A stretch of DNA of 33,638 nucleotides from a virus. Below are positions 1-33,638 of this stretch, in pieces. Both the position numbers and the translations under genes were made by a program. The stretch covers positions 1 to 33,638 of IMG/VR virus record IMGVR_UViG_3300020283_000015, one strand, 5' to 3'. Position 1 is the stretch's first letter, and every line of letters begins with the position of its first letter. The notes beneath the pieces were generated by a model, which made no database searches, was not told the origin of the DNA, and worked only from the letters and a program-made list of their open reading frames with translations.

Positions 1-188
1 AAATTACCGTCGAGGATACAGCACGTCGTAATGGAATTGCCAGACTTCTAGAAGAATGGAAACTCTGCGAAATAGTAGGTTCAGCCGAGCCTGCATCTCT
101 CCAAAAAGTAAAAGTAATCCCTTTCAAAGAAAAAGGTGATTGGACACTAAAAGCTAACTATACTATAGGTAAAAAGTCCACAAATTAG
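1..188 (+). CDS. regA: RegA translational repressor, C-terminal part
   Basis: This is the open 3' end of a gene whose start lies outside the window. It is read from position 3 and ends at TAG 186-188, giving 61 residues. The fragment matches the C-terminus of T4 RegA by recall: RR..IA.LLE.W...EIV, then V.PFK.K.DW.L...YTIG. In T4, RegA binds the start region of early phage mRNAs and blocks their translation. Its position directly before gene 43 is the T4 arrangement. The fragment covers about half of the usual roughly 122 residues, so the RNA-binding N-terminal half cannot be judged. Confidence 0.85.
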   Translation, partial: ITVEDTARRNGIARLLEEWKLCEIVGSAEPASLQKVKVIPFKEKGDWTLKANYTIGKKSTN

Positions 189-194
189 TATAAT
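189..194 (+). promoter_or_regulatory. TATAAT -10 box just before gene 43
   Basis: A perfect TATAAT preceded by AG overlaps the regA stop. It ends 7 nt before the gene 43 ATG at 202, so transcription would begin at or one base before the A of the start codon. There is no purine-rich ribosome binding site. No -35 box is evident. Confidence 0.5.
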
Positions 195-201
195 CTAGTT
201 A

Positions 202-2700
202 ATGTCAGAATACTACACTAATGTTGCCATATATGGGCAAAACTTACTCGTCCGCGGTATCAGAGATGGTGAAGAATTCAGGTCAAAGATTAAGTATGAC
301 CCAACTCTTTATATACAATCTGCTACAAAGACAGGATTTACCGATGTATATGGCAATCATCTAAAGCCATTACCATTTGACACAATGGTTGATGCCAGAA
401 ACTTTGGCAAACAGAATGAAGAAACAAATCTAAAAGTATATGGCTTCCCATTCTTTAACTCTCAGTACTGTATTGAACACTATCCAAATGCTGAGAATGA
501 TTGGAAACGTGAAGAAATAAGAACATTCACTATTGATATTGAAGTTAGCTCAGAAGAAGGTTTCCCTGAGCCAGGTGAAGCAGCTCATCCCATCACAGCA
601 ATATGTCTACATGATTCTATTACAGATAAGTTTATTACATTCGGTAATGGTGATTGGTCAAGAAAAGATTCAGTACTTACAGATTCTGATTTGCTAGATA
701 AAATTGTATATGTACCATGTAATTCAGAAAGACAGATACTTGATTTCTTTATAAAGTATTGGTCAGACCACTATCCACAAATTGTGACAGGTTGGAATAC
801 ACAATCATTTGATATGCCATATATTCATAATCGTATGGTAAAACTAGGCTTTGATGTTAAAAGACTCTCACCATGGGGTCTTACCCGTATCAAAGAGTTT
901 CCTACTAAACAAGGTACTCAGATGCGTGTTGAGATTACAGGTATCGATGATATTGATTATCTTGACAGATATAAAAAGAATGCTGTACAAGAATCATATC
1001 GTCTTGACCATATTGCCTTCATCGAACTTGGTGAAAAGAAACTAGATTATAAAGAAGTTGGTTCACTACATAAATTATTCTTTGAAGATTTCAATAAGTT
1101 TATTGATTATAATATTCAAGATACTAATCTTGTCAAAAGACTTGACGATAAGATGGGATTGATTGATGTTCAGATTGCTGTAGCATATAAAGCAGGTATT
1201 AACTATGAAGATGTATCTGGTGTTGTTAAAACCTGGGATGCTATGATTAATAAAGAAATGTTCTTTGAAAAGAAGATACCACCATTTAGTTTTCCAAGAA
1301 CTGGATTTACTGAAGCTATTCCAGGCGGTTATGTAAAACCACCACAAGTTGGTAAACATGGATGGGTTGCTTCATTTGATTTGAACTCTCTATATCCTCA
1401 CCTTATTATGCAATATAATATATCACCTGAAACTATCATGGATAAATTGCAAGTATGGCCGGATATCTCTGAAGAAAAGCGTATGCGCGATTTCTTACAT
1501 GGTAAATCATTTAAATCACAAGGTGATTTTGCTGTGGCTGCTTCAGGCTGGATGTTTAAGAAAGACTTTGAAGGTATCATACCAAGAGTTATGCGTAAGC
1601 TATATGATGAACGTAAACAAATTCAAGGTGTAATGAAGAAGAAGCAGAAAGAAGGTGGTGATATTACCAAACTTCATCTTGCTCAATACGTTCGTAAAAT
1701 CCTATTGAACTCAGGTTATGGTGCAATCACAAACAAGTATTACAGATGGTTTGACCCAAGACTTGGTTCTAGTATCACATTATCCGGTCAGTTTGTAATT
1801 CAACGTGCTGAAATGGCAATCAATAGATATCTTAACAAGCTCTTAAAGACAGATAAAGTTGATTATGTTATTGCAATTGATACAGATTCAAACTATGTAA
1901 ATCTTCAACCATTGGTTGATAAGTTCTTCGCAGATAAATCTAAAGCGGAAGTTGTAGATATTCTTGACAGAGTCTGCGAAGAACAACTAACCAAAGCTCT
2001 TAATAAAGAGTTTGATTCAATAGCTGAATATCAAAATGTATATGCTCAGAAGATGGTTATGGGTAGAGAAGCTATTGCAGATGCAGCATTCTGGACAGCA
2101 AAGAAAAGATATGCAATGAATGTCCATGATATGGAAGGTTATAGACCTGAAAAACCAAAGATTAAGATTCAAGGTCTTGAAGCCATTCGTTCAAGCACAC
2201 CTCAAGGCTGTAGAGAACCACTACTAAAACTTATTGAATTAGTACTAACAACTGATGAAGATACAGTCCAGAAAGCGATTGCCAACTTCAAGAAGCATTT
2301 CCTTACACTACCTGCAGAAGACATTGCATTTCCTAGAACTATGAATAATGTATGGCAATATACACCAAGAGATAATATTGGTTTCAAGAAAGGTACACCA
2401 CCACATATACGTGGTGCAATACTATACAATAGATTAATTAATCAACACAAACTCGATAAAGATTGGGAATACATCAAGAATGGTGAGAAAGGTAAATTCC
2501 TATGGCTTAGAGAACCTAATAATGTAGGTTCTGATGTTGTATCATATATGACTTCTATTCCTGATGAATTTAAAGTCAGAGATTATATCAACTATGAAAA
2601 AATGTTTAGTAAAATTATTGCTGAACCTATGGAAGGTATACTCGATCCTATCGGTTGGACTATTGAAAAGCAACTAGATCTAACAAATTTCTTTGAATAA
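202..2700 (+). CDS. 43: DNA polymerase, T4 gp43 type (family B)
   Basis: This is the replicative polymerase, with 3'-5' proofreading exonuclease and polymerase domains in one chain of 832 residues (T4 gp43 has 898). The Exo I motif DIE is at residues 112-114, the same numbering as the T4 catalytic Asp112 and Glu114. The exonuclease region continues with WNTQSFDMPYI. Polymerase motif A is SFDLNSLYPHLI, motif B is the KILLNSGYGAITNKYY segment, and motif C is IDTDSNYV with the catalytic DTD. The start at 202 is the only sensible one and has no Shine-Dalgarno sequence. It lies 7 nt after a TATAAT box, so the mRNA may be leaderless. It follows regA as in T4. The shorter length reflects compact inter-motif regions; no frameshift is seen. 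Confidence 0.97.
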   Translation: MSEYYTNVAIYGQNLLVRGIRDGEEFRSKIKYDPTLYIQSATKTGFTDVYGNHLKPLPFDTMVDARNFGKQNEETNLKVYGFPFFNSQYCIEHYPNAENDWKREEIRTFTIDIEVSSEEGFPEPGEAAHPITAICLHDSITDKFITFGNGDWSRKDSVLTDSDLLDKIVYVPCNSERQILDFFIKYWSDHYPQIVTGWNTQSFDMPYIHNRMVKLGFDVKRLSPWGLTRIKEFPTKQGTQMRVEITGIDDIDYLDRYKKNAVQESYRLDHIAFIELGEKKLDYKEVGSLHKLFFEDFNKFIDYNIQDTNLVKRLDDKMGLIDVQIAVAYKAGINYEDVSGVVKTWDAMINKEMFFEKKIPPFSFPRTGFTEAIPGGYVKPPQVGKHGWVASFDLNSLYPHLIMQYNISPETIMDKLQVWPDISEEKRMRDFLHGKSFKSQGDFAVAASGWMFKKDFEGIIPRVMRKLYDERKQIQGVMKKKQKEGGDITKLHLAQYVRKILLNSGYGAITNKYYRWFDPRLGSSITLSGQFVIQRAEMAINRYLNKLLKTDKVDYVIAIDTDSNYVNLQPLVDKFFADKSKAEVVDILDRVCEEQLTKALNKEFDSIAEYQNVYAQKMVMGREAIADAAFWTAKKRYAMNVHDMEGYRPEKPKIKIQGLEAIRSSTPQGCREPLLKLIELVLTTDEDTVQKAIANFKKHFLTLPAEDIAFPRTMNNVWQYTPRDNIGFKKGTPPHIRGAILYNRLINQHKLDKDWEYIKNGEKGKFLWLREPNNVGSDVVSYMTSIPDEFKVRDYINYEKMFSKIIAEPMEGILDPIGWTIEKQLDLTNFFE

Positions 2701-2703
2701 TAG

Positions 2704-2711
2704 TATAAATA
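2704..2711 (+). promoter_or_regulatory. T4-type late promoter TATAAATA
   Basis: An exact match to the T4 late promoter box lies 4 nt after the gene 43 stop codon. With usual T4 late spacing, transcription would begin at about 2717, which is the first base of the riboswitch P1 stem. Confidence 0.65.
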
Positions 2712-2715
2712 TTAT

Positions 2716-2850
2716 ACGTTCATCAACTTTTTAGTTGACGGAAGTAGGCAAAACCTGAAAACCTCCCTATTCTTAGGGGAAAGCAAGTACCTTCTTTTTG
2801 GGTCAATAAATCCAGAAGGGAACGAGACCGAAAGTTTGCTGAAGGAACGC
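2716..2850 (+). ncRNA. Glutamine riboswitch (glnA / Downstream-peptide class)
   Basis: The sequence carries the conserved core of glutamine-binding RNAs by recall of the family. A 5' strand CGTTCA at 2717-2722 is followed by a hairpin TCAAC-ttttt-AGTTGA (about 2723-2738). Then comes the invariant ACGGAAGTAGG (2738-2748), and after an insert CTGAAGGAACGCG (2839-2851). CGTTC 2717-2721 pairs with GAACG 2845-2849 as P1. The insert contains two further hairpins, CCCTA/TAGGG (2765-2778) and CCTTCT/AGAAGG (about 2790-2819), as expected for the longer Downstream-peptide form. Such RNAs occur in picocyanobacteria, cyanophage and marine metagenomes and normally sit before very short genes. Here the next gene encodes 40 residues. 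Confidence 0.85.
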
Positions 2851-2902
2851 GTTGAGAAGGGTGTACGTCGTGAGATGTATGTACGAAATCGATACGAAAA
2901 CC

Positions 2903-2907
2903 GGAGG
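2903..2907 (+). promoter_or_regulatory. Ribosome binding site of the riboswitch peptide
   Basis: GGAGG lies 4 nt before ATG 2912 and decides the start codon. GGAGGT 2903-2908 is exactly complementary to ACCTCC 2761-2766 inside the riboswitch insert. Masking of the site by the unliganded or liganded RNA is therefore possible; this is inference. Confidence 0.7.
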
Positions 2908-2911
2908 TAAT

Positions 2912-3034
2912 ATGTACTGCTATAGAGGTATCAAATACGATGCAAAGACCTTAAAAAGCAAGGCTAAGAAATCCAAAGCGAGAAAAAGTGATGAAATCAC
3001 TTATCGTGGGATTACTGGCAAAGTTGCTGCTTAA
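2912..3034 (+). CDS. Small YRG-repeat peptide under riboswitch control (DUF4278-like)
   Basis: This encodes 40 residues starting MYCYRGIKYD and ending TYRGITGKVAA. The middle is very basic (KSKAKKSKARK). The two YRG motifs, one at each end, resemble the small cyanobacterial and cyanophage DUF4278 proteins by recall. The open frame extends upstream to 2852, but that part lies in the riboswitch, and the strong GGAGG site fixes the start at 2912. The gene is enclosed by a late promoter, a glutamine riboswitch and a terminator, so it is a single-gene transcription unit expressed late and tuned by glutamine. Its function is unknown. In cyanobacteria some glutamine-riboswitch peptides act on nitrogen metabolism, for example glutamine synthetase inactivating factor; whether this one does is speculation. 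Confidence 0.75.
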   Translation: MYCYRGIKYDAKTLKSKAKKSKARKSDEITYRGITGKVAA

Positions 3035-3055
3035 GCTCATTGCAACAGTATTTGG

Positions 3056-3084
3056 AAAGGGGAGGAAACTCCCCTTTCTTTTTT
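3056..3084 (+). terminator. Rho-independent terminator
   Basis: A perfect 9-bp stem AAAGGGGAG/CTCCCCTTT with a GAAA tetraloop is followed by CTTTTTT. It ends the riboswitch-peptide transcript. It is the clearest intrinsic terminator in the window. Confidence 0.92.
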
Positions 3085-3096
3085 AATAAATAATAC

Positions 3097-3483
3097 ATGG
3101 CAAAACAATTAGAAGATATACTTAAAGAGTATGATGGCGATATAGACTCATTCATTGAGATGATTGAAAAACTCAAAGAAGATGAAGGAGAACAAATATC
3201 AAAAGGAAAGAATGCTCTTGAGAAATCAGATGATGAAGAAGAAAAAGAAGTAGCTGATGGTGAAGCATCCATCGGAGATGTACAAGCCGCTTCTCCAGCA
3301 AGTGTACCAGGAGAAGTTCCTGGTGCTAATGTTGCTATTGGAAATAAAACCTTTGATAATGATAAAGCAGACGCTGACGAAACACAAGAAATAAAGTTAA
3401 GCGGAAAAAAAGATAAAATCGTGACTAAGCCGCAGACAAAGGTAAATCCTAGCGAGTATGGTCATATCGATGCAGCTGGATAA
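3097..3483 (+). CDS. Acidic hypothetical protein
   Basis: This 128-residue protein is not recognised. The N-terminal 55 residues are helical and very acidic, with a run of D and E near residues 45-52. The middle is rich in Gly, Ala, Pro and Val, and the C-terminus is lysine-rich. This low-complexity, probably disordered composition would suit a scaffold or prohead-core type protein, but nothing more supports that. There is no Shine-Dalgarno sequence. An AATAAATA box (3085-3092) sits 4 nt before the ATG, right after the terminator. It overlaps the next gene by a few bases, suggesting coupling. Confidence 0.7.
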   Translation: MAKQLEDILKEYDGDIDSFIEMIEKLKEDEGEQISKGKNALEKSDDEEEKEVADGEASIGDVQAASPASVPGEVPGANVAIGNKTFDNDKADADETQEIKLSGKKDKIVTKPQTKVNPSEYGHIDAAG

Positions 3484-3829
3484 GAAAAATTTTGAAAAGT
3501 ATGCATTTGATAATTATCGAAATGCAATAGCTGACAAGACAGAATTCAAAGAAGACCTACGTAAAGCTCAACACGCCAGAAAATTAGCAACAAAAATAGT
3601 CAATGGTAAAGATGTCAATATCAGACTTCTTGTAAATCACGTTATATTATTCTTTAATGTATTTGCACCTGTAGCGGCTAAGGAGCTGCTTTTATTTCAC
3701 TCAAATGATGCTGAGAAGAGAGTATTTAAGACTATATTTGAGTACCTATCCTACCTAGATGAGAATGAATATCCAGAAATTAAATTTTGTTTGGAAACCG
3801 CGGTATTATTAAAAAGATTAAGGAATTAA
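3470..3829 (+). CDS. Conserved T4-like marine phage protein, unknown function
   Basis: The chosen start, ATG 3470, gives 119 residues beginning MQLDKKNFEKYAFDNY. The frame also has an ATG at 3458, but 3470 gives the shorter overlap with the preceding gene (stop 3481-3483). The pattern KNF.KYA..NY, then INIRLLVNHVILFFNVF and a C-terminal FLETAVLLKRL-like helix, resembles a small helical protein I recall from cyanophages and pelagiphages. It has no enzyme motif. It is not gp62: the T4 order places clamp loader genes on the other side of regA, outside this window. Confidence 0.7.
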   Translation: MQLDKKNFEKYAFDNYRNAIADKTEFKEDLRKAQHARKLATKIVNGKDVNIRLLVNHVILFFNVFAPVAAKELLLFHSNDAEKRVFKTIFEYLSYLDENEYPEIKFCLETAVLLKRLRN

Positions 3830-3836
3830 ATATACC

Positions 3837-4424
3837 ATGGCCGGTAAAGGAATTATAGACACATTATTTGTATTTAGATTACTTCGTAAATTAACTATGA
3901 AGTATGAGAAATGGGATGCGTTTAAATCTGGTGTGATTGATAAGAAAGGTAATATTTTAGTTAAGAAAAAAGAAAGAGATAAGAAACAAAAAGACTCTTT
4001 CAATATGTTAGATAGATTAGCATGGAATCTAAAAAGATTATTAGGTAAAGTACCTGGTGGTAAGTCACAAATCGCATCTTATATAGCCGCACTAGCATTA
4101 ATTAAGGAATACACAATAAGAGAAAAAGGTGAAGCAACCTCTGAATATCTATCTGAAAGATTAGAAGAACATGGTCTTGTTAAAAAAAGAGATTACGATC
4201 TATCAAATGCTGAAGGATATTGGAATGCTATGCTTGACGCAATGGAAGAAAGCATGACGAGTGGAGCTTCATTTGGTGGTCCATTATCTGGAGCAAATAC
4301 TAACGCAGCAGTAAATGCTGGTGGTCTTGCTGGTATGGATTCACTCTTAGATGGCGGAACTAAAGACCCTAAAAAGAAAAAGAAAAAGAAAGACTCTTTA
4401 GAAAAAATTCTAGATCAGCTATAG
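3837..4424 (+). CDS. Conserved phage hypothetical protein with lysine-rich tail
   Basis: This is a 195-residue protein. Residues 5-40 form FVFRLLRKLT..YEKWDAFKSGVIDKKGNIL, a pattern I recall in proteins of many T4-like marine phages. A helical segment around NLKRLLGKVPGGKSQIASYIAALALI follows. The C-terminal quarter is Gly/Ala/Ser-rich and ends in DPKKKKKKKDSLEKILDQL. The lysine run is encoded by a long A-rich tract (4373-4391), a possible slippage site. It lies 7 nt after the preceding gene, with no clear ribosome binding site. The function is not known to me; a structural or assembly role is possible but not shown. Confidence 0.7.
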   Translation: MAGKGIIDTLFVFRLLRKLTMKYEKWDAFKSGVIDKKGNILVKKKERDKKQKDSFNMLDRLAWNLKRLLGKVPGGKSQIASYIAALALIKEYTIREKGEATSEYLSERLEEHGLVKKRDYDLSNAEGYWNAMLDAMEESMTSGASFGGPLSGANTNAAVNAGGLAGMDSLLDGGTKDPKKKKKKKDSLEKILDQL

Positions 4425-4430
4425 TATAAT
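4425..4430 (+). promoter_or_regulatory. TATAAT -10 box just before the primase gene
   Basis: AG-TATAAT overlaps the end of the preceding gene and ends 6 nt before ATG 4437. Initiation 7 nt downstream would fall exactly on the A of the ATG. No ribosome binding site is present. Confidence 0.5.
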
Positions 4431-4436
4431 CTTACT

Positions 4437-5282
4437 ATGGTAATGGAAGTCTCGTGCCCAGCTTGCGGTACACAGCCGAGCTTTGTCTATAATGACTCTG
4501 ATATAGAAATGTTTCTATGTCATGGCTGTCAACGCAATTCAAGATGGGAGTATATTAAGAATGCTTTTGGTGACAACAACAAGTCTGATTCTACTAGGAA
4601 TCGCGTTCACATCAAAGTCTCAGCGAATCATAACAACTTGTTATCTGATATGCAGAGGGTTATTGATATGGACGACTCTCATATATGCGTTCAGTTTATA
4701 CGGGATAGGAGGATTCCTATTCACTATCGCGGCCTCTTTTACTATACTCAAGATCTTGGAAAGCTCGTTAATCGGTACGGGTACAATTTCAAAGATTCTC
4801 AAGAAAAAATAATCATACCATTTTTTGATGAAGATGGTAAGTTATTTGCTCTTCAAGCAAGAGCATTAGACAACTCATTACCTAAATATATTACTATATT
4901 GTTGGATAAAGATAAAGGTAAGATCTTTGGTCTTGAAAGATGGAACAAAGATGAAACTACTTACTTAGTTGAAGGTCCAATAGATAGTTTATTTTTGCCT
5001 AATGCTCTCGCGATGGCTGGTTCAGACATCACAGAAAATAAATATAGTAATTCAGACATAATAGTATGTCTAGACAATGAACAGCGAAATGCAGAAATAG
5101 TTTCTAAATATTCAAAGTTCATTGATAGGGGTTTCAAAATTGTAATTTGGCCTGATAACATAAGAAGTAAAGATATTAATGACATGATTTTAGAAAACCT
5201 TAATCCCCTCCAAATAATTCAAGAAAATACTTACCACGGCCTAGCAGCCAAAATTAAACTCGATAATTGGAAGAGAGTTTGA
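4437..5282 (+). CDS. 61: DNA primase, T4 gp61 type
   Basis: This primase would make RNA primers for lagging-strand synthesis together with the gp41 helicase encoded at 15541. It has 281 residues (T4 gp61 has 342). The zinc ribbon is CPAC at residues 7-10 and CHGC at 28-31. The Toprim domain has YLVEGPIDSLFL (catalytic Glu) and a later IIVCLDNEQRN (acidic metal ligand). Between them lies an IPFFDEDGKLFALQAR segment like the pre-Toprim fold of DnaG-type primases. ATG 4437 fits a -10 box at leaderless spacing; ATG 4443 is an alternative. The stop overlaps the nrdA start (TGATG). Confidence 0.88.
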   Translation: MVMEVSCPACGTQPSFVYNDSDIEMFLCHGCQRNSRWEYIKNAFGDNNKSDSTRNRVHIKVSANHNNLLSDMQRVIDMDDSHICVQFIRDRRIPIHYRGLFYYTQDLGKLVNRYGYNFKDSQEKIIIPFFDEDGKLFALQARALDNSLPKYITILLDKDKGKIFGLERWNKDETTYLVEGPIDSLFLPNALAMAGSDITENKYSNSDIIVCLDNEQRNAEIVSKYSKFIDRGFKIVIWPDNIRSKDINDMILENLNPLQIIQENTYHGLAAKIKLDNWKRV

Positions 5283-7270
5283 TGATTGACATAGACAAAA
5301 AACAAGATTCACTGTTAGCAGATTACGCAGTGAGCATGCTCAAAGATTTTTATATGAGACCCTCAGAAAAATCACCACAAGAAGCATACGCTAGAGCAGC
5401 ATTAGCCTGGTCAAGATTTAATGGTAAAACTGATAAAGAACTTGCACAAAGAATATATGACTATGCAAGTAAGAAATGGTTTATGTTTGCATCGCCAGTT
5501 TTATCAAACGCACCTAACGGCAAACCGAATGAAGATAAAGGTATGCCTATTAGTTGTTTCCTAACATATGTACCTGACACACTTGAAGGTTTGATTAGTC
5601 ATTCATCAGAACTAAGATGGTTATCAGTATATGGTGGTGGTGTTGGTGGTCACTGGTCAGATGTACGTACTATTTCTGATATAGCACCTGGACCAATACC
5701 ATTTTTACATACTGTAGATGCTGATATGATTGCATATAGACAAGGTAAAACACGTAAAGGTTCTTATGCGGCTTATATGGATATCAGACATCCAGATATT
5801 TTAGAATTCATGCAACTTAGAATTCCAACAGGTGATGTACAAAGAAAAGCACTCAACATTCACAACGCCGTAAACTTAACAGATGACTTTATGAATGCTG
5901 TAATGAATGATGAAGAGTGGGAGTTCAAAGACCCGAATGATAATAGAGTCACAGATAAAATGCCTGCAAGAAAAATATGGCAACAATTATTAGAAACAAG
6001 ATTTAGAACAGGAGAACCATATCTTAATTTTATTGATACTGCAAACAAAGCACTACCAGAACCACTGAAAAAAGCAGGTCTTAAAATCAATGGTTCTAAT
6101 CTATGTAATGAAATACATCTACCTACAAGTGAAGATAGAACAGCAGTGTGTTGTTTATCATCACTCAATTTAGAATATTATGATGATTGGAAAGATACTA
6201 CAATTGTAGAAGATCTAATCACCATGTTAGATAACGTATTAGAATACTTTATACAAAATGCACCTGATACTATTGAAAGAGCAAAGTATTCAGCAGCACG
6301 TGAGAGATCTCTAGGTCTTGGAGCCATGGGTTTTCATTCTTACTTACAAAGAAAAGGATGTTCTTGGCAAACGGAGGTGGCTCGTGAGTATAATACTAAT
6401 ATATTTAAGACAATTAAGGAGAGAGCAAATGAACAAACTGAATTATTGGCAAAACAAAGAGGAGAATATTTAGACGGTAATGGAAGTTCTAAACGCAATT
6501 CTCACCTATTGGCAATCGCTCCCAACGCTTCTAGTGGTATCATTCTTTCTACTTCTCCTTCTATTGAACCGCTAAAAGCAAATGCTTATACACACAGAAC
6601 TAGAGCCGGTAGTTTTTTAGTTAAAAACAAATATCTAGAAAGACTCTTAGAAAGAAAAAAAGAAAATAAAAATGGTGTGTGGAAGAGTATTATTACTAAT
6701 AAGGGTTCTGTACAACATTTAACTTTTTTATCAGATGAAGAAAAAACATTATTTAAAACAGCAGATGAACTCGATCAAAGATGGGTTGTTCAACATGCGG
6801 CTGATAGACAAGAATATATTTGTCAAGGTCAAAGCGTGAATTTATTTTTCCCATCAGGTTGTGATAGAGCATATGTAAATGATGTGCATTTAAAAGCATG
6901 GAAAGAAGGATTAAAAGGTTTGTACTATTTAAGAACAGAAGCTAAAGTTAGAGCAGAAACTGTAGCAGACAAAGTTGCAAGAGTAGCTCTAGTTGATAAT
7001 GACAGAAATGTTATATATGGAAAAGATGATTGTCCATTCTGTCACATGGCTAAAGAAGAATTCAGAATTCGAGGAATTCCGTATGACTTTATCAATATTG
7101 AAAAACTTGGTAAGACGGCTGCGGAAGTGACTGGAAGGAAGGATGTTAAAACTGTCCCACAAATTTATCTTAAAGGTGAATATGTAGGTGGTTATGACGA
7201 GTTCATGTCCTTTATAAATAAAGGGCAAGAGCAAAACAATGAAGATGAATGTCGAGCCTGTGAAGGTTAG
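5282..7270 (+). CDS. nrdA: Ribonucleotide reductase class I alpha subunit with internal glutaredoxin
   Basis: This enzyme reduces ribonucleotides to deoxyribonucleotides for phage DNA synthesis, with NrdB encoded just downstream. The ATG at 5282 overlaps the primase stop; a TTG at 5267 is in frame but less likely. The length is 662 residues, and the N-terminal ATP cone of host enzymes is absent or reduced. Catalytic motifs are visible: PISCFL (first redox Cys), NLCNEIHLP (Asn, radical Cys, Glu), TAVCCLSSLNL (second redox Cys) and LYYLRTEA (radical-transfer Tyr pair). Residues about 575-645 form a glutaredoxin domain with DDCPFCHMAK, TVPQIYLKG and VGGYDEF. The last residues are DECRACEG, a CxxC tail like that of normal NrdA. 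The glutaredoxin is thus inserted between the core and the redox tail. Confidence 0.95.
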   Translation: MIDIDKKQDSLLADYAVSMLKDFYMRPSEKSPQEAYARAALAWSRFNGKTDKELAQRIYDYASKKWFMFASPVLSNAPNGKPNEDKGMPISCFLTYVPDTLEGLISHSSELRWLSVYGGGVGGHWSDVRTISDIAPGPIPFLHTVDADMIAYRQGKTRKGSYAAYMDIRHPDILEFMQLRIPTGDVQRKALNIHNAVNLTDDFMNAVMNDEEWEFKDPNDNRVTDKMPARKIWQQLLETRFRTGEPYLNFIDTANKALPEPLKKAGLKINGSNLCNEIHLPTSEDRTAVCCLSSLNLEYYDDWKDTTIVEDLITMLDNVLEYFIQNAPDTIERAKYSAARERSLGLGAMGFHSYLQRKGCSWQTEVAREYNTNIFKTIKERANEQTELLAKQRGEYLDGNGSSKRNSHLLAIAPNASSGIILSTSPSIEPLKANAYTHRTRAGSFLVKNKYLERLLERKKENKNGVWKSIITNKGSVQHLTFLSDEEKTLFKTADELDQRWVVQHAADRQEYICQGQSVNLFFPSGCDRAYVNDVHLKAWKEGLKGLYYLRTEAKVRAETVADKVARVALVDNDRNVIYGKDDCPFCHMAKEEFRIRGIPYDFINIEKLGKTAAEVTGRKDVKTVPQIYLKGEYVGGYDEFMSFINKGQEQNNEDECRACEG

Positions 7271-7290
7271 ACCAAGCGAAGGAGGAAAGT

Positions 7291-7461
7291 ATGCCTGAGG
7301 CAATCAGTTATACCGAGGAGCTGCAGACAATGCTAGACCGCACCATCGCTAGAGGTAATCCAAATGCACAAGATATTAAATCTTTGTGTTCGGTTATCTT
7401 TAGAATGAATGAGCGAATCAAAGCATTAGAAGAGCAAATCGTTCTAGACGAAAAAAAGTAA
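7291..7461 (+). CDS. 56-residue hypothetical protein between nrdA and nrdB
   Basis: This short gene runs from MPEAISYTEELQ to VLDEKK. It has a strong ribosome binding site, GGAGG, at 7281-7285 before ATG 7291. The next gene, nrdB, follows 15 nt later with its own site. The protein is helical with a coiled-coil-like C-terminal half (MNERIKALEEQIVL). Its position suggests co-expression with ribonucleotide reductase. I do not recognise the family. Confidence 0.75.
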   Translation: MPEAISYTEELQTMLDRTIARGNPNAQDIKSLCSVIFRMNERIKALEEQIVLDEKK

Positions 7462-7476
7462 ATAAGGAGAAGTAAA

Positions 7477-8439
7477 ATGACTGTATTAGAAGACAGTAAA
7501 GCTTATAAGCCTTTTAATTATCCTTGGGCAGTTGAGCTGACCAAGAAACATGAAGAGGTACATTGGGTCGAGGATGAAGCAGAATTATCTGAAGATGTTC
7601 AAGACTGGCGTACTAAATTATCAGAGCAAGAAAAAGACTTTATTGTGAATATACTACGGTTATTTACTCAATCTGACGTTCAAGTTGGTGCTAACTATCA
7701 TGACTTTCTTATTCCAAAAATGAGAAATAATGAAGTAAGAACTATGCTTGCATCGTTTGCTGGTAGAGAAGGTGTACATCAAAGAGCTTATGCTCTATTG
7801 AATGATACGCTAGGTTTACCTGAATCAGAATTTCATGCATTCTTAGAATACAATGAGATGGCAGATAAGTTAGACTTTATGGCTAACAATAATATTACAT
7901 CTCATACTGGTCTAGCATTAGCGCTAGCTCAGTCAGTATTTAATGAAGGCATGAGTTTATTTGCTTCATTTGTAATGCTACTTAATTTCCAACGTTTCGG
8001 TAAAATGAAAGGTATGGGTACAATAGTTGAGTGGTCAATTAGAGATGAAACACTACACGTTCAAGGTAATGCGAAATTATTTAGAACATTCTGCGAAGAA
8101 CATCCGCGTATTGTAAATGATGAATTAAAATCTAAAATCTATCAGATGGCAAGAAATGCTGTTAAGTTAGAGGATAAATTTATAGATCTTGCTTACAAAG
8201 AGAATGAAGTCGAAGGACTAAGTATCGATGAAGTAAAGGAATATATTAGACATATTGCGGATAGAAGATTATTACAATTAGGACTTAAAGCTAAATTCAA
8301 AGCTAAAGACAATCCACTACCATGGTTAGATTGGGTACTAAACGGAGTATCTCATGATAACTTCTTTGAGAAAAGAGTCACAGAATATTCAGTGAATGGT
8401 TTGGAAGGTGATTGGGGTTGGAAAGAAGTAGCTGCTTAA
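7477..8439 (+). CDS. nrdB: Ribonucleotide reductase class I beta subunit
   Basis: This is the ferritin-like subunit that holds the di-metal site and tyrosyl radical and forms the active complex with NrdA. It has 320 residues, slightly short for the family. The ligand and radical residues are all present. An Asp lies in LFTQSDVQV. REGVHQRAY gives Glu, His and the radical Tyr with the spacing of E. coli Glu115, His118 and Tyr122. A Glu lies in VFNEGMSLFASF, and a Glu/His pair in IRDETLH. The ribosome binding site AAGGAG precedes ATG 7477. Its stop codon overlaps the stop of the minus-strand gene that follows, with no terminator between. Confidence 0.96.
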   Translation: MTVLEDSKAYKPFNYPWAVELTKKHEEVHWVEDEAELSEDVQDWRTKLSEQEKDFIVNILRLFTQSDVQVGANYHDFLIPKMRNNEVRTMLASFAGREGVHQRAYALLNDTLGLPESEFHAFLEYNEMADKLDFMANNNITSHTGLALALAQSVFNEGMSLFASFVMLLNFQRFGKMKGMGTIVEWSIRDETLHVQGNAKLFRTFCEEHPRIVNDELKSKIYQMARNAVKLEDKFIDLAYKENEVEGLSIDEVKEYIRHIADRRLLQLGLKAKFKAKDNPLPWLDWVLNGVSHDNFFEKRVTEYSVNGLEGDWGWKEVAA

Positions 8440-9080
8440 AGATAATCAGTCAGATCTTGATCTGTTGTTATTGTAGCTGCTAATCTTGGCATTCTCCATC
8501 CATCATTTACAACCTGATGTGGAATATCTACTCTGAGCAGAGTGGCCTTATTTAAGGTCACCTCTGCTATCTTATCACACTCTTCAGGTATATATGTTCT
8601 AAACTTCATTCTTCCAGGTTCTTTATCTACATGTGGTTTCCACCAAATAGTTCTAGACTTTTCACAATTAAAAACAGGTATATTAATACGAGTCTTTATA
8701 TCCCATGGCGGTATAACGTAATCTAACTCATGAAGTGGATCAGTTCTAAACTTACCTGTTTCTAAATCCATAACTACATCATCAGAATGTATTGGTGATT
8801 CTTTTTCCCACAAACAAAAGAATGATACATTTATAATTTTACCATATTCCTGTAATGACCTTTGTAATGATGGACATTTTTCTAATATGTCTTCATAAAT
8901 ATCTGGATATGAGTTTCTCCAGAAGCCACCTTCAGTACTAGCTTGACCAATGGCACGTTCTATTGAAAGACCAGTATTTATTGGTGTAAAAAGATCTGGA
9001 TGCAATATCTTTGTATAGTTCTGCAACTCTAAAATAATAATACCTAAGTTTGGTATGTCTAATTCTTTGTAAGGTAGCAT
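8436..9080 (-). CDS. 2OG/Fe(II) oxygenase-like protein, paralogue 1
   Basis: This 214-residue protein has the HxD...H...R signature of 2-oxoglutarate/Fe(II) oxygenases: His98 and Asp100 in SPIHSDD, then His188 and Arg199 in IPHQVVNDGWRMPRLAA. A conserved block KTRINIPVFNCEKSRTIWW lies between them and probably forms core strands and part of the substrate pocket. It is closely related to the next minus-strand gene (same N-terminal YKELDIPNL and same C-terminal block), which marks a tandem duplication. Its start overlaps the upstream gene by 22 nt. It is last in a minus-strand operon. The substrate is unknown; protein, nucleic acid or small-molecule hydroxylation are all possible. Confidence 0.72.
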   Translation of the reverse strand: MLPYKELDIPNLGIIILELQNYTKILHPDLFTPINTGLSIERAIGQASTEGGFWRNSYPDIYEDILEKCPSLQRSLQEYGKIINVSFFCLWEKESPIHSDDVVMDLETGKFRTDPLHELDYVIPPWDIKTRINIPVFNCEKSRTIWWKPHVDKEPGRMKFRTYIPEECDKIAEVTLNKATLLRVDIPHQVVNDGWRMPRLAATITTDQDLTDYL

Positions 9081-9745
9081 GTTAGGTCTTTATCCATGGT
9101 TAGTGTGGCTGCCAATCTTGGAAATCTCCAGCCATCGTTTACAACTTGATGAGGTATGTCAACTCTTAATATTGTAGCCTTTGATAATGTAATCTCTGCC
9201 AGTTTACTACATTCATGTTCTTTATAAGTTCTGATAGGACCATTTAAAATAAAAGTCTTTTCTTCTTTAGGTTCCCACCATACAGTTCTAGATTTTTCAC
9301 AATTGAATAGTGGTATATTGATTCTAGATCTAACAATAAAATCTGGAAACTTTTCGTATAGATGCTTATGTTCAGGATTCATTCTAGTTTTTTGATCGTA
9401 TAGATGCATGACAGTATCATCTGAATGTATGGGTGATTCTTTTTGCCATAGACAAAAGAATGCTAAGTTAACAACTTCACCATATTCTTTTAATGATTCT
9501 TGTACAGTAGGACATTCTTCTAATACATCTTGATATACATCTGGATATGCATTTCTCCACATACCAATATCTACATCATATTGCTTTTCCCACATTGCTT
9601 CAGCTGCTAATCTAGAAAATGGTGTATCTGTATTTATGGCTTGGTACAAACCTGGGTGTATGTTCTTTGTATAGTTCTGTAGCTCAGTTATAACCTTATC
9701 TAGGTTTGGTATGTCTATCTCTTTAAATGGTAAGTCTATCTTCAT
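9059..9745 (-). CDS. 2OG/Fe(II) oxygenase-like protein, paralogue 2
   Basis: This 228-residue protein is a close paralogue of its downstream neighbour. Putative iron ligands are His107 and Asp109 in SPIHSDD and His199 in IPHQVVNDGW; Arg210 would bind the 2OG carboxylate. The core block is RSRINIPLFNCEKSRTVWW. The N-terminus FKEIDIPNLDKVITELQNYT is nearly the same as in paralogue 1. Start and stop overlap both neighbours by about 20 nt, so the genes are translationally coupled. Retention of all ligands in both copies argues that both are active rather than one decaying. Confidence 0.72.
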   Translation of the reverse strand: MKIDLPFKEIDIPNLDKVITELQNYTKNIHPGLYQAINTDTPFSRLAAEAMWEKQYDVDIGMWRNAYPDVYQDVLEECPTVQESLKEYGEVVNLAFFCLWQKESPIHSDDTVMHLYDQKTRMNPEHKHLYEKFPDFIVRSRINIPLFNCEKSRTVWWEPKEEKTFILNGPIRTYKEHECSKLAEITLSKATILRVDIPHQVVNDGWRFPRLAATLTMDKDLTCYLTKN

Positions 9746-10544
9746 CTATAAATCCTACGGTTGCTGCTACTCTTGGAAATTTCCAACCTTTATCTATAAC
9801 AACTTGATGTGGTTCATTCACTCTTATAATAGTTGGTTTCAATAACTCTACTCTTGATACTTCAGTCACTTCATCTTCATGAAAAACATTATAGTGTGTA
9901 CCGTCAGGTACAAATACTTTCTTACCATCTTTTGATTTTAAATTAGCATACTCTACAATATGAGATTTACCACTTACATCTACCTTTTCACCCATTAAAT
10001 GTTCATATTGCATTTTACCAATAACACTCTTTATTGATTCTGGATTAGCCATCTTTTTTAAATCAACTGGTCTTGCGACAGGTGCTGTAAGATTTGGTCC
10101 ATCGTAAGCTGCAATATCTGGAATACCATGAGCTATAAACCATCTTGTATGTGTTTTAGCACAGTTCTGAATAGGTATATTGATTCTTTTAGTTGCTTCT
10201 GGTAGACCATCACCAACAGCATCATAATTATCTGTATGTATAGAACAGTCTCTAGATAACATAACAAAGAATCCTACACTTCTAATCTCACCAAATAATG
10301 GTTCAAATACATCCCATAAAGATGGACATGCATTCCTCAATCCTTTATATGGTTCTGGCCAACATCTTCTCCACAGTGGTTTACCCATACCAAGAGATAT
10401 TTCTGGTCTAGTCTTTGTAGTAAACTTAAGCATCTCGTCTCTGACTATTTCCCAGCCAGGTACATCTAGTTCTCTAAAATATTTGTAGTTCTTGGTCCTA
10501 TCATCATTAGATATTTTGGCCTTGAAATCTTTATATTCCTTCAT
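9723..10544 (-). CDS. 2OG/Fe(II) oxygenase-like protein, paralogue 3 (longer)
   Basis: This is a more diverged 273-residue member of the same family. The signature is His103 and Asp105 in CSIHTDNYD, a core block KRINIPIQNCAKTHTRWF, then His246 and Arg258 in PHQVVIDKGWKFPRVAA. Compared with its two neighbours it has an extra segment of about 50 residues between the core block and the distal His (around KKMANPESIKSVIGKMQYE). The N-terminal YFRELDVPGWEIVRDEM corresponds to the FKEIDIPNL start of the other two. It overlaps both adjacent minus-strand genes. The substrate is unknown. Confidence 0.7.
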   Translation of the reverse strand: MKEYKDFKAKISNDDRTKNYKYFRELDVPGWEIVRDEMLKFTTKTRPEISLGMGKPLWRRCWPEPYKGLRNACPSLWDVFEPLFGEIRSVGFFVMLSRDCSIHTDNYDAVGDGLPEATKRINIPIQNCAKTHTRWFIAHGIPDIAAYDGPNLTAPVARPVDLKKMANPESIKSVIGKMQYEHLMGEKVDVSGKSHIVEYANLKSKDGKKVFVPDGTHYNVFHEDEVTEVSRVELLKPTIIRVNEPHQVVIDKGWKFPRVAATVGFIDEDRLTI

Positions 10545-11289
10545 AGTCTATTTCCTCATCTAATGGTTTATTTAATGTAGTATCAGCACCTGTACAATAT
10601 GGTAATCCAACTCTTTCTCTTTCTATATCCATCATCCATATAACTCTATACTCATCTGTTAAATTACATGCACTATGTACATATTCATCATTAAATCCAA
10701 ACGGTCCATCTCTCCAATAAATTGGTTTACCATTTATTTCTAGAAAACATCTACCTTCAGGTATTATTATTGGTAGATGTATACGTACTCTATTAGAGCC
10801 TATATTTGTAGCACCAGTATGTCTTGATAAAATAGTGTTTGGTTTAAGCATTACATAATCCATGATCGGACAATCATCACCAAACTCTTCTATTAGTTTA
10901 GTTGCTGTAGGAAATCTTTTCTTTACCCATATCATAGGTGCAGGGTCTTGTACTTTATCTGGTCCATTTGAAAAATATTTTATTTGCATACTAGTCCAAC
11001 CACTGTAATCAGTCTCACCATTTACTTTAACAGCATCTTGTAATGCGTACCTAGATTCTTTTGGTGGAGCCCATCTGTCATTCTGAAAGTTAAATTGTTG
11101 AGTTATTCTAGGTCTAGCATTTTCAAAACCTTCTTGTTTGACTACATCTGCTATACTTTGATTTTCATTTCTAAAGAAATCTTCTCTTAAAGAGGATTGA
11201 AATGTAAGAAGATATTCTAAGAACTTATCATAATCTGTCTTATATCCAAACTCATTATATAAAAAGTATTGAGCCTCAGGCTGGTACAT
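10531..11289 (-). CDS. Aspartyl/asparaginyl beta-hydroxylase-like oxygenase
   Basis: This 252-residue protein resembles the aspartyl/asparaginyl beta-hydroxylase family of 2OG/Fe(II) enzymes. Motifs in order are LSRHTG (His157), NRVRIHLPIIIPEG (Arg/His-Leu-Pro block, residues 167-179), a W..G.FGFNDEYVHSACN stretch with distal His205, and TDEYRVIWMMDI containing Arg215. In the family these bind iron and 2OG, and the target is usually a protein Asp or Asn side chain. The N-terminal 100 residues are not recognised. It overlaps the GIY-YIG gene upstream by 14 nt and the oxygenase gene downstream by 14 nt, so it belongs to the same operon. Confidence 0.78.
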   Translation of the reverse strand: MYQPEAQYFLYNEFGYKTDYDKFLEYLLTFQSSLREDFFRNENQSIADVVKQEGFENARPRITQQFNFQNDRWAPPKESRYALQDAVKVNGETDYSGWTSMQIKYFSNGPDKVQDPAPMIWVKKRFPTATKLIEEFGDDCPIMDYVMLKPNTILSRHTGATNIGSNRVRIHLPIIIPEGRCFLEINGKPIYWRDGPFGFNDEYVHSACNLTDEYRVIWMMDIERERVGLPYCTGADTTLNKPLDEEIDYEGI

Positions 11290-11605
11290 CTCTAGGTTTC
11301 CATTTAATTGGTTTAAAATCTCTTAAATGTGATAGTCTTAATCTTAAATGAATCATATCATTAATGCAGTTCTCATCATCTCTTTGCTGCCACTGTAATA
11401 GAAACTCCTGTATCTTAGCTTCATTCTTCTTCTCACTTTCAAAGACAATATCCTTATGTAAGTCATCTTGTGTATACTCTTTGATAATGTTTGAGCTACC
11501 GTAATATTTTTCGAATTGTTTGTCTGTTTTGCCTGAATAACCGATGTAGTATCTACCATCTGGAAAGTAAGTGCAGTATACTCTATGCGTTTTTTTGATC
11601 GCCAT
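11276..11605 (-). CDS. GIY-YIG nuclease-like protein
   Basis: This 109-residue protein has the GIY-YIG fold signature: VYCTYFPDGRYYIGYSGKT near residues 9-27, followed by YYGSS. In the family the tyrosines and a downstream Arg and Glu form the active site. FESEKKNEAKIQEFLL could hold the conserved Glu. T4-like phages carry free-standing GIY-YIG homing endonucleases of the Seg type, but those are usually longer and have DNA-binding modules that are not seen here. It is first in the minus-strand operon, with GGAG 10 nt before its ATG and a late-type promoter upstream. Confidence 0.68.
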   Translation of the reverse strand: MAIKKTHRVYCTYFPDGRYYIGYSGKTDKQFEKYYGSSNIIKEYTQDDLHKDIVFESEKKNEAKIQEFLLQWQQRDDENCINDMIHLRLRLSHLRDFKPIKWKPRDVPA

Positions 11606-11636
11606 TTAAAAATATCTCCATAATATAGTATTATAT

Positions 11637-11644
11637 TATTTATA
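11637..11644 (-). promoter_or_regulatory. Minus-strand late promoter TATAAATA
   Basis: The plus strand reads TATTTATA, so the minus strand carries a perfect T4 late box, 31 nt before the GIY-YIG start. Its last plus-strand base is the A of the cupin start codon on the other strand. It would drive the whole oxygenase island. Confidence 0.55.
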
Positions 11645-11997
11645 TGAGTATCAAAGCTGGAAAAATTTGGGGTCAAACAGAGCTAATTCATGCAAATGGC
11701 GTGCTTGAATTTCACCGCATAGAGTACAAAGCGGGATATAAATGTAGTGAACACGAACATCAATTTAAATGGAATGGTTTTTTTGTAGAGTCTGGTAAGA
11801 TGTTAATCAGAGTTTGGCAAGACGATCAAGACGGTTTAGTAGATGAAACTATCCTCGGTCCTGGTGAATTTACACAGGTAAAACCTGGTAAAGTACATCA
11901 ATTTGAAGGTATCGAAGATGGTGTAGCGTTTGAACTATATTGGGCAGAGTTCAATCATAATGATATTGTCCGAAGAACTATAGGTACTAAGATATGA
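11644..11997 (+). CDS. Cupin-domain protein
   Basis: This 117-residue single-domain cupin has the first metal motif CSEHEHQFKWNGFFVESGKM (His-x-His, later Glu) and the second motif QVKPGKVHQFEG with a His. It could bind a metal and act as a small dioxygenase, isomerase or binding protein; the substrate cannot be read from the sequence. It is transcribed divergently from the oxygenase island across 38 nt. No ribosome binding site is seen. TATATT (11632-11637) ends 6 nt before the ATG, again at leaderless spacing. The stop overlaps the next gene (ATGA). Confidence 0.8.
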   Translation: MSIKAGKIWGQTELIHANGVLEFHRIEYKAGYKCSEHEHQFKWNGFFVESGKMLIRVWQDDQDGLVDETILGPGEFTQVKPGKVHQFEGIEDGVAFELYWAEFNHNDIVRRTIGTKI

Positions 11998-12200
11998 CAC
12001 CAGAAGAAATACAAGGTTATTTAATGATACTGTCACCATTAGCTATGTCTATTGTGGCTATGAGTATTTTTACATTACAAGATAAAAATGTAAAAACTTA
12101 CAGGCTTGGTGAGATTGCTAAAGACAGGAGTCCAAAGATTACTCCTGGAAAATTTGACATGCAAGCTACAGTGCAATACACGAAAGGAGATAACACTTAA
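11994..12200 (+). CDS. Small single-pass membrane protein
   Basis: This 68-residue protein has one hydrophobic helix at about residues 9-28 (LMILSPLAMSIVAMSIFTL) and a polar C-terminal tail. It overlaps the cupin gene by ATGA and the next gene by one base, so it is translationally coupled in a small operon. The family is not recognised. It probably sits in the host inner membrane. Confidence 0.65.
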   Translation: MTPEEIQGYLMILSPLAMSIVAMSIFTLQDKNVKTYRLGEIAKDRSPKITPGKFDMQATVQYTKGDNT

Positions 12201-12439
12201 TGGGAAAACACATAAAGACTTCTATGGATGAAAAGGTAATTGCTTACTTAGCCATAGAGGTACACAGGCTCGATCCTGACAATGAAACATTAAATAAGTT
12301 TAGATCGATGTTAACTGACACTGGTTATGAAATAGATAAAGTATTAAAAGAATATGAAAAAACGAAAGCGTACCCAACGCACTACAACACAGACGGAACG
12401 TGGAAAAACAAGGGCTCACAAGGAGTTGTTTGGCCATGA
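12200..12439 (+). CDS. Hypothetical protein, 79 residues
   Basis: The first 55 residues form a compact helical domain (MDEKVIAYLAIEVHRLDPDN..., then RSMLTDTGYEIDKVLKEYE). The C-terminus YNTDGTWKNKGSQGVVWP is polar and aromatic. GGAG (12187-12190) may serve as ribosome binding site. The last 86 nt are shared with another open frame at 12354 in a different phase, which is unusually long for this genome. The function is unknown. Confidence 0.6.
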   Translation: MGKHIKTSMDEKVIAYLAIEVHRLDPDNETLNKFRSMLTDTGYEIDKVLKEYEKTKAYPTHYNTDGTWKNKGSQGVVWP

Positions 12440-12563
12440 CACGCCGTATGGTCATAAAGTACAAAAAGATAAAACCAAGATCATACCAAGAAAACAAAAA
12501 AATCTAAAGAAAATCCCACCAATAAAATACGAAGGTCCATGGTCAAAAGACCTAGATTTGTAA
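12354..12563 (+). CDS. Basic hypothetical protein overlapping the previous gene
   Basis: This encodes 69 residues, strongly basic throughout (MKKRKRTQR..., KVQKDKTKIIPRKQKNLKK). The part beyond the overlap, FGHDTPYGHKVQKDKTK, resembles small basic proteins I recall from T4-like marine phages, which supports it as real. The start overlaps the preceding gene by 86 nt. It may be a nucleic-acid-binding or virion-associated peptide; this is only composition-based. Confidence 0.5.
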   Translation: MKKRKRTQRTTTQTERGKTRAHKELFGHDTPYGHKVQKDKTKIIPRKQKNLKKIPPIKYEGPWSKDLDL

Positions 12564-12672
12564 TATAATTTCTAGTTATTAAAAAATATGTTTTTAGATC
12601 ATTGTCATTTTGGTCTGCAATAAGTTGTAAAATAAAGCACTGGCACAGTATTACCTTATTAAATATTACGAG

Positions 12673-12816
12673 ATGAAAGCTAAACTAGAAATCTGGAAAG
12701 CTGAGCATCCAAAAACTTGTAAATTCTGCGAAATTGCACGAGACCTTTCTATACTAATCGGAACAATTTGTATGCCTTTATTTTTAAGTATACTAGGACA
12801 CTACAGCTACTACTAA
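12673..12816 (+). CDS. Small membrane protein with CxxC
   Basis: This 47-residue open frame runs from MKAKLEIWKAEHP to LGHYSYY. It has a CKFC motif at residues 16-19 and a hydrophobic segment (LSILIGTICMPLFLSILG) that could cross the membrane. It fills the space between the basic gene and hsp20. No good ribosome binding site is seen, which lowers confidence. Confidence 0.45.
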   Translation: MKAKLEIWKAEHPKTCKFCEIARDLSILIGTICMPLFLSILGHYSYY

Positions 12817-12863
12817 AAACGAAAACTCTATAAGAGAAACTTGGAAAAATAGGGGACTTCGAG

Positions 12864-12871
12864 TATAAATA
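12864..12871 (+). promoter_or_regulatory. Late promoter TATAAATA before hsp20
   Basis: A perfect T4 late box in the context AGTATAAATATATT. The expected RNA start (about 12877) lies at the base of a hairpin that covers 12874-12901. Confidence 0.65.
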
Positions 12872-12873
12872 TA

Positions 12874-12901
12874 TTAGACTTGCTGATAATCAGGAGTCTA
12901 A
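12874..12901 (+). promoter_or_regulatory. 5'-leader hairpin of hsp20
   Basis: TTAGACT pairs with AGTCTAA (7 bp), and inside it CTGA pairs with TCAG across a TAA loop. It lies at the predicted RNA 5' end and may stabilise the transcript. Confidence 0.5.
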
Positions 12902-12930
12902 TGTAAACTTGCTTAATAAAGGAGGAAACT

Positions 12931-13371
12931 ATGAACGCACTTACATTCCCAAGGTCTGCCTTTATCGGATTTGACCGTCTTTTCGATGAACTAAACTCAA
13001 CACATTGGGCAAACATCGATAACTATCCACCACATAACATTGTTAAAACAGATGAAGATAAGTTCGCTATTGAACTTGCTATCGCTGGTTTTGGTGAGAA
13101 AGATATTGATGTCACAGTCAAAGATGGTGAGTTAATCATCTCAGGTAATACACAAGGCAAGAATGATGCTGAAGGCAAAGAGTATTTGTTTAAAGGTATC
13201 TCTGCTAGAAAGTTCAAAAAAACTTTCAAACTTCAAGAATATATTGAAGTCACCAATGCAGCTATTGCCAATGGTATGCTAGTAGTCGAATTGGAATACA
13301 AGCTTCCAGAAGAAAAGAAGCCTAAATCCATTAAGATTAACAAAGGTGAGCCTGAATATCTGAAAGGATAA
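12931..13371 (+). CDS. Hsp20 small heat-shock protein
   Basis: This 146-residue alpha-crystallin family chaperone has the N-terminal FDRLFDELN helix, a beta-sandwich with IELAIAGFGEKDIDVTVKDGELIISG, an ARKFKKTFKLQEYIEV segment, and the late GMLVVELEYKLPEEKKPKSIKI strand and tail typical of IbpA-type proteins. It would hold unfolded proteins in the cytoplasm. A Hsp20 gene near uvsX is a known feature of T4-like cyanophages. It has the best ribosome binding site in the window (AAAGGAGG before ATG 12931) and a late promoter, so strong late expression is expected. Confidence 0.95.
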   Translation: MNALTFPRSAFIGFDRLFDELNSTHWANIDNYPPHNIVKTDEDKFAIELAIAGFGEKDIDVTVKDGELIISGNTQGKNDAEGKEYLFKGISARKFKKTFKLQEYIEVTNAAIANGMLVVELEYKLPEEKKPKSIKINKGEPEYLKG

Positions 13372-13395
13372 TCTAAAAAAAACTTCTAGTAGTGG

Positions 13396-13403
13396 TATAA
13401 ATA
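13396..13403 (+). promoter_or_regulatory. Late promoter TATAAATA before uvsX
   Basis: A perfect late box in the context GGTATAAATATATC, sharing 11 of 12 bases with the hsp20 box region. A short hairpin AGTTG/CAACT (13411-13427) follows at the expected RNA start. Confidence 0.6.
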
Positions 13404-13451
13404 TATCAGGAGTTGGTACACTCAACTTAAAACAACCAACAAAGGATTATT

Positions 13452-14522
13452 ATGTCACTACTAGAAAAACTTAAAAAAACTTCAACTGTCAAGTCAACGG
13501 CAGTACTCTCAGACTCAGCATTATTCAACAAGAAAGATATGGTTCCAACAGATATTCCTGTTGTGAATATAGCATTATCTGGTTCTGTTGAAGGTGGTCT
13601 GACACCTGGACTTACCGTTCTGGCTGGTCCATCAAAACACTTTAAATCAAACTTAGCTTTGCTTATGGCTTCAGCATATCTTAAAAAGTATGAAGATGCT
13701 GTATGTCTATTATATGATACAGAGTTTGGTATTACACCTGAATATCTGGAAAGCATGAATGTAGACCCGCAGAGATGTATACATACACCTATAGAACATG
13801 TAGAACAACTTAAGTTTGATATTACAAAACAACTAGAAGAAATACAGAAAGGTGATAAGGTTATTATTGTAATTGATTCTGTAGGTAATTTAGCTTCTAA
13901 GAAAGAACTTGAAGATGCACTTGATGGTAAGTCAGTTGCTGATATGTCAAGAGCTAAAGCACTTAAATCATTATTTAGAATATGTACACCTTATCTTACA
14001 ACAAGAGATATACCACTTGTTGCAGTAAACCATACATATAAAGAGATTGGTATGTTTCCTAAAGACATTATGTCTGGAGGTACAGGTATTTATTACTCAG
14101 CAAATCAAATCTTATTTATGGGTAGGCAGCAAGAAAAAGATGGTACTGAAGTATCAGGTTATAACTTTATGATGGGTGTAGAAAAATCTAGGTTTGTAAG
14201 AGAAAAAACAAGATTGCCGTTGTCAATATCATGGGAAGGCGGTATCAATAAATGGTCAGGTCTTTTAGATATAGGCTTAGAACTTGGATGGGTCACTAAA
14301 CCTTCTGTCGGTTGGTTTGAAGGTACAAATCCAAAAACAGGAGAAGTATTTTTAAAGAAAAGAAAAGCAGAAACAAATAGTTCTGAGTATTGGATTCCAT
14401 TGCTTAAAGCTGGATTTGCAGATGCAATAAAAGAAAGGTATGCAATTGGTTCTATAAAATCAGTAGTAGAGGAACATGTCGAAGAAACTATCGAAGAAGA
14501 TACAGCCGCTGATAACGATTAA
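13452..14522 (+). CDS. uvsX: UvsX RecA-like recombinase
   Basis: This recombinase drives strand exchange in recombination-dependent replication and repair. It has 356 residues (T4 UvsX has about 390). The Walker A box is GPSKHFKS at residues 59-66 (T4 has GPSKSFKS), followed by a Walker B strand in VIIVIDSVGNLAS. PLVAVNHTYKE and the MSGGTGIYYSANQILFM stretch match the core and DNA-binding loop region. The acidic C-terminal tail (EEHVEETIEEDTAADND) resembles other UvsX and RecA tails. AAAGGA lies 6 nt before the ATG. The following gene starts within its last 47 nt. Confidence 0.96.
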   Translation: MSLLEKLKKTSTVKSTAVLSDSALFNKKDMVPTDIPVVNIALSGSVEGGLTPGLTVLAGPSKHFKSNLALLMASAYLKKYEDAVCLLYDTEFGITPEYLESMNVDPQRCIHTPIEHVEQLKFDITKQLEEIQKGDKVIIVIDSVGNLASKKELEDALDGKSVADMSRAKALKSLFRICTPYLTTRDIPLVAVNHTYKEIGMFPKDIMSGGTGIYYSANQILFMGRQQEKDGTEVSGYNFMMGVEKSRFVREKTRLPLSISWEGGINKWSGLLDIGLELGWVTKPSVGWFEGTNPKTGEVFLKKRKAETNSSEYWIPLLKAGFADAIKERYAIGSIKSVVEEHVEETIEEDTAADND

Positions 14523-15276
14523 TGATCAGCCATACTTACATTTAGATTTACTCAATGAAGACACAGCTAAAGAAATTCATGAAGAAGTGGTATGGGGTAT
14601 GTCCCAAACTGACAATACTATTTTTAGCGTTGGTGATGACTATAGTCGTGGTGATGCTTATACCAGATTTTTTGATTCGGAGTTTCTGGATGTAAAATAT
14701 GCTAGACAACAATTAACAGAACATGAAGAAAATAGAATTAAGGCGATACAGGTAGATGATTTTAAAAAGCAAAAGATTATGGAAAGGTATCTTAAGTTTG
14801 CGAAAGGTGCTTACTATCCATGGAGAGATGTATATCCAATCATGTATTCTCAATGGAATGAACAAGAACAAATTCATGGTAAATACATTCCAGAAGAAGC
14901 TAAGAAATTATTTCCAGGTACAATTAAATGGATATGGTCAAAGCTACCATTTAAACAAATCGGAAGAGTGAATATATTTGGTGTGGATAGTTCTCAGCAT
15001 ATTACAGTACATAGAGATAACAATCCATTTGTAATGTCAGTAGATCACCATTCAATTATGTTAAGTCCTGCAAGAAACAAGAGGAGTTTTATTTATGATC
15101 AGGAAAATGATAAAAAGTATTATGTTGATAGCAATTGTTATGTATTTCATGACCTTAATTATCATGGTGTTGACCCAAACCCTGAATGGACCTATACAAT
15201 TAGAGTCGATGGAATATTTACAGATGAATTCAAGAATACAATAGAATATAGGAGACCATGGCATGTCAAAAAATAA
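14476..15276 (+). CDS. 2OG/Fe(II) oxygenase-like protein
   Basis: This 266-residue protein has an HxD...H...R arrangement: His179 and Asp181 in ITVHRDNNPF, and His230 and Arg243 in HDLNYHGVDPNPEWTYTIRVDG. The spacing and beta-rich context fit a 2OG/Fe(II) oxygenase, though it is not of the same subfamily as the minus-strand genes. The N-terminal half is not recognised. ATG 14476 has AGAGGA just before it and lies inside uvsX. No later ATG in this frame would leave the gene clear of uvsX without losing conserved-looking sequence. It is placed between uvsX and helicase genes, so it is co-expressed with replication functions. Confidence 0.68.
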   Translation: MSKKLSKKIQPLITINDQPYLHLDLLNEDTAKEIHEEVVWGMSQTDNTIFSVGDDYSRGDAYTRFFDSEFLDVKYARQQLTEHEENRIKAIQVDDFKKQKIMERYLKFAKGAYYPWRDVYPIMYSQWNEQEQIHGKYIPEEAKKLFPGTIKWIWSKLPFKQIGRVNIFGVDSSQHITVHRDNNPFVMSVDHHSIMLSPARNKRSFIYDQENDKKYYVDSNCYVFHDLNYHGVDPNPEWTYTIRVDGIFTDEFKNTIEYRRPWHVKK

Positions 15277-15544
15277 TCCAAAGAATTTTAAACCATACAT
15301 AGACCCTGAGGGTGGTGAATGGATTCAAGTCACTGGTAAAGGTCATAAATATGAAGGTGTTATCTGGAGACCAGTAGATATGGAACTGAAAGAAGATAAG
15401 TTTAATTTTATGGTAGAGTTTCTTACTATAGAAGATGCAGAAAAGTATGCCAGAGAAGATAAGTTTCAGGCAATGGCATCAGATATTATTGCTGATATAT
15501 TAAATGTTAAAAAGAATGAAAGTCCGAGTATAATCAAACCATGA
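15263..15544 (+). CDS. Conserved hypothetical protein between uvsX and gene 41
   Basis: This 93-residue protein has a beta-rich N-terminal half (GGEWIQVTGKGHKYEGVIWRPVDME...FNFMVEFL) and a helical C-terminal half (IEDAEKYAREDKFQAMASDIIADIL). GGAG lies before ATG 15263, which overlaps the preceding gene, and its stop overlaps the helicase start. A role near the helicase or recombinase is suggested only by position. Confidence 0.7.
   Translation: MSKNNPKNFKPYIDPEGGEWIQVTGKGHKYEGVIWRPVDMELKEDKFNFMVEFLTIEDAEKYAREDKFQAMASDIIADILNVKKNESPSIIKP
15529..15534 (+). promoter_or_regulatory. TATAAT -10 box just before gene 41
   Basis: AG-TATAAT ends 6 nt before ATG 15541. Transcription 7 nt downstream would start on the A of the ATG. 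No ribosome binding site is present. Confidence 0.5.
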
Positions 15545-16911
15545 GTGTTGATTCAACAGAACTAAGAAAAGGTATCTTATACAATATGATGGTCAATGAA
15601 GACTATTGTAGAAAAGTTGCACCATTCCTTAAAGATGATTACTTCACAGAAAAGCATGAAAAAGTTGTGCTTGAAGAAATTATAAGATACTTCAATAAGA
15701 ATAATGCATTACCTAGTTCTGCTGCACTTAAGATTGAAGTTGAATCAAGAACAGATCTAACTGAACCAATCTATAACTCTATACAAGAATTCTTAAGTAA
15801 AGATATTCAGCCAATCAATAAAACAGAATGGTTAGTAAATAAAACAGAACAATGGTGTCAAGAGCGTGCTATTGTAAATGCAGTATATAAAGCTGTTAAT
15901 GTTATTGGTGGTGATGACAAGAAAACTCCAATGACAGCATTACCTGAATTATTACATGAAGCAATTGGTACTTCATTTGATAAATCTGTAGGTCATGATT
16001 ATACAGAAGAAGTTGAAGAAAGATGGGATTACTATAACAAGAAAGAAAACAAATTAGAAACCGGCCTTGAACATTTTGATTACATACTACGTGGTGGTAT
16101 ACCTGAAAAAACACTTGGTGTTATTATGGCTGGTACTGGTGTAGGTAAATCTTTATTTATGTGTTCTATATCATCAAGTTTACTTGAACGTGGTAAGAAT
16201 ATTCTTTATATTACTATGGAAATGGCTGAAGAAAAGATTGCACAAAGAATTGACCAGAATTTACTCGATATGAGTCAAGAAGAATTAGATTCTGTAGGTA
16301 AAGATAACTTCCTAAAAAGATTTCAAACCTTAAGAACTAAAACACAAGGCAGATTAGTAGTTAAAGAATATCCTACTGGCATGGCTACTGCTGCTCATTT
16401 CAGATCTTTACTTAAAGAACTAGATATGAAGAAAACATTTATGCCAGACGTTATTTGTGTAGACTATCTCAATATTTGTAATTCACTAGGCGTATCTAAG
16501 AATGCAAATAGTTATGAGAAAATAAAAGCCATTGCTGAAGAACTTCGTGCTCTAGCTATGGAATTCAATGTTCCTGTATTAACTGCTACACAAACAAATA
16601 GACAAGGAATGAATGATGCTGATGTCGGTATGACCGATGTTTCAGAATCATTTGGTTTGCCGATGACCGCAGATTATTTCTTTGCTATGACTACAAACGA
16701 TCAGCTTCGCAATGACAATATGATTCGTTTTAGTCAACTTAAAAATCGATATGGTGACCCAGCAGACAGAAAAAATTGGCTGCTGGGTGTCGATTATGCC
16801 CACATGAAAGTCACTGATATTAAAGACCAACCTACACATATAGAAGCACAAAACCATGCAGCCAAAAACCCTGAAACTGCTCAACCAACTCTTAATATTG
16901 ATTGGTCCTAA
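15541..16911 (+). CDS. 41: Replicative DNA helicase, T4 gp41 type
   Basis: This is the DnaB-family hexameric helicase that unwinds the fork and works with the primase. It has 456 residues (T4 gp41 has 475). An N-terminal helical domain (residues 1-130) precedes the RecA-like motor. Walker A is AGTGVGKS in IMAGTGVGKSLFM, a TMEMAEEKIAQRID stretch matches helicase motif H1a, and Walker B is VICVDYLNIC. A sensor-like LTATQTNRQG follows. The tail is unstructured. ATG 15541 overlaps the stop of the preceding gene and also lies 6 nt after a TATAAT box, so it could be made both from a coupled and from a leaderless mRNA. Confidence 0.95.
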   Translation: MSVDSTELRKGILYNMMVNEDYCRKVAPFLKDDYFTEKHEKVVLEEIIRYFNKNNALPSSAALKIEVESRTDLTEPIYNSIQEFLSKDIQPINKTEWLVNKTEQWCQERAIVNAVYKAVNVIGGDDKKTPMTALPELLHEAIGTSFDKSVGHDYTEEVEERWDYYNKKENKLETGLEHFDYILRGGIPEKTLGVIMAGTGVGKSLFMCSISSSLLERGKNILYITMEMAEEKIAQRIDQNLLDMSQEELDSVGKDNFLKRFQTLRTKTQGRLVVKEYPTGMATAAHFRSLLKELDMKKTFMPDVICVDYLNICNSLGVSKNANSYEKIKAIAEELRALAMEFNVPVLTATQTNRQGMNDADVGMTDVSESFGLPMTADYFFAMTTNDQLRNDNMIRFSQLKNRYGDPADRKNWLLGVDYAHMKVTDIKDQPTHIEAQNHAAKNPETAQPTLNIDWS

Positions 16912-16987
16912 ATCTTACTTTAAGAGTATATTAGAAATCATTACATGTATTTTCATTATCGGTGGTGTAATTAGACACTGGAATTAG
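16856..16987 (+). CDS. Possible small membrane protein after gene 41
   Basis: A 43-residue open frame starts inside the helicase gene (MQPKTLKLLNQLLILIG) and continues past its stop to HWN. Residues 23-38 (KSILEIITCIFIIGGV) form a hydrophobic segment fit for one membrane span. The only in-frame ATG is at 16856; TTG 16898 is another possible start. It would explain the otherwise empty 100 nt before rnh. Evidence is limited to length and hydrophobicity. Confidence 0.33.
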   Translation: MQPKTLKLLNQLLILIGPKSYFKSILEIITCIFIIGGVIRHWN

Positions 16988-16993
16988 TATAAT
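16988..16993 (+). promoter_or_regulatory. TATAAT -10 box for rnh
   Basis: AG-TATAAT lies 21 nt before ATG 17015. Initiation near 17000 leaves a short leader containing AAAGGAG, so this is a conventional leader, unlike the other TATAAT sites. Confidence 0.45.
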
Positions 16994-17014
16994 AATAATA
17001 GCAAAGGAGATAAT

Positions 17015-17890
17015 ATGATTTTATTAGATTTCAGTTCAATAGCAATGTCAGCTATGTTTCCACGTATCGAGGAGTTTGATGAGGATAGAGACCTTATTAG
17101 ACATACAATGATTAACATTATACGTAAATATAATGCTGATTACAGAGATGATTATGGTGAACTAATTGTATGTATGGATGCTGCCAATTCATGGCGTAGA
17201 GAATATTTTGCACCATATAAAGCCAATCGTAGAAAGAATAGAAATAATAGTATACATGATTGGGATGGTATCTTTAAGATGATTAATCAGGTACGTGATG
17301 ATATTATACAGTATAGTCCATTTAAATGTATATGGGTAGATACATGTGAAGCTGATGATTGTATTGGTACTATTGTAGAGAAGACTAATGGATATTTTAA
17401 GGGTTTAAAGATACTAGAACCTGAACCAATACTTATTGTATCTCCTGATGGTGATTTCAAACAATTACAGAAGTATCCTAATGTCAAACAGTGGTCAAAC
17501 ATACAGAAAAAATGGGTTAAATCAGATAATCCTGAAGAAGAACTATTTGAAAAGATTTGTAAAGGTGATACTGGTGATGGTGTTCCAAATGTATTATCTG
17601 ATGATGAGGTACTTATTACTGAAGGTGCTAGACAAACACCAGTCACAAAGAAGCAAATGACAATGCTTAAAGGTGACCAAAACGATTGGACTACACAAGT
17701 ACAGCGTAGATTTATTAGAAATAAGACACTTATCGATCTTACACAGACTCCTGAAGCTCAGAAAGATGAGATCATGAAGCAATATAATGGTGAATCCTTT
17801 GGTTCTATACAGTCATGGATGTCATATCTCATGAAACACCAAATGAAGCTGCATTTAGAATCTTTAACAGATTTTGAAGTTCGCAAATAA
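17015..17890 (+). CDS. rnh: RNase H / 5'-3' exonuclease, T4 Rnh type
   Basis: This FEN-1-like nuclease removes RNA primers from Okazaki fragments. It has 291 residues (T4 Rnh has 305). Acidic metal ligands are visible in order: MILLDFSSIAM at the N-terminus, VCMDAANSWRREYFAPYKANR, TCEADDCIGTI, IVSPDGDFKQL and KGDTGDGVPNV, the last being the helix-hairpin-helix region. AAAGGAG lies 5 nt before the ATG. It follows the helicase gene, which fits a lagging-strand gene group. Confidence 0.93.
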   Translation: MILLDFSSIAMSAMFPRIEEFDEDRDLIRHTMINIIRKYNADYRDDYGELIVCMDAANSWRREYFAPYKANRRKNRNNSIHDWDGIFKMINQVRDDIIQYSPFKCIWVDTCEADDCIGTIVEKTNGYFKGLKILEPEPILIVSPDGDFKQLQKYPNVKQWSNIQKKWVKSDNPEEELFEKICKGDTGDGVPNVLSDDEVLITEGARQTPVTKKQMTMLKGDQNDWTTQVQRRFIRNKTLIDLTQTPEAQKDEIMKQYNGESFGSIQSWMSYLMKHQMKLHLESLTDFEVRK

Positions 17891-17896
17891 TAAATA
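17889..17896 (+). promoter_or_regulatory. Late-like promoter AATAAATA with palindrome
   Basis: AATAAATATATT differs from the hsp20 box only in the first base. It is followed by the perfect 12-bp palindrome ATTGTCGACAAT (17898-17909) at the expected RNA start, then AAGGAG and the ATG at 17935. Confidence 0.42.
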
Positions 17897-17934
17897 TATT
17901 GTCGACAATTTAACATTATTTAAGGAGACTCCAA

Positions 17935-18585
17935 ATGGCATATAAAGGTTATAGAAAACCATTCGTATTTAGAGGTTCAGACTCAGAGACATCTCTGCAG
18001 TATGTAGGATCTATTGATACGACTACCACTGGAACTACTGATTCTGACGATAATACATTAGCTACAGTCGGCGGTTTTGGAGTCACTCATGCAGTCACTT
18101 CTAGAAAAGCAAGCCCGAACACAGTAGCTACTAGCGATTCCGATGGAAACAAAGGAACAGTCAAATCATTAGAGATTCTAGAAGCACTGCCAGGTTGGTA
18201 CATGAAAGGTGATTCATCTAAAGGACCTACATCAATTGCAGATTCTGATGGTGAAGGCGTATTCGGTACAGACCTAGGAACTTCTACTGATGTTCAGGTT
18301 GAAAATGGTATATACACTTTAAGCTTCGCAACTAGAGATTCTGACTGTGGCATAGGAGACTATGTTGTAGCAGTTCAGGGTGGTGGAGTTTATTATGAAG
18401 GTTATGTCACTGGCAAAACAGATGGAAACAATGATATTCAGATTCGTCCGGTATCAGGAAACTGGCAAGGTTTTGACGGTACAGCAGCTTGGAAATATAC
18501 AACTTCAAACCAACAGCATAAAGGTCAAGATATTGAGTTTGCTGGAACAGTAGTAGATGCACCAGCAGCTAAATTTAAAATCTAA
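17935..18585 (+). CDS. Ser/Thr/Gly-rich protein, possibly a virion component
   Basis: This 216-residue protein is not recognised. It is rich in Thr, Ser, Asp and Gly, predicted beta, with few Lys in the central part and four TDSD, ATSDSD or ADSDG-like repeats. The last third contains alternating strand-like segments (YVVAVQGGGVYYEGYVTGKT, DIQIRPVSGNW). Such composition is common in phage decoration, fibre and capsid-associated proteins. The leader has AAGGAG and a late-like box, which fits a structural gene. Its G+C looks a little higher than its neighbours. Confidence 0.6.
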   Translation: MAYKGYRKPFVFRGSDSETSLQYVGSIDTTTTGTTDSDDNTLATVGGFGVTHAVTSRKASPNTVATSDSDGNKGTVKSLEILEALPGWYMKGDSSKGPTSIADSDGEGVFGTDLGTSTDVQVENGIYTLSFATRDSDCGIGDYVVAVQGGGVYYEGYVTGKTDGNNDIQIRPVSGNWQGFDGTAAWKYTTSNQQHKGQDIEFAGTVVDAPAAKFKI

Positions 18586-18597
18586 AGGTAGTTAATT

Positions 18598-19134
18598 ATG
18601 GCAACAGCGGTTATTACTTGGGGCAGAATGAACCCACCAACTGCAGGTCATGAGAAACTGGTTAACAAAGTAAGAAAGGCTTCCCGTATTCATAAAGGGA
18701 AGCCTTTCATTTATCTAACAAAAACATTCAAGAAACCCAAAGACCCACTTCCATATAGAGATAAACTGAAGCTTGCAAAGAAAGCTTTCGGTAATATAGT
18801 GCAAGATCATAAGAGTAGAACTATTATTGAGCTTATGAAAGAGCTTGAAAAGAAATATGATGATATGGTATTGGTGGTAGGATCAGATAGAGTAGCAGAA
18901 TTTGAAACACTCTTAAACAAATATAATGGAAAAGATTACACATATTCTAGTATAACTATAGTATCTGCAGGTGAAAGAGACCCTGACGCTGAAGGTGTAT
19001 CTGGAATGTCTGCAAGCAAGATGAGACAGTTCGCAAAAGATGATGACTACGATTCTTTTGAGAAAGGTTTACCATCATTAATTAAAAAACCAGATGCTAA
19101 AAAAGCATTTGATACGGTAAGAAAAAACATATAA
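18598..19134 (+). CDS. Nucleotidylyltransferase (cytidylyltransferase-like)
   Basis: This 178-residue protein has an adenylyl/cytidylyltransferase fold. The N-terminal strand and nucleotide-binding motif is TWGRMNPPTAGHEKL (TxGH form of HxGH), MVLVVGSDR lies in the centre, and GMSASKMRQFA near residues 139-149 corresponds to the ISSTxxR motif. It would transfer a nucleotide to a phosphate-bearing substrate; NadM/NadR-type enzymes use this layout. The gene follows a possible structural gene after 12 nt. An unusual 12-bp inverted repeat lies inside its 5' part (18674-18708). Confidence 0.75.
   Translation: MATAVITWGRMNPPTAGHEKLVNKVRKASRIHKGKPFIYLTKTFKKPKDPLPYRDKLKLAKKAFGNIVQDHKSRTIIELMKELEKKYDDMVLVVGSDRVAEFETLLNKYNGKDYTYSSITIVSAGERDPDAEGVSGMSASKMRQFAKDDDYDSFEKGLPSLIKKPDAKKAFDTVRKNI
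18674..18708 (+). repeat. Perfect 12-bp inverted repeat inside a coding region
   Basis: GAAAGGCTTCCC and GGGAAGCCTTTC are separated by 11 nt. The RNA hairpin would be very stable, comparable to the terminator at 3056, but no U-tract follows (ATTTATC). It lies about 75 nt into the nucleotidylyltransferase gene. Confidence 0.85.
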
Positions 19135-19142
19135 AGGATATT

Positions 19143-19721
19143 ATGAAAACACAAGATGCACAAGTATACGAGATTCTAGAAGAACTAGATTCATGTACTA
19201 CTAAACAAAGAAAAGTTGATTTAATCAACACTAAATATAGCAATCATACACCACTACAGTATGTACTCAGATGGAACTTTGATAGATCTATAAAGTCTCT
19301 TCTACCAGAAGGTGAACCACCTTTTGATAAGGAAAGAAAAGATGGTGATTCACCACAAGCTTTATGGTCTTATTTAAAGATGTTCCCTAATTTTGTAGAC
19401 TCTGCACAGGGTAGACAATTACCAGAATTAAAAAGAGAAAATCTTTTTATTGAAATGTTAGATGCACTAGATCTTGAAGAAGCAAATGTAATAGTGTTAG
19501 CTAAAGATGGTAAGTTAGATGAGAAGTATAATATTACAATTGATGTAGTAAATGCTGCATATCCTGATATTGGATTAGTATCCGATCCTATCCCTGAACC
19601 TACTCCAAAAGAACAAAAAGAAGACCTATTATCGCAAGCAAAGAGCATAAAGGAACAAGTAAAAGAATTAAATAGTCTAGCAAAAGAGCTAACTGAAAAA
19701 GCTAAAGCGATAACGGAGTAG
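19143..19721 (+). CDS. Conserved T4-like phage protein with coiled-coil tail (DUF6433-like)
   Basis: This 192-residue protein resembles, by recall, a family common in T4-like phages: VLRWNFDRSIKSLLPEGEPPF, then ALWSYLKMFPNFVDS and LPELKRENLFIEMLDALDLEEANVIVLAKDGKL. A proline-rich linker (DPIPEPTPKEQK) leads to a C-terminal helix with heptad character. The function is unknown. A weak ribosome binding site (AAAGGATATT) precedes the ATG. It lies 8 nt after the nucleotidylyltransferase gene and 3 nt before the SOD-like gene. Confidence 0.7.
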   Translation: MKTQDAQVYEILEELDSCTTKQRKVDLINTKYSNHTPLQYVLRWNFDRSIKSLLPEGEPPFDKERKDGDSPQALWSYLKMFPNFVDSAQGRQLPELKRENLFIEMLDALDLEEANVIVLAKDGKLDEKYNITIDVVNAAYPDIGLVSDPIPEPTPKEQKEDLLSQAKSIKEQVKELNSLAKELTEKAKAITE

Positions 19722-19724
19722 AGT

Positions 19725-20237
19725 ATGTCACCATTGGAATGCGTGAAGTTTGGTCACGATATTGGCCAATTAAAGCCAGCAATTAATGAAGTTGGTTTTG
19801 ATATACATTATAATAAGATCTACAAAAAACTTGTAGATGACTTCAACCAAGGTGTTGGTGATTTTGCATTTAATAAAGCCGGAGCACATCTTCATAAGTT
19901 GTACTTCGAAAATTTAAGGGAACGTAGAGATACAAATGTCCCTATTGGAAAAGCGGAACATATCATAACTCAAAGATATGGGAACTTTAATAATTTTAAG
20001 AAGCAAGTACAAGAACAAGCTTCTAGATTACAAGGTTCTGGATGGGTATTTATGAACATGCAAGGATATGTGAATATAATACCTAATTATAGAATTGTAG
20101 ATAATGTTGCTATGATTATTGATTGTTGGGAACATGCCTATGCATATACTTTCGGTCATGATAGAGCAGCGTTTATAGATTCTGTATTTGATATTATTAA
20201 TTGGGACACTGTAAATACTCGTTTAAACGGTGAGTAA
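19725..20237 (+). CDS. Fe/Mn superoxide dismutase-like protein
   Basis: This 170-residue protein has the two-domain Fe/Mn SOD layout with all four metal ligands: His28 (FDIHYNKIY), His57 (LHKLYF, matching NHxxFW), Asp133 and His137 (IDCWEHAYA). GSGWVFM and YRIVDNVAMIIDCWEHAY match core strands of the C-terminal domain. It is shorter than the usual 190-210 residues. The second-sphere residues that follow the first ligand (His30 and Tyr34 in E. coli MnSOD) are Ile and Leu here, so activity may differ. It overlaps nothing but abuts both neighbours, and could protect replication proteins or the host during infection. Confidence 0.72.
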   Translation: MSPLECVKFGHDIGQLKPAINEVGFDIHYNKIYKKLVDDFNQGVGDFAFNKAGAHLHKLYFENLRERRDTNVPIGKAEHIITQRYGNFNNFKKQVQEQASRLQGSGWVFMNMQGYVNIIPNYRIVDNVAMIIDCWEHAYAYTFGHDRAAFIDSVFDIINWDTVNTRLNGE

Positions 20238-21623
20238 ATGTGTGTAGTTGCTGCAAAGCACTTTAAAGGCCACGGTTGGATATTAGTTAAGAATAGAGAT
20301 CGTAATTATCCAACTGAGGTAAAATTAGTTCAGTCACAAAGATCAGGAATCGAAAGATTATTCCTGCGAGATACCACTACTGGTTATAGTGAAGGCCTTA
20401 ACGAAACAGGTCTATCAATAGTTTCTGCTTCAGTAATGGTAAAGAAAGATGAGAAAGAAGGTGGTGGTAGAGCATCTGATTCTCAGAACTGGACATCACC
20501 AGATGGTCAAAGAATTAGAAGAGCACTATATCAAAAGACTGTAAAAGGTGCAATCAAATCATTATTAGATTCACAGATTCCTGGTAATACTCTTATTACA
20601 GATGGTAAAGAATGCTATCTTATAGAATCAGCATATACAAACTACGAAAAACCAAATCAAAAATATCATAGTATAGTCAAGAAAATAAGTCCATCTGATA
20701 TATGTGTAAGAACAAATCATGGTATTGAACTACCATGGACTGGATATGATATGAAAGACCCTGATCAAAAGCCTGATAGAATATCATCTGAAAGCAGATT
20801 GAAGATAGCAACAAAGGAAGTTAAGAAAGCACAGGATCCACAAGCATTATTGAATGCTCTAGGTGTAGCACCTGAAAAAGACCCACAAATGAATCCAATA
20901 AGAATCAATAAGGGTAAAGGTGTAATGAGAACTACTGGTCAAATTATGTTGAATCCATTAGAAAGAGTATTTACATATAGACCCACAATGTCAGAAGTAG
21001 AGTTGAAGAACTACAATAAAATTAATCAGAAAGAATCTAAAACATTCTTTGAAATCATTTCAAATAGAGAGTTAATTAGTTTTGGTACATTTGGTGAAGA
21101 CAGTAAGAGAGTACCTAGAAAACCTGGTCAAAAAGCAAATAGTAGTAAGCATAGTGATTTATACACTGATGAAAATCCTAAAGGTACTATACACGGTCTT
21201 GGTTTTACTGATGCAGCAAAAGCAAAACAAAGTCTTAATAAGATTGAAGGTTCAGGGAAGACAGATGCACATAAAATGCAGGCAGCGATTGCAATGTCAC
21301 AAAGAGCAAAGTTTGCCGCAAGAGATGCAAAAGACCCAGAGAAAAAGAAAGACTTAGCTGCAGCACATAAGACTTATCAATCATGGATAGATAAGAACAA
21401 AAAGTCTGAAGATTTTGCAGAAGGTACAGAGTCATGGGAAGCTGGTTATAAAAGACGTGTAGTAAAAACTACTAAGCCAGAACATAAGAACAAAGGTCTA
21501 ATGTGGAGAATTAAGGGCAAGGATAGAGATGAGATCAGTATAAAACTATATAAAGATAAACCATCCTTTGCAGAATTTAAAAAACAAATGAAAAGAGTTG
21601 CAGGACATGAATTTGGCGGTTAA
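20238..21623 (+). CDS. Ntn-hydrolase fused to phage-specific C-terminal modules
   Basis: This 461-residue protein begins MCVVAAKHFKGHGWILVKNRDRN. Removal of Met exposes Cys2 as an N-terminal nucleophile, as in Ntn hydrolases of the acyltransferase, choloylglycine or C69 type, and NRD is a usual companion motif. Residues 1-210 fit that hydrolase (SASVMV, ITDGKECYLIESA, VRTNHGIELPWTGYD). Residues about 300-400 form a separate module (SSKHSDLYTDENPKGT.HGLGF, then DAHKMQAAIAMSQRAK), and the last 50 residues another (WRIKGK.RDEISIKLY...MKRVAGHEFGG). I recall both modules from unrelated marine phage proteins. The substrate is unknown; amide hydrolysis is the likely reaction. Confidence 0.68.
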   Translation: MCVVAAKHFKGHGWILVKNRDRNYPTEVKLVQSQRSGIERLFLRDTTTGYSEGLNETGLSIVSASVMVKKDEKEGGGRASDSQNWTSPDGQRIRRALYQKTVKGAIKSLLDSQIPGNTLITDGKECYLIESAYTNYEKPNQKYHSIVKKISPSDICVRTNHGIELPWTGYDMKDPDQKPDRISSESRLKIATKEVKKAQDPQALLNALGVAPEKDPQMNPIRINKGKGVMRTTGQIMLNPLERVFTYRPTMSEVELKNYNKINQKESKTFFEIISNRELISFGTFGEDSKRVPRKPGQKANSSKHSDLYTDENPKGTIHGLGFTDAAKAKQSLNKIEGSGKTDAHKMQAAIAMSQRAKFAARDAKDPEKKKDLAAAHKTYQSWIDKNKKSEDFAEGTESWEAGYKRRVVKTTKPEHKNKGLMWRIKGKDRDEISIKLYKDKPSFAEFKKQMKRVAGHEFGG

Positions 21624-22833
21624 TGAATACTTATTGGAAATGGCTAACAGCGAGCAGAATCTACATCTTACACATGTTGATGAAGATATATTTGAGAGAG
21701 GTGATGCTGGTGCAATGGCCGCAATACAATCATGCAGAAATGTATTAGATGGTGTAGGTGAAGGTGAAACTGCACTTACGATTAAATGGGACGGAGCTCC
21801 TGCAATTTTTGCTGGTATTGACCCTTCTGATGGTCAGTTCTTTGTATCTACAAAATCAGCTTTTAATAAAACTCCACTATTATACAAGGGACCAGCAGAT
21901 GCTTCTAAATTCAAGACTGGTAAAAAACTAGCAATTGCTCATAGAGAGTTTCAGAATATTGGTATACCTAAAGGTGTTGTATTGCAAGGTGATCTCATGT
22001 TTACTAAGGGTGATCAGAAGTATGAAACTATTGATGGTAAAAGATATATTACTGCACATCCTAATACTATTGTATATGCGTGGGATGCTGAAAGTGAAGT
22101 AGGTAAACAAATCAGAAATGCAAATATAGGTGTTGTTTGGCATACAACTTATTCTGGTAAGTCATTGCAAACTATGAAAGCAAGATTTGGTGTAAATGTC
22201 AAGAAACTAAAAGGTCATCGTGGTATATGGATGGATGATGCTTATTTTAAAGGTGCTAATGTAGCCTTCTCTAGTTCAGAGAAAGCAAAGGTAGAAAAAT
22301 TATTAAGTGCTGCAGAAGCTAAAGTCGGTAAATTTAATAAGCTCAGAGATATTATGTCTTTGATACCACAAGCGGCTATTGGTGCTGGTATCAAAACATT
22401 CATCAACTCAAATATTAGAAAAGGTCAATTACCTACAGCAAGAAAAAATCCTGTAAAAGACTACATTGAGTATGTAGATAAGTACTATGAAGATAAGGTA
22501 ATCAGTAAGTTAAAGACAGACAAAGCAATAGACTCTAAGAGAGCAGCAAAGAAACAATTAAGATCTGAGCTTGGTAAGAATGCTGCTATTTTAAAAGCTG
22601 CATTTGAATATGTAGATTTAATTACACAGGCTAAAGTACAAATCATTAAGAAACTTGTATCGTTAGATAAACAAAAACAATTTGTTAAAACAAGCAAAGG
22701 TTTTAAGGTGACAAATCCAGAAGGTTTTGTAGCTATAAATTCTAAGAAAGGTGAAGCTGTAAAATTTGTAGACAGATTAGAATTTAGTTATAATAACTTC
22801 TCTGATAGTGTCATTAAAGGATGGCAGAAATGA
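21607..22833 (+). CDS. KWDG protein, ligase/nucleotidyltransferase-like (DUF6267-like)
   Basis: The chosen start, ATG 21607, gives 408 residues and a small overlap with the preceding gene; TTG 21598 is a weaker option. LTIKWDGAPAIFAG (Lys60-Trp-Asp-Gly) matches motif I of ATP-dependent ligases and capping enzymes. VVLQGDLMFTKGDQ and NTIVYAWD stand where motifs III and IV would be, and EAVKFVDRLEF lies near the end. It resembles a family found in cyanophages and other T4-like phages. The chemistry, if any, would be nucleotidyl transfer to nucleic acid or protein; the nucleophile Lys60 is present. The long helical C-terminal half is specific to the family. Confidence 0.7.
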   Translation: MNLAVNEYLLEMANSEQNLHLTHVDEDIFERGDAGAMAAIQSCRNVLDGVGEGETALTIKWDGAPAIFAGIDPSDGQFFVSTKSAFNKTPLLYKGPADASKFKTGKKLAIAHREFQNIGIPKGVVLQGDLMFTKGDQKYETIDGKRYITAHPNTIVYAWDAESEVGKQIRNANIGVVWHTTYSGKSLQTMKARFGVNVKKLKGHRGIWMDDAYFKGANVAFSSSEKAKVEKLLSAAEAKVGKFNKLRDIMSLIPQAAIGAGIKTFINSNIRKGQLPTARKNPVKDYIEYVDKYYEDKVISKLKTDKAIDSKRAAKKQLRSELGKNAAILKAAFEYVDLITQAKVQIIKKLVSLDKQKQFVKTSKGFKVTNPEGFVAINSKKGEAVKFVDRLEFSYNNFSDSVIKGWQK

Positions 22834-23069
22834 TGAAAACAATTGTAGTAATTTCAGCCATTTTACTATATGAGAATGTTCCTATGACAATGCAAACTGA
22901 TTGGCCTGGAAAAGATTTTAATTCTGTCTATGAATGTAGAGAGTATATAAAATGGAATAAGGTCAATCTTACTATAGGCTTATTTGACAAACATTTAGAA
23001 GATGAAAACGGTAATCAACTTATAAGTTATAATTACTTCTGCGAGACTAGATCATTCACAGATTTATAG
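22830..23069 (+). CDS. Small exported or membrane-anchored hypothetical protein
   Basis: This is a 79-residue protein. The N-terminus MMKTIVVISAILLYENVPM is a short signal peptide or anchor. The mature part has two Cys (VYECREYIK and YFCETRSF) that could form a disulphide in the periplasm. The frame opens at 22821, but AAAGG at 22817-22821 is better spaced for ATG 22830, which overlaps the previous stop. The function is unknown. Small Cys-containing secreted proteins of this layout occur in cyanophages. Confidence 0.62.
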   Translation: MMKTIVVISAILLYENVPMTMQTDWPGKDFNSVYECREYIKWNKVNLTIGLFDKHLEDENGNQLISYNYFCETRSFTDL

Positions 23070-23085
23070 AGGTAATAAATATATT

Positions 23086-23973
23086 ATGAGTATATTAGAT
23101 GGTCTCTCCAAAGATTATATAGGTGCTAACAGCAAATTGTTAGGTGATTGGAAGCGTGTTAAATACAATTTTGACATACCGCTTTATTTTGATACTAATA
23201 ATACTGAAATGATTAATTTTGGTCTTGCATGGGATATTTGTGTGGCTGGTTGGATTGAAGTTTATCCAGCGGTAAGAGGTGTAAACATATATCATCCAAT
23301 ACATAATGGTAAAACTATGATGAGACTAGATGAGACCAGCTCATGCTTTGAAAATCAAGTGTTTACAAGACATCCACCATTTGAACCAATAGAATATATT
23401 ACTTATGTACATGAAAATGAAGGTGGTAGGGATTTTGAATCTAAAGCTAAATCAGCAAATACATCAACATCACTAGATGTAGTTGACTATGAAATGCAGA
23501 ATACATCTTTTGAATATAAGGCTGAAGATAGAGGTACTAAAGATGCTCGTATATTATTAGGTCCACAAAGATTATTAGATTCAAACTGGCGTCTGCCAAT
23601 TCCAGCATATAAGAAAAGACTAGTTAAAGATGATACTATTTATGATATTGGTTATCATTTCTCATCTTCTGATAGTTCAAAACAAATGTCTAGTAGATAT
23701 GAAGAAATTATGTTTGCAGGTAAAGATACATTTAACTTTATGAATTGGCATAACAAATATTTAGATGCACCAAAGTTAGATAAGGTAGTTAGAAGAATGG
23801 CACAATGTAGAGAGTTTCATGGTACACTTGGCGGTTTATCATTCTTAGCTTTAGCAATGAATATACCAACAACAATACATATCAATAAGAGAATGGTATG
23901 GACATCACAAAAGAAAGTATTTAAAATATTAGCTAAAAGAAGTGGTGCAAAATTTGTAGAGGCAACACATTAA
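23086..23973 (+). CDS. Possible glycosyltransferase-like protein, member 1 of a pair
   Basis: This 295-residue protein is not clearly recognised. Its C-terminus (RRMAQCREFHGTLGGLSFLALAMNIPTTIHI) is shared with the next gene and resembles the nucleotide-sugar side of GT-B enzymes such as heptosyltransferases, where an S/H-G-T..GL..LA...G.P motif binds the donor. The N-terminal half does not match a known acceptor domain. It is preceded by AATAAATA (23074-23081) 4 nt before the ATG. AGAGGT at 23068-23073 is rather far from the ATG for a ribosome binding site. The stop overlaps the next start. Confidence 0.5.
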   Translation: MSILDGLSKDYIGANSKLLGDWKRVKYNFDIPLYFDTNNTEMINFGLAWDICVAGWIEVYPAVRGVNIYHPIHNGKTMMRLDETSSCFENQVFTRHPPFEPIEYITYVHENEGGRDFESKAKSANTSTSLDVVDYEMQNTSFEYKAEDRGTKDARILLGPQRLLDSNWRLPIPAYKKRLVKDDTIYDIGYHFSSSDSSKQMSSRYEEIMFAGKDTFNFMNWHNKYLDAPKLDKVVRRMAQCREFHGTLGGLSFLALAMNIPTTIHINKRMVWTSQKKVFKILAKRSGAKFVEATH

Positions 23974-24938
23974 TGGCTACGAGAAAATTAGATAACTTAG
24001 TGATTCAAATGGGTTGGAGAAATCCACAAAAAGGTTTTGCCATAAGACGTGCTGGTAATGCAAAAACCGATATGTCTGGTCACTACAATTTTGGTCTTGG
24101 TCATACATTATTAGGTATGACATTTATAAATGAACATTACCCAACCAAAGCTGAAAGAGATGAAGGTGTATATAACCCACATATCGAAGTACTATATCCA
24201 GATTCTGATACACAGGGAAATATATGGTTTAGATATGATGATGTAAAGACTATATTAGATTCAGATCTTATGAATGCACCTAACTTAGTATTCGAGCCAT
24301 ATACACCATTAACTGGAGACCCTAATTCTAGATTTTTAGGACTAGAAGATGGTACTGCTGTTTATGCTGCAGATTCTGAAGGTGAATTAACTGAAAACCT
24401 TGTACAATATAATTATGAGCAAGTACAAAGCTTTAACGGCACTGATAAAAATATAATAATGAAGACATATGATATATGGCAATCACAATTTGGTTTAAGT
24501 GGTAATAAATCACTATCGTGGGTAGCTTTAAGAAAAGATTTAAAAACTCGCTATCGAAGTGGAGAAGACCACTATACACATTGCTTTAAATTTGCAAATG
24601 ATAGTGATGGTATGGGAGTATCTGCTGAAATGATAGCTAAATGGAAGTCAGAGAATGAAGCTACTGCATGGAACTTTGACTCAGATACATCCTCGTCACT
24701 CGAGGAAGTGGTCAAGAAGATGATGAATAGTAGATATTATCATGGTACTTTAAATGGTTTGGCCATCCTAGCATTAGTCTGTGGTGTTCCTGCGACTGTT
24801 TATATGCCAGCATCAGTATCACTGACACAGGAGCAAAAAGCTCTTAAAAAGATATTCTTACATAATGGTGGTACCATAATGACTCAAGAAAACTTCCTAT
24901 TATCTAGCCAGCCAATGGATTTTGGTAATAATATCTAA
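23973..24938 (+). CDS. Possible glycosyltransferase-like protein, member 2 of a pair
   Basis: This 321-residue protein is paralogous to the preceding gene over the C-terminal part: KKMMNSRYYHGTLNGLAILALVCGVPATVYMP aligns with the equivalent block there. The first 60 residues contain GHYNFGLGHTLLGMTFINEHYP, which could be the N-terminal Rossmann loop of a GT-B enzyme. No catalytic residue can be named. It is coupled to the previous gene by a one-base overlap. Both may modify a surface or DNA glycan; this is inference from one motif. Confidence 0.5.
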   Translation: MATRKLDNLVIQMGWRNPQKGFAIRRAGNAKTDMSGHYNFGLGHTLLGMTFINEHYPTKAERDEGVYNPHIEVLYPDSDTQGNIWFRYDDVKTILDSDLMNAPNLVFEPYTPLTGDPNSRFLGLEDGTAVYAADSEGELTENLVQYNYEQVQSFNGTDKNIIMKTYDIWQSQFGLSGNKSLSWVALRKDLKTRYRSGEDHYTHCFKFANDSDGMGVSAEMIAKWKSENEATAWNFDSDTSSSLEEVVKKMMNSRYYHGTLNGLAILALVCGVPATVYMPASVSLTQEQKALKKIFLHNGGTIMTQENFLLSSQPMDFGNNI

Positions 24939-24946
24939 AAATCTAG

Positions 24947-24952
24947 TATAAT
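24947..24952 (+). promoter_or_regulatory. TATAAT -10 box just before the gene at 24959
   Basis: CTAG-TATAAT ends 6 nt before ATG 24959. Initiation would fall on the A of the ATG, and there is no ribosome binding site. Confidence 0.5.
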
Positions 24953-24958
24953 AATACT

Positions 24959-25375
24959 ATGACAATGCATTTAGTAAGAGGTACACCTGGCCTCAACACC
25001 AAAAAACCTAAGGTAAAATACACAAAGGCTAAACTAGCCTCTCTTAAAGAATCTCATAAAAAGCATAATAAATGGGCAAAAGCAAATCGCATGCCTGATT
25101 TAATATTATCTTTTGATGATTACTTATTGTACACACGTGGTCAATGGAAACCAAAGACTACTGTCAAATCAACAGCAAAACTACCCACATTATCAAAAGA
25201 CAAAGGTCCTGAATATCCATCACTTAATAGTGGTAAATACACTGCATTTAAAAAAGAACCTATCAAATATACTGGTACGCTTGTTAAAGGTATTGCTCAG
25301 ATGCATAAATCAAATGCAGTACCAGTTATTGATAAACAAGCAGCCATTGATATAGCTAATATGAGGAGAAACTAA
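24959..25375 (+). CDS. Conserved marine phage protein, MHKSNAVPV family
   Basis: This 138-residue basic protein resembles one I recall from many cyanophages and related phages. Its parts are an N-terminal HLVRGTPGLNTKKPK, a Lys-rich helix, a YPSLNSGKYTAFKKEP segment, and the most conserved block YTGTLVKGIAQMHKSNAVPV followed by DIANMRR. No enzyme motif is known to me. It has no ribosome binding site but a -10 box at leaderless spacing. It overlaps the next gene by one base (TAATG). Confidence 0.72.
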   Translation: MTMHLVRGTPGLNTKKPKVKYTKAKLASLKESHKKHNKWAKANRMPDLILSFDDYLLYTRGQWKPKTTVKSTAKLPTLSKDKGPEYPSLNSGKYTAFKKEPIKYTGTLVKGIAQMHKSNAVPVIDKQAAIDIANMRRN

Positions 25376-25629
25376 TGAGAGAAGATGAATTTCAATTATA
25401 TGCTGATGTTATTAGATCAGATCAAATGCCTGCACCTGATGTAGTAGCATTATTTAAAGAAGAACCTGAATTCCAAAAATGGTATCAAGCAAAGTATCTT
25501 CAAGACCCACATGAAGCGGCAATGAAACTTGAGAGATGGGCTGAAAGAAACCCTGAAAACTCATGGGTACAAGAGACTGCACTAATGTTAATTAGAAAAC
25601 TTACTAGCGTTACGAATTGTAGAAAATAA
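25375..25629 (+). CDS. Hypothetical acidic protein, 84 residues
   Basis: This helical acidic protein runs from MREDEFQLYADVIRSD to SVTNCRK. Trp residues (KWYQ, RWAERN, SWVQ) lie at regular positions. GAGGAG lies 7 nt before the ATG inside the preceding gene, so it is translated in a coupled way. No family is recognised. Confidence 0.65.
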   Translation: MREDEFQLYADVIRSDQMPAPDVVALFKEEPEFQKWYQAKYLQDPHEAAMKLERWAERNPENSWVQETALMLIRKLTSVTNCRK

Positions 25630-25633
25630 TGCA

Positions 25634-26011
25634 ATGGCTAATAGTCAAATAGTAATTATTGGTCATTCACCTGGTAAAGTAGACGCAGCAAAATCTACCA
25701 CATTAAAGAAAGTAAAAGACTGGATGGAGTCTTGTCATATACTATCATATGACTGGTATAATCTTGTAGATTATCATGCACCTGATTTAAAATTAAAAGA
25801 TGCTACACTGAAGCCAGAAACAGTGAAGGACTATAGTGTAATCATATCACTAGGTAATCTAGCTGATGAATGGTGCAAGCGCAATAACATAAATAATTAT
25901 AAGATGCCTCATCCATCAGGTCTAAATAGAATTTGGAATGATAAGAGAAGAGCTAATAAGATTATAAGAGAACTTAGGAAACATATACATGCAAACTACA
26001 CAGCTATCTGA
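25634..26011 (+). CDS. Uracil-DNA glycosylase-superfamily-like protein
   Basis: This 125-residue protein has the two short motifs of the UDG superfamily: IGHSPGK near residues 9-15 in place of the GxxPG loop, and MPHPSGLNRIW with His93 in place of the HPSxxxR motif. VIISLGNLADEW forms the intervening strand. The length is well under a classical UDG (about 220), so it may be a compact or non-enzymatic relative. It could remove damaged or uracil bases, or bind them. It follows the acidic gene by 4 nt and overlaps the next gene. Confidence 0.6.
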   Translation: MANSQIVIIGHSPGKVDAAKSTTLKKVKDWMESCHILSYDWYNLVDYHAPDLKLKDATLKPETVKDYSVIISLGNLADEWCKRNNINNYKMPHPSGLNRIWNDKRRANKIIRELRKHIHANYTAI

Positions 26012-26618
26012 TATTTTTTCCGATGAAGAAAGAAATGCTTTATTAGACATATACAGGTCTCATGAAAGTTATGATACTGAAGAGATGAAGAAGGCTCCAG
26101 TATGTGATAAGACCATGAATATAGTAGAAGAAAGAATCAGACAACTTATAGGTACTGATTATGTATATGTATCAGGTAATTATTATTCTCATGAAAAACC
26201 TTTCTACCCACATACAGACTTCCAGAAAGAATGGAAAGAAAGTATCAATATGGTCATACCACTAGAAAATAATACAGAAGATAAAAATGGTAAGCTTGTT
26301 ATATTTGATCAGCTATGGGAAGATGACAGTAAGACTTGGATGATGATACATCCAGTAAAAGAATATGCTGTAAACAAAGCATTGCCTGGTTGTCCATTTG
26401 ATTATCGTATTACAAATCATACAAACGAGAAGATGAGTTTGTTATTTTGGGAAACACATTTAAAACACTTTCCATCATGGTGTTGGCAAGGTTTATCAGG
26501 TTCTACATATAATTACGAAGAAAATAGTATAATTATATTTGATAATAGAAGAATACACTGTACTAATAATTTTAAAGGTAATAAAACTGGACTAACTTTG
26601 AGGTATAAAAAGAAATGA
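25989..26618 (+). CDS. 2OG/Fe(II) oxygenase-like protein
   Basis: This 209-residue protein has an HxD...H...R set: His75 and Asp77 in PFYPHTDFQKEW, then His190 and Arg205 in NRRIHCTNNFKGNKTGLTLRY. The order and spacing match small phage and bacterial prolyl-hydroxylase-like oxygenases. INMVIPLE and SIIIFDNRRIH are the strands around the ligands. It starts inside the UDG-like gene and its stop overlaps the cytidylyltransferase start (ATGA), so the three are coupled. The substrate is unknown. Confidence 0.75.
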   Translation: MQTTQLSDIFSDEERNALLDIYRSHESYDTEEMKKAPVCDKTMNIVEERIRQLIGTDYVYVSGNYYSHEKPFYPHTDFQKEWKESINMVIPLENNTEDKNGKLVIFDQLWEDDSKTWMMIHPVKEYAVNKALPGCPFDYRITNHTNEKMSLLFWETHLKHFPSWCWQGLSGSTYNYEENSIIIFDNRRIHCTNNFKGNKTGLTLRYKKK

Positions 26619-27058
26619 AGATAGCTTTGGTGACAGGTGGTTTCGATCCACTACATAGTGGTCATATCAAATATATGAAGGCAGCCAGAAAGATGGGTGA
26701 TAAGCTTATGGTTGGTATCAATTCAGATGATTGGTTGACTAATAAGAAAGGTAAACCATTCATGCCATACGAAGAAAGAAAGGCAGTCATACAAGAATTA
26801 AAATGTGTAGATGAAGTCATTGAATTTGATGATGATGACGGTTCATCAGGTGATGCAATACAGGTACTCTTAGAGAAGTATAAGAAAGCTAAGATAATAT
26901 TCTGTAATGGTGGTGACAGAGAGAAGAAGAATATTCCTGAATATGATATGTATATAGACGAACCAAGAGTAGAATTTAAGGATGGTGTAGGTGGTATGGA
27001 GAAAGTAAACTCATCTAGTTGGATAGTATTAGAATATTTAGAAGGTATACAGAAATGA
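26615..27058 (+). CDS. Cytidylyltransferase (TagD / HldE C-domain type)
   Basis: This 147-residue protein begins MKIALVTGGFDPLHSGHIKYM, with the GGFDPLHxGH nucleotide-binding motif at residues 8-17. MVGINSDDWL and PYEERKAVIQELKCVDEVIEF follow, as in glycerol-3-phosphate cytidylyltransferase and the HldE adenylyltransferase domain. It would activate a sugar or polyol phosphate with CTP or ATP. The adjacent nucleotide-sugar dehydrogenase gene suggests a sugar pathway. Start and stop both overlap their neighbours by ATGA. Confidence 0.85.
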   Translation: MKIALVTGGFDPLHSGHIKYMKAARKMGDKLMVGINSDDWLTNKKGKPFMPYEERKAVIQELKCVDEVIEFDDDDGSSGDAIQVLLEKYKKAKIIFCNGGDREKKNIPEYDMYIDEPRVEFKDGVGGMEKVNSSSWIVLEYLEGIQK

Positions 27059-27783
27059 ATGTAAAAATACTTGGTGATGGTACTGTTGGATATGCTATGA
27101 AGCATATTTTTGAAGACTGTATGGACCCGACGCAAGACCCTGATGCTGTGATTATTACAAATCATGAAGATTATGTATATGATGTATTGAATGATCTGCT
27201 TGATTGGTATGATGGTTTAGTAATCATAAAGTCTACCATACTACCAGATAGAATTGAAAGACTTATGAAACTACATGATAAGATGTGTTATGTACCTGAA
27301 TTCCTAAGAGAAAACTATTCTACAGAAGATGCAACATGGCCTAAAATGAGAATATTTGGTGGTACAAAAGAGAACATATACTTTGCTGAAAGGGTATTTG
27401 CTTATGCTAAAGGTAAACCAGATAGAATTATACATATGACCGCACCTGAAGCATCATTTGTCAAACATGCAATCAATTGTTTCCTTGCTCTTAAGGTGAC
27501 TTACTTTAATGACTTATATGATATTGCAGAAAACAAAGGCTTAGACTGGTATAATATTAGTAGAGCAGTCATAGCAGACGATAGAGTAGGTGAATCTCAT
27601 ACAACCGTACCAGGTTTTGATGGCTTATTCGGATTCGGAGGTAAATGTCTGCCTAAAGATTTGATGAATTTTATATATTATAGTGATAGCAAATTACTTA
27701 CTGAAGTACATAGAGCTAATGATGAAAGAAGAAAAATACAAAAACAGGAAAGATGGGAAGACCCATTAGGATACGGATATTGA
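27055..27783 (+). CDS. UDP-glucose/GDP-mannose dehydrogenase-like, short form
   Basis: This 242-residue protein has the NAD-binding start ILGDGTVGYA, VIIKSTILP, a YVPEFLREN block, APEASFVKHAINCFLALKVTYFND (Lys137, Asn141) and FGFGGKCLPKD with catalytic Cys198. These are the key residues of the family that oxidises nucleotide sugars to uronic acids. It ends about 40 residues after the catalytic Cys and so lacks the C-terminal UDP-binding domain of cellular enzymes (about 390-450 residues); the NAD domain is also compact. ATG 27055 overlaps the previous stop; an upstream frame to 27019 is inside that gene. Confidence 0.82.
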   Translation: MNVKILGDGTVGYAMKHIFEDCMDPTQDPDAVIITNHEDYVYDVLNDLLDWYDGLVIIKSTILPDRIERLMKLHDKMCYVPEFLRENYSTEDATWPKMRIFGGTKENIYFAERVFAYAKGKPDRIIHMTAPEASFVKHAINCFLALKVTYFNDLYDIAENKGLDWYNISRAVIADDRVGESHTTVPGFDGLFGFGGKCLPKDLMNFIYYSDSKLLTEVHRANDERRKIQKQERWEDPLGYGY

Positions 27784-27784
27784 T

Positions 27785-28270
27785 ATGATGATAGACTTAG
27801 ATATTGTAGGAATAAATCACCCGTGTCAGGGTATTGCAATCAGAGATGCAGTAGAGAATGCAATGATGGTACTCATGCCTAAACGTGAAAAACCAATCTA
27901 TATAAATGTAGAGATAGGTTTAGATGAAGATATGGGTACTGCAGCAGGTTATATGGTAGAAGGTAGCGATACAGATGAGTTTGATATATTTCTAAGACAG
28001 GATACTTTATATGATATAGAAGAACTATTACTTACTGTCACACATGAATGTATACACATCAAACAATATTTACGTAGAGAATTAAGAGATATAAATGTAG
28101 ATGAAAAGATATGGAGAGGTGAGCTGTATAATACTAGAGATACTTATTATAAAGACTGTCCATGGGAACAAGAAGCATATCTCTTACAATTACCTATAGC
28201 AAATGCAGTATTAAAAAAATATGAGGATAACACATGGCCTTCAGAACAACAAGCAGTAGCACAGCAGTAA
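27785..28270 (+). CDS. HExxH metallopeptidase-like protein
   Basis: This 161-residue protein has THECIHIKQY with His87, Glu88 and His91 as a zinc-binding HExxH motif, and CPWEQEAYLL with Glu128 or Glu130 as candidate third ligand. This layout fits small SprT/gluzincin-like phage proteins. The N-terminal half is mixed alpha/beta without a signal peptide, so it would act in the cytoplasm. Two ATGs lie together at the start; the first follows the dehydrogenase stop by one base. The next gene starts within its last 37 nt. Confidence 0.68.
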   Translation: MMIDLDIVGINHPCQGIAIRDAVENAMMVLMPKREKPIYINVEIGLDEDMGTAAGYMVEGSDTDEFDIFLRQDTLYDIEELLLTVTHECIHIKQYLRRELRDINVDEKIWRGELYNTRDTYYKDCPWEQEAYLLQLPIANAVLKKYEDNTWPSEQQAVAQQ

Positions 28271-28617
28271 GCTGGGAAGAAGTAATGGAGTGGTCAAAGA
28301 ACTTGGCTGCTAAAATTAAGGCTGGTCCAGATGCTGATGTTAAGTCTATATTTCCAGTAGATCATGAAGATATAATTCCAGCGTGGTTGGTAGCTAAACA
28401 CTTAGGTATAGGTATACTACCAGGCCATGCTGACCTGCAAGCCAAATACTTAGCATTTCATGTAGATAACAGTGTATTCTGTGATATATGTTTTGTTAAT
28501 TATAAAGAAGATGCTGATCATCAAATGCTAAGTATTGCTAAACACTCTACTATTGAAGAGATATATGTAGAGCAGGAAGAAAAGAAAACTTATCAATATC
28601 CTTGGTATAATATCTAG
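28234..28617 (+). CDS. Phosphoribosyltransferase-like protein, probably inactive
   Basis: This 127-residue protein follows the outline of small type I phosphoribosyltransferases (SWEEVMEWSKNLAAKIK, then a IFPVDHEDIIPAWLVAKHLGI strand-loop-helix where functional enzymes have GIxRGGLxPA). The RGG loop is replaced by DHEDI, and no PRPP-binding DDxxxTG motif is seen. It is therefore likely a binding or regulatory relative, or a different fold. AGGA 6 nt before ATG 28234 supports the start. It overlaps the metallopeptidase-like gene. Confidence 0.5.
   Translation: MAFRTTSSSTAVSWEEVMEWSKNLAAKIKAGPDADVKSIFPVDHEDIIPAWLVAKHLGIGILPGHADLQAKYLAFHVDNSVFCDICFVNYKEDADHQMLSIAKHSTIEEIYVEQEEKKTYQYPWYNI
28606..28611 (+). 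promoter_or_regulatory. TATAAT -10 box just before the gene at 28619
   Basis: GG-TATAAT ends 7 nt before ATG 28619, at the end of the preceding gene. The predicted RNA starts one base before the ATG. No ribosome binding site is present. Confidence 0.48.
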
Positions 28618-28618
28618 T

Positions 28619-29239
28619 ATGAATGTCTTTATCTTACATGAGGATCCTATCACAGCTGCACGTATGCATTGTGACAAGCATGTACCTAAGATGATAGTTG
28701 AATCTGCACAAATGATTTCAACTGCTCATCGTATGCTTGATGGTCATACAATTAAGAAGCCATCTAAATCAGGCAAACGTATTATAAACTATTGGGAACA
28801 TCCAGATCCTAATGATGAAGAACTACTATACAAAGCAGTTCATCACAATCATCCATGTACACTATGGACAAGGCAGACTACAGGTAATTATGATTGGCAC
28901 TATGAATTATTTGCCGAACTATGTAAAGAATTTACAAAACGATTTGGTAAAACACATCTATCAGAATCCCTGCTCTTAGAGCGACTTAAGAAACATCCAG
29001 TAAAATTACCTAAAGGTGCAAGAACTAAATTTCCACTAGCCATGTCTAACTTACCTGAATGCATGGTTGAGGATCCGGTTCAATCATACCGTAATTACTA
29101 CATTGCTAAACAAAGCTATATGCCTTGTGATTGGAATAAAGGTACACCTATGCCATCATGGTTCAAAAAGCTAGATGTGGAAGGTGTAGATATGTTTCTT
29201 CAAGAGAAGCGTTATGAGCAACAGTACCATCAAGTATAA
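28619..29239 (+). CDS. Conserved protein with DP..AA..MCDKHV.KM motif
   Basis: This 206-residue protein has a conserved N-terminus: FILHEDPITAARMHCDKHVPKM, then IVESAQMISTAHRML. I recall this pattern in a family of phage and bacterial proteins sometimes linked to pyrimidine-dimer glycosylases (DenV-like), but the match to DenV itself is weak. Further blocks are NHPCTLWTRQTTGNYDWHYELF and FPLAMSNLPECMVEDPVQSYRNYY. DNA repair is a possible role, not shown. It has a -10 box at leaderless spacing and overlaps the next gene by 26 nt. Confidence 0.65.
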   Translation: MNVFILHEDPITAARMHCDKHVPKMIVESAQMISTAHRMLDGHTIKKPSKSGKRIINYWEHPDPNDEELLYKAVHHNHPCTLWTRQTTGNYDWHYELFAELCKEFTKRFGKTHLSESLLLERLKKHPVKLPKGARTKFPLAMSNLPECMVEDPVQSYRNYYIAKQSYMPCDWNKGTPMPSWFKKLDVEGVDMFLQEKRYEQQYHQV

Positions 29240-29408
29240 AATCGTACCAGCATTCACTGGTGGATATAATATTATTGCAATAAATAAAACTAGTTGGAAA
29301 GAAGTTGCTGGCCCTTATATGGCAGAAGATGAAGCAAAGACAGACTTAGATCTTTTCAAAAGCGGTGATGTAGTAGATAATGAAGAAAATAGACAAAATA
29401 GATCTTAG
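29214..29408 (+). CDS. Small hypothetical protein, 64 residues
   Basis: This short protein has a beta-rich start (IKYKIVPAFTGGYNIIAINKTSW) and a helical, acidic end. It overlaps both neighbours. GAAG is the only ribosome-binding-like sequence, so translation probably depends on coupling. The family is not recognised. Confidence 0.55.
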   Translation: MSNSTIKYKIVPAFTGGYNIIAINKTSWKEVAGPYMAEDEAKTDLDLFKSGDVVDNEENRQNRS

Positions 29409-30891
29409 AAAACTTCCTGTTCAGGACCTTACTGATATGAGTTATCAAGGTAAGGATGAGTGGATGGAAAAGGTCGATACAGAAACATTCGCTCAAGCAA
29501 TCAACGAAATCTCTAGTTCATTCTGCATAGCTAAATGGAAGCAGACTACATTGCATTTACAGAATGGTCACACACATTCATGTCACCACCCACAAACACA
29601 TAAGGTACCATGGCAAGAGCTAACAGTTAGACCATCAGCATTACATAACACCACTAAGAAAATGATGATGCGTGATCAGATGAAGAATGGTGTCAGGCCA
29701 AGAGAATGTGAGTATTGTTGGAGAGTAGAAGATGCACGTAAAAAGAAAGGTGATGCCTGGTCAGATAGAATACATAAGAGTCGAGATCATTGGGCATTAA
29801 AGCATCTACCTGAAATACTAAGGAATGATGCCACATACGATGTACCACCATCATATCTAGAAGTATCATTTAGTAATGTATGTAATTTTAAATGTGCGTA
29901 TTGTGCTCCACATATATCATCACAATGGATGACAGAGATACAGCACAAAGGACCATATCCAACATCAGCAAGATTCAATAACTTAGAATGGATAGAGCAA
30001 AATGGTCTAACACCAATACCAAATAATAAGCCGAATGTATATGTTGAAGCATTTTGGAAATGGTTTCCTGAAATATACCAAGACCTTGAAGTGTTTCGTA
30101 TTACAGGTGGTGAGCCATTTCTATCTAAAGATACTATCAAAGTATTAGATTTCTTAACAGATAATCCTGCACCAAATATGGATTTTGCAATCAACACTAA
30201 CTTATGCATACCTGACAAACTATTTGAAAATGTAATGGGTAAATTAAAAAGACTTGTTGTTGAGAAGAAGATTAAAAGACTACAACTATATACGAGTGCA
30301 GAAGCTCATGGTGATGCATGTAATTACATTAGATATGGCATGGATTATGATAAGTGGTACAATAATTGCAGATGGATTATAGGCAATATACCAGATGTAG
30401 ATGAGCATAATCCTACATCACTAACTATAATGTCTACAATTAACTTATTGAGTCTACCATCTTATACTAAGTTTATTCAAGATGTTAGTCTCTTAAAGAA
30501 AGAAGCTAGTTTTAACTTAGATAATCCAAGACTCTATGAGAGAGCTACACCAATTAATTGTCCAGTACGAGTTGACTTTCCATATCTTAGAAATCCTGAG
30601 TTCTTGACAGTATTCCTATATCAAAATCCTGACTACAAACTAGAAGGTAAGAAATGGATCGAGGATGCGATATTTGCAGCTAAAATGGGTGGCTTTAATG
30701 TATTCGAAATAGACAGAATGAATAGAGTCCTAAACACCTATATGGGAGATCAGAGATGGACTCAGGTACAGCGCACTAAACACGAAAGAGACTTCAAAAA
30801 GTACATAATTGAATATGATAAGCGAAGAAATGTTGATTTTGATACAGTTTTTCCTGAGTTAAAATCATTCAAAGATGGTATAATCCTATAA
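29380..30891 (+). CDS. Radical SAM protein, twitch/SPASM type
   Basis: This 503-residue protein has the radical SAM cluster motif in FSNVCNFKCAYCAPH (Cys168, Cys172, Cys175) and the SAM-binding GGEP in FRITGGEPFLS. Upstream, SCHHPQTHKVPWQEL and RECEYCWRVED (Cys110, Cys113) resemble SPASM/twitch cluster regions, so a second Fe-S cluster is possible. Such proteins are widespread in T4-like cyanophages and often modify peptides or carry out unknown radical chemistry. The start overlaps the preceding gene by 29 nt. No partner peptide is obvious nearby. The long C-terminal domain is not recognised. Confidence 0.88.
   Translation: MKKIDKIDLRKLPVQDLTDMSYQGKDEWMEKVDTETFAQAINEISSSFCIAKWKQTTLHLQNGHTHSCHHPQTHKVPWQELTVRPSALHNTTKKMMMRDQMKNGVRPRECEYCWRVEDARKKKGDAWSDRIHKSRDHWALKHLPEILRNDATYDVPPSYLEVSFSNVCNFKCAYCAPHISSQWMTEIQHKGPYPTSARFNNLEWIEQNGLTPIPNNKPNVYVEAFWKWFPEIYQDLEVFRITGGEPFLSKDTIKVLDFLTDNPAPNMDFAINTNLCIPDKLFENVMGKLKRLVVEKKIKRLQLYTSAEAHGDACNYIRYGMDYDKWYNNCRWIIGNIPDVDEHNPTSLTIMSTINLLSLPSYTKFIQDVSLLKKEASFNLDNPRLYERATPINCPVRVDFPYLRNPEFLTVFLYQNPDYKLEGKKWIEDAIFAAKMGGFNVFEIDRMNRVLNTYMGDQRWTQVQRTKHERDFKKYIIEYDKRRNVDFDTVFPELKSFKDGIIL
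30879..30884 (+). promoter_or_regulatory. TATAAT -10 box before the small gene at 30907
   Basis: GG-TATAAT lies at the end of the radical SAM gene. The expected RNA start is near 30891, leaving a leader with GTGAGG before ATG 30907. Confidence 0.4.
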
Positions 30892-30906
30892 AGAAAGTGA
30901 GGTTAT

Positions 30907-31053
30907 ATGGAAGCACATCCAGAAGTAGAATCGCTTAAGCACCGAGTATCAGAGCTAGAGCGAGATAATGGCAGCTATCGAGTTCAGATAGCTGAATATC
31001 AACAAATCGTCAAAGAATTATCTGACAAATTAAAGAAGGTTAATTATGATTAG
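30907..31053 (+). CDS. Coiled-coil peptide, 48 residues
   Basis: The gene runs from MEAHPEVESLKHR to KKVNYD with clear heptad spacing (VSELERDNGSYRVQIAEYQQIV). GAGG precedes ATG 30907. It overlaps the next gene by 8 nt. It is probably a small oligomeric or lysis-associated helper; the function is not known. Confidence 0.65.
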   Translation: MEAHPEVESLKHRVSELERDNGSYRVQIAEYQQIVKELSDKLKKVNYD

Positions 31054-31327
31054 AGACCCTTATGAATCTATAATGAATCCTAAGAAGAACGCTCTAAAAA
31101 ATCTACCATTCCAAGTTAAATTTATGTCTATGCAAGTATTAGCTTGGATGTGGTCTGCTGTCTTTGGAATCTATATAGTAGAAAGTATATATGCATTTGG
31201 TATATCAGCACTAGCACATGCATCATTAATAACAATGACTGTGTTGACAGCTATTTACTTTAGACAAGTACAGAAAGCTAAGGTTGATGGCATACTAACA
31301 AGAGGTAAAGGAGGAGAACACGAATGA
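31046..31327 (+). CDS. Two-pass membrane protein
   Basis: This 93-residue protein has two hydrophobic helices, at about residues 30-50 (VLAWMWSAVFGIYIVESIYA) and 53-72 (ISALAHASLITMTVLTAIYF), with a basic C-terminal tail. I recall similar small membrane proteins in cyanophages. Its place in a chain of small genes leading to a glucosaminidase would suit a holin or lysis accessory role, but that is inference. AAGAAGG lies before ATG 31046. Confidence 0.65.
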   Translation: MIRDPYESIMNPKKNALKNLPFQVKFMSMQVLAWMWSAVFGIYIVESIYAFGISALAHASLITMTVLTAIYFRQVQKAKVDGILTRGKGGEHE

Positions 31328-31404
31328 AATTTCAAGATTGGGATAAGTTAGTGATTGCAACATCTTTCATTATCTTTTGTATTGTTATTGGAGGTTTATT
31401 ATGA
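31324..31404 (+). CDS. 26-residue membrane peptide
   Basis: The peptide has a short charged start (MKFQDWDKL) and a membrane helix (VIATSFIIFCIVIGG). It overlaps both neighbours by ATGA, and GGAGG lies before its ATG, which strongly suggests real, coupled translation despite the size. Confidence 0.62.
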   Translation: MKFQDWDKLVIATSFIIFCIVIGGLL

Positions 31405-31709
31405 GTAAAATATATGAATCACCAGATGGTGGTAAGACAGTATTTGAAAGAGATGTTAATGAACCTATTAGCGCTCGTAGAAAAGTAGAAGATACTGAAA
31501 CTGATGACTATGATGTACCAGCGTGGAAGTATATCAGACAGGATTACGAGAGCTATATACTCAAAATAAATAGTCTAATAGAACTTCATGAGATGAAATT
31601 TACTAAGACTCATGAAGACTTTCATAAGAAGGCTTACGAGACCTTAATCACTTACATGCATGAACTAAAAGCTTACATTAAGAAGAAAGAGGAGGATTAC
31701 TTCAAATGA
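31401..31709 (+). CDS. Conserved hypothetical protein, 102 residues
   Basis: The start is ATG 31401 (GGAGG 7 nt before); an ATG at 31377 in the same frame lies inside the membrane peptide gene and lacks a good site. The protein begins MSKIYESPDGGKTVFERD, a pattern I recall from cyanophages. A helical part follows (WKYIRQDYESYILKINSLIELHEM). A soluble helical role is likely. It overlaps the glucosaminidase gene by 4 nt. Confidence 0.7.
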   Translation: MSKIYESPDGGKTVFERDVNEPISARRKVEDTETDDYDVPAWKYIRQDYESYILKINSLIELHEMKFTKTHEDFHKKAYETLITYMHELKAYIKKKEEDYFK

Positions 31710-32287
31710 GAAAAAAATACGGAAAAGAAGACTTCATTATTTGGTTTGCGTTATTGGCATTGTTTGGATTTTTTCTATTCATGCCACTTGATGCAGAAGG
31801 TGGTACACAACCTAAGATAGAATATCATGATAACGATAGCTTTATATCTAGTGTAAAAACCTGTGCTGATTATGAAAACAGCTTAGTTGATGAAGCTGAT
31901 CAAGTACCAGTAGAAATAATTGCTGCAATGGCAGTATTAGAAACTGGATATGGTCAGAGCCGATTTGCTCATGAAGCAAATAACCTTTTTGGTATAAGAA
32001 CATGGGACATGAATAGCCCACATGTTAAGCCACTAAACTATGCTACTACAAAATGGGCAGTCAAAAAATACAATACAAAATGCGATAGTGTCAAAGACAT
32101 GATGCGTATCTTAAATAATCTACACTTCTATGAGAAGTTTAGAGAAGCCAGACTTAACTTTCTAAACAATGTTGGTTATAGTCTATATGACATGGTCGAT
32201 ACCCTTTCACCATGGTCTACCAACCCTCGTTATACAGAGTTAGTAAACAATCGAGTCAAGCATATTCAAATTGCTTTTACTGACTAA
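31706..32287 (+). CDS. Membrane-anchored glucosaminidase (FlgJ/Bax type)
   Basis: This 193-residue protein has an N-terminal hydrophobic segment (residues 10-27, FIIWFALLALFGFFLFMP) after five basic residues. It is followed by a glucosaminidase domain, VPVEIIAAMAVLETGYGQSRFAHEANNLFGIRTW, with Glu79 as the likely catalytic residue. Such enzymes cleave the glycan chain of peptidoglycan. The N-terminal segment could be a signal peptide, an anchor, or a signal-anchor-release domain as in some phage endolysins. The gene ends a chain of small membrane genes and is followed by a strong hairpin. A lysis role is likely. Confidence 0.8.
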   Translation: MRKKYGKEDFIIWFALLALFGFFLFMPLDAEGGTQPKIEYHDNDSFISSVKTCADYENSLVDEADQVPVEIIAAMAVLETGYGQSRFAHEANNLFGIRTWDMNSPHVKPLNYATTKWAVKKYNTKCDSVKDMMRILNNLHFYEKFREARLNFLNNVGYSLYDMVDTLSPWSTNPRYTELVNNRVKHIQIAFTD

Positions 32288-32296
32288 AAACAGCAC

Positions 32297-32326
32297 ACCG
32301 ACTGTGATATTTTTGTCACAGTCGGT
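32297..32326 (+). terminator. Strong hairpin after the glucosaminidase gene
   Basis: A perfect 11-bp stem ACCGACTGTGA/TCACAGTCGGT with an 8-nt loop lies 10 nt after the stop. The U-tract is missing, so it may act as an mRNA end-stabilising or processing hairpin as much as a terminator. The following 130 nt have no gene but hold a TATAAT at 32435. Confidence 0.55.
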
Positions 32327-32434
32327 AAAATAACTGTTAATAAGTTTATAAGTAGTTGTTTTTATATAACAAAATAATCTAAGAAAACTGCATAAAACGT
32401 TGTACATCTTCGAGAAACTGTATAGAATAGTACC

Positions 32435-32440
32435 TATAAT
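32435..32440 (+). promoter_or_regulatory. TATAAT -10 box before the gene at 32461
   Basis: TATAAT precedes a leader that contains AAAGGAG (32450-32456) and ATG 32461. No -35 box at normal spacing is seen. Confidence 0.42.
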
Positions 32441-32460
32441 TGATTAACAAAGGAGTAAAT

Positions 32461-32736
32461 ATGACAATTAATATAACAACCGGATATGAATATACTGGTC
32501 AAAATGCGGAAGCATGTGGTGATATTGAAGCTGTTTGTACTTTTAAACAAGGTATCAAACACTTTGGTGTTTCAGGTACTCAGGTAAAAGGCTTAAAAGC
32601 AGTCGCTAGATTAGTCAGATACAGAGTAGAAGAAGATGAAGATGGTAAAGAAATCAAACGTCCAGTTTATTTCTCAGTCTTTAATGCTGAAGACTTTGCA
32701 GCTAGAGCCAAAGTCGCTAAGAAGGTGGTTGCTTAA
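32461..32736 (+). CDS. Hypothetical protein, 91 residues
   Basis: This beta-rich protein begins MTINITTGYEYTGQNAEACGD and ends with a basic AARAKVAKKVVA tail. The start is fixed by AAAGGAG; the frame is open to 32440 but that region has no start signal. It overlaps the next gene by one base (TAATG). No family is recognised. Confidence 0.65.
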   Translation: MTINITTGYEYTGQNAEACGDIEAVCTFKQGIKHFGVSGTQVKGLKAVARLVRYRVEEDEDGKEIKRPVYFSVFNAEDFAARAKVAKKVVA

Positions 32737-33002
32737 TGAAAAACTTCGAAGATAGATTGGCAGCATTTCACGGTGCTGCCTTTATGGCTAGAGACGAGTT
32801 CGTCAAAGAATATGCAAGTCCACATGAAGAGTCTTCCATATTCAAAGGTGTACCAATCAAGTATCTTGAATCATTTAAAGCTTTATTTGGTAATGGGTAC
32901 TTAATTAAGTATAGAGGTAAATCTAAAGGTCAATACAGAAGACCGCAAGCGTACATGCATAAGCAATATGCTGATACTTTTGCAGTTTATCATAAAAAAT
33001 AA
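32736..33002 (+). CDS. Hypothetical protein, 88 residues
   Basis: This mixed protein has FEDRLAAFHGAAFMARDEFVKEY at the N-terminus and a basic, Tyr-rich C-terminus (YLIKYRGKSKGQYRRPQAYM). The GKSKGQYRRPQ part is likely exposed and may bind nucleic acid. It is coupled to the previous gene. The function is unknown. Confidence 0.62.
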   Translation: MKNFEDRLAAFHGAAFMARDEFVKEYASPHEESSIFKGVPIKYLESFKALFGNGYLIKYRGKSKGQYRRPQAYMHKQYADTFAVYHKK

Positions 33003-33015
33003 TTCACTTTTAGAG

Positions 33016-33023
33016 TATAACTA
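33016..33023 (+). promoter_or_regulatory. Late-like box TATAACTA before the gene at 33041
   Basis: TATAACTATAT differs from the TATAAATATAT boxes at one base. AAGGAG follows (33030-33035), then ATG 33041. Confidence 0.35.
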
Positions 33024-33040
33024 TATAGCAAGGAGAAAAC

Positions 33041-33475
33041 ATGGCAAAATTAATAATAGAAACCCAATACATGGAAAACTACGATGTGGACGAGGTGACC
33101 GAAGAAGGATACTGGAAGTTCAAAGGTGGTAATACTTTTATTGTTGATAATGTCGATGTTAACAATATTCAATCAGTGGCCAACGAAATCATACCACTGA
33201 TTGAATATGACAACTCCATGTCTAGAGAATTTGTCCTTGAATGGACAGTAGAAAATGACGATTGGAAATCTCAATACGAGAAAGACCAAAAAGAGTGGTC
33301 TGACGGCAGTATGTATTATGACCCAAGACTCTTTAAGAATGAAGATGGTCATTGGATTAAGATACGTAAATTTGATGGTGAACGTGGTGGATACGAATAC
33401 CACGATAATTTGAATACTAATGAAGTAATTTATAAGAATGAATATGAAAACACACAAGCGGGGTACGCATCATGA
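33041..33475 (+). CDS. Hypothetical protein, 144 residues
   Basis: This acidic, aromatic protein begins MAKLIIETQYMENYDVDE and has the blocks YWKFKGGNTFIVDNV and EYDNSMSREFVLEWTVENDDW. I recall similar N-termini (KLIIETQYMENY) in T4-like marine phage proteins of unknown function. AAGGAG is present before the ATG. Its stop overlaps the next start. Confidence 0.68.
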   Translation: MAKLIIETQYMENYDVDEVTEEGYWKFKGGNTFIVDNVDVNNIQSVANEIIPLIEYDNSMSREFVLEWTVENDDWKSQYEKDQKEWSDGSMYYDPRLFKNEDGHWIKIRKFDGERGGYEYHDNLNTNEVIYKNEYENTQAGYAS

Positions 33476-33638
33476 GTGAAAGCAACGTATGGGGTATCAT
33501 ACCCAATCCTGATAAATGGGTAATCTTTGATGTAGATGGTACATTAATGGATATTACTGAAAGACGTAAGTTTGTTGAGCAAAGGCCAAAAGACTGGGAT
33601 TCTTTCAATAATATAGACAATGTCAAGAAAGACAAGCC
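33472..33638 (+). CDS. HAD phosphatase-like protein, N-terminal part
   Basis: Only the first 55 residues are in the window. KWVIFDVDGTLMDITERR holds the HAD motif DxDGT with its nucleophile Asp. The following RKFVEQRPKDWDSFN matches phage proteins related to the phosphatase domain of T4 PseT-like polynucleotide kinases, where a 3'-phosphate is removed. It overlaps the previous gene by 4 nt. The rest lies outside. Confidence 0.75.
   Translation, partial: MSESNVWGIIPNPDKWVIFDVDGTLMDITERRKFVEQRPKDWDSFNNIDNVKKDK

Follow-up and report, generated by a model that had tools for sequence, protein, structure and literature searches.

A putative late-expressed glutamine riboswitch–YRG peptide unit in a T4-like phage, with counterparts in SAR86 chromosomes

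The virus record IMGVR_UViG_3300020283_000015 (33.6 kb; the whole stretch of 33,638 nucleotides is called the window below) has a T4-like gene content (gp43, UvsX, NrdA/NrdB, primase) and carries, in the gap that separates gp43 (202-2700) from the following gene at 3097, a compact unit on the plus strand composed of a T4-type late promoter, a glutamine-I riboswitch aptamer, a gene for a 40-residue YRG peptide and an intrinsic terminator. The original prediction had described this order of elements but overlooked a conserved domain inserted in the P3 arm of the aptamer, a second helical platform after P1 and the chromosomal occurrence of the unit in SAR86 bacteria. With moderate confidence, we read the locus as a self-contained late unit of a T4-like marine phage, a SAR86-type copy that would have received a new promoter and in which glutamine would switch on a peptide acting as a feedback effector.

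We assigned the aptamer using the Rfam covariance model RF01739 (gathering cut-off 35 bits), which matches positions 2715-2853 at 46.0 bits (E 6.3e-9). The original prediction had named the glnA and Downstream-peptide RNAs together as a glutamine-binding class and proposed a covariance search with both models: the glnA part is confirmed by this significant match, while the Downstream-peptide class (glutamine-II; RF01704) was dropped, as its model found no match in the interval 2600-3150 at E values up to 10. Note that a default whole-window Rfam scan missed the RF01739 element, perhaps because of the insert held by P3; this miss is not general, since ten insert-bearing relatives were found at the gathering threshold. 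The three-helix junction P1/P2/P3 is present with its loop-E strands. P1, formed by CGTTC (2717-2721) and GAACG (2845-2849), is invariant in 48 viral units, and P2 (2723-2738) covaries, its first four positions being paired in 48/48 units with 3-5 pair types each. The core strand CGGAAGTA (2739-2746), a loop-E strand containing ligand-side nucleotides, is nearly invariant; it is followed by the P3 5′ strand (2747-2752), pairing with 2835-2840, and the P3 3′ strand, GAAGG and the P1 3′ strand together span 2835-2849. In the window, CGGAAGTAGG begins at 2739 and GAAGGAACG at 2841, and a sequence check located promoter, P1, core strands, short gene and perfect terminator where the original prediction had placed them. 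The ligand contacts of the glutamine riboswitch are the P1 terminal pair, the adjacent C and a linker G (PMC6698751); under a putative mapping of the numbering, these nucleotides fall in CGTTC/GAACG and in the GG of CGG, which are invariant in the 48 viral units. Glutamine riboswitches have mM affinities for their ligand and, in front of gifB and DUF4278 genes, work as ON switches (PMC6316151; PMC6698751), and the window RNA would, judged from its sequence, also bind glutamine.

We defined an insert class as 48 distinct viral sequences sharing the P3 insert and the platform after P1, all of which precede a YRG peptide. The insert, ~86 nt long in the window and a ~70-100-nt two-hairpin domain across the class, contains a conserved stretch (2757-2831) made of the joint GAAAACC (2757-2763), the hairpin P4 (2764-2779), the joint AAAGC-AAGTA (2780-2789), the hairpin P5 (2790-2819) and the joint GAACGAGACCGA (2820-2831). 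One segment pattern fits all 48 viral units and 24/25 distinct SAR86 units. Among the viral units, the joints GAAAACC, AGC, AGTA, GAAC and GAGACCGA hardly vary, and the P4 and P5 hairpins differ in sequence with their pairing kept. The platform (2850-2896), which leads to the ribosome-binding site, consists of P6 (2850-2852 with 2894-2896) enclosing P7 (2864-2869 with 2874-2879), P6 and the P7 core being paired in 43/43 units each with at most four pair types; all 45 distinct platform matches have the 3′ aptamer core upstream, and five units in which the platform interior is replaced keep a P6-like stem.

P2 and P4-P7 are paired in nearly every one of the 48 units with several pair types. Observed pairing compared with a shuffled expectation, which ignores the relatedness of the sequences, is 48/48 against 23 for P4 position 5, 48/48 against 22 for P5 position 1, 43/43 against 20 for P6 position 2 and 43/43 against 17 for P7 position 5; given several pair types per position, inheritance alone is an unlikely cause of the kept pairing. 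RNAalifold recovered P1, P2, P4, P5 and P7 independently from 31 representatives. Rfam holds no model for the inserted domain, which was not seen outside glutamine aptamers in the sequences searched: a first genome scan for its pattern returned 118 matches, most of them due to chance, and the full core accompanied only the three from SAR86. The inserted P3 domain with the second platform is a new predicted RNA architecture.

The unit is framed by expression signals that recur in its relatives. The late promoter TATAAATA lies at 2704-2711, and in 33/48 viral units the late-type motif HATAAATA lies no more than 50 nt upstream of P1, compared to 2.0% of random stretches, its usual distance to the aptamer core being 15-16 or 30-35 nt. 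This agrees with the late promoter originally proposed. At the other end (3055-3084), a 10-bp stem closed by a GAAA loop (3055-3078) precedes T6; a perfect terminator follows the ORF in 18/48 viral units versus 1.7% by chance. A chance or artefactual origin is ruled out by the aptamer score, the covarying helices in 48 relatives and the enrichment of promoter and terminator. The viral units occur in several genomic contexts. Two close relatives (L125/L126, 7480-7530; gp43 92% identical) lack the unit and keep the 3′ half of the terminator, so that its absence reads as a deletion and the unit is not essential. A match of 22.6 bits in these relatives to R1, a covariance model of the insert class built only from viral sequences, was judged false as Rfam did not find it, and as a result no weight was given to weak R1 scores. 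Further along the window, a single ORF (5267-7270) encodes an NrdA-like reductase with a C-terminal thioredoxin/glutaredoxin-like domain, and the minus strand at 8436-10544 encodes three adjoining look-alike proteins (..KELDIPNL..LQNYTK..) with no PHROG matches.

The Shine-Dalgarno sequence GGAGG (2903-2907), located 4-9 nt before the ATG in relatives, precedes an ORF of 40 codons (2912-3034) that starts with ATG at 2912 and ends with its stop at 3034. A longer ORF from TTG 2852 or from an upstream ATG was rejected because the upstream frames differ between close relatives and GGAGG-ATG is kept. The short gene encodes a real peptide, as originally claimed, since selection on it is purifying (pooled pN/pS 0.32; ~0.07 when the window is compared with its relative L074); a constraint on YRG at the RNA rather than the protein level was rejected from the same pN/pS and from the variation of the Y, R and G codons. 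The window peptide (MYCYRGIKYD...TYRGITGKVAA) matches PF14105 (DUF4278) with E 1.6e-4 at 22.4 bits, below the curated cut-off of 25.3, a threshold exceeded by relatives with 25.7 and 26.5 bits; all 19 aligned relatives match at E 0.01 or better (best 2.2e-8), and no other family was matched by the 40 residues. By these profile matches, the YRG peptide is a member of DUF4278, the family that most often lies behind glutamine riboswitches in cyanobacteria (PMC6316151). The original prediction considered the role of the peptide undescribed, which holds for its action but not for its association with glutamine riboswitches, described for DUF4278 in the same paper. Most viral relatives contain two or three YRG[IV]K[HWY] repeats, and the window peptide is a small basic one with a net charge of +9. 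Its AlphaFold model is of low confidence (pLDDT 67, pTM 0.21), and a PDB profile search with the peptide gave nothing meaningful and no structural relative.

The aptamer core was found at no fewer than 119 loci in viral contigs. YRG is present in about half of the readable downstream peptides (61/120 among the matches listed), the remaining products among these matches being other short proteins, several of them behind tandem aptamers. The Synechococcus phage S-CREM1 has an annotated glnA riboswitch directly before the YRG protein SCREM1_206 (OP535465), and in S-SSM5 and P-TIM40 weak matches to glutamine-II or glutamine-I lie close to DUF4278 genes; the basic riboswitch/YRG pairing in phages is thus not new. 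Neither the peptide nor the 381-nt unit, used directly as queries against isolate phages, found a match, nor did a composite YRG query of plasmids. Several viral loci (L007, L011, L020, L048, L060 and others) have a second riboswitch-controlled family of small proteins (MTKYQ...ITDNPFYP), with no Pfam or NCBIfam match, and others (L005, L021, L031, L061, L027) encode basic peptides of 33-37 aa (MTMWTRYCR...), several behind tandem glutamine aptamers; a 43-aa basic peptide occupies the matching position in a SAR86 genome (L451). In the cyanophages S-SM2 (L405), P-RSM6 (L406), S-SSM5 (L139) and P-TIM40 (L140), a glutamine-aptamer core precedes a conserved small protein, T4-GC 430 in S-SM2 and S-SSM5, that ends with ..WDAND where translated. 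In S-SSM5 and P-TIM40 a DUF4278 gene comes after this protein, and in P-TIM40 a manA RNA (1703-1897, 141.7 bits) lies just downstream of the DUF4278 gene.

We then turn to the bacterial copies, for which the SAR86 label refers to three single-cell genomes titled SAR86 and to the order around one of them. The full unit is present in all three single-cell genomes, in one case on a 495-kb contig where it is flanked by era and recO, and two of the three copies adjoin ammonium transporter genes (amtB). R1 matches at 138-179 bits in 42/203 SAR86-order genomes, chromosomally where read. Among 369 Gammaproteobacteria strong matches are confined to SAR86-order genomes, and among 398 Pseudomonadota the only one is the SAR86 centre genome; as far as tested across these three sets, the insert-class variant does not appear to be cyanobacterial. 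A YRG peptide follows every SAR86 insert-class locus that was read. The late promoter is found in 0/25 distinct SAR86 units, 15 of which have a promoter of the TTG-N-TANNNT type. Phage and SAR86 peptides reach 85% identity (one pair), and phage and SAR86 copies interleave in the tree, where most of the mixed nodes are weakly supported and one group has a support of 83.

Ordinary RF01739 aptamers, often in tandem, exceed the Rfam cut-off in 81/202 SAR86-order genomes. Those opened mostly precede genes for glutamine synthetase (GS; types I and II), for glutamate synthase or for YRG peptides; single or tandem copies at 60-71 bits stand before GS type I/II and glutamate synthase at L449, L450, L453, L454, L455 and L456. 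The GS leaders have a common downstream element, unlike the YRG platform. These homologues and their nitrogen-gene context support the nitrogen theme of the original prediction, and the literature on SAR86 and riboswitches has no title on glutamine riboswitches among the matches listed. Because the same unit resides in SAR86 chromosomes and SAR86 places glutamine switches on nitrogen genes, the virus has probably borrowed its unit, a nitrogen gauge, from a SAR86-like host.

We propose that the RNA would start just before P1 and that the glutamine-I aptamer would fold with the extra domain on its P3 arm. High glutamine would most likely stabilise P1, with the P6/P7 platform stacking beneath, which would leave GGAGG free and turn on translation of the short basic YRG-repeat peptide. 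We infer this translational ON control from studied relatives. Ensemble folding speaks neither for nor against it: the probability that the Shine-Dalgarno sequence is unpaired is 0.41 in the free RNA and 0.50 with P1/P2 forced, it rises in only 26/48 units, and no single anti-Shine-Dalgarno partner emerges. A simple sequestration by CCUC in J3/4 is unsupported by this folding. The source unit in SAR86-type bacteria would belong to a glutamine-sensing regulon for ammonium uptake and assimilation, the peptide being most likely a feedback effector on ammonium assimilation, and the late promoter would keep glutamine-dependent control running after host transcription stops. The phage might thereby redirect host nitrogen metabolism.

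Folding does not settle the direction of the switch, and an OFF switch, by which glutamine represses a peptide that aids assimilation under nitrogen shortage, would suit an aptamer class that precedes SAR86 GS and glutamate synthase genes, where repression by glutamine is expected. We regard this as unlikely given that the glutamine riboswitches tested before DUF4278 genes are ON switches (PMC6316151, PMC6698751) and that the YRG platform differs from the GS leaders. Within the favoured ON reading, the peptide could, as a special case of feedback effector, inhibit glutamine synthetase directly like cyanobacterial IF17, whose N-terminal part is covered by DUF4278 (PMC6316151) and which the small and basic character of the peptide may recall. 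This too is improbable: inhibition does not require that N-terminal part, which contributes to stability (PMC6316151), the GS-binding part of IF17 beyond DUF4278 is absent from the 40-aa peptide, and the phage peptides tested have no match to the IF family and no structural relative.

The identity of the host bears on where the unit came from. The best 40 matches of gp43 come from cyanophages or from unassigned marine viruses placed in Kyanoviridae, which, with the S-CREM1 pairing and with glutamine riboswitches and DUF4278 being typical of cyanobacteria (PMC6316151), would fit an ordinary cyanophage whose unit mimics the glutamine-riboswitch/DUF4278 genes of a picocyanobacterial host. However, gp43 falls outside the compared cyanophages (only ~41% identical) and pelagiphages (~39%), psbA was not found in 33 records that are related or similar (some 1.4 Mb in all, one of them a relative of 152 kb), blastn of a phage collection found no insert-class match, and the insert-class variant resides in SAR86 chromosomes, which leaves this origin quite unlikely. 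The host cannot be named from the core genes of the phage, as gp43 is 40-44% identical to its sole strong SAR86-order match and about as close to cyanophages; a SAR86-like host is consistent with the unit and with the GC content (34%), and is not proven. The SAR86-order genome G217 contains this T4-like polymerase on contig 62 (L440, L442, L457), possibly a phage contig.

It is distinctly unlikely that the RNA takes two inputs, the P3 insert serving as another aptamer or binding a protein, so that the peptide needs glutamine and another signal: joints that hardly change across 48 viral and 24 SAR86 units despite the sequence variation of P4/P5, the resemblance of AGUA/GAA flanking P5 to a loop-E module and the lack of a Rfam model would suit it, but the insert could be a tertiary clamp or a stability element, and the domain was not seen outside glutamine aptamers in the sequences searched. 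That the insert senses a second ligand or protein in a two-input riboswitch common to SAR86 and phages and absent from Rfam is very doubtful.

In the literature, glutamine riboswitches are confined to cyanobacteria, and those in front of GS, PII and ammonium-transporter genes are known as environmental sequences of uncultured strains (PMC6316151). SAR86, an abundant uncultured group, has such riboswitches before GS and glutamate synthase and the elaborated variant before YRG/DUF4278, in some cases beside amtB; these copies may explain some of the environmental sequences so far unaccounted for, and they give DUF4278 a consistent nitrogen context outside cyanobacteria. The phage apparently swapped the promoter of a host sensor gene and retained its RNA sensor. 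No SAR86 phage had been isolated as of 2017 (PMC5332604), and the unit offers a sequence clue to such phages.

Compared with the known glutamine-I riboswitch (glnA RNA, RF01739), the window shares the P1/P2/P3 junction and the AGUA/GAA loop-E sequences, but its P3 carries the two-hairpin domain and its P1 is followed by the conserved P6/P7 platform. Glutamine-II (RF01704) also has the CGUUCA...GGAACG ligand core and is likewise followed by short peptides, and differs by its pseudoknot architecture. The cyanobacterial gifB/DUF4278 genes, in the portion of Klaehn et al. 2018 relayed by PMC6316151, likewise place a glutamine riboswitch before a DUF4278 protein; the window unit differs from what is relayed there in being carried by a phage, with a T4 late promoter, a peptide limited to DUF4278 and a variant found in SAR86. 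The methylophage Melnitz, which infects a streamlined marine heterotroph, also has a glutamine riboswitch, located at ssrA (tmRNA) rather than before a YRG peptide (PMC9004378). S-CREM1 comes close, as a YRG peptide directly follows the glutamine riboswitch of this phage, a pairing left undiscussed in the accessible part of its paper (PMC9964418), whereas its P3 insert is unrelated to the domain described here and no P6/P7 platform sequence is seen. Overall, the phage riboswitch–YRG pairing was already annotated in S-CREM1, and what is new is the architecture of inserted domain and platform together with its occurrence in SAR86.
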